The position numbers and the translations under genes were made by a program. A DNA stretch of 64,000 nucleotides from Cyanobium sp. FGCU52 (lineage in GTDB: Bacteria; Cyanobacteriota; Cyanobacteriia; PCC-6307; Cyanobiaceae): assembly GCA_024958715.1 (NCBI GenBank), contig JANWUS010000053.1:124001-188000 (forward strand), in the 5' to 3' direction. This document shows, in pieces, positions 1-64,000 of the stretch. Each line of letters begins with the position of its first letter. Positions within the stretch are counted from its first letter, which is position 1. Under the pieces are notes generated by a model. The model saw nothing but the letters and a program-made list of their open reading frames with translations. It did not search any database and was not told the origin of the DNA.

Positions 1-589
1 CGCCGCACCAGCGGTGCGCGTCTCCCACCACCACGTCGCAGAAGAAGGGCACCAGCAGCGCCTCCCCCCGCGGCAGCGCCTTGCCCAGTCCGTGCAGGAA
101 CACCGGCGTGGCCGCCAGCTGGGGATGGCGCTGCAGCAGATGGGCCACTCCGCTCCTCAGGGGTCCCAGCACCTCCGGTTCGCCCCGGGTTCCCTCCGGG
201 AACAGGATCACGATCGCCCCCTCGGCCAGGGCCGCCTCCACCGGCGCGAGGGGGTCGCGATGGGCGGTGCCTCCGCCGCGCTCGATCGGCACGATGCCGA
301 TCAGCCGCGTCGAGAACCAGGCCAGCCAGCGGTTGCGCAGGAAGTAGTCGGCCGCCGCCACCGGCTGCAGCCGCGGCAGCAGCCGCAGGGGGAAGAGGCT
401 CAGCAGCACCAGCACGTCGAGATGGCTGTTGTGGTTCGCTACCACCAGGGCCGGACCGCTGCGGGGAAGCCGCTCCGGATGGCGCACGTTCAGCCCGATC
501 ACCAGCGCCAGGAAGGGGCGGACCAGCAGCAGAAAGAACGCCTGGCGCAGCAGCCCTCGCCCGCGCCGGCTGCTCAGGGCCGCCACCAC
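1..589 (-). CDS. 1-acyl-sn-glycerol-3-phosphate acyltransferase (PlsC-like), truncated by window edge
   Basis: Minus-strand translation reads [19 protein letters not shown]...VPIERGGG...[13 protein letters not shown], the NHxxxxD and FPEGTR motifs of PlsC acyltransferases; probable GTG start near 589. Confidence 0.85.
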
Positions 590-1548
590 ACCGAGCCGCC
601 GTAGGTCTGCCAGCGCTCCATCACGTACACCAGATGGAAGAACAGGGGGGCGGTGTAGGTGAGGCTGTCCACCCGGTCGAGGATGCCGCCATGGCCCGGC
701 AGGGCGGTGCCGCTGTCCTTGATGCCCAGGTCGCGCTTCACCGCCGAGATGTTGAGATCGCCCACGAAGCCCCCGCAGGCGATCAGCAGGCTGGCCCCCG
801 CCGAGGCCGCCGTGCCCAGCGGTGAGAGCAGCGGCCCGATCAGGCTTCCCACGATTGTGGTGGTGGCCAGGCCACCGAGGAAGCCGGCCCGGGTCTTGTT
901 GGGGCTCACCTTTGGGGCGATCGGTTCCCTGCCGATCGCCTTGCCCCACAGGTACTGGGCGATGTCGTTGAGCTCGGTGAGCAGCACCAGCAGCAGCACC
1001 AGCCCCGGTCCCACCACCCGGGCGGGATCGGCGGCCGGGCGCAGGATCAGCAGGAAGGCGGCATGGCTGAGGCTGAACACGGTGGTCATCAGGCCCCACT
1101 GCAGCGTGCCGGCGGCCTTGAGATAGCCCTCGGTGGCCCCGATCGCCAGCATCCGCACCGGCAGCAGCAGGAAGCAGAACACGGGAATGAAGGCCAGGAA
1201 CATGCCGTACCACTCCCAGCTCACCCACAGGTATTGGAAGGGGATGGCCAGGTAGGCCCAGAACAGCACCCGCCGGTCGACCCGGCGGGTGGGGATCAGG
1301 GAGAAGTACTCCTTCAGCGCCAGGAAGCTGAGCAGGGCGAAGAACAGGATCGACACCGTGCGCCCCACCAGCAGGGCGGCGGCGAACACGCTCACCATCT
1401 GCCACCAGGTGCGCACCCGCAGCTGCAGATTCGTGGCGTCGGGTCCGGGATGGCGACGGGCCAGCACTGCGGCGGCGATCGTGGCGATCACCAGCAGCAC
1501 GAGGATGGCGGCCAGGGTGGCCAGCACCGGGGTCGGCGGCAGGGTCAT
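574..1548 (-). CDS. Phosphatidate cytidylyltransferase (CdsA family)
   Basis: Multi-TM protein ending ...[38 protein letters not shown], the CdsA signature. Confidence 0.9.
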
Positions 1549-2195
1549 GGCGTGGGGGTTCTCCCGGGCGAGCCCGCGGGCGGGCTCCCGGAGGCCGCTT
1601 CACGCAGACCCTGGCGGGAGCGGTTCCAGATGGTGAGCAGGGCCAGGACCGCCATCAGTGCCAGCAGCCCCCGGCTCCAGAGCCCCGGGGCCACCCCCAC
1701 GCCGAGCAGCAGGGCCAGCAGGCCGTAGGCGAAGGCGCGATCACTCTTGCCCAGGGGACCGTCGTAGCGGCGGCGCGCCCCCAGCGGCACCACCACGATC
1801 CCGGCCAGTTCCGTGATCACCCCCAGCACCATCGTGAGGCTGAGCAGCAGGGGATCGAGCCCCGGCACCAGCGCCAGGGGCAGGTAGAGGGCCGCATCGG
1901 CGAGCACGTCGCCGAGTTCGTTGAGCACGGCGCCGCTGGGCGTGGCCTGGTGGAACTCGCGGGCGAGCATGCCGTCGAGGGCATTGAGCCCCATGCGCAC
2001 CAGCAGCAGCGGCGGCAGCAGCAGCAGCCAGAGGGGGCGTCCCGGCTGGAGCGCCAGGGCGGCCCCCTCGGCCACCGACAGCACCAGGGCTCCCCAGGTG
2101 ACGGCATTGGCGCGCACCCCGGCGGTCGCCGCGGCCCGGGCCAAAGGCCTCAACAGCGCCTGAAAACGGGGCTTGAGGTCGTAGATCGAGGCCAC
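1545..2195 (-). CDS. CDP-alcohol phosphatidyltransferase family protein
   Basis: [38 protein letters not shown] resembles the CDP-OH-P-transferase motif DGxxAR...G...D...D; ATGA overlap with cdsA; GTG start at 2195 chosen over the longer ORF. Confidence 0.8.
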
Positions 2196-2208
2196 GACCG
2201 CCTCGCCC

Positions 2209-4515
2209 TCAGACGCTGGCCTCGAGGGCCCGGTCGTCGAGACGGCTGCGGGCCTCATCGCGGCGGAACACCAGCACGCTCAGGGGCGGCAGGCAGAGGT
2301 CGAGGGAGTTCTCATAGCCGTGGATGCCCCATTCATCGGTGAACTTGCCGCCGAGATTGCCCAGATTGCTGCCGCCGTAGCGGCTGCTGTCGGTGTTGAA
2401 GGCCTCCTCATAGAAGCCCGCCAGCGGCACACCCACCCGGTAATGGGCATGGCTCTGGGGCGTGAAGTTCGCCACCACCACCACCCAGCGGCCGGTGGTG
2501 CTCTCTCGCCGCATGAAGCTGATCACCGAGTGGCGGTTGTCGTTGCAGTCGATCCACTGGAAGCCGAACTGGTCGAAGTCGTCGCCCCAGAGGGCCCGCT
2601 CGGAGCGGTAGAAAGCGTTGAGATCATCCACCAGGTGCAGCAGGCCCTGATGGGGCTCGTGCTGCAGCAGATCCCACTGCAGATCACCCCAGACGTTCCA
2701 TTCGGCCCGCTGACCGAACTCCATGCCCATGAAGATCGTCTTCTTGCCCGGGTGGGTCCACATGTAGGCCAGCAGGGCGCGCACGTTGGCGAACTTCTGC
2801 CAGTCGTCGCCCGGCATCTTGTGCAGCAGGTTGCTCTTGCCGTGCACGACCTCATCGTGGCTGAGGGCCAACATGAAGTTTTCGGTGTAGGCGTACCAGA
2901 TCGAGAAGGTGACGTTGTTCTGGTGGAACTGGCGGAACCAGGGATCGAGCTCGAAGTAATCGAGCATGTCGTGCATCCAGCCCATGTTCCACTTCAGGTT
3001 GAAGCCCAGGCCGCCGATGTCGGTGGGCTGGGTCACCATCGGCCAGGTGGTGGATTCCTCGGCGATCGAGAGGGCGCCCGGGAAGTGCTGGAAGAGCACG
3101 TGGTTGGCCTGCTGCAGGAAGCGCACGGCTTCGGTGTTCTCCCGGCCGCCGTGCTCATTGGGGATCCATTCGCCGTCGGGCCGCAGGTAATCGCGGTAGA
3201 GCATCGAGGCCACCGCATCCACCCGGATGCCGTCGATGTGGAACTCCTCGAACCAGTACACCAGGTTGGCCACGAGGAAGTTGCGCACCTCGTTGCGGCT
3301 GTAGTTGAAGATCAGCGTGCCCCATTCCTTGTGCTCGCCGATGCGGGGATCGGCGTGCTCGTAGACATGGGCGCCGTCGAAGAAGGCCAGGCCGTGGGCG
3401 TCCTTGGGGAAGTGACCCGGCACCCAGTCGAGGATCACGCCGATGCCCTCGGCGTGGCAGCGATCCACGAAGGCGCGGAACTCATCGGGGCTGCCATAGC
3501 GGCTGGTGGGGGCGTACCAGCCGGTGACCTGGTACCCCCAGGAGCCGTCGAAGGGATGCTCGGAGATCGGCAGCAGCTCGATGTGGGTGAAGCCCCGCTG
3601 CTTCACGTAGGGGATCACCCGCTCGGCCAGCTCGGGGTAGGTGAGCAGGCGGGCGCCGGGCTTGAGGTCGGCGGCGGGAACCGGAGGCCGGGCGCTGCCG
3701 TCGGCCTCCCGGTAGGGCTCGTCGGCGGCGCCATGCATCCAGCTGCCCAGGTGCATCTCGTAGACCGCGATCGGCCGGTCGAGGGGGTTGGTGCTGTCGC
3801 GCTCCTCCATCCAGGCGGCGTCACTCCAGTGGTAGCGGCCCAGTTCGGCCACCACCGAGGCATGATTGGGGCGCACCTCATGGCGGAAGCCGTAGGGGTC
3901 GCTCTTCGGGTAGCAGTGGCCCGCCTGGGTGCGGACCTCGTACTTATAGACATCGCCCGCTTTCAGGCCGGGGATGAACAGCTCCCAGCTGCCGCCGACC
4001 CGCGACTGCATCGGGTGATGGCGCCCGTCCCAGCCGTTGAAGTCGCCCAGCACCGCGACGCTGCGGGCATTCGGTGCCCACAGGCAGAACTGCACGCCGG
4101 CGACGCCGTCCTGTTCCCGCACATGGGCCCCCATCCGATGCCAGATGTGGTGATGGTTGCCTTCGGCGAACAGATGGCGGTCGAGTTCGCCCATCCACTC
4201 GTCGCGGAAGGCGAAGGAATCATGCTGTTCGTGCTCGATGCCCCCGCGCCTCACCCGCACCCGGTAGGTGCGGCCCGGATCTGCCGCCACCCTGGCCTCG
4301 AAGATCCAGGGATGGTGCGGCGTGGCCATCGGCAGCGCCGGAGCACCATCGGCGAGCAGCAGCTCGACCTGCTCGGCCTCCGGCATCCAGATGCGCACCA
4401 CCCAGCCGCCTTCGGGCAGGGGCTGGGGACCCAGCACCGCGAAGGGATGGTCATGGCGGCACTCGGCCAGCCGCACGGCGTCGTCGACCATCCAATCGAG
4501 GCTGGGCAGAAGCAT
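2209..4515 (-). CDS. glgB: 1,4-alpha-glucan branching enzyme
   Basis: 768 aa, GH13 motifs [44 protein letters not shown]. Confidence 0.97.
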
Positions 4516-4568
4516 GGAGGAAGGGGGCTTGCGCCGGGAGCTTACGCCGGTTTACTGGCTTCCTCGCC

Positions 4569-5387
4569 TCAGCGGGTGGGGACAGGCCTGGGCGCAGCCG
4601 GTTCGGTGGGGAAATCGACGCCGACGATCGCGTTATTGCGATCGAGGATCACGTAGAGGTTGTCGGTGAGACGGGTGAACTCGACCGTGACCATCACGAG
4701 CTTCATCTCCCCGCTCTGCTCCGAGGGCAGCACCTCCCGCATCCTGACGAAGCCTCCGGTGCGGCTCTGGAGGTTGAGCCACTTGCTCTGAAGGCTCGCC
4801 GGCGGGATCTCGGCCTGCAGGTCAGGGTTCAGGAAGCTGTCGGCCGACACGAAGCGGCCATCCACGAGGGCCTGCACGAAATCCCGGGCCACCCGTTCGG
4901 CGGCCTGATCCGAGAGATCGAGGTGGTAGCCCTCGAGCAGGCCCTCGGCGTTGATCACCATCAGCAGCTTGCGGGTGCCGGCACCGGTCTGCAGGGTGGC
5001 CTCCACGGTGCTGGCGTCGTAGGCGGGAACGACCGTGGTGATGGTCCAGCTCAGCAGCTTCGGCTGGCGCTTCATGTTGGCGGCCACCAGGGCCGGACTC
5101 GAGATCCGCTGCAGGGTGGGGGCGAACTCAGCGAAGCGAGCGTTGGCATCGCCGTCCCGCAGGGTGCGCAGGATCCGTTCCGCCGCGGCGCGGGCCCGGG
5201 CCTCCACCACCGCCGAGCTGGTGCGGCTGGCCGGCATCTCCGGCACCGTCAGCGCCGGAGTGGGCGCGGCTTGAACCGCCCCCGCCCCGTCCCCCACGGC
5301 CGCCCCCGCCAGGCCGGCGGCCAGGGCCAGGCCCAGCAGGCCTCCGCGCCGCAGGACCAGGGGCTGGAACGGGTTCGGGGGCAGCAT
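4569..5387 (-). CDS. DUF3887-like secreted protein
   Basis: N-terminal signal-like segment; DUF3887-like repeat organisation (FVQALVDGRFVSADSFLNPDLQ); adjacent to glgB. Confidence 0.6.
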   Translation of the reverse strand: MLPPNPFQPLVLRRGGLLGLALAAGLAGAAVGDGAGAVQAAPTPALTVPEMPASRTSSAVVEARARAAAERILRTLRDGDANARFAEFAPTLQRISSPALVAANMKRQPKLLSWTITTVVPAYDASTVEATLQTGAGTRKLLMVINAEGLLEGYHLDLSDQAAERVARDFVQALVDGRFVSADSFLNPDLQAEIPPASLQSKWLNLQSRTGGFVRMREVLPSEQSGEMKLVMVTVEFTRLTDNLYVILDRNNAIVGVDFPTEPAAPRPVPTR

Positions 5388-5409
5388 CGCGCAGGCGGTT
5401 CAGGCCGGC

Positions 5410-7086
5410 TCAGTCTGCCCCAGTCAGCGCGGTCAGCCAGAGGCGGCTGCCCGCCAGCTGCAGCTGGAGGCCGATCACCCGGTGCCGGGGGCCCGGGGCC
5501 TCCAGGGGCAGGCTGCCGTCGCCGGCGTTGACGGCGATCTGGGGCCAGGCGGCCGCCGCCAGCGACAGGCGCAGCCGATCCCCTTCCGCCAGCCGCAGGG
5601 CCAGGGGCTGGAGCGTCAGCCGTCGGCGCTGGGGAGCGCGGGCGCCTTCGCCCCGGAAGCGGGCCACTCCGGTGGCCACCTGCCGCACCGCGGTCCCTTC
5701 CCTGGGCAGGTGGGAGAGGGCGGCGCAGAGGTCGAAGCCGTCCTGATCGGCCGCCACCACCAGCTCCAGCCGGGGAACGCCCACCAGCTCCAGGGCCCGC
5801 TCCAGCGGGGGCGTGGTGAAGCAGGCCACATCGGCGCGCCCATCGAGATCGGAGCGCTCCACCTCCCCCGCATCCAGGCCGAGATGTCCCCCCCGCCCGG
5901 GAGCGGGACGCCAGGGATCGTGGACGATCCGCAGCTCGCCCCCGCCCTCGGAGGGCGCCACCAGCCGACCCTCGTCGCTGCGGATCGCCGCCAGGCCCCC
6001 GCTGGCCAGCGACCAGCCCCTGGCGGCCGGCTCCGCCGGTTCGGGGGCCTGGCGGTGGAGCGCCCAGCGACCATCGGAGAACTGCAGGGCGATCCCCCCT
6101 TCTCCGGGATCCGGCACCGCCCCCCCGCTCGGCGGGACCACGGGGTCTTCGCGTGGGGAGTGGGGGCGGGCGGGCAGGTGCCGCCGCAGGAAGGCCAGCT
6201 GGAGCTCATCGATGCCCCCCCGCCAGTTCAGATGGGTCCAGGCGCCGATCACCAGGCTGGGGTGTCCGCCGGCCTGCCGTGCCCGGCGATGGAGATCGAG
6301 CACCCCCCGCAGGTGTGGATCGTGCCAGCCCCCAACCAGCAGCATCGGACGTCGCAGCAGGGCCGGCGCCACCGGGTGGATCCGCCAGCCCTCGGGGCGG
6401 GCGGGATCCCGTTGCAGCCACTGCCAGCCCATGCCCTGCGGGTCGAGCCGCTTCAGCAGAGCCGGGCCTTCCCGCAGGAAGGTTCCCTGCTCGAGCTGGT
6501 GGCGGATCGCCAGCCAGCCGCTGGCATCGCCCCGGCGCCGGCAGCCCTCGGCGGCCAGCTGCAGGGCCCAGGCCAGACCCAGCGCCCACCAGTGGGCGTC
6601 GCCCTCGCTGGCCCAGTGGCACCGCTCGTCGAGGCCGGCCATGGCCGGCACCAGGCAGTCCGGCAGGGGATCCGGGGCGCCGACCGCGCCGTTGTCGCCG
6701 CCGCTGGTGCCAGCATTCAGCAGCTGGGTCGCCCCCTGGTAGGAGAAGCCGTAGGTGGCCACCCGGCCGTCGCCGCCGGGAAGGCTGCGGGCCCAGCGCA
6801 CCGCCGCGGCCCCGTCGGCGGCCTCCTGGGCGAATCCCCCGAAGCTGCCCTCCGAATCGCCGCGGCCGCGCACGTCCTGGATCGCCACCAGGAAGCCCTG
6901 GGCCGCATACCAGGAGGGATCGGCATAGGTGGGGGTGGAGGCGATCGCCCGTCCGTAGGGCTGGCGCATCAGCAGCACGGGCCAGGGGCCCTCCCCCGCG
7001 GGGCCGCCCGGATCCGGCTGCCAGATCCTGGTCGCCAGCCGCACCCCGTCGGGGCAGAGCATCCATACGTCGTGGCAGCCGGCCAC
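5410..7086 (-). CDS. CocE/NonD family hydrolase (X-Pro dipeptidyl-peptidase-like)
   Basis: DGVRLATRIWQP...PVLLMRQPYGR...VAIQDVRGRGDSEG...GFSYQGATQ nucleophile elbow; start placed just after the upstream gene stop, ORF extension ignored. Confidence 0.85.
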   Translation of the reverse strand: MAGCHDVWMLCPDGVRLATRIWQPDPGGPAGEGPWPVLLMRQPYGRAIASTPTYADPSWYAAQGFLVAIQDVRGRGDSEGSFGGFAQEAADGAAAVRWARSLPGGDGRVATYGFSYQGATQLLNAGTSGGDNGAVGAPDPLPDCLVPAMAGLDERCHWASEGDAHWWALGLAWALQLAAEGCRRRGDASGWLAIRHQLEQGTFLREGPALLKRLDPQGMGWQWLQRDPARPEGWRIHPVAPALLRRPMLLVGGWHDPHLRGVLDLHRRARQAGGHPSLVIGAWTHLNWRGGIDELQLAFLRRHLPARPHSPREDPVVPPSGGAVPDPGEGGIALQFSDGRWALHRQAPEPAEPAARGWSLASGGLAAIRSDEGRLVAPSEGGGELRIVHDPWRPAPGRGGHLGLDAGEVERSDLDGRADVACFTTPPLERALELVGVPRLELVVAADQDGFDLCAALSHLPREGTAVRQVATGVARFRGEGARAPQRRRLTLQPLALRLAEGDRLRLSLAAAAWPQIAVNAGDGSLPLEAPGPRHRVIGLQLQLAGSRLWLTALTGAD

Positions 7087-7094
7087 GGATCGGC

Positions 7095-7403
7095 TCAGCG
7101 CACGTCGGGGCAGTGGAGACCGATCACGTAGGTGGTGAGCACCTCGGCATCCATCGGGCTCAGCCCCTGGCTCTGGGCCACCCGGGCGATCGATTCCTTC
7201 GACGTGGCCGATTTGCCCTCGGCGTTGAGGGCCTTGAACTGGCGGCACAGATTCTTCGCCAGCTCGGGGTTCTGCTTCACCGATTCGAGCAGGGCGGAGG
7301 CGGCGGTCGCCGGAGCCGATCCGATCGGGGCGGCGAGGATGCCGGCGGCGAGTCCTGCGGCCAGGGCCAGGGGGAGGGAGCGCAGGAGGGGGGAACGGGC
7401 CAT
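7095..7403 (-). CDS. Small secreted protein of unknown function
   Basis: Signal peptide (MARSPLLRSLPLALAAGLAAGILAAPIGSAPATA) plus short helical domain; ATG at 7403. Confidence 0.6.
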   Translation of the reverse strand: MARSPLLRSLPLALAAGLAAGILAAPIGSAPATAASALLESVKQNPELAKNLCRQFKALNAEGKSATSKESIARVAQSQGLSPMDAEVLTTYVIGLHCPDVR

Positions 7404-7465
7404 GGCGGCCGGGAGTGCTGTCCCCATTAGATGAACGGGGCAGGAGCGGGGAGGTTCGGTCGGGG

Positions 7466-7873
7466 TCAGTTCCAGGAGCGACCGGATCCGCTGCGGGCGC
7501 GCTGAATCCACTCCAGCAGGCGGGCCAGGGGTACCGGCGCCAGGGCGGACCCCGCGAGGCCGCGCTGCAGGCGACCCAGCTGGCGATGGACGGCATGGGG
7601 ATCGCAGCTGGCCAGTCCCCGCCGGTCGGCGATGCCCGCGTGCAGCAACAGCGCGGCCTCCTCCGGCGCCAGGTCGAGGTCCCCCATCAGCCGGGCCTGA
7701 CCCCGCAGGCGCATCAGCCGGGCCTCGCTGCAGCTGCCGTCGGCCGCCAGTGTCCGCAGCATCGGATCCGCCAGGGCGGCCACTGCTGGCCAGTCGTGGA
7801 TGCCGCTGCGGACCAGCGCCCTCTCTTCGCTGCGGAAGTGGGGGGGCAGCCAGCCGGAGGAGGGCATCGGCAT
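7466..7873 (-). CDS. DUF4332-like helix-hairpin-helix protein
   Basis: ORF with LVRSGIHDWPAVAALADP...LLLHAGIADRRGLASCDP repeated HhH-like pattern. Confidence 0.5.
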   Translation of the reverse strand: MPMPSSGWLPPHFRSEERALVRSGIHDWPAVAALADPMLRTLAADGSCSEARLMRLRGQARLMGDLDLAPEEAALLLHAGIADRRGLASCDPHAVHRQLGRLQRGLAGSALAPVPLARLLEWIQRARSGSGRSWN

Positions 7874-8347
7874 TCAGGGGGTGGCCACCACCGCGCCGGT
7901 GGCGAAATCGCGGGTGACCTCACCGAGCACCGCCGGGCGGGAACCGTCCCCCGCCACCGGCTCCAGGCGGCGCAGCCGCACGCGCACCTGTCCACCGGCG
8001 CTGCTGCGGCCGCTGCCCCGCAGGTTGCGGGCCACCTGCTCCAGGGTGGGGGCGATCGCCTCGGGGGCCAGGCCCTCCGGCGCGGCCGCCACCACCAGGT
8101 CGCCGCCGTTGTCGTACACCACCGGCACCACCACCGCCCCGGGCACCGTGACCCGGGGGGTGTAGCTGATGGCAAACGCCAGGCAGGAGAGGGCCAGGAG
8201 GGCCGTGAAGCTGGTGATGCCCACCAGGCGGAAGCGGATGCCCCAGCGGGCCAGGAAACCGGCACCGGTGAGAAGGGCCAGCACACCGCTGGCGGCTCCG
8301 AGCCACTCGCCGGCCACGAACAGGATCGGATCGGCGGCCATGGCCAT
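7874..8347 (-). CDS. Ycf51-like (DUF2518) membrane protein
   Basis: Two N-terminal TM segments followed by VPVVYDNGGDLVVAAA...LEQVARNLRGSGR; abuts the DUF4332-like gene. Confidence 0.55.
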   Translation of the reverse strand: MAMAADPILFVAGEWLGAASGVLALLTGAGFLARWGIRFRLVGITSFTALLALSCLAFAISYTPRVTVPGAVVVPVVYDNGGDLVVAAAPEGLAPEAIAPTLEQVARNLRGSGRSSAGGQVRVRLRRLEPVAGDGSRPAVLGEVTRDFATGAVVATP

Positions 8348-8414
8348 GGGGGCTGGGGAACGGGGGACAAGCTCCTTATATTGCGGCCGACCCGGGCGGT
8401 GACGGTCCAGACGG

Positions 8415-11400
8415 ATGGGCTTGCTGCCGGAGTCATGGTCTCCCCGGAGGCGTCTCCTGGTTCGGGGGGGTCTTGTTGTCGGCGTTGCCGGCCTGACCGC
8501 CGGCACGGGGCTGGTGCTGGTCTCCGATCGCTTGCTGCGGCTGGCCTACGAGCGCCTGCGGCCCCGGATCGAGCGGCAGGTGGGCCGGGTGATGGGTCAT
8601 CCGCTGCAGCTCGGTCCCTATCGCGGCTTCGGCGCCGATGGGCTGGTGGTGGGACCCAGCCGCTTCCTCGCCGGTGAACGCGATGCCTCCACCGCCCTTG
8701 TGAAGGAGGTGCGGGCCACGATCGATCCGTTCATCAGCTGGCGGCTCCGCACCCTGGTGCTCGATCTCAGCTTCCGCGGCGCCCAGGTGGACCTGCGGCG
8801 CAATGACCGCGGCTGGTGGTGGGAGCTGGGGACCCTGCCGCCGGGAGGGGACCCCCCCCGGCTCGACCTCACCTTCCGGCTGCTGGAGCCTGCCGCGGTG
8901 CGGCTGCATGGTCTTGGGGCCGCCACCGCACCCTTCCCACTCGAGGCCACCGGTGACGCCCGCCTGCGGCCGCATGAGCGGGCGATCGATGCCGGCGCCC
9001 TGGTGCGGCTGCCCGGTCGGGAGGGTTCTGTGCGCTTCGATGGCCGGGGCCGCTGGCGCGAGCGGCGCTGGCGGGCCCAGCTCACCCCCCGCGGCCTGCC
9101 GGTGGCGGCCCTTCAACCGCTGTTGCCCCGCGGTGGTCCCCTCGGCCCCCTCGCCCGCGGGGCGCTGGAGGGGCGGGCGGAGGGTCGCTTCGCCCTCGAT
9201 CTGGTGCGCGGCCGGCCCTCCTGCAGCGGCAGCCTGCGGGTGCGCGGCCTGCGCTGGCGGCCCCGCAGCGGTGCCGCGCCCCTGACGGTGGACACCCTGC
9301 CGCTGCAGTGCCGGGACCAGGAGCTGGCGCTGCCTTCGGCCGACTGGCGCTACGGCCCCTGGCGGGGGGTGGCCCGGGGACGGGTGGCGAGCGACCGGCG
9401 GCTGGCCGCCCGGCTCGAGGCCCTGCCGCCGCCGGGGCATCCCCTGGGCAACGCCCCCCTGGTGGCCCTGCTGCTGGGGGGCTGGTCGGCGGACGGCCTG
9501 GAGGTGCAGAGCCTCGATGGCAGGTTGGGCCGTTCCCGGCTGCAGCTGGCCGGCCGCCTGGGCTCCCGGCTCGACCTACGCGGGGACTGGCGCTTCGACC
9601 CCCGCGATCTGCCCGCCACCGCCCGGCTGCCCGCCTGGCTGCAGCAGGCTCCCCTCAGCGGCCCGGTCGTTCTCAGCGGCACACCGGCGGATCCGGAGCT
9701 GGTGGCGAGCACCCGGGACGGCGCCCCCCTGCCCGTGCTGGGGGGACCGTGGCAGGCCGATGTGCGCTGGCGGGATGGTCGGCTCACGCTGGAGAGGCTG
9801 GAGGCGCCCCGGTTCGCCGCCAGCGCCCGGCTGCCCCTGGCCTGGGTGGCTGGACGGGGCCTGGTGAACGGTCCGCTCGAGGCCAGGCTCGCCCTGAACC
9901 GCTTCCCCCTGGAGCGCCTGGGCCCGGCCCTGGGCACCAGCCTGCAGGGAAGCCTCGACGCCGAGGGACGGCTGAGCGGGCCCCTGAACGCCCTGCGCCC
10001 CGACCTGGCGGTGCGGGTGGATCAGCCGGCCGCCGGTCCCCTGCGCCTGAGGGAGACCTGGCAGGGGCGCTTCCTCGGTGATCCCCTGCTGGCCAACGGT
10101 GGCGGCGGCCGCCTGAGCCTCACGGCCCAGAGCCCCGCCCCCCGTGGCCATCTCGAGGCCCGCTTCGATCCCCGCTGGCAGCCGGTGGCGGTGGAACTCC
10201 AGCGCGAGGGCGGCGAGCTCCGGCTCGATGGCCGTCCGTCGGCCTATCGCTGGCAGGCCCGGCAGTTCCCCCTGCGGGGTCTGGAGGTGCTGCTGGGCAA
10301 GCCCCGCGTCTTCCGCCCCCTGGAGGGGCGTCTGGCCGGGCAGGGCACGATGAGCCTGCAGCCCCTGGCGTTCGATGGCCGGGCCGAGGTGCGCGATCCC
10401 CTGCTCCTGGGCATCGCCGGCCGCCGGGTGGCCGCCAACGTGCAGTACCGGGATCGGGACTATCGCCTCAAGGGTGACGTCGAGACCCTGGCCGGGGCCC
10501 GGATCGATGCCGATCTCCGCGGCCGCTGGGAGGGTCCGTTCCAGGCCCGCTTCCAGGGGCGCGGCCTCGACAGCAGCCTGTTCCGCCAGCTGCTCGGCTC
10601 CCTGCCCTCCTGGCGGGGGGGATCCCTGCCGCCGATGGGCCAGGCCCAGGACCTGGCGGGCCTGATGATCGACACCTTCGGCGGCACCGTCCAGGGCCAG
10701 CTCCAGGCTCTGGATGCGGCCAGGGCGCAGCTGGCCGCCCACGATCGCAACCTGCGCGGCGCCGACCGGGGGCAGCGGCTGGCGCGACTCCAGGCGCGCT
10801 TCGATGCCGATGTCCGGCTCTCAGGTCCTGATTTCGGTCGCGTCCAGGCCGAGCTCGATGCCCGCGGTCACCTCTGGGAAGAACAGGACGACCAGGATCA
10901 GGCCCTTTCCCTCGAACCGGTCGTGATCCGACTGGAGGGCCCCCTGGGGGCCGGGGCCGGCAGCTTCGCCATCTCCGGTCTGTCGCTGGCGCTGCTCACC
11001 CTGCTGACCCCCGTGCCCGAGAGCCTGCGGGGCAGCCTGGTGGCCCAGGGCCGCTACCGCCTCGGGGGCCGCCGCCCCGAGCTGGCGGTGGATCTGGCGC
11101 TGAAGGACGCCAGCCTCGGCCGCAATCGTCTGGCGCTTGAACGCGGCCGGGTGGAGCTGCAGGGCGAGGCCCTGGCCCTCGACCTGGCGCTGCGTGGGGG
11201 CGATGCCTTCAACAGCGTCGATCTCTCCGGCACCCTCCCCCTGGATCGACGCCGTGAGGGGCTGGAACTGCGTCTGGCCAGCCGTGGCGACGGCCTGCGC
11301 TTCCTCACCGATCTCACCGGTCAGGCGGTGGAGTGGCGCAGGGGCAGCGCCGACCTGCAGCTGCTGGTGCGCGGCAGCGTGGTGGATCCGATCGCCAACG

Positions 11401-12803
11401 GCTTCCTTCGCCTGCGGGGCGGCGAGTGTCGCTTCATCGGTCAGACCGTGCAGGGCATCGAGGCCACGGTGCTGTTCGACTTCGAGCAGATGCTGGTGCA
11501 GGAGCTCAAGGCCCGGGTGGGCCGCGGCGGGCGGATCAGCGGCCAGGGAAGGATCGGCCTGGTCCGCCCCCTCTCCCCCGACCAGACGCTGGCGGTGGTG
11601 CTGCGGGACGTGCCGTTCGTCCTGCCCCGGATCAAGGCGGTGGGCGATGGCCGGATCAGCTTCGGGGGCAGCCTGCGGGCGCCGGAGATGGGCGGCGAGC
11701 TGGCGATCAGCCGCGGCAGCATCGATGCCCAGCCCGGCCAGCTGGCCCGCACCCCCGCCGGCAGCGCCCCCGGCTCGGACCAGGCGGTGAAGCCGGTGAG
11801 CATGAATCAGCTGCTGGAGACGAACTGGGACTTCCGCGAACCGCTCGTGCTGATGGGCCCGGACGTGGAATCCCCCGCCGCCGAGTCCCTGCGCCAGGCC
11901 ATCCCCCGGGTCCCCTGGCTGGCGTTCGAGGGCCTGCGGCTCACCTTCGGGCCCGACCTGCGGGTGGTGCTGCCGCGGGTGGCCAACTTCCGCATCGGTG
12001 GGGCCCTGCGCATCGGCGGCCGGCTGGATTCGACCCTCCAGGCCTCGGGGGTGGTGCGGCTGCTGGGCGGCCGGCTCAACCTGTTCACCACCAGCTTCAG
12101 CCTCGATCCCGATGCGCCGAACGTGGCGATCTTCACCCCCTCCCTCGGCCTGGTGCCCTACCTCGACATCGCCATGCGCACCCGCGTCTCCGACAGCCTG
12201 CGGGTGGGCGGCAACGGCGGCGAAGAGAGCGCCGACCCCGCCACTCTCAACGCCCTGGAATCGATGCGGGGGCTCTCGGCCTTCAATCCCCTCAAGCTGA
12301 TCCTGGTCACCGTGAGCGTGAGCGGTCCGGCGGACCGGATCGCCGAGAACATCCGCCTGCGCAGCAGTCCGCCCCTGCCGGAATCGCGGCTGGTGGCGCT
12401 GATCGGCGGCAACTCCCTGGCCGGCCTCAGCGGCGGGGCCGCCGGCACCGCCCTGGCCACGGTGGTGGGCCAGTCCCTGCTCTCGCCCCTGCTGGGCACC
12501 CTCAGCGATGCCTTCGGCCGCCGCGTCAGCCTCGCCCTTTATCCCACCTACGTTAGCCCGGAGGTCAGCTCCGAGAAGGAGATCCGCTCGGGCCGGCTGC
12601 CGCCCCAGCTGGTGTTCGGCTCCGAGATCGGTCTCGACGTCACCGACCGTCTGAACCTGTCGGTGCTGGCGGCCCCCAACCGCTCCGACATCCCTCCCCA
12701 GATCAACCTGAAGTACAAGGCGTCGGAATCGTTCAATCTGGAAGGCTCCGTCGACACCCAGGGGGCCTGGCAGACCCTGCTGCAGGTGTTCTTCCGCTTC
12801 TGA
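8415..12803 (+). CDS. Translocation/assembly module TamB (DUF490) family protein
   Basis: 1462 aa, N-terminal TM, repeated beta-rich segments, C-terminal GRVSLALYPTYVSPEVSSEKEIRSGRLPPQLVFGSEIGLDVTDRLNLSVLAAPN...FFRF. Confidence 0.85.
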   Translation: MGLLPESWSPRRRLLVRGGLVVGVAGLTAGTGLVLVSDRLLRLAYERLRPRIERQVGRVMGHPLQLGPYRGFGADGLVVGPSRFLAGERDASTALVKEVRATIDPFISWRLRTLVLDLSFRGAQVDLRRNDRGWWWELGTLPPGGDPPRLDLTFRLLEPAAVRLHGLGAATAPFPLEATGDARLRPHERAIDAGALVRLPGREGSVRFDGRGRWRERRWRAQLTPRGLPVAALQPLLPRGGPLGPLARGALEGRAEGRFALDLVRGRPSCSGSLRVRGLRWRPRSGAAPLTVDTLPLQCRDQELALPSADWRYGPWRGVARGRVASDRRLAARLEALPPPGHPLGNAPLVALLLGGWSADGLEVQSLDGRLGRSRLQLAGRLGSRLDLRGDWRFDPRDLPATARLPAWLQQAPLSGPVVLSGTPADPELVASTRDGAPLPVLGGPWQADVRWRDGRLTLERLEAPRFAASARLPLAWVAGRGLVNGPLEARLALNRFPLERLGPALGTSLQGSLDAEGRLSGPLNALRPDLAVRVDQPAAGPLRLRETWQGRFLGDPLLANGGGGRLSLTAQSPAPRGHLEARFDPRWQPVAVELQREGGELRLDGRPSAYRWQARQFPLRGLEVLLGKPRVFRPLEGRLAGQGTMSLQPLAFDGRAEVRDPLLLGIAGRRVAANVQYRDRDYRLKGDVETLAGARIDADLRGRWEGPFQARFQGRGLDSSLFRQLLGSLPSWRGGSLPPMGQAQDLAGLMIDTFGGTVQGQLQALDAARAQLAAHDRNLRGADRGQRLARLQARFDADVRLSGPDFGRVQAELDARGHLWEEQDDQDQALSLEPVVIRLEGPLGAGAGSFAISGLSLALLTLLTPVPESLRGSLVAQGRYRLGGRRPELAVDLALKDASLGRNRLALERGRVELQGEALALDLALRGGDAFNSVDLSGTLPLDRRREGLELRLASRGDGLRFLTDLTGQAVEWRRGSADLQLLVRGSVVDPIANGFLRLRGGECRFIGQTVQGIEATVLFDFEQMLVQELKARVGRGGRISGQGRIGLVRPLSPDQTLAVVLRDVPFVLPRIKAVGDGRISFGGSLRAPEMGGELAISRGSIDAQPGQLARTPAGSAPGSDQAVKPVSMNQLLETNWDFREPLVLMGPDVESPAAESLRQAIPRVPWLAFEGLRLTFGPDLRVVLPRVANFRIGGALRIGGRLDSTLQASGVVRLLGGRLNLFTTSFSLDPDAPNVAIFTPSLGLVPYLDIAMRTRVSDSLRVGGNGGEESADPATLNALESMRGLSAFNPLKLILVTVSVSGPADRIAENIRLRSSPPLPESRLVALIGGNSLAGLSGGAAGTALATVVGQSLLSPLLGTLSDAFGRRVSLALYPTYVSPEVSSEKEIRSGRLPPQLVFGSEIGLDVTDRLNLSVLAAPNRSDIPPQINLKYKASESFNLEGSVDTQGAWQTLLQVFFRF

Positions 12804-12811
12804 TCGCCGCC

Positions 12812-13732
12812 TTGTCCCTGTCCGCTCCCGCCCCCGCGCCCGGATCCGCCCGCGAACTGATCGGTGTCGATCTCGGCGGCACCGCCATCAAGCTGCTGCG
12901 CTGCACCACCGAGGGCGAGAGCCTGGCGGAGCTGGAGGTGCCCACGCCCCGGCCCGCGGTGCCGGGGGCGGTGACGATGGCCCTGGTGGAGGCGATCGAA
13001 CGCCTCGATCCCGAACGCAGGGCCGACCGGATCGGCATCGGCCATCCGGGGCCGGCCGACCGGGCGGGCCGGGTGGCCCGCATCGCCATCAACCTGCCGG
13101 GCTGGCGGGAGGTGCCGCTGGCCGACTGGCTCGAGCTCCAGCTGGGCCGCCCGGTCACCTGCGAGAACGACGGCAACTGCGCCGCCCTGGGCGAGGCCTG
13201 GCTCGGGGCCGCCCGCGATGTCGACGACGTGCTGCTGCTCACCCTCGGCACCGGCGTGGGCGGGGCGGTGCTGCTGGGCGGGCGGCTGTTCCGCGGCCAC
13301 GCCGGCGCCGCCGCCGAACCGGGCCTGATCGGCGTCGATCCCGAGGGGCCGCCCTGCAACAGCGGCAACCGGGGCTCGCTGGAGTCGTACTGCAGCCTTG
13401 CCGGCCTGGCACGCCTGAGCCCGCTGGATCCGCGCGAGCTTCTGCAGCGCGCCGATGCCGGTGAGGCGGAGGCGCTTGGCGTGTGGGCGGCCTACGGGCA
13501 GCGGCTGGGGGTGGGCCTGAGTTCGCTGCTCTATCTGTTCACGCCGCGGCTGGTGCTGATCGGCGGCGGCCTCAGCGCCGCTTCGCACCACTTCCTGCCG
13601 GCGGCCTGGCAGGAGGTGGAGCGCCGGGTGCTGGCGGTGAGCCGGGAGGGGCTGGAGATCCGCCGCGGCGCGCTGGGCAACGGCGCCGGCCGGCTGGGGG
13701 CGGCCTGGCTGGCCCGGGACCGCTTGGGATGA
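12812..13732 (+). CDS. ROK family protein (glucokinase/NAGK-like)
   Basis: [56 protein letters not shown]. Confidence 0.9.
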
Positions 13733-13739
13733 TGGAGCG

Positions 13740-15071
13740 ATGACCCAGACCCTCCCCTCCGCCGCTGCGGCGGTTCCGGATCCGAGCCCCGATCTTTTGT
13801 CCCGTGCCGCCGCCGTGCGCCGCGCCGCCATGGCGCTCGGCCAGTGCGGCGACGACGAGCGCCGCGCCGCCGTGCGGGCGATGGCCGACGCCCTGGAGCG
13901 GGCGGCCCCGCGCATCGAGGCGGCCAACCGGGAGGATCTGGAGGCCGCGGCCGCCGCCGGCCTGGCCCCACCGCTGGTGGCGCGGCTGAAGCTGGATGGC
14001 CCCAAGCTGGCGGACGCCATCGAAGGCGTGCGGCAGGTGGCGGAGGTGGCCGATCCGCTCGGCCGGCGCCAGCTGCACACCGAGCTCGACGAGGGCCTGG
14101 TGCTGGAGCGGGTGACCGTGCCCCTGGGCGTGCTGGGGGTGATCTTCGAAGCCCGACCCGATGCCGTGATGCAGATCGCCTCCCTGGCGGTGCGCTCCGG
14201 CAACGGCGCCCTGCTCAAGGGGGGACGGGAGGCGGTGCGCAGCTGCGCCGCCATCCATGAGGCCCTGCGCGAGGGGCTCACCGGCACCGCGGTGGATCCC
14301 CAGGTGCTCGAGCTGCTCACCAGCCGTGAGGAGAGCCTGGGTCTGCTGAAGCTCGACGGGCTGGTGGATCTGATCATTCCCCGCGGCTCGAACGAGCTGG
14401 TGCGCTTCATCCAGGACCACACCCGCATCCCGGTGCTGGGCCATGCCGACGGCATCTGCCATCTCTACGTGGATGCGGCGGCGGATCCTCAGCAGGCCCT
14501 GCGGCTGGCGATCGACAGCAAGACCCAGTACCCGGCCGCCTGCAACGCGATCGAGACCCTGCTGGTGCACCGGGCCATCGCCCCCGCCTTTCTGGCCGCG
14601 GCCGTGCCTGCCTTCGCCGCCGCCGGCGTGGAGCTGAGGGGGGACGCGGCCTCGCGGGCCCTGGGGGTGGCGGCCGCAGCGGATGAGGACGACTGGCGCA
14701 CCGAGTATTCGGATCTGATCCTGAGCGTGAAGGTGGTGGAGGATCTGGAGGCGGCCCTGGCCCACATCGCCCGCTACGGCTCCCGCCACACCGATGCGAT
14801 CGCCACGGCGGATCCGGTCGCCGCCGACCGTTTCCTGGCGGCGGTGGACAGCGCCGGCGTGTACTGGAACGCCTCCACCCGCTTCGCCGACGGCTTCCGC
14901 TACGGCTTCGGCGCCGAGGTGGGCATCAGCACCCAGACCCTGCCGCCCCGCGGTCCGGTGGGACTGGAGGGGCTGATCACCTACCGCTACCGCCTGCGGG
15001 GCGAGGGTCACATCGCCGCCGACTACGCCAGCGGCGCCCGGCGCTTCACCCACCGTTCGCTGCCGCTGTGA
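13740..15071 (+). CDS. proA: Glutamate-5-semialdehyde dehydrogenase
   Basis: 443 aa; [36 protein letters not shown] and SRHTDAI...[26 protein letters not shown]. Confidence 0.97.
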
Positions 15072-15439
15072 GCCCACCCCCCGAGCAGGTGCTGGTGCGG
15101 GGGCTGCGGCTGTGGGCCCACGTGGGGGTGTTCGAGCATGAGCGGCGCGACGGCCAGTGGTTCGAGCTCTCCTACCGGCTCGGAGCCGATCTCTCCGCCC
15201 CCGCCCGCGACGATGATCTGGCGGCCGGTCTCAACTACGCCACCGGCGTGGCCGCGCTGCAGCGCCAGGCCCGCTCGCTCTGCTGCCACACCCTCGAGCA
15301 CTACGCCGAGCAGATCCTCGACTGCCTTGAGCGCTGCTACGGCCCGGTGCCGATCGAGCTGGAGCTGATCAAGTGCGCCGCCCCGATCCCGGGCTTCACC
15401 GGTTCGGTGGGGGTGGTGCGCCGGCGGCGCTGGAGCTGA
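15068..15439 (+). CDS. folB: Dihydroneopterin aldolase
   Basis: [35 protein letters not shown]...[14 protein letters not shown] overlap with proA. Confidence 0.9.
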
Positions 15440-15440
15440 G

Positions 15441-16127
15441 ATGGGCAACACCACGCCGATGCGGTTCCGTCCGGCGCTCTCGCGCCTCTCCATGCCGCTG
15501 CTGCTGGTGGCCGGCCATGCGGCCGCCGGACTGTTTCTGGTCAACCTGGACAAGGGCCTCACCCAGATCCAGGAGCCTTCGCTGCGCCGCTTCTCCCAGG
15601 GCGTGTACGGGCTGTTCAGCCTGCTGGTGGTGAACCATCCCCTGGTGCGGCCGGTGATCGGGCTGGCGATCGCCGTGGTGCTGTGGCGGAGTCTGCGCGC
15701 AAGGCCGGTGGCCTGGGCGATCGATCTGCTCGGGTCGCTGCTCTGCCTGCGCTGCATCCTGCAGTTCGTGCTGCTGAATCTGCTGCTGCTGGCGCCCCTG
15801 CGCTCCGGCGGCCTGCTGCTGATCCAGCTGGTGCTCTTCCTGCCGGTGATCACGGTGGCCTTCGGCTGGCTGTACTGGCGCCTCGACACCGGCGCCCGAG
15901 CAGAGGGACACCACCACCTGCGCTTCGAGGACGTAGAGGCGCAGGTCGGGGTGTTCGATTACCTGCTGCTGTCCGTGCGCAGCCTGCTGCAGCTGGAGCC
16001 GGCGGGGGCGACGGCCACCAGCCGCCTGATGAAATCGCTGTTCGTGCTGCACGGGGTGGTGATGCTCAACCTGATGGCCCTCACCCTCTCCCGGGCGATC
16101 GGCCTGGCCAGCGGCGGTACCTCATGA
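15441..16127 (+). CDS. Multi-TM membrane protein of unknown function
   Basis: 228 aa with about 5 hydrophobic segments; tightly coupled to folB and downstream hydrolase. Confidence 0.65.
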   Translation: MGNTTPMRFRPALSRLSMPLLLVAGHAAAGLFLVNLDKGLTQIQEPSLRRFSQGVYGLFSLLVVNHPLVRPVIGLAIAVVLWRSLRARPVAWAIDLLGSLLCLRCILQFVLLNLLLLAPLRSGGLLLIQLVLFLPVITVAFGWLYWRLDTGARAEGHHHLRFEDVEAQVGVFDYLLLSVRSLLQLEPAGATATSRLMKSLFVLHGVVMLNLMALTLSRAIGLASGGTS

Positions 16128-16717
16128 GCGCCCCTCCCCTGGTGCTGGTGCACGGCCTGTTCGACACCCCCCGCATCTTCGACGGGCTCAAGCGGCGGCT
16201 GGAGGGCGGCCGTTGGCCCCTGCTCATCCCCCACCTGCCCCATGGCCTGGGCTGGGTGCCCCTGGCCGACCTGGCCCAGCTGCTCGGCCAGCACATCGAG
16301 GCGGCGTTCGGCAGCGACCAGCCGGTGGATGTGCTCGGGTTCTCCATGGGCGGCGTGATCGCCCGCACCTGGGTGCAGCTGGAGGGCGGGCACCGGCGCA
16401 CCCGCCGGCTCACCACCGTGGCCAGTCCCCACCGGGGCACCCTGGCGGCGGTGCCCTGGCCGCGCCCCTGGCTGCCGGGCCTGGCCGACATGAAGCCCGG
16501 CAGCAGCCTGCTGCGCCGTCTCGATCAGGAGGTGGATGCCCTGCGGTCGGTGGAGTGCTGCAGCTTCTACTGCCCCACCGATCTCACCGTGTTTCCGGGC
16601 TGGCAGGCGGTGCTGCCCTTCGGCCCCCGCCATCCCCTGCCGGTGTTCTGGCACAACCGGCTGATGGCCGAGCCCGGCTCGCTCGATCCGGTGGCCCAGG
16701 AGCTGCTGCGCCCTTGA
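16124..16717 (+). CDS. Alpha/beta hydrolase (lipase-like)
   Basis: LVLVHGLFDTPRIF, VDVLGFSMGGVIARTW nucleophile elbow; ATGA overlap with upstream gene. Confidence 0.85.
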   Translation: MSAPPLVLVHGLFDTPRIFDGLKRRLEGGRWPLLIPHLPHGLGWVPLADLAQLLGQHIEAAFGSDQPVDVLGFSMGGVIARTWVQLEGGHRRTRRLTTVASPHRGTLAAVPWPRPWLPGLADMKPGSSLLRRLDQEVDALRSVECCSFYCPTDLTVFPGWQAVLPFGPRHPLPVFWHNRLMAEPGSLDPVAQELLRP

Positions 16718-16748
16718 GCGGCACCGGGGACGCAGCAGCTCCTGGGTC

Positions 16749-18860
16749 TCAGACGGCCGCCAGCCCGCTGTGGCGGATCAGGGCCTCGGTGGAGGGTTCA
16801 CGGCCGCGGAAGGCCTCGAACACCTCCGCCGGATGGCGGCTTCCCCCCAGGCTCAGCACCGTCTCGCGGAAGCGGCGCCCCGTGGCCAGGATCGCCTCCT
16901 CGTTCTCGAGCCCCACCTCCTCGAAGGCGCCGAAGGCATCGGCGCTCAGCACCTCGGCCCACTTGTAGGAGTAGTAGCCGGCGGAATAGCCGCCGGCGAA
17001 GATGTGGCCGAAGGAGCAGAGGAAGGCGTCCTCCTCGATCGGCTCCAGCACGGTGGTGGTGGCCGCGATCTCCCGCCGGAGCTGATCGGGGCTGAGGCCG
17101 CACTCGGGCGTCCAGCGGCTGTGGAGCCGCAGATCGGTGAGGGCGAAGTGCACCTGGCGCAGGGTGGCCGAGCCGGCCATGAAGGTGCGGGCGGCCAGCA
17201 GCTTGCGGAACTCGGCCTCCGGCAGGGGTTCACCGCTCTGCCAGTGGCGGGCCATCCCCATCAGCGTGGGGCGGTCGTAGCACCAGTTCTCCATGAACTG
17301 GCTGGGCAGTTCCACCGCATCCCATTCCACGTTGTTGATCCCCGCCGCCTGGGGGCGCTCCACGGTGGTGAGCATGTGCTGCAGGCCATGGCCGAACTCG
17401 TGGAACAGGGTTTCCACCTCCTGGAAGGTCATCAGGCTCGGCGTGTCGCCCACCGGCGGGCTCTGGTTGCACACCAGGTAGGCCACCGGCAGCACCGGCG
17501 TGCCATCGGGCCGCCGCGAGCGCACCAGGCATTCATCCATCCAGGCCCCGCCGCGCTTGCTGCCCGGCCGGCTGTAGGGATCGAGGTAGAAGGCGGCCAG
17601 GGCCTCGCCGCTGGCCCCATCGAGGACGCGGAAGAAACGCACGTCGGGATGCCACAGCGGGGCCTCGCCGTCGGCGGCCTCGATCCGGATGCCGAACAGT
17701 CGGTCGCAGAGCGCGAAGAGGCCGTCGAGCACGCGGGGGAGGGCAAACCAGGGGCGCAGGGCCTCGGCATCCAGGTCGAACCGTTCCCGCCGCAGCCGTT
17801 CGGCCCAGAACCCCACGTCCCAGGGCTGCAGATCCTGGGCTTCGGCTGCCCCCTGGCGGGCCGCACACTGCCGCAGCTCGTCGAGTTCCCGCTGGGCCGC
17901 GGGCAGAGCGGCGGACCGCAGATCCTCCAGCAGCCGCTCCACCTCCGCCTCGGAGCGGGCCATCTTCGACGCCAGGCTCACCTCCGCCCAGTTGGCGTAG
18001 CCGAGGCGGCGGGCCTGCTCGCCCCGCAGGGTGAGGATCCGCTCGATCACGGGCCGGTTGTCGAGGTCGTCGCCGGAGGCCCGGCTCACCAGGGCCTTGT
18101 AGAGCCGCTCCCGCAGATCCCGCCGGCGGCTGTACTGCAGGAAGGGACCGCTGCGGGGGGCATCCAGCCCCAGCAGCCAGGGTCCGGCCTCGGCGGTGGC
18201 GCCGGCTTCACCGGCCTGGCGCGCCGCGTCCGCGAGCAGCTCCTTCAGGCTCTCCGGCAGCCCCTCCACCTCCTCGGGCTCGGTGAGTGAGAGGGTCCAG
18301 TTCTGGGTGGCATCGAGCAGATGGTTGCCGAAGCGGGTGGAGAGCTCGGCCAGCTCCTGGCTGGCGGCATTGAAGGCCTCCCGCTGCTCCCCCTGCAGCC
18401 CCACACCGCGCAGTTCCATGTCCCGCAGTTCGGCCGCCAGGATCCGCAGCTGGGTGGCATCGAGGCCGTCCTGATCGCGCAGGCGGCAGAGGGCGTCGTA
18501 GAGGGTGCGGCTCTGACCCGCCCGGTTGCCGAAGGCCACCACCGCCGCCTGCTGGCTGGCATGGGCGGCGCGCAGCTCAGGGGTGTTGCAGACGCCCGTG
18601 AGGTGGCTCACCACGCCCCAGCTCCAGCGCAGCCGTTCCCCGAGGCGATGGAGGGGATCCATCACCGCATGCCAGTCGAGCCGGTGGCTCTCGGCGAGAG
18701 CCGTGGCCAGGGCGGCCTCCAGGGTTTCCAGTTCCCCCTCCAGAGTGGCGATCAGCTCCGGGATGTGGCGCTCTACCTGCTCGGGGCTGATCGCTGCGAA
18801 GTCCGGCAGCCCCTCTCCGGCGAGCAGGGCGGGGGAGGACGCCGGGGCGATGGGGGTCAT
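16749..18860 (-). CDS. prlC: M3 family metallopeptidase (oligopeptidase A)
   Basis: HEFGHGLQHMLTTVE zinc motif, DPYSRPGSKRGGAWMDE; ATG at 18860 preferred over longer ORF. Confidence 0.93.
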   Translation of the reverse strand: MTPIAPASSPALLAGEGLPDFAAISPEQVERHIPELIATLEGELETLEAALATALAESHRLDWHAVMDPLHRLGERLRWSWGVVSHLTGVCNTPELRAAHASQQAAVVAFGNRAGQSRTLYDALCRLRDQDGLDATQLRILAAELRDMELRGVGLQGEQREAFNAASQELAELSTRFGNHLLDATQNWTLSLTEPEEVEGLPESLKELLADAARQAGEAGATAEAGPWLLGLDAPRSGPFLQYSRRRDLRERLYKALVSRASGDDLDNRPVIERILTLRGEQARRLGYANWAEVSLASKMARSEAEVERLLEDLRSAALPAAQRELDELRQCAARQGAAEAQDLQPWDVGFWAERLRRERFDLDAEALRPWFALPRVLDGLFALCDRLFGIRIEAADGEAPLWHPDVRFFRVLDGASGEALAAFYLDPYSRPGSKRGGAWMDECLVRSRRPDGTPVLPVAYLVCNQSPPVGDTPSLMTFQEVETLFHEFGHGLQHMLTTVERPQAAGINNVEWDAVELPSQFMENWCYDRPTLMGMARHWQSGEPLPEAEFRKLLAARTFMAGSATLRQVHFALTDLRLHSRWTPECGLSPDQLRREIAATTTVLEPIEEDAFLCSFGHIFAGGYSAGYYSYKWAEVLSADAFGAFEEVGLENEEAILATGRRFRETVLSLGGSRHPAEVFEAFRGREPSTEALIRHSGLAAV

Positions 18861-19015
18861 GGCCTGGGGTGGAACACAGGGCCCATCATCACCAGAGGCG
18901 ACGGCCTGCCGTGGTGGGGTTGTCCGGCGCGTCCACGGCATCCACGCTGGTGGGGATTGCCCCGCGGGCCCGTGACGTTCCGCCAGAACCCTCCTCTCTT
19001 CCTGCGCCCGGCCTG

Positions 19016-19585
19016 ATGGGGACCTGGACCGATGGTCTGGACCAGGGCCTGGCCGGTCTCGGCGGCTGGCTGCTGCGGTTCGACCCCGGCATGGGTCTGC
19101 TGGCCCTGGTGGTGCTGTCGATGGCCCTCTCCCAGGGGTTCGCCCTGCTCGCCAACCGGCTCACCGGCCGCCAGATCCTGGTGCGGCTGCTGCTGGATGC
19201 CCTGGTGCTGAGCCTGGCGTTCCTGATCGGCAGCACCATCGATCTGGTGCTCCTGATGGGACTGGCCAGCCGCACCGTTTCCGCCAGCGCCTTCCTCGAT
19301 GGCATCGCCGCCTGCTTCCTTCCCGGCCTGTTCTATGTGCTGGCGGCCGCGCCCTACCTCAGCCACGGCATCGCGATCACGATCTGGGGACTGATCCTGC
19401 TCAACCTGGTGTCGCTGGTGCACGTGCGCTTCGGTCTCCCCTACGGCGAGGCCCTGCTGCTGCTCAGCCCGGGGTACCTGATGGCCCTGCTGCTGGTGGG
19501 GCTGCAGTTCCGCCAGAGCTGGCGCGCGGGCTACGACCGGCTGGCCTCCCAGCTGGAACCAGGCGCACCTGGAGGCGGGCCATGA
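19016..19585 (+). CDS. Multi-TM membrane protein of unknown function
   Basis: ATG at 19016; hydrophobic segments; ATGA overlap with next gene. Confidence 0.65.
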   Translation: MGTWTDGLDQGLAGLGGWLLRFDPGMGLLALVVLSMALSQGFALLANRLTGRQILVRLLLDALVLSLAFLIGSTIDLVLLMGLASRTVSASAFLDGIAACFLPGLFYVLAAAPYLSHGIAITIWGLILLNLVSLVHVRFGLPYGEALLLLSPGYLMALLLVGLQFRQSWRAGYDRLASQLEPGAPGGGP

Positions 19586-20709
19586 GGCGGGTCATGGCGA
19601 GGTGGCGTCGAAGCGGCAATGCGGCGGCCGTGGGCCAGCAACAGCGCCATCTGCGGCGCACCGCCCTGCGGCTGGCGCTGCTCGCGGCGATCGCCATCGG
19701 GCTCGGCCTGGCGGGAATCGGCGCCCTCCCCCTCCAGCTGCACCGCGGGCTGGCCTCGGCCGATCTGGCGGTGCTGCTGCGCCTGGCCGGCGTGCTGCTG
19801 CTGCTGCTGATTCCGATCGCCGGCATCTACTCCCTGATCACCCAGTACGCCTTCTGGGAGGGCTGGCTCGATGGTCTGCCGACGCCGGATCAGTTGTTCG
19901 CCCCGGCGCCGACGGCCGGCGGCGAAGCCCTGGAGGGGACGGTGCCCACGATCCGCCGCTATCTCATCTACCTCGACGGGATCCACCAGCGCGCCAGCGA
20001 TCATCCCCCCCGCATCAGCGAGTTCCTCGACCTGCTGCAGAGCCGTCTGCCGCCGGACACCGAACTGCTGCGGGGCCTCGAGACCTACACCGTGATGCCC
20101 GTCTCCCTGCAGGAGGACAAGGGCAGCCGCTGGTTCTGGCAGCGGCTGTTCGCCCTGCAGGAGAACCATCCCAGCCCGCTGGTGCAGGGGCTCTGCGCGG
20201 CTCTGGTGCAGGCCAACAACGTGATCAAGGTGGGAATCTCCTCCGACCAGCGCTACGGGCCGATCCTCAACTACGAGCTGGCCCTGAAGATCGCCCTGCG
20301 GCTTTCCGAGGCCGGGTTCACGCCGGATGCGGGCGCGGAGCTGGTGCTGCTGGGCTACAGCGGCGGCGGCGAGATGGCCATGGGGGTGGCCGATTACCTG
20401 CGGCGGCTCAGCCGCGCTCCGGTGCGGATCATCACCGTGTGCGGCGTGTTCAGCGCCAATCAGATCCTCGACGAGGTGGGGGCGATCCTCACGGTGGTGG
20501 GCACCGCCGATCCGGTGGCGGCCCTGGGCCGCCTGCTCTATCCAGGACGCCTTCCCTGGTTCAGCCACTCCCCCTGGAACCGGGCCCGCCAGCGGGGGGT
20601 GGTGCGTCGCCGGGTGGTGGGCGGCATGGCCCACAACGGCAGCCGGGGGCCCTTTTCGCCCACCTGCCGCCAGGCGGTGGTGGATCAGGTGATGGCCGCC
20701 CTGGTCTGA
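19582..20709 (+). CDS. Membrane-anchored alpha/beta-hydrolase-like protein
   Basis: Two N-terminal TM helices, then LVLLGYSGGGEMAMGVADYL (GxSxG) and late MAHNGSRGPFS. Confidence 0.65.
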   Translation: MRRVMARWRRSGNAAAVGQQQRHLRRTALRLALLAAIAIGLGLAGIGALPLQLHRGLASADLAVLLRLAGVLLLLLIPIAGIYSLITQYAFWEGWLDGLPTPDQLFAPAPTAGGEALEGTVPTIRRYLIYLDGIHQRASDHPPRISEFLDLLQSRLPPDTELLRGLETYTVMPVSLQEDKGSRWFWQRLFALQENHPSPLVQGLCAALVQANNVIKVGISSDQRYGPILNYELALKIALRLSEAGFTPDAGAELVLLGYSGGGEMAMGVADYLRRLSRAPVRIITVCGVFSANQILDEVGAILTVVGTADPVAALGRLLYPGRLPWFSHSPWNRARQRGVVRRRVVGGMAHNGSRGPFSPTCRQAVVDQVMAALV

Positions 20710-20741
20710 ACCTGGTGGCTGCCCCCCTGGGCCGGCTCCCT

Positions 20742-22328
20742 TCAGCCCAGTACCGGCAGGCGCGCCAGCGCCACCGTGGCGTGGCCGGCCAGTCCGGTGG
20801 CGAGCCCGTTGGTGCTGGCTTCGTAGAGATCGATGGCCACGCGTGGCCAGAAGCCGATCACCAGGGTGGGCACCAGCAGGCAGAGGCCGATCAGCAGCTC
20901 GCGGGGTTTCATGTCGCCCACCACCGCCAGGGCCGGGATCCTGGGGCCGAAGAACACCCGGCGGCAGAGGGAGAGCAGGTACACGGGGGTGAGCACCAGG
21001 CCGATGGCGGCCAGCACCACCGTGATCACGCGGAAGCCGGTGGTGAAGCCGTCGTTGGCGGTGACGCCGAGGAACACGGTGATCTCGCTCACGAAGCCGC
21101 TCATGCCCGGGAGGGCCAGGGAGGCGAGCGAGCTGGCCAGGAAGAAGGCGAAGGTGATCGGCAGCACCTTGGCCAGACCGCCCATGTTCGGGATCGAGAG
21201 GGTCTTGGTGCGCTCGTAGAACACGCCGGTGACGAAGAACATGGCGGCGGCGATCAGGCCATGGCTGATCATCTGCAGCATCGCCCCGCTCAGCCCCAGG
21301 GCATCGACGGCGCCGATGCCCAGCAGCACGAAGCCCATGTGGCTCACCGAGCTGCAGGCGATCCGCCGTTTCACGTTGTCCTGGGCGAAGGCGTTGAGCG
21401 CTCCATAGACGATGTTCACGATCCCCAGCACGATCAGCGCCGGAGCCAGCTGCAGATGGATGTCGGGAAGCATCTGCACGTTGAAGCGCAGCAGGGCGTA
21501 GCCGCCCATCTTGAGCAGCACCCCGGCCAGCAGCATCGACACGGGGGCATTGGCCTCGCCGTGGGCATCCGGCAGCCAGGTGTGCAGAGGGAAGATCGGC
21601 AGCTTCACGCCGAAGCCCACCAGGAAGCCGAGATAGCAGAGAAGGCCGAAGCTGCCGCCGGGTGAGCGGGCCGTGAGCTCGCTGAGGTTGAGGGTGAAAG
21701 AGTCACCGGAGAGGGCCAGGGCCAGGCCGCTGATCAGGATCAGCAGGGAGGCCAGGGCGGTGTAGAGGATGAACTTCGTGGCGGCGTACTGGCGCTGCTG
21801 GCCGCCCCAGATGGCGATCAGCAGATACACCGGCACCAACTCGAGTTCCCAGGCCAGGAAAAAGAGCAGGAAATCCTGGGAGAGGAACACCAGACCCTGG
21901 GCCGAGGCCTGCACCAGCAGCAGGCCGAAGTACAGGCGGGTTTTTCGGGACACATTCCAGCTGGCGGCGACCGCCAGCAGGGTCACCAGACCGCTCAGGA
22001 CCACCAGGGGAGCTGAGAGTCCGTCCGCCGCCAGCGACCACTCCAGGCCCAGGGCCGGAACCCAGGCCAGCCGCTCCACAAGCTGAAGGCCGCTCACGGA
22101 GCCATCAAAGTGGCGTGCGAACACCCAAAGCATGAGCCCCAGGTCGACGGCCAGGGCCCCCAGGGCCACCGTGCGGGGGAGGCGAGGGTCGTTGGGATCC
22201 CCAGGCAGCAGAGGCATCACCAGGGCCACCGCCATGGGCAGCAGCACGATCAGGCTGAGCCACGGGAAAGGGCTGAGTTCCGCAGCGGACGCGAGCGACG
22301 AGGGCAGGCTGGCGTCCATCAGATCCAA
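20742..22328 (-). CDS. ndhD: NAD(P)H-quinone oxidoreductase subunit 4 (NdhD1-type)
   Basis: 528 aa; [65 protein letters not shown]. Confidence 0.96.
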
Positions 22329-22437
22329 GGGCCGTGGGGAAAAGCGGGGTCCGGCTGGGGCAGCGCCGACCGGAATGAACCTCGCACGGCGGGGACTCCG
22401 TTCCGGAAGGCTCCGTTCGGGGGCTGAGCATAACTAC

Positions 22438-23397
22438 TCATGTTCGTGGCCTGCCGATGGCGATCGGGGACCAACTGCTGCCCCGTTCCTGCAGGCCGAG
22501 CACGGCGGCGCGGCTGGTTACGCCCTCCTGCTCCCAGCGCTTGACCATCGCCTGGCCCACAGCTTCGGCCGTGCTCTCCGGCGCGAGGGCCAGCAGCGTG
22601 GGGCCGGCGCCGCTGATCACGCAGCCCCAGGCTCCCGCCTCCAGGGCGGCCTCGCGCACGGACCGGCCCCCCTGGATCAGTCCCCAGCGGTAGGGCTCGT
22701 GGATGCGGTCGTGCATGCCGTCGGCGATCAGATCGCCATTGCCGCTGCGCAGGCCCTGCAGCAGCAGGGTGAGGGCGCCCAGGTTGATCACCGCATCGGG
22801 AATGGGGATGCTGCGCGGCATGGCGCGGCGGGCCTCGCTGGTGCTGAGCCGGATCCCGGGGATCGCCACCACCGCCCGCACGGCCGGATCCCATTCGCAG
22901 CGCAGCACGCGCCAGCGGTGGGAGGCGGCCCGGGCGGTGAGGCAGAGGCCGCCCACCAGCGAGGGCACCACGTTGTCGGGGTGGCCTTCGATGTCGATGG
23001 CCAGCTCCAGCAGCTTCTCCTTGCTGAGGGGTTCGCCCACCAGGGCATTGGCGCCGATTAGCCCCGCCACGATCGCCGTGGCACTGCTGCCCAGGCCGCG
23101 GGCCGGCGGCACCGCCAGCCGCACCCGGGCCTCGAGTCCCACCGGCTCCTCGGCCGCTTCCCGCCAGACCCGCTGGGCGGAGCGGTAGATGAGGTTGTCG
23201 GGCCCGCCGCGCAGGTGGGAGCCCTCGCTGCCTTCGATGATCAGATCGAAGCGTTCGGCTCCGCCTTCCACCACCCGCAGTTCGAAGCTGTTGCCCAGAT
23301 CGAGGGCTGCCCCTAGGCAGTCGAATCCGGGGCCAAGGTTTGCCGTGGTGGCCGGTACGTCCACCACGACCCCTTGCCCGAGCTGGGGTCGCACCAT
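22438..23397 (-). CDS. thrB: Homoserine kinase
   Basis: VVVDVPATTANLGPGFDCLGAALDL; PPARGLGSSATAIVAGL (GHMP kinase). Confidence 0.96.
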   Translation of the reverse strand: MVRPQLGQGVVVDVPATTANLGPGFDCLGAALDLGNSFELRVVEGGAERFDLIIEGSEGSHLRGGPDNLIYRSAQRVWREAAEEPVGLEARVRLAVPPARGLGSSATAIVAGLIGANALVGEPLSKEKLLELAIDIEGHPDNVVPSLVGGLCLTARAASHRWRVLRCEWDPAVRAVVAIPGIRLSTSEARRAMPRSIPIPDAVINLGALTLLLQGLRSGNGDLIADGMHDRIHEPYRWGLIQGGRSVREAALEAGAWGCVISGAGPTLLALAPESTAEAVGQAMVKRWEQEGVTSRAAVLGLQERGSSWSPIAIGRPRT

Positions 23398-23429
23398 GCG
23401 AGGGTCTTGCTCTTGTCTCGCGTCAGTGT

Positions 23430-23461
23430 CCCACCCGGCGGGCGCCGGCCTGCCGGGTGGG
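23430..23461 (-). other. Perfect 10-bp inverted repeat between glk and thrB
   Basis: CCCACCCGGC ... GCCGGGTGGG with 12-nt loop, immediately after the glk stop; no T-tract. Confidence 0.7.
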
Positions 23462-23463
23462 CT

Positions 23464-24510
23464 TCAGCTGAGCAGCATCCGGGCCCGGCAGGCGGCGCTG
23501 AAGCTTCCGGCCTCCGGATCGAGAAGGGCCCGGATCGGCATGGGCTCCAGCACGGGCCGCAGCCGTCCTTTGGCCAGGAAGGCGTCGCGGAAGGTGGGGC
23601 CCCGCAGCTCGTTCAGCAGCTTGGCTGCGGTTCCTCCCGCCAGCCAGACGCCGCCCCGCGCCAGGCAGGCCAGGGCCAGATCGCCCGCCACGGCCCCGTA
23701 GGCCCCCAGCCAGAGGTCGAGGGCGGAGCGGGCGAGGGGATCGCCCTGGCCCGCGGCGGCGGCCACCGCGGCCGGCAGATCGGCACGGGGTCCCTCACCG
23801 GGGTCGGCCCCTTCGATCTGGGCCTGCCAGCGTCTGGCCTCCGCGGCCAGGGGGTGCGAACCCCCGGCGGGATCGTGGGCCAGCAGCCAGCGAGCCACGT
23901 GCCCCAGCCCGGTGCCGCTCACCACCCGCTCGATCGAGACCCGCTCCAGTTCAAGGTCGGCGCGCAGCCATTCCCGCAGCAGCCATTCCGCCTCGCTGCG
24001 GGGGGCGAACTCGCCATGGGCGGCTTCGCTGGCCACCGCCTGCAGACCAGCGGCCACCGGCACCCCGAGGGCCACGCCCAGGCCGGTGCCGGCCCCCAGC
24101 ACCAGCACCGGTTCGTCGGGATCGACGCTGCCGGGCCGCACCTCGCTCCTGGCCTCGGGGGGAACGTGGGGCAGGCCGTAGATCAGCACCGCGAAGTCGT
24201 TCACCAGCTCCAGGCGCGGGATGCCCAGATCGGCGGCCAGGGCTGCGGCGTCAAGGTGCCAGGGCAGGTTGGTGAGCCGGGAGCGACCGGCGCGCACCGG
24301 CCCGGCCACCGCCAGGCAGGCGGCGGACGGCCTGGCATGGCCGGCTGCTTCGATCGCCCCGAGGAAGTGCCGGGCCATCGGCGCCAGGTCGTCCCAGTCG
24401 GCCGAGGGATAGCGCTCGACGGCTACGGGCAGAACCCGCTCCCCCTCGCAGCGATAGAGGGAGAGCAGCGTCTTGGTGCCGCCGATGTCGCCGGCGAGCA
24501 GGGTGGTCAT
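23464..24510 (-). CDS. glk: Glucokinase (Glk family)
   Basis: LLAGDIGGTKTLLSL; FVLGAGTGLG-like segment VLVLGAGTGLGVALGVPVA; GGVWLAGG. Confidence 0.9.
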   Translation of the reverse strand: MTTLLAGDIGGTKTLLSLYRCEGERVLPVAVERYPSADWDDLAPMARHFLGAIEAAGHARPSAACLAVAGPVRAGRSRLTNLPWHLDAAALAADLGIPRLELVNDFAVLIYGLPHVPPEARSEVRPGSVDPDEPVLVLGAGTGLGVALGVPVAAGLQAVASEAAHGEFAPRSEAEWLLREWLRADLELERVSIERVVSGTGLGHVARWLLAHDPAGGSHPLAAEARRWQAQIEGADPGEGPRADLPAAVAAAAGQGDPLARSALDLWLGAYGAVAGDLALACLARGGVWLAGGTAAKLLNELRGPTFRDAFLAKGRLRPVLEPMPIRALLDPEAGSFSAACRARMLLS

Positions 24511-26411
24511 CGGCCCAGGTCCAGCCCCCGGGCCCGCTCACGATTGGCGGCTTCGGCCGCCTGCACCAGGGCCGTCGCCGCCACGGTGCCCAGATCGCCC
24601 TCCAGGCGGCTGCGCAGGCTCACCGTGGCGCTTTCGGCCTCCTTGGTTCCGATCACCGCCAGCACGGGGATCTTCTGCTGTTCGCCGTTGCGGATCAGCT
24701 TGCCCAGGCGATCCCCGCTGCAGTCGATGGCGGCGCGCACGCCCGCGCTCCTCAGCTGGTGCTGCAACTGCTCCGCATAGGGGCGCACCTCGTCGGTGAC
24801 CGGCAGCAAACGGATCTGTTCCGCTGCGAGCCAGAAGGGGAAATCGCCGGCGTAGTTCTCGGTCATGATCCCGAAGAACCGCTCCAGCGAGCCGAAGATG
24901 GCGCGGTGAATCATGATCGGCCGCTGGCGGGTGCCATCGGCGGCCACGTACTCGAGGTTGAAGCGCTCGGGCAGATTGAAATCGAGCTGGATCGTGGAGC
25001 ACTGCCACATCCGGCCGATGGCGTCCTCGATCTTGAGGTCGATCTTGGGGCCGTAGAAGGCACCGCCGCCCTCATCCACCTTGTAGGCCCAGCCCTTGCG
25101 GTCCAGGGCCTCGATCAGGCCCCGGGTGGCCAGGTCCCATACGGCGTCATCGCCGATGGATTTTTCGGGCCGGGTGGAGAGATTGATCTCGTAGCTGCGG
25201 AAATCGAAGGTGGAGAGGATCTTCTCGGTGAGGTTGAGCACCCGCAGGATCTCGTCGCCGATCTGCTCCGGCAGGCAGAACACATGGGCGTCGTCCTGGG
25301 TGAACCCGCGCACCCGCATCAGGCCGTGCATCACGCCCGGACGCTCGTAGCGATACACGGTGCCCAGTTCGGCCCAGCGGATCGGCAGCTCGCGGTAGCT
25401 GCGCAGCGTGCTGGCGTAGGTGAGCACGTGGAACGGGCAGTTCATCGGCTTGAGCTGGTACTCCCGCTCATCCACCTGCATCGGCCCGAACATGCTCTCG
25501 CTGTAGAAGTCGAGGTGGCCGGAGGTCTTCCACAGGCCGATGTCGGCCACATGGGGCGTGTAGAGCAGCTCGTAGCCGTCCTCGAAGTGGGCCTGGCGCC
25601 AGAAGTCCTCGATCAGCAGCCGCATGCGGGCGCCGCGCGGGTGCCAGAACACCAGGCCCGCCCCCGCCTCGTCCTCGATTGAGAACAGGTCGAGATCGGT
25701 GCCCAGGCGGCGGTGGTCGCGGCGGAGGGCCTCCTCCTTGCGCCGCTTGTATTCGGCCAGCTGCTCGGGGGTCTCCCAGGCGGTGCCGTAGATGCGCTGG
25801 AGCTGGGCGTTCTTCTCGTCGCCGCGCCAGTAGGCCCCGGCCACGCTCTCCAGTTCGAACGCCTTGGGATTCAGCTCACTCGTGTTGGCCACGTGGGGGC
25901 CGGCGCACAGATCCCACCACTCCTCACCCAGGGTGTAGAGGGTGATCGGCTCCTGCAGCCCGGCCAGGATCTCCAGCTTGTAGGGCTCGTTCTGGGCGCG
26001 GATCCTGGCCTCCGCCTCCGGGCGGCTCACCTCGATCCGCTCCAGCGGCAGCCGCCGGCCGATGATCTTTCCCATCTCCTTCTTGATGGCCTTGAGGTCG
26101 GCCTCGGTGAAGGGCTCGGGGTTGTCGAAGTCGTAGTAGAAGCCGGTCTCGGTCCAGGGTCCGATCGTGACCTGAGCCTTGGGGAACAGCTTCTGCACCG
26201 CCATCGCCAGCACATGGCTCATGGAGTGGCGGATCCGCAGCAGCTGCTCGCTCTCGCTGGTTCTGGGCAGGGCGATCGTCTCGCCGCTCGCCGCCTGCGC
26301 CGCCGTGGTGCCGTTGAGGGCCCCGGCAGGGTTGCTGCGGCTGGCGGCGGCGGTTGGCACGGGAATCCGATGCTGCGAAACCGGGATCCTACGCACGAGA
26401 ATCCTGCCCAT
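24507..26411 (-). CDS. thrS: Threonine--tRNA ligase
   Basis: MNCPFHVLTYASTLRSYRELPIRWAELGTVYRYE; VRGFTQDDAHVFC; ATGA overlap with glk; ATG at 26411 preferred. Confidence 0.96.
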   Translation of the reverse strand: MGRILVRRIPVSQHRIPVPTAAASRSNPAGALNGTTAAQAASGETIALPRTSESEQLLRIRHSMSHVLAMAVQKLFPKAQVTIGPWTETGFYYDFDNPEPFTEADLKAIKKEMGKIIGRRLPLERIEVSRPEAEARIRAQNEPYKLEILAGLQEPITLYTLGEEWWDLCAGPHVANTSELNPKAFELESVAGAYWRGDEKNAQLQRIYGTAWETPEQLAEYKRRKEEALRRDHRRLGTDLDLFSIEDEAGAGLVFWHPRGARMRLLIEDFWRQAHFEDGYELLYTPHVADIGLWKTSGHLDFYSESMFGPMQVDEREYQLKPMNCPFHVLTYASTLRSYRELPIRWAELGTVYRYERPGVMHGLMRVRGFTQDDAHVFCLPEQIGDEILRVLNLTEKILSTFDFRSYEINLSTRPEKSIGDDAVWDLATRGLIEALDRKGWAYKVDEGGGAFYGPKIDLKIEDAIGRMWQCSTIQLDFNLPERFNLEYVAADGTRQRPIMIHRAIFGSLERFFGIMTENYAGDFPFWLAAEQIRLLPVTDEVRPYAEQLQHQLRSAGVRAAIDCSGDRLGKLIRNGEQQKIPVLAVIGTKEAESATVSLRSRLEGDLGTVAATALVQAAEAANRERARGLDLGR

Positions 26412-26426
26412 GCCTGCGCTTCCGCC

Positions 26427-26918
26427 GTGACACGCTCCCGTCCCGTCCGTTCCGCGCGGCTGCCCTCGCCGCTCCAGGAACGCCGGACCGTGGCACTGAG
26501 CTACCTGCTGTGGTGCCTCTCCCTGGTGGGGCTCTGCGGGCTGCAGCGCTTCTACAACCGCAAGCCCCTCAGCGGAACCCTGTGGCTGCTCACCTTCGGC
26601 ATCTGCGGGATCGGCCAGCTGATCGATCTGTTCCTGATCCCGGATCTGGTGCAGCAGGCCAACCAGCCGCTGCTGCTGCAGGAGGCCGTGGCGGCGGCCA
26701 CCGCGGCGTCGGTGCCCTCGCTCGAACGGCAGCTGCTGGGGCTGGCCCGACGCAGCGGTCCCCAGGGCTTCACCCTCAACGATGCCCTGCTGGAGCTGCA
26801 GCTCGCTCCCGGGGAGGACAGCGCAGCGGTGCGGGCCGAGATCGAGCGCCTGCTCCATGCCCATCTGCTTGAGGTGGGCAACGATGAGCGGGGGCGGGTC
26901 GTGTATAGCGAGCCCTGA
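26427..26918 (+). CDS. TM2 domain-containing protein
   Basis: VALSYLLWCLSLVGLCGLQRFYNRKPLSGTLWLLTFGICGIGQLIDLFLIPDLV is a TM2 domain; GTG start. Confidence 0.85.
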   Translation: MTRSRPVRSARLPSPLQERRTVALSYLLWCLSLVGLCGLQRFYNRKPLSGTLWLLTFGICGIGQLIDLFLIPDLVQQANQPLLLQEAVAAATAASVPSLERQLLGLARRSGPQGFTLNDALLELQLAPGEDSAAVRAEIERLLHAHLLEVGNDERGRVVYSEP

Positions 26919-26921
26919 GCC

Positions 26922-27656
26922 TCAGGCCTGGGCCGGCCCACGGCCGCCGGCGCGGGCGATGTCGCGCTGACGCTCCAGTTCCTGGCGATAGAAGGCCAGC
27001 AGCTCCTCCACCCCCTTCACGGGTTGGCCGTAGTAGCTGCCACCCCCATGGCTCGGCAGGGAGGCCCACTCGGGTGCCAGCCGCGCCAGCACCTCGGCGC
27101 AGAGGCCGGCCTGGTCGAAACGGCGCAGGGCGCCCCGCGCCTCGATCAGATGGAGGGCGGCCTGGTCCTGGGCCTCCGGGCTGAAGTCGTCGAGGCCCAG
27201 GCGACGGGCGGCGGCGTCCCAGGTCCGGGGCAGGAACTGGTAGGCACCGGCGGCGGCGCTCACGTAGCCCCGGCTCACGGTGATCTCGGGATGACGCTCC
27301 AGGCTGGCCACCTTGCTGCCGCCATAGATGGTGCGGTACCCATCAGGCGACCCTCCCAACCAGGTTCCCTCCGCAAAGCGGATCGTGTTCAGCAGCGCAC
27401 GTCGCTCAAGGGTGATGCGGTACGGCGAGCCTTCCTCAGGGCGGTGAGCCTGCCTCGGGCCGGCCGCCACGCTGGAGACCGCGGCCCTGGTGGGCGTTGC
27501 CTGCCGAGCGGTTGGTGCAGTTACCCCTCGCGAGACCAGCAACCCCGCCGGCAGGGGCACGGCGCCGGCCACCAGGGGCAGCGACAGCAGCAGCACGGCC
27601 GAGCCGCGCAGCCCCGAAGACGGACGACGGAGGGCGGAGAGGGGAAGGCGACGCAA
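26922..27656 (-). CDS. Lambda R endolysin-like lytic transglycosylase (GH104-type) with N-terminal hydrophobic segment
   Basis: LNTIRFAEGT...YRTIYGGSK...SAAAGAYQFLPRTWDAAARRLGLDDFSPEAQDQAALHLIEARGAL aligns by eye with lambda R protein. Confidence 0.8.
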   Translation of the reverse strand: MRRLPLSALRRPSSGLRGSAVLLLSLPLVAGAVPLPAGLLVSRGVTAPTARQATPTRAAVSSVAAGPRQAHRPEEGSPYRITLERRALLNTIRFAEGTWLGGSPDGYRTIYGGSKVASLERHPEITVSRGYVSAAAGAYQFLPRTWDAAARRLGLDDFSPEAQDQAALHLIEARGALRRFDQAGLCAEVLARLAPEWASLPSHGGGSYYGQPVKGVEELLAFYRQELERQRDIARAGGRGPAQA

Positions 27657-27834
27657 AGGCGAAGAAAAGCACGACGTTGCCGGAGACCCTGTTCCCTGGA
27701 GAGGTCACCGAGCCACCCCCCTGCGCGCCGGCCTGGACAAATGGGACGCAGCGTGTTTCATGGCCGCCCCGCAGGTCGGGTCCGAGCTGAGACGCCAGTG
27801 ACAGCCCTGCACCTTGCCCCTGCGGTGGCGGCAA

Positions 27835-27880
27835 CGGTGTGGGTTCACACACCGTCACGATTCGATCAGCGCTGCTGATC
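27835..27880. other. Two adjacent inverted repeats downstream of trpS
   Basis: CGGTGTG-GGTTCA-CACACCG (27835-27854) and GATCAGC-GCT-GCTGATC (27864-27880). Confidence 0.7.
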
Positions 27881-27917
27881 AATCACCGGCCCATGGTTCA
27901 GGGCTGCTGGGCGCCGG

Positions 27918-28952
27918 TCAGTGGGCCGGCAGGAAGCCGAGCGCCTGCCGCACCCGGCCGAGGGTGCCTTCCGCGACGGCCGTCGCCCGCTCCCGGCCGG
28001 CTTCCAGCACGGCCTTGAGGGTGGCGGGATCCCGGCGCAGCTCGCCGTAGCGCTCCTGGATCGGCCGGAGGGCCTCCACCACCACCTCGGCCAGCAGGGG
28101 CTTGAACGCCCCCCAGCCCATGGCGGCACAGTCCGCGGCGGCCCGCTCCCGGCCCAGGCCGCTGAGCAGGGCGTAGAGGCCCAGCAGGTTGTCGGCCTCG
28201 GGCCGTTCCGGGTTGCCGAATTCCAGACCCATCACCGGATCGGTCTTGGCCCGCTTGATCTTGCGCACGATCAGCTCCGGAGGATCCAGCAGGGTGATGC
28301 GGGAGGCCTCATTCGGGTCGCTCTTGCTCATCTTGCTGCGGCCGTCGGTGAGGCTCATCACCCGGGCACCCTCCCCCAGGATCAGGGGCTCGGGCACCTT
28401 CAGCAGGGCCAGCGGTTCCCCGTCGGACCCCCGGGGGCCGAAGCGGGCGTTGATCCGCTGCTGGGCGATGTCGCGGGCCAGCTCCAGGTGCTGCTTCTGG
28501 TCTTCGCCCACCGGCACCCGGTCGGCGTCATAGAGAAGGATGTCCGCCGCCATCAGCACCGGATAGTCGAGCAGTCCGGCCGACACATCCGCCCCCTGTT
28601 TGCGGGCCTTCTCCTTGAACTGGATCATCCGCTCCAGCCAGTTGAGCGGGGTGACGCAGTTCAGCAGCCAGCAGAGCTCGCTGTGGGCCGCCACGTGGCT
28701 CTGCACGAACACGGTCGACCGGTCCGGGTCGATGCCGCAGGCCAGGTACAGCGCTGCCGTCGTGAGGGTGTCCTCCGCCAGGCGGGCCGGGTCGTGGGGC
28801 ACGGTGATGGCGTGCAGGTCGACGACACAGAAGAAGGTGTCGTGCGTGTCCTGAAGGGCGACCCAGTTGCGGATCGCCCCGAGCCAGTTGCCCAGATGCA
28901 GGGCCCCGGTGGGCTGGACGCCGGAGAGGACCCTGGGCCGTTGCTCGCTCAT
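27918..28952 (-). CDS. trpS: Tryptophan--tRNA ligase
   Basis: SGVQPTGALHLGNWLGAIRNW (HIGH-like) and DGRSKMSKSDPNE (KMSKS). Confidence 0.97.
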   Translation of the reverse strand: MSEQRPRVLSGVQPTGALHLGNWLGAIRNWVALQDTHDTFFCVVDLHAITVPHDPARLAEDTLTTAALYLACGIDPDRSTVFVQSHVAAHSELCWLLNCVTPLNWLERMIQFKEKARKQGADVSAGLLDYPVLMAADILLYDADRVPVGEDQKQHLELARDIAQQRINARFGPRGSDGEPLALLKVPEPLILGEGARVMSLTDGRSKMSKSDPNEASRITLLDPPELIVRKIKRAKTDPVMGLEFGNPERPEADNLLGLYALLSGLGRERAAADCAAMGWGAFKPLLAEVVVEALRPIQERYGELRRDPATLKAVLEAGRERATAVAEGTLGRVRQALGFLPAH

Positions 28953-28962
28953 GGGGCTGGGA

Positions 28963-29505
28963 TCAGGCCTCGGCCACCACGGCGTCGCTCTCGCTTGCGG
29001 CGGCCTCCGGGGAAGCTTCGCCGGGTTCCGCAGCGATCACCTCAACGGTGGCGGGATCCTCGGCGGCGCTCGGCTCGCTCACCTCGGCGGCGGGTTCGCT
29101 GGCCGGGGCGGGAGCGGCGGGACGGCTGGGACGGGCGAAGGGATCCACCCGGCCGGCTCGGGAGCCGCCCTCACCGCGGCCCCCTTCCCCCCGTTCCCGG
29201 CGGCGCTCGCCACCACCACCACGGGGCGCGGGAGGGCGACCGCCGCCCTGGGCCCGCTGGCGGGCCACCAGCTCATCGAGTTCGCCGTTCTCGAGCTGCT
29301 GCGCCAGGGTGCGCAGGGAGAAGCCCAGCACCGCCACCGTGGAGCGCAGCCCGAAGGCCTCCTGCAGGGCGCGGGCGGCCTGCATCTCGTTGTCGCTCAG
29401 GCGGATGCGGAAGCCACCGCCCTCGCGGGGTCCCGTGCCCCGGGGTCCCCGGTCCGGTCCCCTGTCGCGATCCGAGGGATGGGAGGTGGTGGTGTCGTCA
29501 GCCAT
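28963..29505 (-). CDS. Cyanobacterial protein of unknown function with Arg/Gly-rich linker
   Basis: Short folded core RIRLSDNEMQAARALQEAFGLRSTVAVLGFSLRTLAQQLENGELDELVARQ, then RGG-rich and acidic tail; 10 bp from trpS. Confidence 0.6.
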   Translation of the reverse strand: MADDTTTSHPSDRDRGPDRGPRGTGPREGGGFRIRLSDNEMQAARALQEAFGLRSTVAVLGFSLRTLAQQLENGELDELVARQRAQGGGRPPAPRGGGGERRRERGEGGRGEGGSRAGRVDPFARPSRPAAPAPASEPAAEVSEPSAAEDPATVEVIAAEPGEASPEAAASESDAVVAEA

Positions 29506-29520
29506 CGCCGCTGCCAGTGA

Positions 29521-30123
29521 TCAGGCGCAAGTGTGGCGCATCGGCCCCTCGCTTCCCCCCGGGGCTGCGGTGAGCCAGTGAAGGCGATGGGGTTCGTGAC
29601 GGTCGTGGTCGCTGGCTCGGGCCAGAACCAGCAGGGGCAGGCTGCGGGGAGCGGCCGCGGCGAACCGGTGGCGATACTCGCTCAGCAGCCGCAGATAGCT
29701 GTCGTGGGTCCAGCCGTGGTCTCCGCGCTCCTGCACGCGCCAGAAGCGGTGCAGCGCGGCCTGGCAGGCCTCGGATCCGAATTCCTGCCAGCACTGCTGC
29801 TGGGCCGCGTGGGCGGAGAACCCTTCGGCGGTGAGTTCCCGCCAGCGGCGCAGTTCAGGGGCGTCGCGACTGCCATCGGGGGGCAGCCGCTCCAGCAGCC
29901 GCGCCGCCCCGACGCAGCTCAGCCGCAGCCAGCAGCGCTCCAGCAGCAGCACCGGCAGATCGCCGTGCCAGGCCGGAGCCGCCGCCACCTCCTCCAGGCG
30001 ACGTTCCACGTCCCGCCACTGCCGTGGCGTGAGCGACGGCGGAGGCAGAACGGCATCGGCGCACCGGTCCGCGGCTCGGTTGCGGGAGCGGTGAGGCCGG
30101 GGGGCAGGCACGGGATCCGTCAT
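29521..30123 (-). CDS. Hypothetical protein
   Basis: ORF with ATG at 30123; high-GC codon pattern consistent with neighbours. Confidence 0.5.
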   Translation of the reverse strand: MTDPVPAPRPHRSRNRAADRCADAVLPPPSLTPRQWRDVERRLEEVAAAPAWHGDLPVLLLERCWLRLSCVGAARLLERLPPDGSRDAPELRRWRELTAEGFSAHAAQQQCWQEFGSEACQAALHRFWRVQERGDHGWTHDSYLRLLSEYRHRFAAAAPRSLPLLVLARASDHDRHEPHRLHWLTAAPGGSEGPMRHTCA

Positions 30124-30302
30124 CGATGGAAAGGTGCCGGGGCTGGGGATGCCAGGACCAAGGGTATGGGGTGCGGCCCTGGAGGGCGGTGTCCGCCCCG
30201 ACGTCGGGTCCAGGTGCCCGGACACTTCCTCAGGCCCTCCCTCTCCCTGCGGTGGCCGCCCTCGTGGCCTGAGCTAAAGATGCAGGACCTCCCAAGCCCG
30301 CC

Positions 30303-31673
30303 GTGACCGCACCGGAGACCGCCCGCGTGTCCCCCGCCCCTGTCCTGCCGCAGGAGTGGCGTCGCCCGGCCCTCGTGCTTGGCGGGGGAATCGTCGCCAC
30401 CGATGCCCTCAGCCATCTGCTGCACGGTTCCGGCGGTGGGCTGTTCGGCCTGGCAGCTCTGGCGGGAGGGGTCTGGCTGTTGTCGCGCCGGCGGCCCGCA
30501 GCGGGCTTCCAGGCGCCGACCAACCTGGCGGACTGGGTGGCGCGCTGCGATCAGGTTCTCGCCCAGTTCGATCGGTTCGCCCCCGAGGCCAGCGAGGCCC
30601 AGGCCCGCCGGCGGGACTCCCTGGCCCGCTGGCGCTCCGACACCGGGATGCGACCTCCGCGGCTGGCCCTGGTCGGCTGCCGCCCCCCGGCGGACCCGCT
30701 GCGACCGGCCTTCCTCACGGCCCTGAGCGGCAGGGCGGGCCTGCAGCTGGAGTGGGGCCACCCCCTGCCCCGCCGCAGCGACCAGTGGGACTGGCCCGAG
30801 TCCTTCAGCCGCAGCGATCTGTTCCTGCATCACCTTCACCTGCCGCTGGCCGCCGCCGATCTGCGCTGGCTTGAGGCCGCTCCCGCCGGCCTGCCGGTGT
30901 GGCTGCTGGTGCAGGCGGAGCCCGATGCTGACGGCGATGGCTGGCTCGAGGATCTCCGCAGCCAGTGGCCCCAGGCCGAACCGGGCCGCTGCCTGCTCTG
31001 GGATGGCGATCCCGCCAGCCTGCAGGGGGTGCTGCGCCCCCTGAGCGAGTGGATCGAGCGGGAGGCGCCGCGTCTGCGCACCGCCACGCCCCTGCGGGGG
31101 CTGGAGGCCCTGCACCGCACCTGGCAGGCGGAGCTTGAGATCCTGCGGCGCCAGCGGTGGCAGCAGCTCCAGCAGCGCACCCAGTGGCTGGTGGCGGCCG
31201 GGGTGTTCGCCTCGCCCCTGCCCAGCGTGGATCTGCTGGTGCTGGCCTCTGCCAATGGCCTGATGCTTCAGGAGATGGCCCGGCTGTGGGACTGCCCCTG
31301 GACCCTGCCCCAGCTCAGGGAGGCGGCCCGGGAGTTGGCCCGGGTGGCCCTGGCCCAGGGGGTCGTGGAATGGAGCACCCAGGCCCTCTGCGGAGCCATC
31401 CGGCTGCATGGCGCCACCTGGCTCGTGGGCGGAGCTCTTCAGGCCCTCAGCGCCGCCTACCTCACGCGGGTGGTGGGTCTGGCGATGGCGGATCTGATGG
31501 CCCTCTCGGCCGGGGTGGCCGAGCCCGACCTGGCGGAGATCCGCCGGCAGGCGCCGCTGCTGGTGTCGCGGGCGGCGGAGCAGGGCCGCCTGGACTGGAG
31601 CGGCTTTCTCAGGCAGGGGAAGCACTGGCTGGAACAGCAGGGACAGCCAGCGGCGCTTCAAGCATCTTCATGA
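30303..31673 (+). CDS. DUF697 domain-containing membrane protein
   Basis: C-terminal VAAGVFASPLPSVDLLVLASANGLMLQEMARLW is DUF697-like. Confidence 0.75.
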   Translation: MTAPETARVSPAPVLPQEWRRPALVLGGGIVATDALSHLLHGSGGGLFGLAALAGGVWLLSRRRPAAGFQAPTNLADWVARCDQVLAQFDRFAPEASEAQARRRDSLARWRSDTGMRPPRLALVGCRPPADPLRPAFLTALSGRAGLQLEWGHPLPRRSDQWDWPESFSRSDLFLHHLHLPLAAADLRWLEAAPAGLPVWLLVQAEPDADGDGWLEDLRSQWPQAEPGRCLLWDGDPASLQGVLRPLSEWIEREAPRLRTATPLRGLEALHRTWQAELEILRRQRWQQLQQRTQWLVAAGVFASPLPSVDLLVLASANGLMLQEMARLWDCPWTLPQLREAARELARVALAQGVVEWSTQALCGAIRLHGATWLVGGALQALSAAYLTRVVGLAMADLMALSAGVAEPDLAEIRRQAPLLVSRAAEQGRLDWSGFLRQGKHWLEQQGQPAALQASS

Positions 31674-31842
31674 AGCAGGGCAAAGAATCGGCACGTTTTC
31701 TTTTGCTTCGTTTCCTTGCGAAGGAGGCTCCTTAGCGTGATTCAACCTTCCTGTGCCTCGGGTTTCTGAGCGTCCGGAAGGCTCCTGCCGGTGGCAGCCG
31801 GGTTTTCACTCGTCGCGTCTCCGGATTACCCCCTACGTCCTC

Positions 31843-32919
31843 ATGACCACTGCCCTTCGCAGCGGCCGGTCCGGAAGCTGGGAAAGCTTCTGTCAATGGG
31901 TGGCCTCCACCAACAACCGCATCTATGTGGGTTGGTTCGGTGTGCTGATGATCCCCTGCCTCCTGGCGGCGACCATCTGCTTCATCGTGGCCTTCATTGC
32001 CGCTCCCCCCGTCGACATCGACGGCATCCGTGAGCCGGTTGCCGGTTCCTTCCTCTACGGCAACAACATCATCTCCGGCGCTGTCATCCCCAGCAGCAAC
32101 GCCATCGGCCTGCACTTCTATCCCATCTGGGAAGCCGCCAGCCTCGACGAGTGGCTGTACAACGGCGGTCCTTACCAGCTGGTGATCTTCCACTTCCTCA
32201 TCGGCGTCTTCGCCTACATGGGTCGTGAGTGGGAACTCTCCTACCGCCTGGGCATGCGCCCCTGGATCTGCGTCGCCTACAGCGCCCCCGTGGCCGCCGC
32301 CAGCGCCGTGTTCCTGGTGTACCCCTTCGGTCAGGGCTCCTTCTCCGACGGCATGCCCCTCGGCATCAGCGGCACCTTCAACTTCATGCTGGTGTTCCAG
32401 GCTGAGCACAACATCCTGATGCACCCCTTCCACATGCTGGGTGTGGCCGGTGTGTTCGGCGGCAGCCTGTTCTCCGCCATGCATGGCTCGCTCGTCACCA
32501 GCTCGCTGGTGCGGGAGACCACCGAAACCGAGTCCCAGAACTACGGTTACAAGTTCGGCCAGGAGGAGGAGACCTACAACATCGTGGCTGCCCACGGTTA
32601 CTTCGGTCGCCTGATCTTCCAGTACGCCAGCTTCAACAACAGCCGCAGCCTCCACTTCTTCCTGGCCGCCTGGCCGGTGGTGGGCATCTGGTTCACCTCC
32701 ATGGGCATCAGCACCATGGCCTTCAACCTGAACGGCTTCAACTTCAACCAGTCGATCCTGGATGCCCAGGGCAGGGTGCTGCCCACCTGGGCCGACGTGC
32801 TCAACCGTGCCAACCTCGGCATGGAAGTGATGCACGAGCGCAACGCCCACAACTTCCCGCTCGATCTGGCCAGCGTGGAGGTCACCCCGGTGGCCCTCAC
32901 CGCCCCCGCCATCGGCTGA
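31843..32919 (+). CDS. psbA: Photosystem II D1 protein, D1:2-type (Glu130)
   Basis: 358 aa; [61 protein letters not shown] at 31843. Confidence 0.99.
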
Positions 32920-32959
32920 GGTTTCGGCTCCATCCTCCGTTCCCTGTGCCGGAGCCTCT

Positions 32960-32983
32960 GCCCCCTCTTCGGAGGGGGCTTTT
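32960..32983 (+). terminator. Rho-independent terminator of psbA
   Basis: GCCCCCTC-TTCG-GAGGGGGC stem-loop followed by TTTT, 40 bp after psbA stop. Confidence 0.9.
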
Positions 32984-33040
32984 CGTTGGCCGTGGCTCGC
33001 CTGACGGAAGGGTGCGAGCCGGCCCTGCCGCCTGCCTAGC

Positions 33041-34045
33041 GTGGCCCCGATCCGCCTGTCCCGTGTGCCCCGCGGCCCCATCTCCGGACTGCTCCTGGTG
33101 CTGCTGCTGCTGACGGCCTGCGGCCGCGCACCCGATGCCGCCCGTCGCGAATCCGGCACGCCGCCGCCTCCTGGGGGCGCGCCGCAGGTGCCGCCGGGCC
33201 GGCCCAAGGTGCTGGCCAGCTTCACCGTGGTGGCTGACATGGCCCGCGAGGTGGCCTGCGGCCAGCTCCAGGTGGAGTCGATCACCAGGCCGGGAGCGGA
33301 GATCCATGGCTACGAGATCACCCCCTCCGACCTGCGCCGGGCCCGCGGCGCCGACCTGCTGCTGGAGAACGGCCTGGGGCTCGATCGCTGGACCCATCGC
33401 TTCACCGCCGGCCTCGGCAACGTGCCCCGGGTGGTGGTGAGCAAGGGGGTGGCCACCCTGCCGATCGTGGGCGGCAGCCATCCCGATGCCGTCAATCCCC
33501 ACGCCTGGATGTCGCCCAAGGCCGCCCTCACCTACGTGGCCAACATCCGCGATGCCTTCATCCGACTCGATCCCCCCCGGGCGGCCACCTACCGCCGCTG
33601 TGCCGCCGCCTATGCGGATCGGATCCGCGCCCTCGATCGCGACCTGGCCACGCGCCTGGCCCGTCTGTCCCCCCAGCACCGGATGCTGGTGAGCTGCGAG
33701 GGGGCCTTCAGCTACCTCACCCGCGACTACGGCCTCGATGAGGCCTGGCTCTGGCCGGTGAACAGTGAACGGGAGGTGACGCCCCAGCGCATGGAGCGCC
33801 TGATCGCAACCGTGCGCCGTCGCCGCGTGCCGGCGGTGTTCTGCGAGAGCACGGTGGATGCCAGGGCCCAGCAGCGGGTGGCCCGGGAGAGCGGATCGCG
33901 CTTCGGCGGCATCTTCTACGTCGACTCCCTCTCCCTGCCCGGGGGCCCGGCACCCACCTACATCGACCTGATGCGTCGCAACGTGGACACCCTGGTGCGC
34001 GGTCTGCAGGGCACCGATGCGCCTGGAGGAACGCCACCCTCTTGA
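33041..34045 (+). CDS. Metal ABC transporter substrate-binding lipoprotein (Mn-type, MntC-like)
   Basis: Lipobox LTAC; PHAWMSPK; SCEGAFSYLTRDYGL; VDSLSLPGGPAPTYIDLMRRNVDTLVRGL; no His-rich loop. Confidence 0.88.
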   Translation: MAPIRLSRVPRGPISGLLLVLLLLTACGRAPDAARRESGTPPPPGGAPQVPPGRPKVLASFTVVADMAREVACGQLQVESITRPGAEIHGYEITPSDLRRARGADLLLENGLGLDRWTHRFTAGLGNVPRVVVSKGVATLPIVGGSHPDAVNPHAWMSPKAALTYVANIRDAFIRLDPPRAATYRRCAAAYADRIRALDRDLATRLARLSPQHRMLVSCEGAFSYLTRDYGLDEAWLWPVNSEREVTPQRMERLIATVRRRRVPAVFCESTVDARAQQRVARESGSRFGGIFYVDSLSLPGGPAPTYIDLMRRNVDTLVRGLQGTDAPGGTPPS

Positions 34046-34803
34046 ATGGGGGCATGCAGCAGACCGGTTCGCCGCCGCCCGAACGTTTAGCGGCCCGTGC
34101 GCTCACGGTGGCCTACGACGGGGTGCCTGCCGTGGAGCAGGTGAGCCTCATCCTTCCCGCCGGCTGCCTGTGCGGACTGGTGGGCATGAACGGCGCGGGC
34201 AAGACCACCCTGCTCCGGGCCCTGGGAGGCTTCATCGCTCCCGGATCCGGAAGCGTGCGCATCGACGGTCTCCCCCCGGCGCTCGCCCAGCGCCGGCAGC
34301 GTCTGGCCTATGTGCCCCAGAGCGAACAGGTGGACTGGGACTTTCCGATCCGCGTCAGGGACGTGGTGATGCTGGGGCGCTATGGGCGCATGAACCTGCT
34401 GCGCTGGCCTGCCGCCGTCGATCGCCGGGCGGTGGAGCAGGCCCTGGAGCGGGTGGATCTGAGCAACCTGGCGGAGCGTCCGATCGGCGCTCTCTCCGGC
34501 GGTCAGCGCAAGCGGGCCTTCCTGGCTCGCGCCCTGGCCCAGGAGGCCACGGTGCTGCTTCTCGATGAGCCCTTCACGGGTGTGGACCTGCCGACCGTGC
34601 AGCTGATCATCACCGTGCTGCGGGAGCTCTGTGCCGCCGGTGCCACGGCTCTGCTGGCCACCCATGATCTGGAGGCCATTCCCACCTTCTGCGACCGGGT
34701 GCTGCTGCTGAACCGCCGCCTGCTGGCCTTCGGTCCCACCGGCGAGGTGTTCACCCAGGCCAATCTGCTGCGCACCTTCGGCGCTGCCCCCGCTCTTCCC
34801 TGA
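34042..34803 (+). CDS. Metal ABC transporter ATP-binding protein
   Basis: GMNGAGKTTLLRAL Walker A, LSGGQRKRAFLARALAQ signature, LLLDEPFTGVD Walker B. Confidence 0.95.
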   Translation: MNGGMQQTGSPPPERLAARALTVAYDGVPAVEQVSLILPAGCLCGLVGMNGAGKTTLLRALGGFIAPGSGSVRIDGLPPALAQRRQRLAYVPQSEQVDWDFPIRVRDVVMLGRYGRMNLLRWPAAVDRRAVEQALERVDLSNLAERPIGALSGGQRKRAFLARALAQEATVLLLDEPFTGVDLPTVQLIITVLRELCAAGATALLATHDLEAIPTFCDRVLLLNRRLLAFGPTGEVFTQANLLRTFGAAPALP

Positions 34804-34805
34804 CC

Positions 34806-35714
34806 ATGGCCCCCCCCTTCGGCAGCGCGATTCCGCTGGTTTCCCTGGTTCCCCTGTCGCTGGGGCGCTGGTTGCTCGAGCCCCTGCAGCAGGGGTTCCT
34901 GATGCGGGCCCTGCTGCTGGGGGGGCTGGTGGCGGTGGTCTGCGCCGTGCTGTCCTGCTACATGACCCTCAAAGGCTGGGCGCTGATGGGCGATGCCGTC
35001 TCCCATGCGGTGCTGCCGGGAGTGGTGCTGGCCTATGCCCTCGGACTGCCCTATGCCCTGGGGGCGTTCGTGTTCGGCGTGGGTTCGGTGGGGTTGATGG
35101 GCTGGATCCGCCAGCACACGCGGGTGAAGGAGGACACGGTGATCGGGCTGGTGTTCACCGGCTTCTTCGCCCTCGGGCTGGTGCTGATCTCCCGCATGCC
35201 CAGCGGCGTGGACCTCGCCCACATCCTGTTCGGCAACCTGCTGGGCATCACCGATGCCGATGTGGTGCAGACGGTGGCGATCAGCCTGGTGGTGCTGGTG
35301 CTGCTGCTGGTGCGGGGCCGCGACCTGCTGCTGTTCTGTTTCGATCCCTGCCATGCCCGCTCGATCGGCCTGCGCACGGGTCGTCTGCACTATCTGCTGC
35401 TTACCCTGCTGAGCCTGGCGGCAGTGGCGGGCCTGCAGGCCGTGGGCATCCTGCTGGTGGTGGCGATGCTGGTCTCGCCGGGGGCCACCGCCTATCTGCT
35501 CAGTGATCGCTTCGGCCCCATGACCCTGCTGGCGGTGCTCTCCGCGGTGCTGGCCACCCTCAGCGGCATCCTGATCAGCTACTGGCTCGACGCTTCCACC
35601 GCCGGTTGCATCGTGCTCGTGCAGACCGGCCTGTTCCTGCTGGCGGCGGTTCTGGCCCCACGCCACGGCCTGCTCGCCCGCCAGCATCGGCGTGCTTCCC
35701 CTCCGGTCCGATGA
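34806..35714 (+). CDS. Metal ABC transporter permease (ABC-3 family)
   Basis: LEPLQQGFLMRALLLGGLVAVVCAVLSCYMTLKGWALMGDAVSHAVLPGVVLAY. Confidence 0.95.
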   Translation: MAPPFGSAIPLVSLVPLSLGRWLLEPLQQGFLMRALLLGGLVAVVCAVLSCYMTLKGWALMGDAVSHAVLPGVVLAYALGLPYALGAFVFGVGSVGLMGWIRQHTRVKEDTVIGLVFTGFFALGLVLISRMPSGVDLAHILFGNLLGITDADVVQTVAISLVVLVLLLVRGRDLLLFCFDPCHARSIGLRTGRLHYLLLTLLSLAAVAGLQAVGILLVVAMLVSPGATAYLLSDRFGPMTLLAVLSAVLATLSGILISYWLDASTAGCIVLVQTGLFLLAAVLAPRHGLLARQHRRASPPVR

Positions 35715-36883
35715 CCGCCACCGTCACCGCCCCTGCCGATCAGCACTGGCCCTGGTGGCCCCTTCTGCCGATTTATCCCTATGGGCGCAGGCCCACCCTG
35801 GTGCGTGAGCTGATCCCCGGCCGGATCTGGAGTTTCGAGCAGTTGCATGGGGTGTGGTACGTGGCGGTGCCGATCCGGATGACGGTGGTACGGGTGGAGG
35901 ACGGCCTGATGCTCTATTCCCCCATCCCCCCCACGGGCGAGGTGCTGGAGGCGCTGCGCCAGTTGGAACGGGGCCATGGCCCGGTGCGCGCGATCGTGCT
36001 CCCCACCTCCTCGGGCCTTGAGCACAAGCTGCCGGTGCCGGCAATGGCGCGCGCTTTCCCCTCGGCACTGGTGTGGGTGAGTGACTGCCAGTGGAGTTTT
36101 CCCCTGCCGTTGCCTGCAGGCTGGCTCGGCTTTCCCAAGCAACGCACCAGGGTGCTGGGGAAGGACGGATTTCCCTATCGTGATCAACTCCGCTGGATTC
36201 CCCTGGGCCCCCTGGATCTGGGCCTGGGCACGTTCCTTGAGGTGGCCTGCCTTGACCTCGCGACCGGTTCGCTACTTGTGACTGATGCCCTTGTCGCGAT
36301 ACCGAGTTCCCCTCCCCTTCTTTATGACCTCGATCCGACGCCACTGCTGTTCCATGCGCGCGACAAGGGAACTGAACCACTCATCGATACGGCCGCCAAT
36401 CGTCTGAGTGGTTGGAAGCGGATTGTCCTGTTCGCGAACTACTTCAGGCCGGCCAACGTTTCCGTACCGGGCTCCGCCACTATCCTGAGCCAGATGTTTG
36501 CTCAGGGATGTCGCAATCCTCGTTGTCATTTCGGACTCTATCCTTTCCGCTGGTCATCTGGATGGGAGGCCGACGCTGATGCTCTCATGGCAGGGTTCAA
36601 CGGTTGGGGTTTCGCCTTGGCTCCCGTACTGGAACGGCTTGTCTTCCCCAGGGTTCGAGAGTTCTTCGTGAATTGGCTTTATGAGCTCGCAAGACAGGAT
36701 GCGATTCGGCAGCTGATTGCGTGCCATTACCACGCTCCACTTCCACTTACCGCCGACCGTCTTCAGGCTTGCGGTGAAGGTCTCTTGCGCGGGGTCTGGG
36801 CTCCTTCAGACGCTTCCTGGACTACGCTGGCGAGGATTGATGATTTACTTCTTGAGCTGGGTGTTGTGAAAGAAGGATTCTGA
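35711..36883 (+). CDS. DUF4336 domain-containing protein
   Basis: ATG overlaps permease stop; VVRVEDGLMLYSPIPPTGEVLEALRQLE...IVLPTSSGLEHKLPVPAMARAFP. Confidence 0.75.
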   Translation: MTATVTAPADQHWPWWPLLPIYPYGRRPTLVRELIPGRIWSFEQLHGVWYVAVPIRMTVVRVEDGLMLYSPIPPTGEVLEALRQLERGHGPVRAIVLPTSSGLEHKLPVPAMARAFPSALVWVSDCQWSFPLPLPAGWLGFPKQRTRVLGKDGFPYRDQLRWIPLGPLDLGLGTFLEVACLDLATGSLLVTDALVAIPSSPPLLYDLDPTPLLFHARDKGTEPLIDTAANRLSGWKRIVLFANYFRPANVSVPGSATILSQMFAQGCRNPRCHFGLYPFRWSSGWEADADALMAGFNGWGFALAPVLERLVFPRVREFFVNWLYELARQDAIRQLIACHYHAPLPLTADRLQACGEGLLRGVWAPSDASWTTLARIDDLLLELGVVKEGF

Positions 36884-36934
36884 GGGAACCGAGCCAGCCC
36901 TTGGAGAGACTTCCCCGGTCTTCATCGATAAGCC

Positions 36935-37852
36935 TCAGACTCCAGCGGCGCTGATCCATCCCCGGATCAGCGTTTTGGTTCTGAAAAGCGCTTCAGTCCA
37001 GATCCTCAACAGTCGCGGCGGAGGAGTGTCATCCAAGGGTACTTTCTTCCATGGCGTTTTTGCCCGGGCCTGACGATAAACATGCCTCAGGGGGTGGGTA
37101 CAGCGGGCATTCCATGGCTTGACAGGGCCTGGGCCGGCAAAGTGAATGATTGCCGGATTGTCGATGGCATCCAGTTCCGATTTGCTCAGATGATCTGGAC
37201 TCAGGCTGAACTCCGGTAGAAGTCCAAAGAGGTGAGGGCAGGCATTCCACCGCTCCGGGAGGGCCAGCCACTCATTCTTGAACACGTGGTTGAGTACGTC
37301 CTGGTCCCAGTGGCGCAGACGATCAGGATTGGCCCGGGCAAACTCTGATCCGATGCCAAGAACATCAACTTTGCGCCAGCGCTCCAGATCAATGAGCATG
37401 ATGCCGGCATTGAAGTATTCACCATGGACATAGCCATGGCCCTGGCATGACAGCCAGTGGTCTGGAACTGCAGCGAGCGCTTTGCCTTCTAGAGGAAGTT
37501 CCCACAAAGGCTGCAGGCTGTTGCTCACAATGGCGTCGGAGTCGATAAAGATCACTCGTTTCAACTCGGCCGGAAGCAATCCCGGCAAGAGCAGGCGAAA
37601 GTAGGTGGCTACACTGGCATGGCCATTCACGGGGAAGCAGCGTACGGGTTCTATGTCCGCTTGAAGAATTGAAAGGGAAGGAAGTAGCTCGTGCAGGAAT
37701 GGTATGGCTTTTCCGTATAACGAGCTGGCAATGTCGTCGACGATCAGGTAAATGCGTAGGTCGCCACTTGGGGCTGCATTGGCCGCCAATGACTGCAGCA
37801 TGGCGGCACAATGAGGGAGGTAGCGCCCATCCGTTGCGCAGACAATGTCCAC
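36935..37852 (-). CDS. Glycosyltransferase family 8 protein
   Basis: VIFIDSDAIVSNSLQPLWELPL (DxD), GEYFNAGIMLIDLERWR, IIHFAGPGPVKPW. Confidence 0.92.
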   Translation of the reverse strand: MDIVCATDGRYLPHCAAMLQSLAANAAPSGDLRIYLIVDDIASSLYGKAIPFLHELLPSLSILQADIEPVRCFPVNGHASVATYFRLLLPGLLPAELKRVIFIDSDAIVSNSLQPLWELPLEGKALAAVPDHWLSCQGHGYVHGEYFNAGIMLIDLERWRKVDVLGIGSEFARANPDRLRHWDQDVLNHVFKNEWLALPERWNACPHLFGLLPEFSLSPDHLSKSELDAIDNPAIIHFAGPGPVKPWNARCTHPLRHVYRQARAKTPWKKVPLDDTPPPRLLRIWTEALFRTKTLIRGWISAAGV

Positions 37853-37958
37853 AATTGACTAATCTACTATCAGGATTCTAGCAGCCTCCCACTTCAGGAT
37901 CTTTGGTGACCCGTTCGGCTGGATGCACAGGCGGCTCCCAATGCATCCCTGTCTGTAC

Positions 37959-37987
37959 TTGAGGTACTAAGTGCCACGTGGTTTAAT
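37959..37987 (+). promoter_or_regulatory. Candidate sigma70-type promoter for the 38029 gene
   Basis: TTGAGG - 17 bp - TTTAAT, in the intergenic region, about 40 bp upstream of the ATG. Confidence 0.5.
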
Positions 37988-38028
37988 AGCATGTGAAGGG
38001 TGTTTGATTTCGTTGCGGTTCTGTCGCC

Positions 38029-38907
38029 ATGGTCAAGCGTGTTTTTCTGACGTTTTCGGACCGGCGCATGCGACTGGCCCGTCGGCGCATCTGCCGGCAG
38101 GCGCGGGCCCTCGGCGTCTATGATCAGGTCGTGGGTGCATCAGAGCTTTCTCTCGATGCTGATTTTCGTGGTCGATACCGTGACATCCTGACGCCTCAGC
38201 ACAAGGGTTATGGCTACTACATTTGGAAGCCAAGAATTGTCAAACAGGTGCTGGCCACTCTCCGTGAAGGCGACATCCTTCACTGGTTGGACAGTGGATC
38301 GCATCTGAATTCCAGGGGTTTGTGGCGTCTCAAGGAGTATTTTCAAATGGCTGAGGATGCTGAAGGTGGCTTCCTGGGTTTTGAAAATAAGCCACCCAGC
38401 GGTCCGCTTCATTACGACGGTAGAGCACTGCCAGACAATTCCGAATACCTTCTGACCAAGGGTGACCTTCTAGACTGGTTTGGAGTGCGGCAGCGTCCGG
38501 AAATTAGTCGTACTCAGCAGGTGGGAGCAACAACGTTTATGATTCGTAAGTGCAAGGAATCAACGGCATTCGTTGAAGAATGGAATTCTACCTTTGAAGG
38601 TCGTCTGCATCTGATTGATGACACCCCGTCGAAATCGCCAAATGAGGAAGGGTTTGTTCAGCACAGATGGGATCAGTCAATTCTTTCTATTCTTGCCAAG
38701 CTTCATAGGGTGCCGACGGTTTCTGTCTTTGAGTGCTGGTATCCCAGTGTTCAAGATTGTTGGCAGCCTGACTGGGATTACATCAAGGAGTACCCAATTC
38801 TGATGAAGCGTGATCGTCAGATTCCGTGCCTAAACCCGTTGTATCTCTTCTACCTACGAAGCAAAGGAAGGGTTAAGCAGCTCCTCAAAAGAGATGCCGG
38901 AGGCTAA
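38029..38907 (+). CDS. Putative glycosyltransferase (GYGYxIWKP family)
   Basis: LTPQHKGYGYYIWKPRIVKQVLATLREGDILHWLDSGSHLN; low-GC context. Confidence 0.6.
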   Translation: MVKRVFLTFSDRRMRLARRRICRQARALGVYDQVVGASELSLDADFRGRYRDILTPQHKGYGYYIWKPRIVKQVLATLREGDILHWLDSGSHLNSRGLWRLKEYFQMAEDAEGGFLGFENKPPSGPLHYDGRALPDNSEYLLTKGDLLDWFGVRQRPEISRTQQVGATTFMIRKCKESTAFVEEWNSTFEGRLHLIDDTPSKSPNEEGFVQHRWDQSILSILAKLHRVPTVSVFECWYPSVQDCWQPDWDYIKEYPILMKRDRQIPCLNPLYLFYLRSKGRVKQLLKRDAGG

Positions 38908-39266
38908 AGTCGCAACGGGCCAGGATCACCATTGCTTCCATCTGCATCAAGGCTGTCGGATTCGAACAAGTTTTCCTCTAATTCCATGCGCTGTTCCATC
39001 TGGCGCAGGAAATAGCCCGTCATCATCGCTGAGGCGAGCAGGCCGGCAAGATTTTCTCGGCTGGTCTGAACCTTCACCTCGAACTGCTCCCCGGGGAGCA
39101 TGCCGAGCAGGCCATTCACGTTATGGCGGATGATGTCCTGGATCTCTCCGCTGGCGGAGCGGGCAACGCGCTGCAGAACGTCAGGGGACTGATCCTGGAG
39201 ATACTGGATCAGGGAGTTCCCGCTGATCGCCTCGTTGTCGCTCGTCAGGAACTCCGGATTGAACAT
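38904..39266 (-). CDS. DUF760 domain-containing protein
   Basis: SLIQYLQDQSPDVLQRVARSASGEIQDIIRHNVNGLLGMLPGEQFEVKVQTSRENLAGLLASAMMTGYFLRQMEQRMELE; ATG at 39266. Confidence 0.85.
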   Translation of the reverse strand: MFNPEFLTSDNEAISGNSLIQYLQDQSPDVLQRVARSASGEIQDIIRHNVNGLLGMLPGEQFEVKVQTSRENLAGLLASAMMTGYFLRQMEQRMELEENLFESDSLDADGSNGDPGPLRL

Positions 39267-39322
39267 GGTCCTCCTGCATATCCAGGGATCCGGGTCGGGC
39301 CGACCACGGATTGCCATGAACC

Positions 39323-39967
39323 TTACCGCAGCTCTTCTGCTGCTCCCAGGCCTGGGGCAGGGTGGGAGAACCGAATCGGACCGAACCGCTGCAACGGCCA
39401 GTAGCGCCAGACCGCCCTGCCGATCACCTCTCTCTCGGGCAGTGGACCCCAGAGGTGGGAGTCGAGGCTGGCGTTGCGGTTGTCGCCCAGAACAAGCAGA
39501 TGGGCCGCGGGAACGGTGACGGGCCCGAAGTCGTAGTCCATCGGTTCGCTGGCCCAGTCGTGGGAGGCCTTCTCGCCATTCCGCCACAGCCTCCCGCCGC
39601 TCACCTGCACCGTGTCGCCGGCCACGGCCACCACTCGCTTGATCAGGGCGGCATCTGGGTCGTAGCCGGCCGCTTGCAGGGCTGCCGGTGGGTGAAACAC
39701 CACGATCGTGCCCGGGGCCGGTGAGTGGTGCAGCCGCTGACTCAGCTTCTCGACCAGCACCCGGTCCTGCAGCTGGAGGGTCGGCAGCATGGACCCGGAG
39801 GGAATCCAGCGGGGTTCCACCACCAGCCAGCGCAGCACCAGCGCCAGCAGAACCCAGGCCAGCAGCGACCTCAGCGAGCGCAGCCATTCCCGGCCCCAGC
39901 CTTCCCTCTGCTCGACGTCGGTGGTTAGGGACTCCAGGGAGGGTGAGGGCGGTTCTGGAGGAGCCAT
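39323..39967 (-). CDS. lepB: Signal peptidase I
   Basis: EPRWIPSGSMLPTLQLQDRVLVEK; LIKRVVAVAGDTV; LLVLGDNRNASLDSHLWGPLPE. Confidence 0.96.
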   Translation of the reverse strand: MAPPEPPSPSLESLTTDVEQREGWGREWLRSLRSLLAWVLLALVLRWLVVEPRWIPSGSMLPTLQLQDRVLVEKLSQRLHHSPAPGTIVVFHPPAALQAAGYDPDAALIKRVVAVAGDTVQVSGGRLWRNGEKASHDWASEPMDYDFGPVTVPAAHLLVLGDNRNASLDSHLWGPLPEREVIGRAVWRYWPLQRFGPIRFSHPAPGLGAAEELR

Positions 39968-40019
39968 GGGCCGGTGGTCTCGCAGGATGGGCCCACCATC
40001 CTGGACAGGGACTGCTGTT

Positions 40020-41819
40020 ATGGCGCTGGCTGACCAGCCCACCGGGTGCCGTTCCGGGGTCGAAGCGGCCCTGGAGCTGTTGGCTGCCCTTAATGATGGT
40101 GGCCTCAGCCACGTGATCGTCTGCCCCGGCAGTCGTTCCGCGCCGCTGGCGGTGGCCGCCGGCCTGCTGGAGGGTCCCGGTCTGCGGCTGCATACAGCCT
40201 TCGACGAGCGTTCCGCCGCTTTTTTCGCCCTGGGGCTGGGGCGTGCCCTCGGACTGCCTGCCGCCGTGATCACCACCTCCGGCAGTGCCGTGGCCCATCT
40301 GCTTCCGGCGGCCGTGGAGGCCGACACCGGTACGGTCCCCCTGCTGCTGCTCACGGCCGACCGGCCAGATCGTCTCAAGGGCTGTGGGGCCAACCAGAGC
40401 GTGAACCAGGAGGAGTTCCTGCGCGCCAGCTGCCGCTGGCTTGGCCAGGGGGACGGGCGGGGCCTGGCGCGGATGGCCGCCGCCGACCTTGCCCAGCTGG
40501 CGGCACGGGCCCTGGAGCACTGCCTTGGCGATGGCGGTCGGGTGCCCCCCGGACCTGTCCATCTCAATCTTCCGTTCGAGGAACCGCTCCATCTGACGGG
40601 CCCCGAGCTGGTGGCCCTGGCGGCCGGCGCACACGAGGGGGTCCGGGGGGCGGATCCCGAGACCAGCGCCGGGGTCTCGGGATCGCCCTTGCCTCTGCAG
40701 CAGGCCGCCCGGCTGGATCCGGATCGACCCGGAGTCGTGGTGGCGGGGCCCTGGCGCGGTCGACCCCAGAGCTGGCGGGCCCATGTCGAGGCGCTGCTCG
40801 CCTGGCAAGGCCGCAGCGGCTGGCCGGTGCTGGCCGATGCCCTCTCGGGCCTGAGGGGCCAGCCCGGACTCGACCTGGTGGCCGGTTATGACCTGATCCT
40901 TGAGCAGCAACCCCACGGGTTGGGGGAGGCGCAGGTGCTGCGGCTGGGCAGCCTTCCCGCCAGTCGGAGGCTGCAGGCCTGGCTCGAAGGCATCGCGGGG
41001 CCGCAGGTGCTGGTGAGCGAGGGCGATCCCCGTCGGCTCGATCCCCTTGGACGGGCAAGGGCTCAGTGGAGCGGGGGCCTCGCCGCCTGGTGGAAGGCGC
41101 AGGCTCTGCCGCCAGGCCGGCCTACCCCCGAGTCGCTGGCCTATGCCCGTCGGTGGCAGGCGGCCGAGGATCGCGTACAGACCCTGCTCGATGGCCCTGC
41201 GGAGGCGCCGGCCGGATCCCTGTTCGAGGAGCCCTTCCTGGCCCGGCGCCTGGCCCGGCTGCTGCCCCCAGGGTTGCCGGTGATGCTGGCCAACAGCAGC
41301 CCGGTGCGCGACTGGGAGAGCTTCATGCCGGCGGATGCTCCCGCGCGGCCCGTGTTTTCGTTCCGCGGCGCCTCCGGCATCGACGGCACCCTCTCGATCG
41401 CGGCCGGGCTGGCGGAAGCCCTGGGCCAGCTGGTGCTGGTCACCGGCGACCTGGCCCTGCTGCACGATGCCAACGGCTGGCTGTGGCTGCCGCGGCTGAC
41501 GGGGCGGCTCACGGTGCTGGTGATCGCCAATGGCGGCGGCGGCATCTTCGAGCAGCTGCCGATCCGCACCGATCCCCCGGCCGCCCTGGATTTCGAGCGT
41601 CTGTTCGCCATGCCCCAGCCGGTCTCGCCGCTGGCGCTGGCTGCGGTGCACGGGGTGGCTGGCCGCAGGGTGGCGGGACCCGCCGCGCTGGAGGCCGATC
41701 TGGCCTGGGCCCTGGCCCGTTCCTGCACTGTGCTGGAACTGGCCAGCGACCGCACGGCGGATGCCGACCGCCGCCGCCGGCTGCGCACAATGGCCGCACG
41801 CGCGTGCGCCCTGCCATGA
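40020..41819 (+). CDS. menD: 2-succinyl-5-enolpyruvyl-6-hydroxy-3-cyclohexene-1-carboxylate synthase
   Basis: [64 protein letters not shown]; followed by menB. Confidence 0.95.
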
Positions 41820-42676
41820 GCCCCTCACCCGTTCCGCCGGCTCCGGTCGACTGGCGACCCGTTGGCCGGTACGACGACATCCGCTTCGAGACCAGCGCCG
41901 AGGGGATCGCCCGGATCACGATCGACCGTCCGGAGAAGCGCAACGCCTTCCGCCCACGCACCGTGCAGGAGCTCTGCGACGCCTTCACCCGGGTCCGCGA
42001 GGACCCGACGATCGGGGTGGTGCTGTTCACCGGCGCCGGCCCCGCGACCGACGGGGGCTGGGCCTTCTGCGCCGGCGGCGACCAGAGCGTGCGGGGGGAC
42101 GGCGGCTATCTGGATGACGACGGGCTGCCCCGGCTCAACGTGCTGGATCTTCAGCGGATCATCCGCAGCCTGCCCAAGGTGGTGATCGCCCTGGTGGCGG
42201 GCTACGCCATCGGCGGCGGCCAGGTGCTGCATCTGCTCTGCGACCTCAGCCTGGCCGCGGAGAACGCCGTGTTCGGCCAGACCGGCCCGCGGGTGGGAAG
42301 TTTCGACGGTGGCTTCGGCGCCGGTTACCTGGCCCGGGTGGTGGGCCAGCGCAAGGCCCGCGAGATCTGGTTCCTCTGCCGTCGCTACTCCGCCGAAGAG
42401 GCCCTGGCGATGGGCCTGGTGAACCAGGTGGTGCCCCTGGATCAGCTCCAGGAGGAGGGGGTGGCCTGGGCGCGGGAGGTGCTGCGCCACAGCCCCACCG
42501 CCATCCGCTGCCTCAAGGCGGCCTTCAACGCCGAAACCGACGGGCTGGCCGGCCTGCAGGAGCTGGCGGGCCAGGCGACCCACCTCTTCTACCGGACGGC
42601 GGAGGGGCAGGAGGGCCGCAACGCCTTCCTGGAGAAGCGGGAGCCCGACTTCCGGCAGAGCCCCTGGTTACCCTGA
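41816..42676 (+). CDS. menB: 1,4-dihydroxy-2-naphthoyl-CoA synthase
   Basis: [63 protein letters not shown]. Confidence 0.97.
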
Positions 42677-42710
42677 GGGTCTGCTGCCGCCGTTTCCGCT
42701 CGCCGTCGCC

Positions 42711-43607
42711 GTGTCCTCCCCGACCGACTCTTCGCCGTTCCGGGGCCGCCCATCGTTCCGCGTGAGCATCGGATCAGCTCGAACCGCTGCCGCGGGTCTG
42801 GCCCTGGGTCTGGCGCTTGGACCGCTGTCCTGCCTGCCGGTGGCGGCCGCGACACCTGGCACCCCCCGTGCCGCCGCGGCTGCGTCAAAGCCGACGCCCC
42901 AGCCGCTGCCCGAGGCGGCGCTGCTGGGGGACGGTCCCCTGGGGCTCGAGGATCTCCAGCCGATCCAGCCCGCGGCTGATCCGGCAACGCCCGCTCCGGC
43001 CCCGGTGCCCCAGGCCGCGAGCGCGCAGCCGGAGCCCGCTCCCCCTGCGACCACGCCGGCATCGACATCGGCACCTGTTTCCACACCGGCGTCGGCCCCG
43101 GCGCCCACGCCCGCTTCGGCACCCGCCTCCACGGCCCTGCTGCCCCCGGCTTCCGCCGTGGCGCCGCTGCCGGGGCGGGAGCTGATCCTCGATCGCCGCC
43201 GCAAGGTGCTGCAGGTGCTCCAGGACGGCAAGGAACTGCGTCGTTTCCCGGTGGCGGTGGGGATGCCGGGCTGGGAAACCCCGCAGGGCCGCTTCACCGT
43301 GATCGAGAAGACGGCCGATCCCACCTGGGAGCATCCCGCCAGCGGCCGCTTCTACCCCCCGGGCCCAGGCAACCCCCTCGGCAGCCGCTGGATCGGTTTC
43401 CACCGCGATTGCTATGGCCGCCGCGGCTTCAACGGCCAGGAGCATCTGGAGGTGAAGGGCTGCGTCACCGCCGGCTTCCATGGCACGCCCAACCGGGCCA
43501 GCATCGGCCAGGCGGTGTCCCATGGCTGCGTGCGGCTGTTCGATGAGCACGCCCGCGAACTGTTCGATCTGGTGCAGCTGGGAACGCCGGTGACCGTGCT
43601 GCCCTGA
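42711..43607 (+). CDS. L,D-transpeptidase (YkuD) with long Pro/Ala-rich linker
   Basis: FPVAVGMPGWETPQGRFTV; IGQAVSHGCVRLFDEHARELFDLV. Confidence 0.92.
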   Translation: MSSPTDSSPFRGRPSFRVSIGSARTAAAGLALGLALGPLSCLPVAAATPGTPRAAAAASKPTPQPLPEAALLGDGPLGLEDLQPIQPAADPATPAPAPVPQAASAQPEPAPPATTPASTSAPVSTPASAPAPTPASAPASTALLPPASAVAPLPGRELILDRRRKVLQVLQDGKELRRFPVAVGMPGWETPQGRFTVIEKTADPTWEHPASGRFYPPGPGNPLGSRWIGFHRDCYGRRGFNGQEHLEVKGCVTAGFHGTPNRASIGQAVSHGCVRLFDEHARELFDLVQLGTPVTVLP

Positions 43608-43679
43608 GGGCGCGGTTCAGCGGGAACAGGGCGTCCTGGGAAGCCCCGTAGAGTTGGGGCCACCCTGACGATCCCCGGG

Positions 43680-45254
43680 ATGCGCATCCTGTTCGCCGCC
43701 GCCGAATGTGCCCCGATGGTGAAGGTGGGGGGCATGGGCGATGTGGTGGGCTCGCTGCCACCGGCCCTGGCGGCCCTCGGCCATGACGTGCGCATCATCA
43801 TGCCGGGCTACGGCAAGTTGTGGAGCCGGCTCGACATTCCCTCGGAGCCCATCTGGCGCGGCCACACGATGGGCACCGATTTCGCCATCTACGAAACGCG
43901 CCATCCCAGCAACGGTCTGCCGATCTACCTGGTGGGCCATCCGGTGTTCGATCCCGAGCGCATCTACGGCGGCGAGGACGAGGACTGGCGCTTCACCTTC
44001 TTTGCCAGTGCGGCGGCGGAATTCGCCTGGAACGTCTGGAAGCCCCAGGTGCTGCACTGCCATGACTGGCACACGGGCATGATCCCGGTGTGGATGCACC
44101 AGGACCCGGAGATCAGCACGGTGTTCACCATCCATAACCTCCGCTACCAGGGTCCCTGGCGCTGGAAGCTCGACCGCATGACCTGGTGCCCCTGGTACAT
44201 GCAGGGGGACCACACGATGGCGGCGGCGCTGCTGTACGCCGACTGCGTCAACGCGGTGTCGCCCACCTATGCCCAGGAGATCCGCACGCCGCAGTACGGC
44301 GAGAAGCTCGAGGGCCTGCTCAATTTCATCAGCGGCAAGCTGCGCGGCATCCTCAACGGCATCGACACCAAGGAGTGGGATCCGGCCCGTGATCCGGCCC
44401 TGGCGGCACCGTTCTCGGCCGATGACCTCAGCGGTCGGGCCGCCAACAAGAAGCTCCTTCAGGAGCGGATGGGGCTCACGGTCAATCCCGACACCTACCT
44501 GATGGGCATGGTGAGCCGGCTGGTGGATCAGAAGGGGGTCGATCTGCTGCTGCAGGTGGCCGACCGGGTGCTGGCCTACACCGACAGCCAGTTCGTGGTG
44601 CTGGGCACGGGCGATCGGGGTTACGAGTCGGGCCTGTGGCAGATGGCGGCCCGTCATCCAGGGCGCTTCGCCGTCTTCCTCACCTACGACGATGCCCTTT
44701 CGCGCCTGATCTATGCGGGCAGCGACGCCTTCCTGATGCCCAGCCTGTTCGAACCCTGCGGCATCAGCCAGTTGCTGGCGATGCGCTACGGCTCGATTCC
44801 GGTCGTGCGCAAGGTGGGCGGTCTGGTGGACACCGTCCCCCCCCACGATCCCCGCGCCCACACCGGCACGGGCTTCTGCTTCGACCGCTACGAGCCGGTG
44901 GATTTTTACACGGCGATCGTGCGCAGCTGGGAGGCCTTCCGCCATCTCGACAGCTGGCGCGAGCTGCAGCATCGCGCCATGACCCAGGACTACAGCTGGG
45001 AACGCTCGGCCCGGGCCTACGACGCCATGTACCGGGAGGTCTGCGGCGTGAAGGAGCCCACCCCGGACGCCGAGCAGGTGGAGCGCTTCTCCCAGGGGCA
45101 GGGGGCCGACCCCAGCCGCCGTCGCGACGGCGAGCTGCTGGAGGAGGCCACCCTCGGCGTGCCGGAGGCTGGGGCGGCGGTTGAGCCCTCCCCTTCGGCG
45201 CCGGCCCGCTCCCGCAACCCCCTCGCCCAGCTGTTGCGCCGGGGTGAGGGCTGA
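43680..45254 (+). CDS. glgA: Glycogen synthase
   Basis: [60 protein letters not shown]. Confidence 0.97.
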
Positions 45255-46041
45255 GCCCCGGGGGCGACCCAACCCGTCGTCCTCCGATCTCCCCGCCCCC
45301 TACCGCAGCCCCTGGAAACGGCTGGGAGAGGATCTGCAGGCGGTGGGGGCCGACCTACTGCTGCGGGCGCGCGAACTCTGGCGGCGCAACGGAGAGGGCA
45401 GCCTCTGGCGTCCCCCCTTCTGGCCGCGCTCCGCGGCTGCGGTGTTCTGGCCGCTGGTGCTGGTGGCGGTGCTAGCGGGACTCGCCCTGGGGCTGGGGTT
45501 GCGGCGGGGGGCGCCGCCGCCTGGTGCTGCCGCCCAGGTGGAGGGTGACGGTCCCCAGGCAGCGCCTGCTCCCTTGCCTGAAGCGGCGGAGCCTTCCCTG
45601 ACCGCGCCCTCCATCCCTCCGTCCACCCTCACCGGGGAGGCGGAGGCGCAGCCGGAGCCGCAATCCGGAGACCTTGCCGCGTCCGCGCCGGACCTGGAGC
45701 CAGGGACCGACCTTGAAGCCTTGCCGGTTCCGTCGCCGCCGCCGGGGCCCGAGGAGACGCTGCTTGAGGAGTTCGCCGCCCCCGATGCTGCGGGCGTGAT
45801 CGTGGCGGTCCGCCCCGATGCGGCCACGGCTGCGCTGCAGCTGGAGGTGGGCGACGGCTTCGCCCGGCTGGAGCCCAGGCGGCGGCGCAGGCTGGCGGAG
45901 GACTGGGCGGTGCTGGCCGCCGAACGGGGCTACGAGCGGCTGGAGGTGGTGGATGGGCGCGGCCGCCTGTGGGCCCGTCCCTCGGCGGTGGGGGATGGTC
46001 TGGTGGTGCTGGGCTATCCCGTGGCGCCGGAGCCGCGCTGA
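45244..46041 (+). CDS. Single-TM membrane protein of unknown function
   Basis: GTG overlapping the glgA stop; one TM segment, Pro/Glu-rich linker, small C-terminal domain. Confidence 0.55.
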
Positions 46042-46092
46042 TCCGATGAATCGGCTGGGGCATGATCCTGCACGATCTCGCCCCCCTCTCCG

Positions 46093-47550
46093 ATGGCCCA
46101 GCCCCTCGAGCAGCTCCTTGCCCTGTGGGGAGAGCCGCTGGGGCCAGGGCCCGCGACTCCCCTGGAGGCGGTGGCCACCGACAGCCGGGCCGATCTCGCC
46201 GGGGCCCTGTTCGTGCCGCTCGTAGGCGAGCGCTTCGACGGGCATCGCTTCCTGGAGCCTGCCCTGCGAGAGGGCGGGGCCGCCGCGGCCCTGGCCCAGC
46301 GGGACCGGCTGCCGGACTCCGAGGCCCGGGCGCTGGCCGAGAGCTGCGGCCGCCCGATCTGGCTGGTGGACGACACCCTCGAGGCCTACCAGCAGCTGGG
46401 CCGGCTGTGGCGCCGTTCGCTGGCCGCGCCCGTGGTGGCTGTGACAGGCTCGGCCGGCAAGACCACCACCCGGGAGCTGATCCGTGCCGCCCTGGCTCCC
46501 CTGGGCCCGGTGGTGGCCAGCCGCGGCAACGAGAACAACGACATCGGCGCTCCGCTCACCCTGCTGCGGGCCCGTCCCGGCACCGCGGCGCTGGTGGTGG
46601 AGATGGGCATGCGCGGACCGGGCGAGATCGATCGGCTCAGCCGCTGCGCCGAGCCTGATGTGGCCGTGATCACCAACATCGGCACCGCCCACATCGGCCG
46701 CCTGGGGAGTCGCGAGGCGATCGCCGCCGCCAAGTGCGAGATCACCGCCTCGCTGGCCCCCGGGGGATTGCTGGTGGTGCCGGCCGGGGATCCCCTGCTG
46801 GAGGCGGCCCTGGCGGCGGGCTGGAGCGGCCGGGTGCAGCGGGTGGCCCTGGCGGACGAGGTTCCGGCCTTTGCGGCCGATCTTCCGCCCGCCGACCGGG
46901 TGGCCGCCTTCGACCCTGCAGCCAACACCATCACGCTGCAGGACGGGGCCGAACGGGAGGGTTCGGGGTTGGTGCTCAGCCTGCCGCTGCCCGGCCGCCA
47001 CAACGCCCGCAACCTGCTGCTGGCCCTGGCCGTGGCCCAGGAGCTCGGGGTGGATCCCTCCGCCCTGCGCAGCATGGCGGTGGACGTGCCCGGGGGGCGG
47101 AACCGGCGCCTGTCCCTGGGGGGGATCGACGTGCTCGACGAGACCTACAACGCCTCGCCGGAGGCGATGCTCGCCGCCCTGGATCTGCTGGTGGCCCCCT
47201 CGCCGGAGGGCGGCGCCGGGGGACGCCGCTTCGCCGTGCTGGGCACGATGCTGGAACTGGGGGAGTGCAGCCTGGAGCTTCACCGCGAGGTGGGAGCCCG
47301 GGCGGCGGCGCTGGGGCTGGACGGGCTGGTGATCGTGGCGGCCGGGCCTGAGGGGCGGGTGATGGCCGAGGCGGCCGGCGGCGGTGTGAAGCGCCTGGAG
47401 CAGGTGGCGACGCCCGAGGAAGCCGCTCCCGTTCTGCACGCCTGGCTGGCACCGGGCGATCGTCTGCTGCTCAAGGCCAGCCGGGGGGTGGCACTGGAGC
47501 GGGTGCTGCCGCTGCTCCACCCTGCGGAAGCGAGCGGCGAGCGCGGCTAG
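46093..47550 (+). CDS. murF: UDP-N-acetylmuramoyl-tripeptide--D-alanyl-D-alanine ligase
   Basis: VVAVTGSAGKTTTRELI; NENNDIGAPLTLL; DETYNASPEAMLAALD. Confidence 0.96.
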   Translation: MAQPLEQLLALWGEPLGPGPATPLEAVATDSRADLAGALFVPLVGERFDGHRFLEPALREGGAAAALAQRDRLPDSEARALAESCGRPIWLVDDTLEAYQQLGRLWRRSLAAPVVAVTGSAGKTTTRELIRAALAPLGPVVASRGNENNDIGAPLTLLRARPGTAALVVEMGMRGPGEIDRLSRCAEPDVAVITNIGTAHIGRLGSREAIAAAKCEITASLAPGGLLVVPAGDPLLEAALAAGWSGRVQRVALADEVPAFAADLPPADRVAAFDPAANTITLQDGAEREGSGLVLSLPLPGRHNARNLLLALAVAQELGVDPSALRSMAVDVPGGRNRRLSLGGIDVLDETYNASPEAMLAALDLLVAPSPEGGAGGRRFAVLGTMLELGECSLELHREVGARAAALGLDGLVIVAAGPEGRVMAEAAGGGVKRLEQVATPEEAAPVLHAWLAPGDRLLLKASRGVALERVLPLLHPAEASGERG

Positions 47551-47577
47551 GTTCGTGCAGTCCCTTCCCCGGCGCTG

Positions 47578-48264
47578 ATGGCCTTGACGGTGCGCGGCTC
47601 CCTGTTCGTCCTGCTTCTGCCGCTGCTTGCCGCCGGGACTGGCCTGGCCCCGGCCTGGTCCGCTCCCCAGCCGTCCGCACCCGCCCCGTCGTCGGGGGCG
47701 GCGGCACCTGCGACCGATCCGCCGGTGGTGTTCTGGGAGCCGGTGGATCCCAAGGCTCCGCCTCCGCCCAAGATGCCCCCTGCCGAGGAGGACGGGGCCG
47801 CCGTTGGCCTGCCTCGATCTGGCCCTGTCCCCGGTGGCCGAGGTCAGCGCATTCCCGTGCTCACTCCCCCACCCCCCGGCGTGGTCGAGGGCCTCGGAGC
47901 CACGGGCCCAGCCGGAAGAGGTGCCCGCCCGCCGATGCCCCTGCCCCCTGGCGTCATGCCTCCGGGTGAGATGCCAACCGCGGCCGGATCCTCCGGTCCC
48001 CGGGCTCCCGGGATGATGCCGCCCCCGCCGGGGGCGATGCCTCCCGGCGCCATGCCGCCTGGGGCGGTGCCTCCGGGGATGATGCCCCCGCCGCCGGGGA
48101 TGCGGCAGCCCGGGCCCCCGCCGGCACCTCAGCAGGCGCCGAAGCCGTCTGCCACCTCCTCCCTGGGCCCGGCAGCCTGGCTGCTGCCCCTCCTCCTTCT
48201 GGCCGGTGGGGCCGGCACTTTCGTGGCCCTGAGGGTGCGCCAGCGCCGCAGGGATCCGGGCTGA
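47578..48264 (+). CDS. Secreted Pro/Met/Gly-rich protein with C-terminal TM and basic tail
   Basis: N-terminal signal segment; GMMPPPPGAMPPGAMPPGAVPPGMMPPPPGM; C-terminal AWLLPLLLLAGGAGTFVALRVRQRRRDPG. Confidence 0.55.
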   Translation: MALTVRGSLFVLLLPLLAAGTGLAPAWSAPQPSAPAPSSGAAAPATDPPVVFWEPVDPKAPPPPKMPPAEEDGAAVGLPRSGPVPGGRGQRIPVLTPPPPGVVEGLGATGPAGRGARPPMPLPPGVMPPGEMPTAAGSSGPRAPGMMPPPPGAMPPGAMPPGAVPPGMMPPPPGMRQPGPPPAPQQAPKPSATSSLGPAAWLLPLLLLAGGAGTFVALRVRQRRRDPG

Positions 48265-49632
48265 TCAGCGATCCGCCCCAGCGGCCGCAGGCCCCACCCA
48301 GTCGAGCTTGTTCACCTGCCGTGCCCTGCCGAAGGCCAGGGCTCCTGAGGGCACGTTCTCGGTGAGGGTCGAGCCGGCCGCCACGGTCACCCGTTCGCCG
48401 AGGCTGATCGGCGCCACCAGCACAGAATTAGCGCCGGTCTTGCTGGCGGCCCCGATCACCGTGCGGTGCTTGCGCACCCCGTCGTAGTTGGCGGTGATCG
48501 TGCCGGCACCCACGTTGACGTTGGCGCCCAGATCAGCATCGCCGAGGTAGCTGAGGTGGTTGGCCTTGACGCCGGCGCCGAGCTGGCTGTTCTTCACCTC
48601 CACGAAATTGCCGATGCGGGCGCCTTTGCCGATGTGCGCGCCGGCCCGCAGCTGGGCGAAGGGCCCCACCACCGCGCCGTCCTCCACCGTCACGTCGCGC
48701 AGCACCGAATACAGCAGCTCAACGCCGTTGCCGATCGCGCTGTCCTCGATCAGGCATCCCGGCCCGATGCGGCAGCCCTCCCCCACCGCAACCCGGCCGC
48801 GGAAATGGCACTGGGGCTGAACGATCACGTCGCGGCCGAAGCGGGTGCCGTCGCTGAGGGTGCAGGTGGCGGGATCCACGAAGGTCACCCCCTCGCGCAT
48901 CCAGTGCCGCCGCAGGCGCTCCTGCAGCACGCCCTCACACTGGGCCAGCTGCAGGCGGTCGTTGATGCCGTTGATCTCGTCGGCATCCTCCACTTCCAGG
49001 TGCATGGCGGGCTGGAGCAGGGCCACGGTGTCGGTGAGGTAGAGCTCGCCCTGGTCGTTGTCGCTGGTGAGCCGGGGCAGAACCTCGGCCAGGCGCTTCC
49101 AGTCGAAGACGTAGATGCCGGCGTTGATCAGGGGATTGGCGCGCTGCTCGGCGCTGCAGTCGCGGTGTTCGACGATCGCGCTCACGGCGCCGCTCCCGTC
49201 GGCGAAGACGCGGCCGTAGCCGGTGGGGTCGGTCAGGCGGGCGGTGAGCAGGGTCACCGCGGCCCCGCTGCTGCGGTGGCGCTCCAGCAGGTGCTCGAGG
49301 GTTTCGCTGCGCAGCAGCGGCACGTCGCCGTTGAGCACCAGCAGCTCCCCTTCGAAGCCGGCTAGAGGGCCGAGGAGCTGCTGCACGGCGTGGCCCGTGC
49401 CGTTCTGCGGCTCCTGCAGCACGAACTCCAGACCACCGTGGTGGCTGAGCGACCGCTCCACCCGCTGGGCCTGGTGTCCCACGATCAGCAGCCTGCGCTG
49501 TGGATCCAACCGCTCGCAGCTGGCCAGCACACGCTCCACCAGGGTCGCCCCCGCCAGCGGCTGCAGCACCTTGGGGAGATCGCTCTTCATGCGGGTGCCC
49601 TTCCCGGCAGCCAGAACGGCAACGGCGAGCAT
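48265..49632 (-). CDS. glmU: Bifunctional UDP-GlcNAc pyrophosphorylase / glucosamine-1-phosphate N-acetyltransferase
   Basis: [21 protein letters not shown]; left-handed beta-helix acetyltransferase with [20 protein letters not shown]. Confidence 0.97.
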
Positions 49633-49658
49633 CGGCAGGGGGGCATCTGGCCGGGAAT

Positions 49659-50579
49659 CTACCGGTCCTGCTCCTGGCCTCCCATCCCCTCTGTGCGGGG
49701 GCGTCGATGGTGACGAGGGCCGCCCAAGCGGCGCTGCCAGGCGGAACCGCTCTCGGCGCCGCTGACGGCCTGGGCCCGCGCCCGGGCCGCCAGGATCTCA
49801 GCGGCGCCGGCCTGTCCGTGCGGGTCGCGGTAGGGCTCGCCGGCCCGTGAGGCCATGTGCTCCCGCTCCATCGGGCTGAGGCCGCGCAGCACCCCGTCGC
49901 TCGCCAGGGGGGAGGGGGAGGCGACCGTGCCGCCGCTCCAGGCCCCTTCCTCGTGGGGTGCCACGGCACGGATCGCCGCCAGCTGCAGGCCCGCCTCGGC
50001 CAGGGCCCGCCGCACCGCGGCGGCCGAGCAGTAGGTGAGCAGCCGCCCCTGGGGCGCCAGCAGCCGGGCCAGTCCGGCGAGGAACTCCACAGTCCAGAGC
50101 TCCGGGGAGCGCCGGGGCGAGAAGGCGTCGAGCAGCACCAGATCGCAGGCCCCCGTGAGCGCGGTCGGCAGGTCCACCAGCCGGGTGCGGGCGTCGCCCC
50201 AGAGCAGGCGGTCGCTGGCCCCCAGGGCCTCGGCCTGGCTGAGCACCTCCGGTGGCCACTGGCGGCGGAAGCCACCGTCGGCCAGGGCCAGCCGCAGGGG
50301 TTCGGGATCCCGTTCCAGCCCCCACCAGCTCAGGGCCAACCCGCGCTGACGGGTTGCCTCCAGCAGGGCGGCGGTGTTGGTGCCGGTGCCCACCGCCACT
50401 TCCACCACCTGCAGGGTCCCCCCGGGGGCGAAGCGCTCGAGGCCCGCAGGGAGCACGAATTTGGCCCGCGCTTCGGCCAGGGCCCCATCGGCGCTGTGGA
50501 ACCCCTCGCCGACGGCATCCGAGAACAGGCTGAAGCTGCCGTCGGCCGTGAGCCGCGCCTGCAGGCCGCCCTCAGGCAC
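49659..50579 (-). CDS. MnmC-like SAM-dependent methyltransferase (DUF752)
   Basis: [62 protein letters not shown] overlapping aroA stop. Confidence 0.85.
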
Positions 50580-51918
50580 GCAGCCGCGCCAGGTCGTCCC
50601 AGAACCCCGGGTAGGACACCGCCGCTGCCTCAGGCTGGCCGATTCGCGTTTCACCGCTGGCGACCAGGGCGGCCACCGCCAGGCTCATTGCCACCCGGTG
50701 GTCGGTCTCGCTGTCGACCTCCGCGCCCCGCAGGGCCGTGACGCCTTCGATCGTGAGGCCGTCTGGGTGTTCCTCGATGCGGGCGCCCATGGCGCCGAGC
50801 TGGCGGGCCATCACCGCCAGCCGGTCGGTCTCCTTCACCCGCAGCTCATCCGCATCCACGATCCGGCTGGTGCCCTCGGCGCAGCAGGCGGCCACCGCCA
50901 GCACCGGGATCTCGTCCACCAGGCGGGGGATGAGGTCGCCGCCGATCTGGAAGGGGCGCAGGGGCCCGTGGCTCACCCGCAGATCGCCGACCGGCTCTCC
51001 GGCCACGTCGCGGCGATCCAGCACCTCGATCCGGGCCCCCATCAGCTCCAGCACCTCAAGGATGCCGGTGCGGCTGGGATTGAGGCCCACGTTCTCCACC
51101 GTCAGCTCGGCGCCGGGGGTGATGGCGCCGGCCACCAGCCAGAAGGCGGCCGAGCTGATGTCGCCCGGCACCGTCACCGGCTGGCCGCGCAGCACCGCTC
51201 CCGGTCGCACGGTCACGTCCGTGCCGGAGGGCCCCGCCACGGTGAGGTCGGCGCCGAAGGCCCGCAGCATGCGCTCGCTGTGGTCGCGGGAGTGGGCGGG
51301 CTCGATCACCGTGGTGGGCCCCTCGGCGGTGAGGGCCGCCAGCAGCAGGGCGCTCTTCACCTGGGCGGAGGCCACCGGCGTGCGGATCGTGGCGCCATGG
51401 AGCCGCCGCCCCTGCACCGCCAGCGGCGCCAGGTTGCCCTCCTGCCGGCCGTGGATCTCGGCGCCCATCTCCCTGAGCGGTCCGGCCACCCGCCGCATCG
51501 GCCGCCGCCGCAGGGAGGCGTCGCCGGTGAGCACGAAGTGGCGGCCGGCCCGCCCCGCCAGCAGCCCCAGCATCAGCCGCATCGTGGTGCCGGAGTTGCC
51601 GCAGTCGAGGATCGATTCCGGTTCCTGCAGGCCATCGAGGCCCACACCGAGCACCCGCACCACCTCACCCGCCCCGATCGGGGAGACCGCAACCCCCATG
51701 GCCCGCAGGCAGGCGGCGGTGCTGAGGGGATCCTCCGCCGGCAGCAGCCCATCGATCACCGTCTCACCCTCGGCGATGGCGCCGAACAGCAGGGCGCGGT
51801 GGGAAATCGACTTGTCGCCCGGCACCCGCACCCTGCCCCGCAGGCTGCCGCCGCCCAGCAGTCTCAGGGCTGCCGCCGGGCCGGCGGGGGCGGAGGAGAG
51901 GGTGGAACTCACGGGCAC
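50572..51918 (-). CDS. aroA: 3-phosphoshikimate 1-carboxyvinyltransferase
   Basis: [54 protein letters not shown]. Confidence 0.97.
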
Positions 51919-51972
51919 GGCGCGTCGGGTGCCGATCCTATGGAGCCCCCGCCGGTTGCTTCCGGCCGTGCT

Positions 51973-52305
51973 TCAGGGGCGGATGCCGGCGGCTCGCAGT
52001 GCCGCCGACAGCCCCCACACCTCCACCACCAGCTCATGCCAGGGGCGGATCAGGTCCATGTCCAGGGCCATTGGCGTCGGCGCCGCCGCCCGCAGGGCAC
52101 GGGCCGCAGCCAGCTGGGCGCTGGCCTCCTCCAGCCGCTGCCGGAACCGTTCCCGGCTGAGGGCGTCCATCACCCGGTCGGGGCAGTGCTGCACCAGCAC
52201 CAGGCCGCGAGCGAACGAATCCTCGTAATCCTGGAGCAGCGGCGCCAGCACCCGATCGAGCAGCTCGCCGGCGTCATCGGGGATGTTCGGGAGGCCGAAG
52301 TCCAT
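51973..52305 (-). CDS. DUF2605-like protein
   Basis: LLDRVLAPLLQDYEDSFARGLVLVQHCPDRV...PTPMALDMDLIRPWHELVVEVWGLS. Confidence 0.65.
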   Translation of the reverse strand: MDFGLPNIPDDAGELLDRVLAPLLQDYEDSFARGLVLVQHCPDRVMDALSRERFRQRLEEASAQLAAARALRAAAPTPMALDMDLIRPWHELVVEVWGLSAALRAAGIRP

Positions 52306-52380
52306 GCCGAAACCCTAGGAATCCCTCCGCATCGCCCAGGGGCGGGGAACCGGCGGTGGCTCGCCGCGGCGCCCCTGCCC

Positions 52381-52839
52381 TCAGCCCAGCAGCAGGCCAC
52401 CGTCCTCGCGCAGCAGGGCGCGGGCGCTGTGGAGGTCGTAGAGGAGGTCTTCGAGGCTGATGTGCGCCAGCTCACGCACCAGGGCCCGCTGCAGGCGGCG
52501 CTCCAGGGCAGCGGTGACCTGGTCGGCGGCGGCCCCCTCCTGTCGATCGCCGGTCACGGCCTCCGGCTCTACCGCCGTTGTGGTGGGGGCGGCCTCCACG
52601 GCTTGCAGGATCTCCGCCAGGGGGATCGCTGCAGGCGGCCGCAGCAGGCGGTAGCCCCCGTGGCGCCCCCGACGGGCCTCCACCAGTTCGGCCCGCCGCA
52701 GCCGCAGCATCAGCTGCTCCAGCATCGGCGCCGGCAGCTCCTGGGCCCGGGCGAGATCGTTGACCGAGTGCCACGCGGTGGGGGCGAGGGCCAGCTCCAG
52801 CAGGGCCTTGATCGCCTGCAGCCCCCGGCGCCGCAGCAT
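52381..52839 (-). CDS. Rrf2 family transcriptional regulator, cysteine-free
   Basis: Winged-helix pattern VNDLARAQELPAPMLEQLMLRLRRAELVEARRGRHGGYRLLRPPAAIPLAEILQAVE. Confidence 0.85.
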   Translation of the reverse strand: MLRRRGLQAIKALLELALAPTAWHSVNDLARAQELPAPMLEQLMLRLRRAELVEARRGRHGGYRLLRPPAAIPLAEILQAVEAAPTTTAVEPEAVTGDRQEGAAADQVTAALERRLQRALVRELAHISLEDLLYDLHSARALLREDGGLLLG

Positions 52840-54419
52840 CAGCGGCCGGGGGCGCCGGCGCCGGCACCCCCGGCGGCCAGCCGCTCGAGCACGTGCTCGA
52901 GGGTGTAGCCGAACAGGGCGGGATCGGGTTCGCTGCCGCCCAGATCCGCCAGGCCCAGCTCCGCCCAGCGGGCATCGAGGCGGGCCTCCAGCTCGGCCGG
53001 CCGGCGCAGCGGTTCGCCCCAGGGATGGTTGCGCTCCGGTCCGACCTTGGTGGTGGCATCGATCGCCAGGCGGCCGCCCAGGCCCAGCCGCTCGCTGGCG
53101 AAATCGAGCGTGTCGAAGGGGGTGTCCTCCAGCACGAACAGATCCCGTTGCGGATCGACAAGAGCGCTGATGGCCCAGATCACCTGGCGCGGATCGCGGA
53201 TGTTGATGTTCTTGTCCACCACCACCACAAATTTTGTGTATGTGAACTGGGGCAGGGCGCTCCAGAAAGCCATCGCGGCGCGCCTGGCCTGGCCCGGGTA
53301 GGCCTTGTCGATGGCGATCACCGCCAGTTTGTAGCTCAATCCCTCCATCGGCAGGAAGAAATCGACGATCTCCGGGATCTGCTGGCGCAGGATCGGCGTG
53401 TAAATGCGGTTGAGGGCGATGGCCAGCATCGCGTCTTCCTTGGGCGGCCGGCCGCTGAAGGTGGTGAAGTAGATCGGATCGCGCCGCTGCGTGACGCACT
53501 GGAAGCGAATCAGCGGCGACTTCTCGATGCCGCCGTAAAAGCCCATGTGATCGCCGAAGGGGCCGTCGGCCAGCTCCTCGCCGGGTGTGATCGTGCCCTC
53601 CAGCACCACCTCGCTATGACTGGGCACCTCCAGGTTCAGCGTTTTGCACTTCGCCAGCCGCACGCCCTCACCGGCGTAGAGGCCGGCGAACAGCCATTCG
53701 CTCAGCTGCACCGGGATCGGGGTGGCCGCCGCCAGCACCAGCAGCGGATGCACGCCGATGGCGATGGCGATCTCCAGCTTTTTCCCCATCGCCGCCGCTT
53801 TGCTCAGGTGGCGGGCGCCGCCGCGCACGCTCAGCCAGTGCACGGTCATCGTGTTGATGCTCTGTTGCTGCAACCGGTAGACGCCCACATTCGGGGTGCC
53901 GGTCTCGGGGTCCTTGGTGATCACCAGGCCGAGGGTGATGATCCGGCCGCCATCGCCGGGCCAGGGACGCAGCAGCGGCAGGGCATCGAGATTCACCGCC
54001 TCTCCCTTGAACACCTGCTGGCGGCAGGGAGGCGTGAGATCGAGATCGGGGCGGGCCTTGAGCACATCCAGGAGCACCGAGCCGAAGCGGACCGCCTCGC
54101 GGGCTCCCTTGGGCGGCCGCGGCTGCTGCAGCAGCGCCAGCTTCTCGCCCAGGGCCTCCAGCTGCTGGGGCCGCTCCATGCCCAGGCTCCACAGCACCCG
54201 CTCCTGGGTGCCCAGCAGATTCACCGCCACCGGCATGGAGGAGCCGATCACGTTCTCGAACAGCAGGGCCGGCCCGCCGGCCGCCAGCACCCGATCGGCG
54301 ATCGCCGCCAGCTCCAGATCGGGATCCACCGGGGCGCTGATGCGCCGCAGGCGGCCGCGCTGCTCCAGCAGCTCCAGGAAGCCCCGCAGATCGCGGCGGG
54401 CTTGGGGGGCGGGCAACAC
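52839..54419 (-). CDS. UbiD family decarboxylase
   Basis: RRDLRGFLELLEQRGRLRRI; TPNVGVYRLQ; GPFGDHMGFYGGIEKSPLI; VVVDKNINIRDPRQVIWAI; GTG at 54419 is a proposed start. Confidence 0.92.
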   Translation of the reverse strand: MLPAPQARRDLRGFLELLEQRGRLRRISAPVDPDLELAAIADRVLAAGGPALLFENVIGSSMPVAVNLLGTQERVLWSLGMERPQQLEALGEKLALLQQPRPPKGAREAVRFGSVLLDVLKARPDLDLTPPCRQQVFKGEAVNLDALPLLRPWPGDGGRIITLGLVITKDPETGTPNVGVYRLQQQSINTMTVHWLSVRGGARHLSKAAAMGKKLEIAIAIGVHPLLVLAAATPIPVQLSEWLFAGLYAGEGVRLAKCKTLNLEVPSHSEVVLEGTITPGEELADGPFGDHMGFYGGIEKSPLIRFQCVTQRRDPIYFTTFSGRPPKEDAMLAIALNRIYTPILRQQIPEIVDFFLPMEGLSYKLAVIAIDKAYPGQARRAAMAFWSALPQFTYTKFVVVVDKNINIRDPRQVIWAISALVDPQRDLFVLEDTPFDTLDFASERLGLGGRLAIDATTKVGPERNHPWGEPLRRPAELEARLDARWAELGLADLGGSEPDPALFGYTLEHVLERLAAGGAGAGAPGR

Positions 54420-54695
54420 TCGGAACGGCGGCTTTCGGCACTCTGACGCAGGCGAGCCAAGCGCGGTCGGGCGTGTCGATCCGCCCCGACCTGATCCCAC
54501 CCAGCCCACGACATCGCATCGGTGAGGGCCATGGCGAATGCCTGATGCCCGATGCCACACCGGCCCCGCCGGGAGTGCGAGAGCGCGGAGACCGCAGGGG
54601 AGCGGGGGAGGCAGCTGGGCGATCGGCCCGGCGGGAGAGCGTTGCTCGTTTTTGGCAGCTTTTAACCGTCTGAGCCAGAGTTTCAGCCCATCGTC

Positions 54696-56018
54696 ATGCC
54701 CTTTTCAGCCATGCCGGACCGCCAGCGTCGCCGGCGCCTCCTCGGCCCCGCCTGCGTCCTCATCCTGCAGACCTGCACGGCCGCGGGGCTGATCGCCGCC
54801 CTGGCCGCCGATGCCAGGGCCGCCCAGAGACTCGAAAGACCGCTGCGGGTGCCGCTGCACTGGCGTCCGATCAGCTGGGGCGGCAGCGGCGCGGCCCCGA
54901 GAAAGCTGGGCATCTATGCGGCGCTGGGCGGCAGCACCACACCCAGGCTGTTCGAATTCGACACCGGCGGCGCCGGCTTTTATCCCACCTATGCCACGGG
55001 TGGCGCCTCGTCCTGGTGGGGCAATGACGTCACGGCCACGGGTTACACCTTCACGCAGAAGTACGATGGAGATAACATCAAATACAAGGGCGATGTGGTG
55101 CTCACGTCGCTGGGCCTGTTTGCGGATGTTTCCGCGGCTCAGCCCCTGTTGACGGCCTTCGATGTGGTGGTGGGTCAGACCACGAGCATCAACGACCAGC
55201 CGATCGATGCGTCCCCGCACAACCCACCCCTGGAGGCTGCCTTCTGGGGGGATTTTGGCATGGCTCCCAAACAGGGAAAACCCGGCAAGGACGACAGCGG
55301 GACCCTGCCTGGGCCTGTGCCGATTCTCGACAGCCTGCTGGCCCAGCTGCAGTACGGATCCGCGGTCATCCCGGGATTCCGTGTGCATGCCTCGTCGGAG
55401 AGACCCTGGGTGCAAATCGGGCTTGGCAAGGATGATCTGAATCTGCCGGCCCCGGCCATGAGCTTCAGCCTCAACCTCGGCAGCGGCAGCTCAGCGACCG
55501 GCATCCCCTATTACGACGAGTTTGTGATCACCGGCACCCTGGCGATCAGCGCGACTTCCAGCAGCTACTGCAACGGCCAGACCGGGATGATCTTCGATAC
55601 AGGCGCCTTCACCACCATCCATGACAGTGGTGGCCATGTCCCCGCAGCGCTCGTCAGCGGTGGCCAGGTGATCGACAACGCCCTGGTGCAGATCAGCGGA
55701 CTCGCAACAGCGGCCGGCTCGCCCTGTCCAGGGACAGCCTCGCCATTCCTGCAGTTCGCGGCCGGCTCGACCGTCGACCAGGATCTGGTGTGGGTGAATG
55801 CCTCGGGCGGCGACTACCTCAACACCGGCATCCTGCCCTTCCTGAGCAACGACATCATTTACAACCTCGGCCACGACAGCGCCGATGGCCATCTGACGAT
55901 CGTGCCCCAGTCCGTGCCGGAGCCGCTCAGCGCTGCCGGTACCGTTGCCGCCGTGACCGTGAGCGCACGGCTGCGGCGTCTGCGCCGGCGGATCCGGGAG
56001 CGCGACGGGAGCTGCTGA
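54696..56018 (+). CDS. PEP-CTERM-like protein with two D-T-G motifs (putative pepsin-like aspartic protease)
   Basis: LFEFDTGGAGFYPTY and GMIFDTGAFTTIHD, then NTGILPFLSNDIIYNLGHDSADGHLTIVP and C-terminal SVPEPLSAAGTVAAVTVSARLRRLRRRIRERDG. Confidence 0.65.
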   Translation: MPFSAMPDRQRRRRLLGPACVLILQTCTAAGLIAALAADARAAQRLERPLRVPLHWRPISWGGSGAAPRKLGIYAALGGSTTPRLFEFDTGGAGFYPTYATGGASSWWGNDVTATGYTFTQKYDGDNIKYKGDVVLTSLGLFADVSAAQPLLTAFDVVVGQTTSINDQPIDASPHNPPLEAAFWGDFGMAPKQGKPGKDDSGTLPGPVPILDSLLAQLQYGSAVIPGFRVHASSERPWVQIGLGKDDLNLPAPAMSFSLNLGSGSSATGIPYYDEFVITGTLAISATSSSYCNGQTGMIFDTGAFTTIHDSGGHVPAALVSGGQVIDNALVQISGLATAAGSPCPGTASPFLQFAAGSTVDQDLVWVNASGGDYLNTGILPFLSNDIIYNLGHDSADGHLTIVPQSVPEPLSAAGTVAAVTVSARLRRLRRRIRERDGSC

Positions 56019-56064
56019 TGCGGCATCGCCGCACCGGCGCTGCCGTCGCTGCAGGTCATGCCCG

Positions 56065-56823
56065 TCAGCCGAGAGTGCGGAGATGAGGTTTCAGTTGAGG
56101 GTCTGCGTCTCTGGTGAGCGGCAGCTGATTGAGCAAGCGGCGCCGCTCCTGCCAGTCCGGCATGTGGGCATCAAGCCAGGCAACGAACGCTTCGCCATGG
56201 GTCGGGACCTTCAGATGGACCAGCTCATGCAGCACGACGTAGTCGAGACAGGCCCGTGGCTTCTGGGCCAGCTGCGAGTTGAGGCGGATGTTGCGGGTGT
56301 GCGGATTGCAGCTGCCCCACTGGCGGCTCATTGCCTGAACAAAAAGCTTGTTGATCTGTACGCCCAGACGCCGCTGCCAGTGATCAATCAGACCAGCAGC
56401 CTCCCTCCTCAGTTCGTTGCGGTACCAGGCCGCCAGGATGCTCTGGCGCTTCTCCAGAGTCGAACCAGGCCGGAGGTAAAGGATCAGCTGTCTGGGGTGA
56501 ACCTCTATCCGCGGCGCCGCATTCACCTCTTCAATGTGCAGCAGCAGTCTCTGGCCCCAGAGGGCATGGGATTCCCGCTCCACCACCAACCTGGGACTCT
56601 CGCGCGGTTGCGCGGCAAGGCGGGCCTGCTGCCTGCGGATCCAGGCCAGTTTGCCGATGGCGTAGGCGCGCACATGGTGAGCGCTCATGCCGTGCGGGGC
56701 GGAGATGCGCACGGCTCCATCGGGCGGCACAACCGAGAGATGCAAATGTTTGATCGGCTTGTGCGTGACCTCCACAGCTACGCTCCCGATTAGCAACTGG
56801 TGGCTGGAGGGTGCCTGAGACAT
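56065..56823 (-). CDS. M48/YgjP-type (SprT-like, DUF45) metallopeptidase
   Basis: QWGSCNPHTRNIRLNSQLAQKPRACLDYVVLHELVHLKVPTHGEAFVAWLDAHMPDW. Confidence 0.9.
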   Translation of the reverse strand: MSQAPSSHQLLIGSVAVEVTHKPIKHLHLSVVPPDGAVRISAPHGMSAHHVRAYAIGKLAWIRRQQARLAAQPRESPRLVVERESHALWGQRLLLHIEEVNAAPRIEVHPRQLILYLRPGSTLEKRQSILAAWYRNELRREAAGLIDHWQRRLGVQINKLFVQAMSRQWGSCNPHTRNIRLNSQLAQKPRACLDYVVLHELVHLKVPTHGEAFVAWLDAHMPDWQERRRLLNQLPLTRDADPQLKPHLRTLG

Positions 56824-59800
56824 CAGTATTCAGGCTGGGCCAACAACACAGCAAACAGCCGCTCCACCTCAGCCTGGTCCTCAAGAACGCCGTAAAGTGC
56901 GGCCTTGATCAGCTGCTCCTTGGCCTGCACGCCGCGCCAGCCATCGGGCCTCACCTGGCGCACGGTGCGGTCGATGCGCAGGGCCAGATCGAGGTCGCCA
57001 TTGAGGTTGTTCCACAGGGCTCGTTTCCCCGGACTGTCCAGTTCGGATGGCGTGCTGTCGGCCGTTTGTTGCTGCAGCTGGCGGGCCAGGTCGGCGATGC
57101 GCCGCAGATATTCCTCGTAGGCATCAGCCTGCTGCTTGCGGAAACGGATGATCTCATCCAGCACCTGCGACATCCGGTCGTAGAAGGCAGGATCATGAGC
57201 ACGCTCGCTGATGATCGTGCGGCGCATGTTGTTTTCGATCGTCTCCTGAACCGCCTTTTTGTTGCCGCTCGATTTACCAAAGCTCTGGTTGATGGCCTGA
57301 GCGACACCCGTCTTGACGATCAGCTCCAGCAGGCCAATGTCGTCGAAGGCAGAGATCTTGCGTGGTTGATTGGCTTCAATGTAGGCATCGATCAGGAAGC
57401 GCATGTCGGCCTCGTAGGCCTTGAGATCGAGATTTTCCCCTGCCGCCAGGCGGATCACCTGGCGCCAGTCGAGGGCCTTGTCACGCTGTTGCGTGATCCG
57501 GGTCGCTTCAGGGGCGGTGTATCCAGCCTCTGTCAGTTCATTGGCCAGTGCGGCATGGGCCCTGGTGAGCTCAGCAACAGCCTTGTAATAGGCCATGCGT
57601 AGAGGCTCTCGCGCCTGCAGGTCATCAGGGTTTTCGGTGTTGCCGCAGAAGTGGTGGAGGATGGCAAGCTCATCCTTGGGTGGGGCCACGGGTTCGGCCA
57701 GCAGGGCTTCTTTCTCCGAAGCATCATCAAGCCGCTGCTAGGCTTTGTTGAGCCGATCCTGCAGCAGCACATCGGGATCAGGGCCAGCTGCGGAGTAATC
57801 CAGATCGTCGCTGGAGTACACCGAAATGGCATTCTCGACCTTTTTGAACAGGTCCTTGTAATCGACGATTAGACCATAGGGCTTGTCGTCGCCGTCGAGC
57901 CGGTTGGTGCGGCAGATTGCCTGGAACAGGCCGTGATCCTGCATCGACTTGTCGATGTAGAGAACGCTGCAGGAAGGGGCATCAAAGCCAGTGAGCAGTT
58001 TGTCGACCACGATCAGCAGCTTCATCTGGGCTGGCTGGCTGATGAACAGCTGCTTGGCCTGTTCCTCATAGGTTTCGGTGCGGCTCATGCCTGGTTGCGG
58101 GGCAATGCCTGAGAGCAGCTGCTGGTAGATGCTGAAGATGACCTGCTTGTCGGTTTCGGTGTTGGCGCCCACCTCCTCCTTGCTCACATCAGCGGCCTTC
58201 GGGTCGTAGGAGGTGATCACGGCGCACTTGCCCTTGAGTTCCGTGTGCTGAAACAGCTCGAAGTAGCGGCAGGCCTCGTAGATGCTGGAGGCCACCAGGA
58301 TGGCGTTGCCGCGTTGGGACGCCAGGCGCTGAATGTTGACAGCAAAATCGTGGATGATGTCGAACACGATGCGCTCCATTCTGGAGCGTGAACTGAGCAC
58401 GTTCTGCAGGGTGCCCCACTGGCGCTTCAGCTCTCGTTGCTGCCAGGGATTGAGTGTGGCGGTTTTGGATTCAAACCACTGATCCACGCGCTCCTGCGAG
58501 CTGAGCCGTTGGTCGATGTCGCGAGCTTCGTAGACCAGATCGAGGACCACCTTGTCTTCGACGCCTTCGCTGAACTTGTAGGTGTGGATGTAGCCGCCGA
58601 ACACCTCCAGGCTTGTGGCTTTGTCCTTGTTGAGCAGGGGCGTCCCGGTGAAGCCGATGAATACGGCCTCGGGCAGCAGTGCCTTCATCACACGATGCAG
58701 CTTGCCGCTCTGGGTGCGGTGGCATTCATCCACGAAAATGAACAGTTCGCCTATCGCTGGACTGGGCTGGGCCTGGAGCTGTTCGAGATAGGCCTCGAAG
58801 TCATCGACGCCCCGCACACCGAACTTATGCACCAGTGAGCAGAGCAGCCTTGGCCTGGGTTGGCTGAGAGCCTGCATCAGATCTTTGCCGCTGCTACTGC
58901 GCTGGATGGTTTCACCTGCCGCACCGAACACGCTTTCAATCTGCTTGTCGAGCTCATCGCGATCGGTGACGATCACCACACGGGCGTTGGGGTTGTTAGC
59001 AAGGATCCAGCGGGCGAGCAACACCATGACGATGCTCTTGCCGCTGCCCTGGGTGTGCCAGATGATGCCGCCACGGCGCTCTCGCACATGCTTCTGGGCA
59101 GCCTTGATCCCGAAATACTGATGGACCCGTGGCAGCTTCTTGATACCACCATCGAAAAGCACGAAGTCGCGCAGTAATTCGATCAGCCTGTCCTTGCGGC
59201 AGATCTTGAGCAGGTACTTATCGAGTTTGAGGCGGCTGTTGTCGGCTTCGTCCTCCTTCCAGCTGAGGAAATACTTCTCGGGCGTCTGAATGGCGCCATA
59301 GCGGAGCCCTTCAGAGTCGTTGCCTGCCAGCACGAGCTGGTTGGTAGCGAAGAACCAGGCGTTGAACTCCGGTTGCTGATTGGACAGGTTCTGGCGGATG
59401 CCATCACCGATACTCACACGGCTGCGCTTGAGCTCGATCACGCCGATCGCGATGCCGTTCACATAGAGAACGAGATCTGGACGCCGCTCCTGATTCCCTT
59501 TGAGGGTCACCTCCTCAGCGATGGCGAAGTCGTTGGCTTCTGGGTTGTTCCAGTCGATCAGCGCCACGGTGCTGGTGGGCTGATCGGCGGCGGCCTTCAC
59601 CTGCACGCCGTAGCGCAGCAGGGAGTAGACGCGGCGATTGGCCTCATAGAGTCCCAACTGGCTGACATCGGCTGCGCTGCGGAGCTGATAGAGGGCTCCG
59701 CTGATCTCCGCTTCGCTGTAGCCGCGGCGCTGCAGGGTGGTGCTGAGGATGGCCTCTTCAATGTTGCTGTTGCCAGCCCGGTCTTTCCAGTCGCCCAGGT

Positions 59801-59876
59801 AGCGGTAACCCAGCTTCTCCTGAAACAGGCGGAGTACCCGGTCCTGGGTGGCTCGCTCAAAGCCGAGGCCGCTCAT
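56823..59876 (-). pseudogene. hsdR: Type I restriction enzyme subunit R, interrupted by in-frame TAG
   Basis: ORFs 57738..59876 (RPDLVLYVNGIAIGVIELKRS nuclease motif; QGSGKSIVMVLLARWIL; DECHRTQSG) and 56823..57689 (C-terminal helical region) are in the same frame, separated by NKA-TAG-QRLDDASEKEALLAEP. Confidence 0.88.
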
Positions 59877-61423
59877 GGTTCTGGCACCTGAACTGGGGGA
59901 AGCACCACCCAGCGCCCGGCCTTGGTGGAGCCTTCGCGGCGAATCCGCCCGTCCTGCCGCAGCTTGCGCAGGTTGTACTCCACACCACTGTCGGAGAGGT
60001 TGAGCAGGCGGGCGAGCTCGGCGATGGTCAGCTCCGGATCGGTGCTCAGTTTCGCCAGGATCTGATCGCGGTTGAGGGCAGCCCTGCCTCTGGCCGCGCG
60101 GGACTCTCCCTGTTCCCGGTTTTCCACCTCAGTTTCTTCCTTGGTTTCTTCCTCAGTTTCTTCCTTGGTTTCTTCCTCAGTTTCTTCCGTAGTCACTGAG
60201 GAAGACGGTTGAGGCGTCGGCCGCCCCAGGGCGATCCGAAAGCCGTCGTCGAGGCTGAACACGGGTTCGCTCAGACCCGCCTCGCGGCAGCGGCGGATCA
60301 TGTCGGCGGTGCCGGTGCCGAGGCGCTCGATGTACTGCGCCAGGTAGAGGGGCTCGGCCAGCAGGGGATTGGCGGGCACGGAGCCATGGGGCTGGCGCAG
60401 CTGGGCCAGGGTGAGGGAGGGCGGCAGGCTGCCGGGATTCCAGATCTCCACACGGTCGGCGAACACCATCACCTGCACGCTGCCGTTGCTGGTGTAGTCG
60501 CGGTGGGCAACGGCGTTGACGATCGCTTCGCGGATCACCTCCGGCGGAATCTCGTAGGCAGCGGGGGCCTGGCTGGAAGCGGCGCGGGTACCGATCGCGA
60601 AGCTGAGGCGGGCGAGCACGAAATCCACGGCCTGATCCACCAGCTCGAACACCGTGCCCTTGAACACCTGATACGAAGGGATCGGCTTGGCGATGGCGGT
60701 GCCATGGAAGTGGGCCGCCTTGAGCTCGCTGCTCAGCAGGAAGCTCTGCGGCTGGCGGCCGAAGAGCAGCACGGCGGCGTGCACGGGCTGGCCGTTATTG
60801 AGCAGGTTGAGGTGGGTGAGCAGCTCGGTAGGGGAAGCGTTGGGCGGCAGGGGGAAGCCGCGCACCTGGCGGGCTCGCTCGATGAACCAGGCGATGCGGT
60901 CGGCGTCGAGATCGGCGAGGGAGGCGTTGGGGCAGGTGGAGGCGTCGAAGGGACCGCTGCGGATCAGCTGGTGGTCGTCGAGCCAGTGCACCAGGGCGGC
61001 GTAGAGGCCGGCGATCAGTTCGGCGCTGGTGGCAAAGCGGCGGCGCACCAGGGAGGCTTCGGCCTGGCGGATCAGGGCGAGCATGCGCGGATCGCGGCTG
61101 GTGTCGTCTGCGGCCTTGAGAAAGATCAGGCGGGGCTTGCCGCGCTCGCCGGCGCGCTGAAACTCCCGCTCGGTGGGCGAAAGCCCTTCGGCGTCGACAG
61201 TTCCGTATTCACTGCCGAACAGGCCCACATAGAGGCTGCAGCGGTCGACGAGATCGAGATAGAGCTCATCAGCGCGGCGGTCGCTGGCGGGCAGGTCTTC
61301 GAACAGCACCGGCTCGAAGAAGCGTCGCAGCAGCGGATCTCCTTGCAGAAAATCGCGCAGCGCCAGCCGCTCGGCCGCGAACTCCTTCTGCACGCTGCTG
61401 AGGAAGATCGGCTGGGGGGTCAT
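59873..61423 (-). CDS. DUF4062 / GHKL-type ATP-binding / winged-helix protein
   Basis: N-term IFLSSVQKEFAAERLALRDFL; middle PPEVIREAIVNAVAHRDY...VEIWNPGSLPPSL...YIERLGTGTADMIRRC; C-term LTIAELARLLNLSDSGVEYNLRKLRQDGRIRREG; ATGA overlap with hsdR. Confidence 0.85.
   Translation of the reverse strand: MTPQPIFLSSVQKEFAAERLALRDFLQGDPLLRRFFEPVLFEDLPASDRRADELYLDLVDRCSLYVGLFGSEYGTVDAEGLSPTEREFQRAGERGKPRLIFLKAADDTSRDPRMLALIRQAEASLVRRRFATSAELIAGLYAALVHWLDDHQLIRSGPFDASTCPNASLADLDADRIAWFIERARQVRGFPLPPNASPTELLTHLNLLNNGQPVHAAVLLFGRQPQSFLLSSELKAAHFHGTAIAKPIPSYQVFKGTVFELVDQAVDFVLARLSFAIGTRAASSQAPAAYEIPPEVIREAIVNAVAHRDYTSNGSVQVMVFADRVEIWNPGSLPPSLTLAQLRQPHGSVPANPLLAEPLYLAQYIERLGTGTADMIRRCREAGLSEPVFSLDDGFRIALGRPTPQPSSSVTTEETEEETKEETEEETKEETEVENREQGESRAARGRAALNRDQILAKLSTDPELTIAELARLLNLSDSGVEYNLRKLRQDGRIRREGSTKAGRWVVLPPVQVPEP
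60127..60188. repeat. 24-bp direct tandem repeat (about 2.6 copies) inside the DUF4062 gene
   Basis: CCTCAGTTTCTTCCTTGGTTTCTT repeated at 60127 and 60151, partial copy from 60175; encodes EETEEETKEETEEETKEETE. Confidence 0.95.
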
Positions 61424-61602
61424 GGGGCCACGAGCTCCAGGCTGAGGATCTCGCGCTGTACGTAGGTCCGGAAGGCGGCAGGGGAGGTGAAGCAGCGGAA
61501 CCCCGCGGCGCTGTCGTGGTCAAACACTTGGATCTGATCGCAGCCGGCTGCATTGGCGACTACGAATCGCAGGAGTTGGAATGGAGCCTGGGGCGGGATC
61601 AT
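61420..61602 (-). CDS. Small ORF of unknown function (60 aa)
   Basis: MIPPQAPFQLLRFVVANAAGCDQIQVFDHDSAAGFRCFTSPAAFRTYVQREILSLELVAP; ATGA overlap with downstream gene, 14 bp after upstream stop. Confidence 0.45.
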   Translation of the reverse strand: MIPPQAPFQLLRFVVANAAGCDQIQVFDHDSAAGFRCFTSPAAFRTYVQREILSLELVAP

Positions 61603-61615
61603 CAGCACAAGCGAA

Positions 61616-62989
61616 TCACAACACACCAGCGGTGTTGCGATGTTGTCGTTGGCGGAGGTTCTCAATGTGCCATATCGCAGCTGTGCGTGAAATACCGTAA
61701 TTCTCCACAAGTTGATCCAGATCTGGATTGGCCTCAACCGAGGAAGCGGGTAGCAGGAACATTGCCGCATAGGCCTTGGCCTCTTGCGACCTTGTCCAGC
61801 GAGCTTGATCGCTATTGGCACCGCCGTAGGGCATGGCCAGTGCATGGCTGGCAAAGAGGCCTCCCAGCGCAGACGCCAAGGAGAATCGCCGTGGCGCCCA
61901 GTACTTGGACCTTGGGTGTGAGGTGAACAGACAAATTTCGGCCATGCCAGATTCTGTCACCATATAGGCGGAGCGTGCGATTGCAGGACCATCGATCTTC
62001 TGCAGACCAATCTGCAACGACTCCAGCACATCGCGAATCTCGATGGGATCGTCGCCAAGATTCAGAGCGCGTCTGACCCGTTCAGCTCTGCGATAACCAC
62101 GTTCATAGGCGGGAAGCATGGCTTCGCCTGGGGAAGCTTGGATCGAAGCCCAGATGGGATTGCTGATTCTTTCGGAGGCAAGCCGCTTCACGTGGTTAAT
62201 CAGGTGATTGAGTTCGTCGCTGGTTCCGACCAGCTCCGAGTCAATGAGAATGCCATCGATGATTTTTGTGTTCTGCCCCAACTCTTCCTCGATTCGCGGC
62301 CAGCACTCAACAACGGCATCACCAAACATCTTCCGTCTTCTCTCGGATGCATCGCGCTCCTTGGTAAGAACGGCATCAAAGCGTCCCTGTAGCCAATTTG
62401 CCCATGCGGCTGTTTCCTGATCTTGGCGGGCTTTCTCAAGGATGGCGGCAACGAATCTCTTGAGCTCGACGCCAAGATCAGCCTTGCTGATCCAGGCGAT
62501 GGCGCGATCTGGCTCGATGGAAAAGGTGCAGGATGCTCCCAGTGAGGATGCCGGTCCTACAGCGATACCAACCTGAGTGTCCTCTGGAATGAAGAGAAGA
62601 GTGGGCAAAGCAAGATCAGAGGCGGAGTGACCAAGGCAATGGCAGGCATACCATTCCCCATAGGCCGCAATGTCAATCTGTTCATTCTCACTTTTCAGAA
62701 CGGAGTCATAATCGGGGACGCGCGCATCATCAGAGCGTGCTTTAGAAAAGGGGGTATGCGTTTGCCAGAAAATTTCCATCCAGTGATCAACGAGCCAATC
62801 CGCCAGCCCAGACATCGGCCCGATCACATGATGGCGCTGTTCTGAATGCTTCAAGTTGCTTCTGCAGGATGTCAAGCAGCTGCCGTCGATCCAGATCTCC
62901 AGCGCAGCAAAGGTAGGTCTCTCAGGCCCGCACAAACCGTGCTCTTCGCCGGCTATCAACCATTCCCATTCAAACCTGATCGAAGACAT
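61616..62989 (-). CDS. ImmA/IrrE-like protein with degenerate zinc motif
   Basis: C-term KYWAPRRFSLASALGGLFASHALAM...SQEAKAYAAMFLLPASSVEANPDLDQLVENYGISRTAAIWHIENL resembles ImmA/IrrE layout but has no HExxH. Confidence 0.6.
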   Translation of the reverse strand: MSSIRFEWEWLIAGEEHGLCGPERPTFAALEIWIDGSCLTSCRSNLKHSEQRHHVIGPMSGLADWLVDHWMEIFWQTHTPFSKARSDDARVPDYDSVLKSENEQIDIAAYGEWYACHCLGHSASDLALPTLLFIPEDTQVGIAVGPASSLGASCTFSIEPDRAIAWISKADLGVELKRFVAAILEKARQDQETAAWANWLQGRFDAVLTKERDASERRRKMFGDAVVECWPRIEEELGQNTKIIDGILIDSELVGTSDELNHLINHVKRLASERISNPIWASIQASPGEAMLPAYERGYRRAERVRRALNLGDDPIEIRDVLESLQIGLQKIDGPAIARSAYMVTESGMAEICLFTSHPRSKYWAPRRFSLASALGGLFASHALAMPYGGANSDQARWTRSQEAKAYAAMFLLPASSVEANPDLDQLVENYGISRTAAIWHIENLRQRQHRNTAGVL

Positions 62990-62994
62990 GGCGT

Positions 62995-63342
62995 TCAGGA
63001 TTGATTGTTGAAGTCGTCAAGGCTGCGATCAGCGCGGCGGCTTAACTCCTCCAGGAGATGGGTTGGCCTTTCTGGGTAGCAGTTGTATTTCAACTCTGTC
63101 TCATTGGTGGAAACGCCGATGAGATACACGCCATTGATCGCATTCCAGACTTTCTTTGGTCTCGCCAGGAAGTCTTGTTCTCCTCTGGGATCGGGGATGG
63201 CTTCGTCGAGCAGACGTTGCCTGAGCTGCTCATCACCAAGCCAGCCAGGGCATTGCGATTTGCGATCGGCACTGGAGCGCAGACTGCCCGGAGCTGAGCC
63301 TGTCAGCGGGCAGTGGTAGGGCTTGCAGTGAACGAGAGCCAT
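62995..63342 (-). CDS. Hypothetical protein
   Basis: ORF in lower-GC operon, 5 bp upstream of the ImmA-like gene. Confidence 0.5.
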   Translation of the reverse strand: MALVHCKPYHCPLTGSAPGSLRSSADRKSQCPGWLGDEQLRQRLLDEAIPDPRGEQDFLARPKKVWNAINGVYLIGVSTNETELKYNCYPERPTHLLEELSRRADRSLDDFNNQS

Positions 63343-63365
63343 GATGCTAATTCTAATGGCTTCTC

Positions 63366-63587
63366 TCAGATTGGCGGTAAGCAGACTGCTGCCAGCGGGT
63401 CGTTCCCCCGATGGGTGGTGGTCTGGGACTCTGTAGCCCAGACCAGCAGTCCGCCGACAGGGTGGCGTTTGTAGAGGGAATCGAACAGACCCCGCACCTG
63501 GTCTCGATTCCAGACGTAGCCCCGCTGGAACTCAGGCAGGGCCATGTGGCCGCTGTCGATGTGGTCGAGGATGTTGGAGATCTTCAT
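63366..63587 (-). pseudogene. DUF262 (GmrSD-like) N-terminal fragment
   Basis: MKISNILDHIDSGHMALPEFQRGYVWNRDQVRGLFDSLYKRHPVGGLLVWATES is the DUF262 N-terminus; ORF stops after about 73 aa and the DGQQR region is absent. Confidence 0.75.
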
Positions 63588-63589
63588 GG

Positions 63590-64000
63590 CTAACCTCGAA
63601 ATCCTGATGCAGCCAAGTAAGCCTCTGCTGCCTTCCCCAGCCGACAACGGTAGACAGTAAAAAACTGCCGCCTGCGCCCATTGCGCAAGCTCAGGAACCT
63701 TGGGCAGAGTGATTCAGCCTTGGCCTTTCTCATTTCTCCTGACACATTCTTTGCCGCTGCAATCCGTGCCAGACAGAGGCGAACGCAATTCAGATTCAGA
63801 TGCTCGATCGACCTGGCAATCAGTTCCTCTGTTGTGGAGTAAGCGTTCGGGCTGATCTCAACTGATGCACAGGCATCGGGATGGGGGATCAGGCGCCCAT
63901 CATGCAAAACGGCGACCAGTGGCGGAAACGCAGGCAAATCCAAAGGATTGACAATGAAACCCCTGCTGTCTTCACTGAGTGAACCGGTATTGACGCGATG
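63590..64000 (-). CDS. Hypothetical protein, open at the window edge
   Basis: Frame stays open to the window end (RVNTGSLSEDSRGFIVNPLDLPAFPPLVAVLHDGR...); stop 2 bp before the DUF262 fragment start. Confidence 0.5.
   Translation of the reverse strand, partial: HRVNTGSLSEDSRGFIVNPLDLPAFPPLVAVLHDGRLIPHPDACASVEISPNAYSTTEELIARSIEHLNLNCVRLCLARIAAAKNVSGEMRKAKAESLCPRFLSLRNGRRRQFFTVYRCRLGKAAEAYLAASGFRG

Follow-up and report, generated by a model that had tools for sequence, protein, structure and literature searches.

A putative exported, pepsin-like aspartic protease with a degenerate PEP-CTERM-like tail in Cyanobium sp. FGCU52

Introduction

Bilobal pepsin-like enzymes were long thought to be eukaryotic and few bacterial ones have been described; to our knowledge such enzymes are rare in bacteria, and exported ones rarer still. 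An open reading frame of Cyanobium sp. FGCU52 (54696-56018, forward strand; all unprefixed positions are those of the window, the whole 64,000-nucleotide stretch of DNA that was analysed) raises the question of whether a bacterial pepsin could be at work outside the cell, and whether its C-terminus is a PEP-CTERM-type sorting signal, as an earlier note on this DNA had proposed. No paper joining aspartic protease, pepsin-like and PEP-CTERM was found among those searched. In its fold the product is, with good confidence, a divergent bilobal, pepsin-like aspartic protease, a designation given because of the order and invariance of its motifs and a Foldseek top 50 made up of family A1 enzymes only, despite negative sequence tests; its protease activity is proposed less firmly than the fold.

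Two DTG motifs in a pepsin-like order

The frame runs uninterrupted from ATG to TGA and encodes 440 amino acids, which would form an exported, bilobal aspartic-protease-like protein with detectable homologues. The pairing of its motifs goes beyond chance: among the window's 83 open frames with a length of 300 residues or more, it alone carries two D[TS]G motifs 150-280 residues apart. Asp89 (in LFEFDTGGAGF) and Asp301 (in GMIFDTGAFTTIHD) are separated by 212 residues and form a hydrophobic-D-[ST]-G pair at bilobal spacing; the separation of roughly 210 residues and the hydrophobic contexts noted earlier were therefore correct, the positions to within one residue, and the late ILPFLSNDIIYNLGHDSADGHLTIVP is likewise present.

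Orthologues of about 52% identity were found in two genomes of the same genus (G032, at L002, and G037, at L005), and a translated plasmid search returned relatives in Azospirillum sp. B510 (E 3e-4; E 6e-11 in a pairwise comparison) and A. lipoferum 4B (E 0.2). Alignment of the three cyanobacterial and two Azospirillum proteins, at 28-52% identity, gave 59 invariant positions, with LFEFDTGG, Y123, Y130, G132, FxGDFG, P209, Q217, DTGA, FxAG and NTG retained in all five. That both aspartates are kept down to 28% identity argues that Asp89 and Asp301 matter.

Read from the N-terminus, all on the forward strand, the first predicted catalytic motif, LFEFDTGGA with Asp89 (54948..54974), is followed by a candidate flap hairpin, KYDGDNIKYKGDVVLTS, that contains the invariant Y123, Y130 and G132 (55059..55109); this segment is a hairpin in a low-confidence model of the trimmed domain, and Tyr123 aligns with the YGTGS of pepsin in a profile alignment. 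FWGDFGMA (55242..55265; F183, G185, D186, F187 and G188 invariant) is a candidate for the first hydrophobic-hydrophobic-Gly, or psi-loop, element, and PILDSLLAQL (55320..55349), helical in the trimmed model and containing the invariant P209 and Q217, for the counterpart of the pepsin helix that comes after the psi-loop. The second predicted catalytic motif, GMIFDTGAFTTI with Asp301 (55587..55622), has an invariant DTGA and T307, and is followed by YLNTGILPFLSN (55815..55850; N376, T377, G378 and F382 invariant), a candidate second hydrophobic-hydrophobic-Gly element. The conserved FWGDFG (183-188) and YLNTG (374-378) lie at plausible places for the two psi-loop elements within a structure model of low confidence. 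The resulting order of first DTG, candidate flap tyrosine, hydrophobic-hydrophobic-Gly, helix, second DTG and second hydrophobic-hydrophobic-Gly fits that of pepsin.

Export and the C-terminal tail

By eye and by hydropathy, the N-terminus (54696..54821, forward strand, approximately residues 1-42) looks like a typical Sec signal, consisting of RQRRRR, CVLILQTCTAAGLIA and ADARA, with a mean hydropathy of 1.98 across its most apolar 15-residue segment and a putative point of cleavage. The tail (55914..56015, forward strand), judged in the same way, has the tripartite layout of VPEPL, a 15-residue segment with a mean hydropathy of 1.36 and a basic RLRRLRRRIRER; the SVPEP, apolar stretch and RLRRLRRRIRERDG of the earlier note are all there. 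In its signal peptide, P-x-P, apolar segment and C-terminal arginine cluster, and in the presence of an exosortase in the genome, the protein resembles PEP-CTERM/exosortase substrates, whereas it falls under the cut-offs of both models for that class: PF07589 gave no match to the tail, and its TIGR04155 score of 11.2 bits, a level also reached in 12 of 14 control genomes, is below the cut-off of 21.6.

The earlier note had seen no exosortase in the window, which nothing here contradicts; a single copy lies elsewhere in the genome (G000:C17:1486-2175, PF09721 95 bits). Its best NCBIfam model is TIGR03763, cyanoexosortase A, at 118 bits and under the cut-off of 150. An exosortase matching PF09721 is present in 39 of the 42 genomes of the genus, as three genes in G032 and as one in most of the others. 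Directly beside the exosortase, at a spot where exosortase-associated proteins might be expected, a 242-residue protein of no known family is encoded (L006:707-1435, reverse strand).

The host genome also contains a clear house tag, VPGPLPLLGAGAAFGFSRKLRRR, and the tag common to proteins of these genomes takes the form VPGPLPLLGAGAAFGFSRKLRRRI. A model of this tag was built from nine tails of these genomes, which themselves score 54-62 bits. Against it the tail encoded in the window scored 4.6 bits, a value equalled by 4 of 1000 shuffles, and that of the G037 orthologue -0.5 bits, which is at chance level (238 of 1000 shuffles as good). The G032 orthologue tail, VPAPVPLLAPVATLALARRLRRR, is nearer to the house tag, at 11.2 bits with none of 1000 shuffles as good.

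The low house-tag scores and the failure of both PEP-CTERM models would fit a second account, in which the protease is correctly identified and the tail serves as a plain transmembrane anchor at the C-terminus, its arginines following the positive-inside rule, rather than as an exosortase substrate. Against this account, the order of proline-rich, apolar and arginine-rich parts is kept in the tails of all three orthologues, the G032 tail looks like the house tag, and the window tail outscores 996 of 1000 shuffles. It is a serious possibility, falling somewhat short of an even chance; it departs from the main reading in the sorting step alone, and its probability is not to be added to those of the other readings. 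The tail thus has a PEP-CTERM-like layout and a degenerate sequence, and may be no more than an anchor: the tag proposed in the earlier note stands as regards layout, genomic exosortase and tagged proteins in the same genome, and does not stand as a match to any PEP-CTERM model.

Sequence and structural comparison with family A1

Pfam and NCBIfam models gave no match to the protein up to E = 10. PF00026 (Peptidase A1) matched neither the protein nor anything else in its genome (G000), and none was found in 340 cyanobacterial genomes, a search in which the control genomes were silent as well. A sequence search of the PDB found no relative, and hhalign against pepsins gave a probability of 0.3%, no higher than that of reversed controls. 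Global profile alignment with four pepsins brought the two DTGs and the flap tyrosine into register (z 2.6, better than 100 of 100 block shuffles), with end gaps penalised and gap costs that were picked after a free-end version had given trivial overlaps alone. The psi-loop glycines were out of register in this alignment, so the psi-loop correspondences proposed above rest on the authors' reading.

Template-free AlphaFold models of the whole protein and of the trimmed domain, both run with the L002 orthologue included and the Azospirillum sequences left out, each had a pLDDT of approximately 36. When searched against the PDB with Foldseek, the full-protein model returned aspartic proteases at ranks 1-16, and for the trimmed domain all 50 of the matches listed were A1 enzymes (BACE1, BACE2, cathepsin D, endothiapepsin and chymosin), with probabilities of up to 0.93, a best E of 6.1e-3 and none below 0.001. 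Among viral matches an aspartyl protease ranked second. Given the low pLDDT of both models, this A1 ranking cannot be accepted as it stands: BACE1 entries are very numerous in the PDB, the ranking was made without an unrelated-protein control fold, and the presence of DTG could in itself draw AlphaFold and Foldseek towards A1 enzymes. The fold evidence for a pepsin-like protein is suggestive. The earlier assignment to a bilobal pepsin-like protease is in this way favoured by motif order, invariance and the lead of A1 enzymes in the ranking, and finds no counterpart in any sequence or profile match to A1.

Relation to known bacterial and eukaryotic enzymes

The protein shares with family A1 (pepsin, cathepsin D and BACE1; clan AA) the pair of DTGs, here 212 residues apart, together with a candidate flap tyrosine and two candidate hydrophobic-hydrophobic-Gly elements that follow one another as they do there. 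It differs from that family in having DTGG and DTGA instead of DTGS and DTGT, in being bacterial, in its C-terminal membrane tail and in the lack of any detectable sequence similarity. The shewasins, which are A1 enzymes that lack a signal peptide and are reported to be cytoplasmic (PMC2761423, PMC4814920), are likewise bacterial; they are also bilobal with two catalytic aspartates, as the sequence and weak models suggest for the cyanobacterial protein, and the marine homologues also have alanine after the second DTG. Unlike the shewasins, which are recognised as A1, the present protein has a signal peptide and is unrecognised by PF00026. The mycobacterial aspartic protease PecA/PE_PGRS16 (PMC6819658) is similarly bacterial and surface-located, with an active site of DTG plus DTG or DSG, but is exported by type VII secretion; its C-terminal domain model, PF20729 (PE-PGRS_C), matched neither the protein nor anything in G000. 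On present evidence the protein would work like the shewasins and PecA while being a member of neither A1 nor PE-PGRS_C by any model.

The Azospirillum relatives (WP_012977915.1 and WP_014189545.1, hypothetical proteins of 28-29% identity) contain the same invariant motifs; unlike the cyanobacterial proteins they have no apolar, arginine-rich tail, are plasmid-borne and lie beside a second two-DTG protein. This second, different protein is encoded directly upstream of each of them (L016:2670-3755 and L017:2686-3735), and has remote relatives in Xanthomonas sacchari and on a further Azospirillum plasmid, pAB510e; none of these proteins exceeds the cut-off of a Pfam model. Membership of PE-PGRS_C was considered and dropped, the weak match (E 0.037) being confined to the remote Xanthomonas protein. 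Global profile alignment of the cyanobacterial protein with this Azospirillum/Xanthomonas group gave z 4.2, and the second type was not found in cyanobacteria in a search run without a positive control. It is tentatively suggested, as a possibility of less than even probability, that the cyanobacterial protein belongs to an undescribed bilobal clan-AA protease family, apart from A1 by sequence, exported and exosortase-displayed in some picocyanobacteria, where it would act as an extracellular bacterial pepsin, and with relatives on Azospirillum plasmids.

A bilobal fold that is a protease no more, serving as a surface binding or structural protein with the DTG loops kept for stability, would account for a first motif that reads DTGG where Ser, Thr or Ala usually follows the DTG, for the very patchy occurrence of the gene (3 of the 42 genomes of the genus) and has a precedent in PE_PGRS16, which has the fold and for which activity was not seen (PMC6819658). 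Retention of the two aspartates, the Thr-Gly pair next to each and the putative flap tyrosine in relatives of as little as 28% identity would be unexpected had catalysis been lost, and makes this explanation unlikely. A secreted beta-rich protein in which two DTG tripeptides have another role would suit the absence of family, PDB and profile matches and the low confidence of the models, but is improbable given the invariance of both DTGs with their surrounding hydrophobic residues and the dominance of A1 enzymes in the fold ranking for two separate models.

Proposed mechanism

The pepsin-like reading in full, a Sec-exported bilobal aspartic endopeptidase held at the membrane by its tail and subject to an exosortase step, is considered slightly better than an even bet, its fold (from weak models), catalysis, export and exosortase processing all being inferred. 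The protein would be exported through Sec and its signal peptide removed, after which the domain (approximately residues 43-405) would fold into two lobes outside the cytoplasmic membrane. Asp89 and Asp301 would face each other and activate water for the cleavage of peptide bonds, with Tyr123 on a hairpin flap covering the cleft. The C-terminal apolar segment and the arginines that follow may retain the protein in the membrane, where the single exosortase would probably cut at the tail and either release the product or attach it at the surface; extracellular matrix or surface proteins would be obvious candidate substrates. The pH optimum is weakly predicted to be close to neutral and not gastric, because the residues after the DTGs (Gly and Ala) are without a hydroxyl, by analogy with renin and retropepsins. 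The analogy is weak because the same expectation was raised for the shewasins, yet shewasin A behaved much like pepsin-type enzymes (PMC4814920).

Distribution, selection and gene neighbourhood

Comparison of the gene with its orthologues gave a dN/dS of approximately 0.4 at a dS of approximately 1, values which indicate that it is under purifying selection. The G037 copy (L005:7860-9214) is broken mid-gene by a frameshift, through either sequencing error or decay. Further samples of the family, class and phylum gave no convincing match beyond the three genomes; in the wide samples approximately four candidates were scored per genome, so remote relatives may be missed. Viral contigs and phages were also searched and contained no relatives. 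Weak cyanobacterial matches in G182, G303, G468, G506, G555 and G746 were set aside as short or of marginal E; the two of them that were inspected failed, L044 as a translated stretch without DTG and with stops in that frame, and L049 because it overlaps a frame resembling ribosomal protein L7/L12.

The genes surrounding the locus read like ordinary housekeeping genes. In the window the protease gene adjoins ubiD in divergent orientation, an arrangement apparently repeated in G032 on a reading of the local ORFs, and in G037 the orthologue adjoins tyrS. Convergent with the gene in the window is that of a YgjP-like metallopeptidase (56065-56823, reverse strand), which sits between it and an interrupted type I restriction gene, hsdR (56823-59876, reverse strand). 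The main part of hsdR (57738-59876) stops at an in-frame TAG (57738-57740), and its C-terminal part is a separate ORF (56823-57689) in the same frame.
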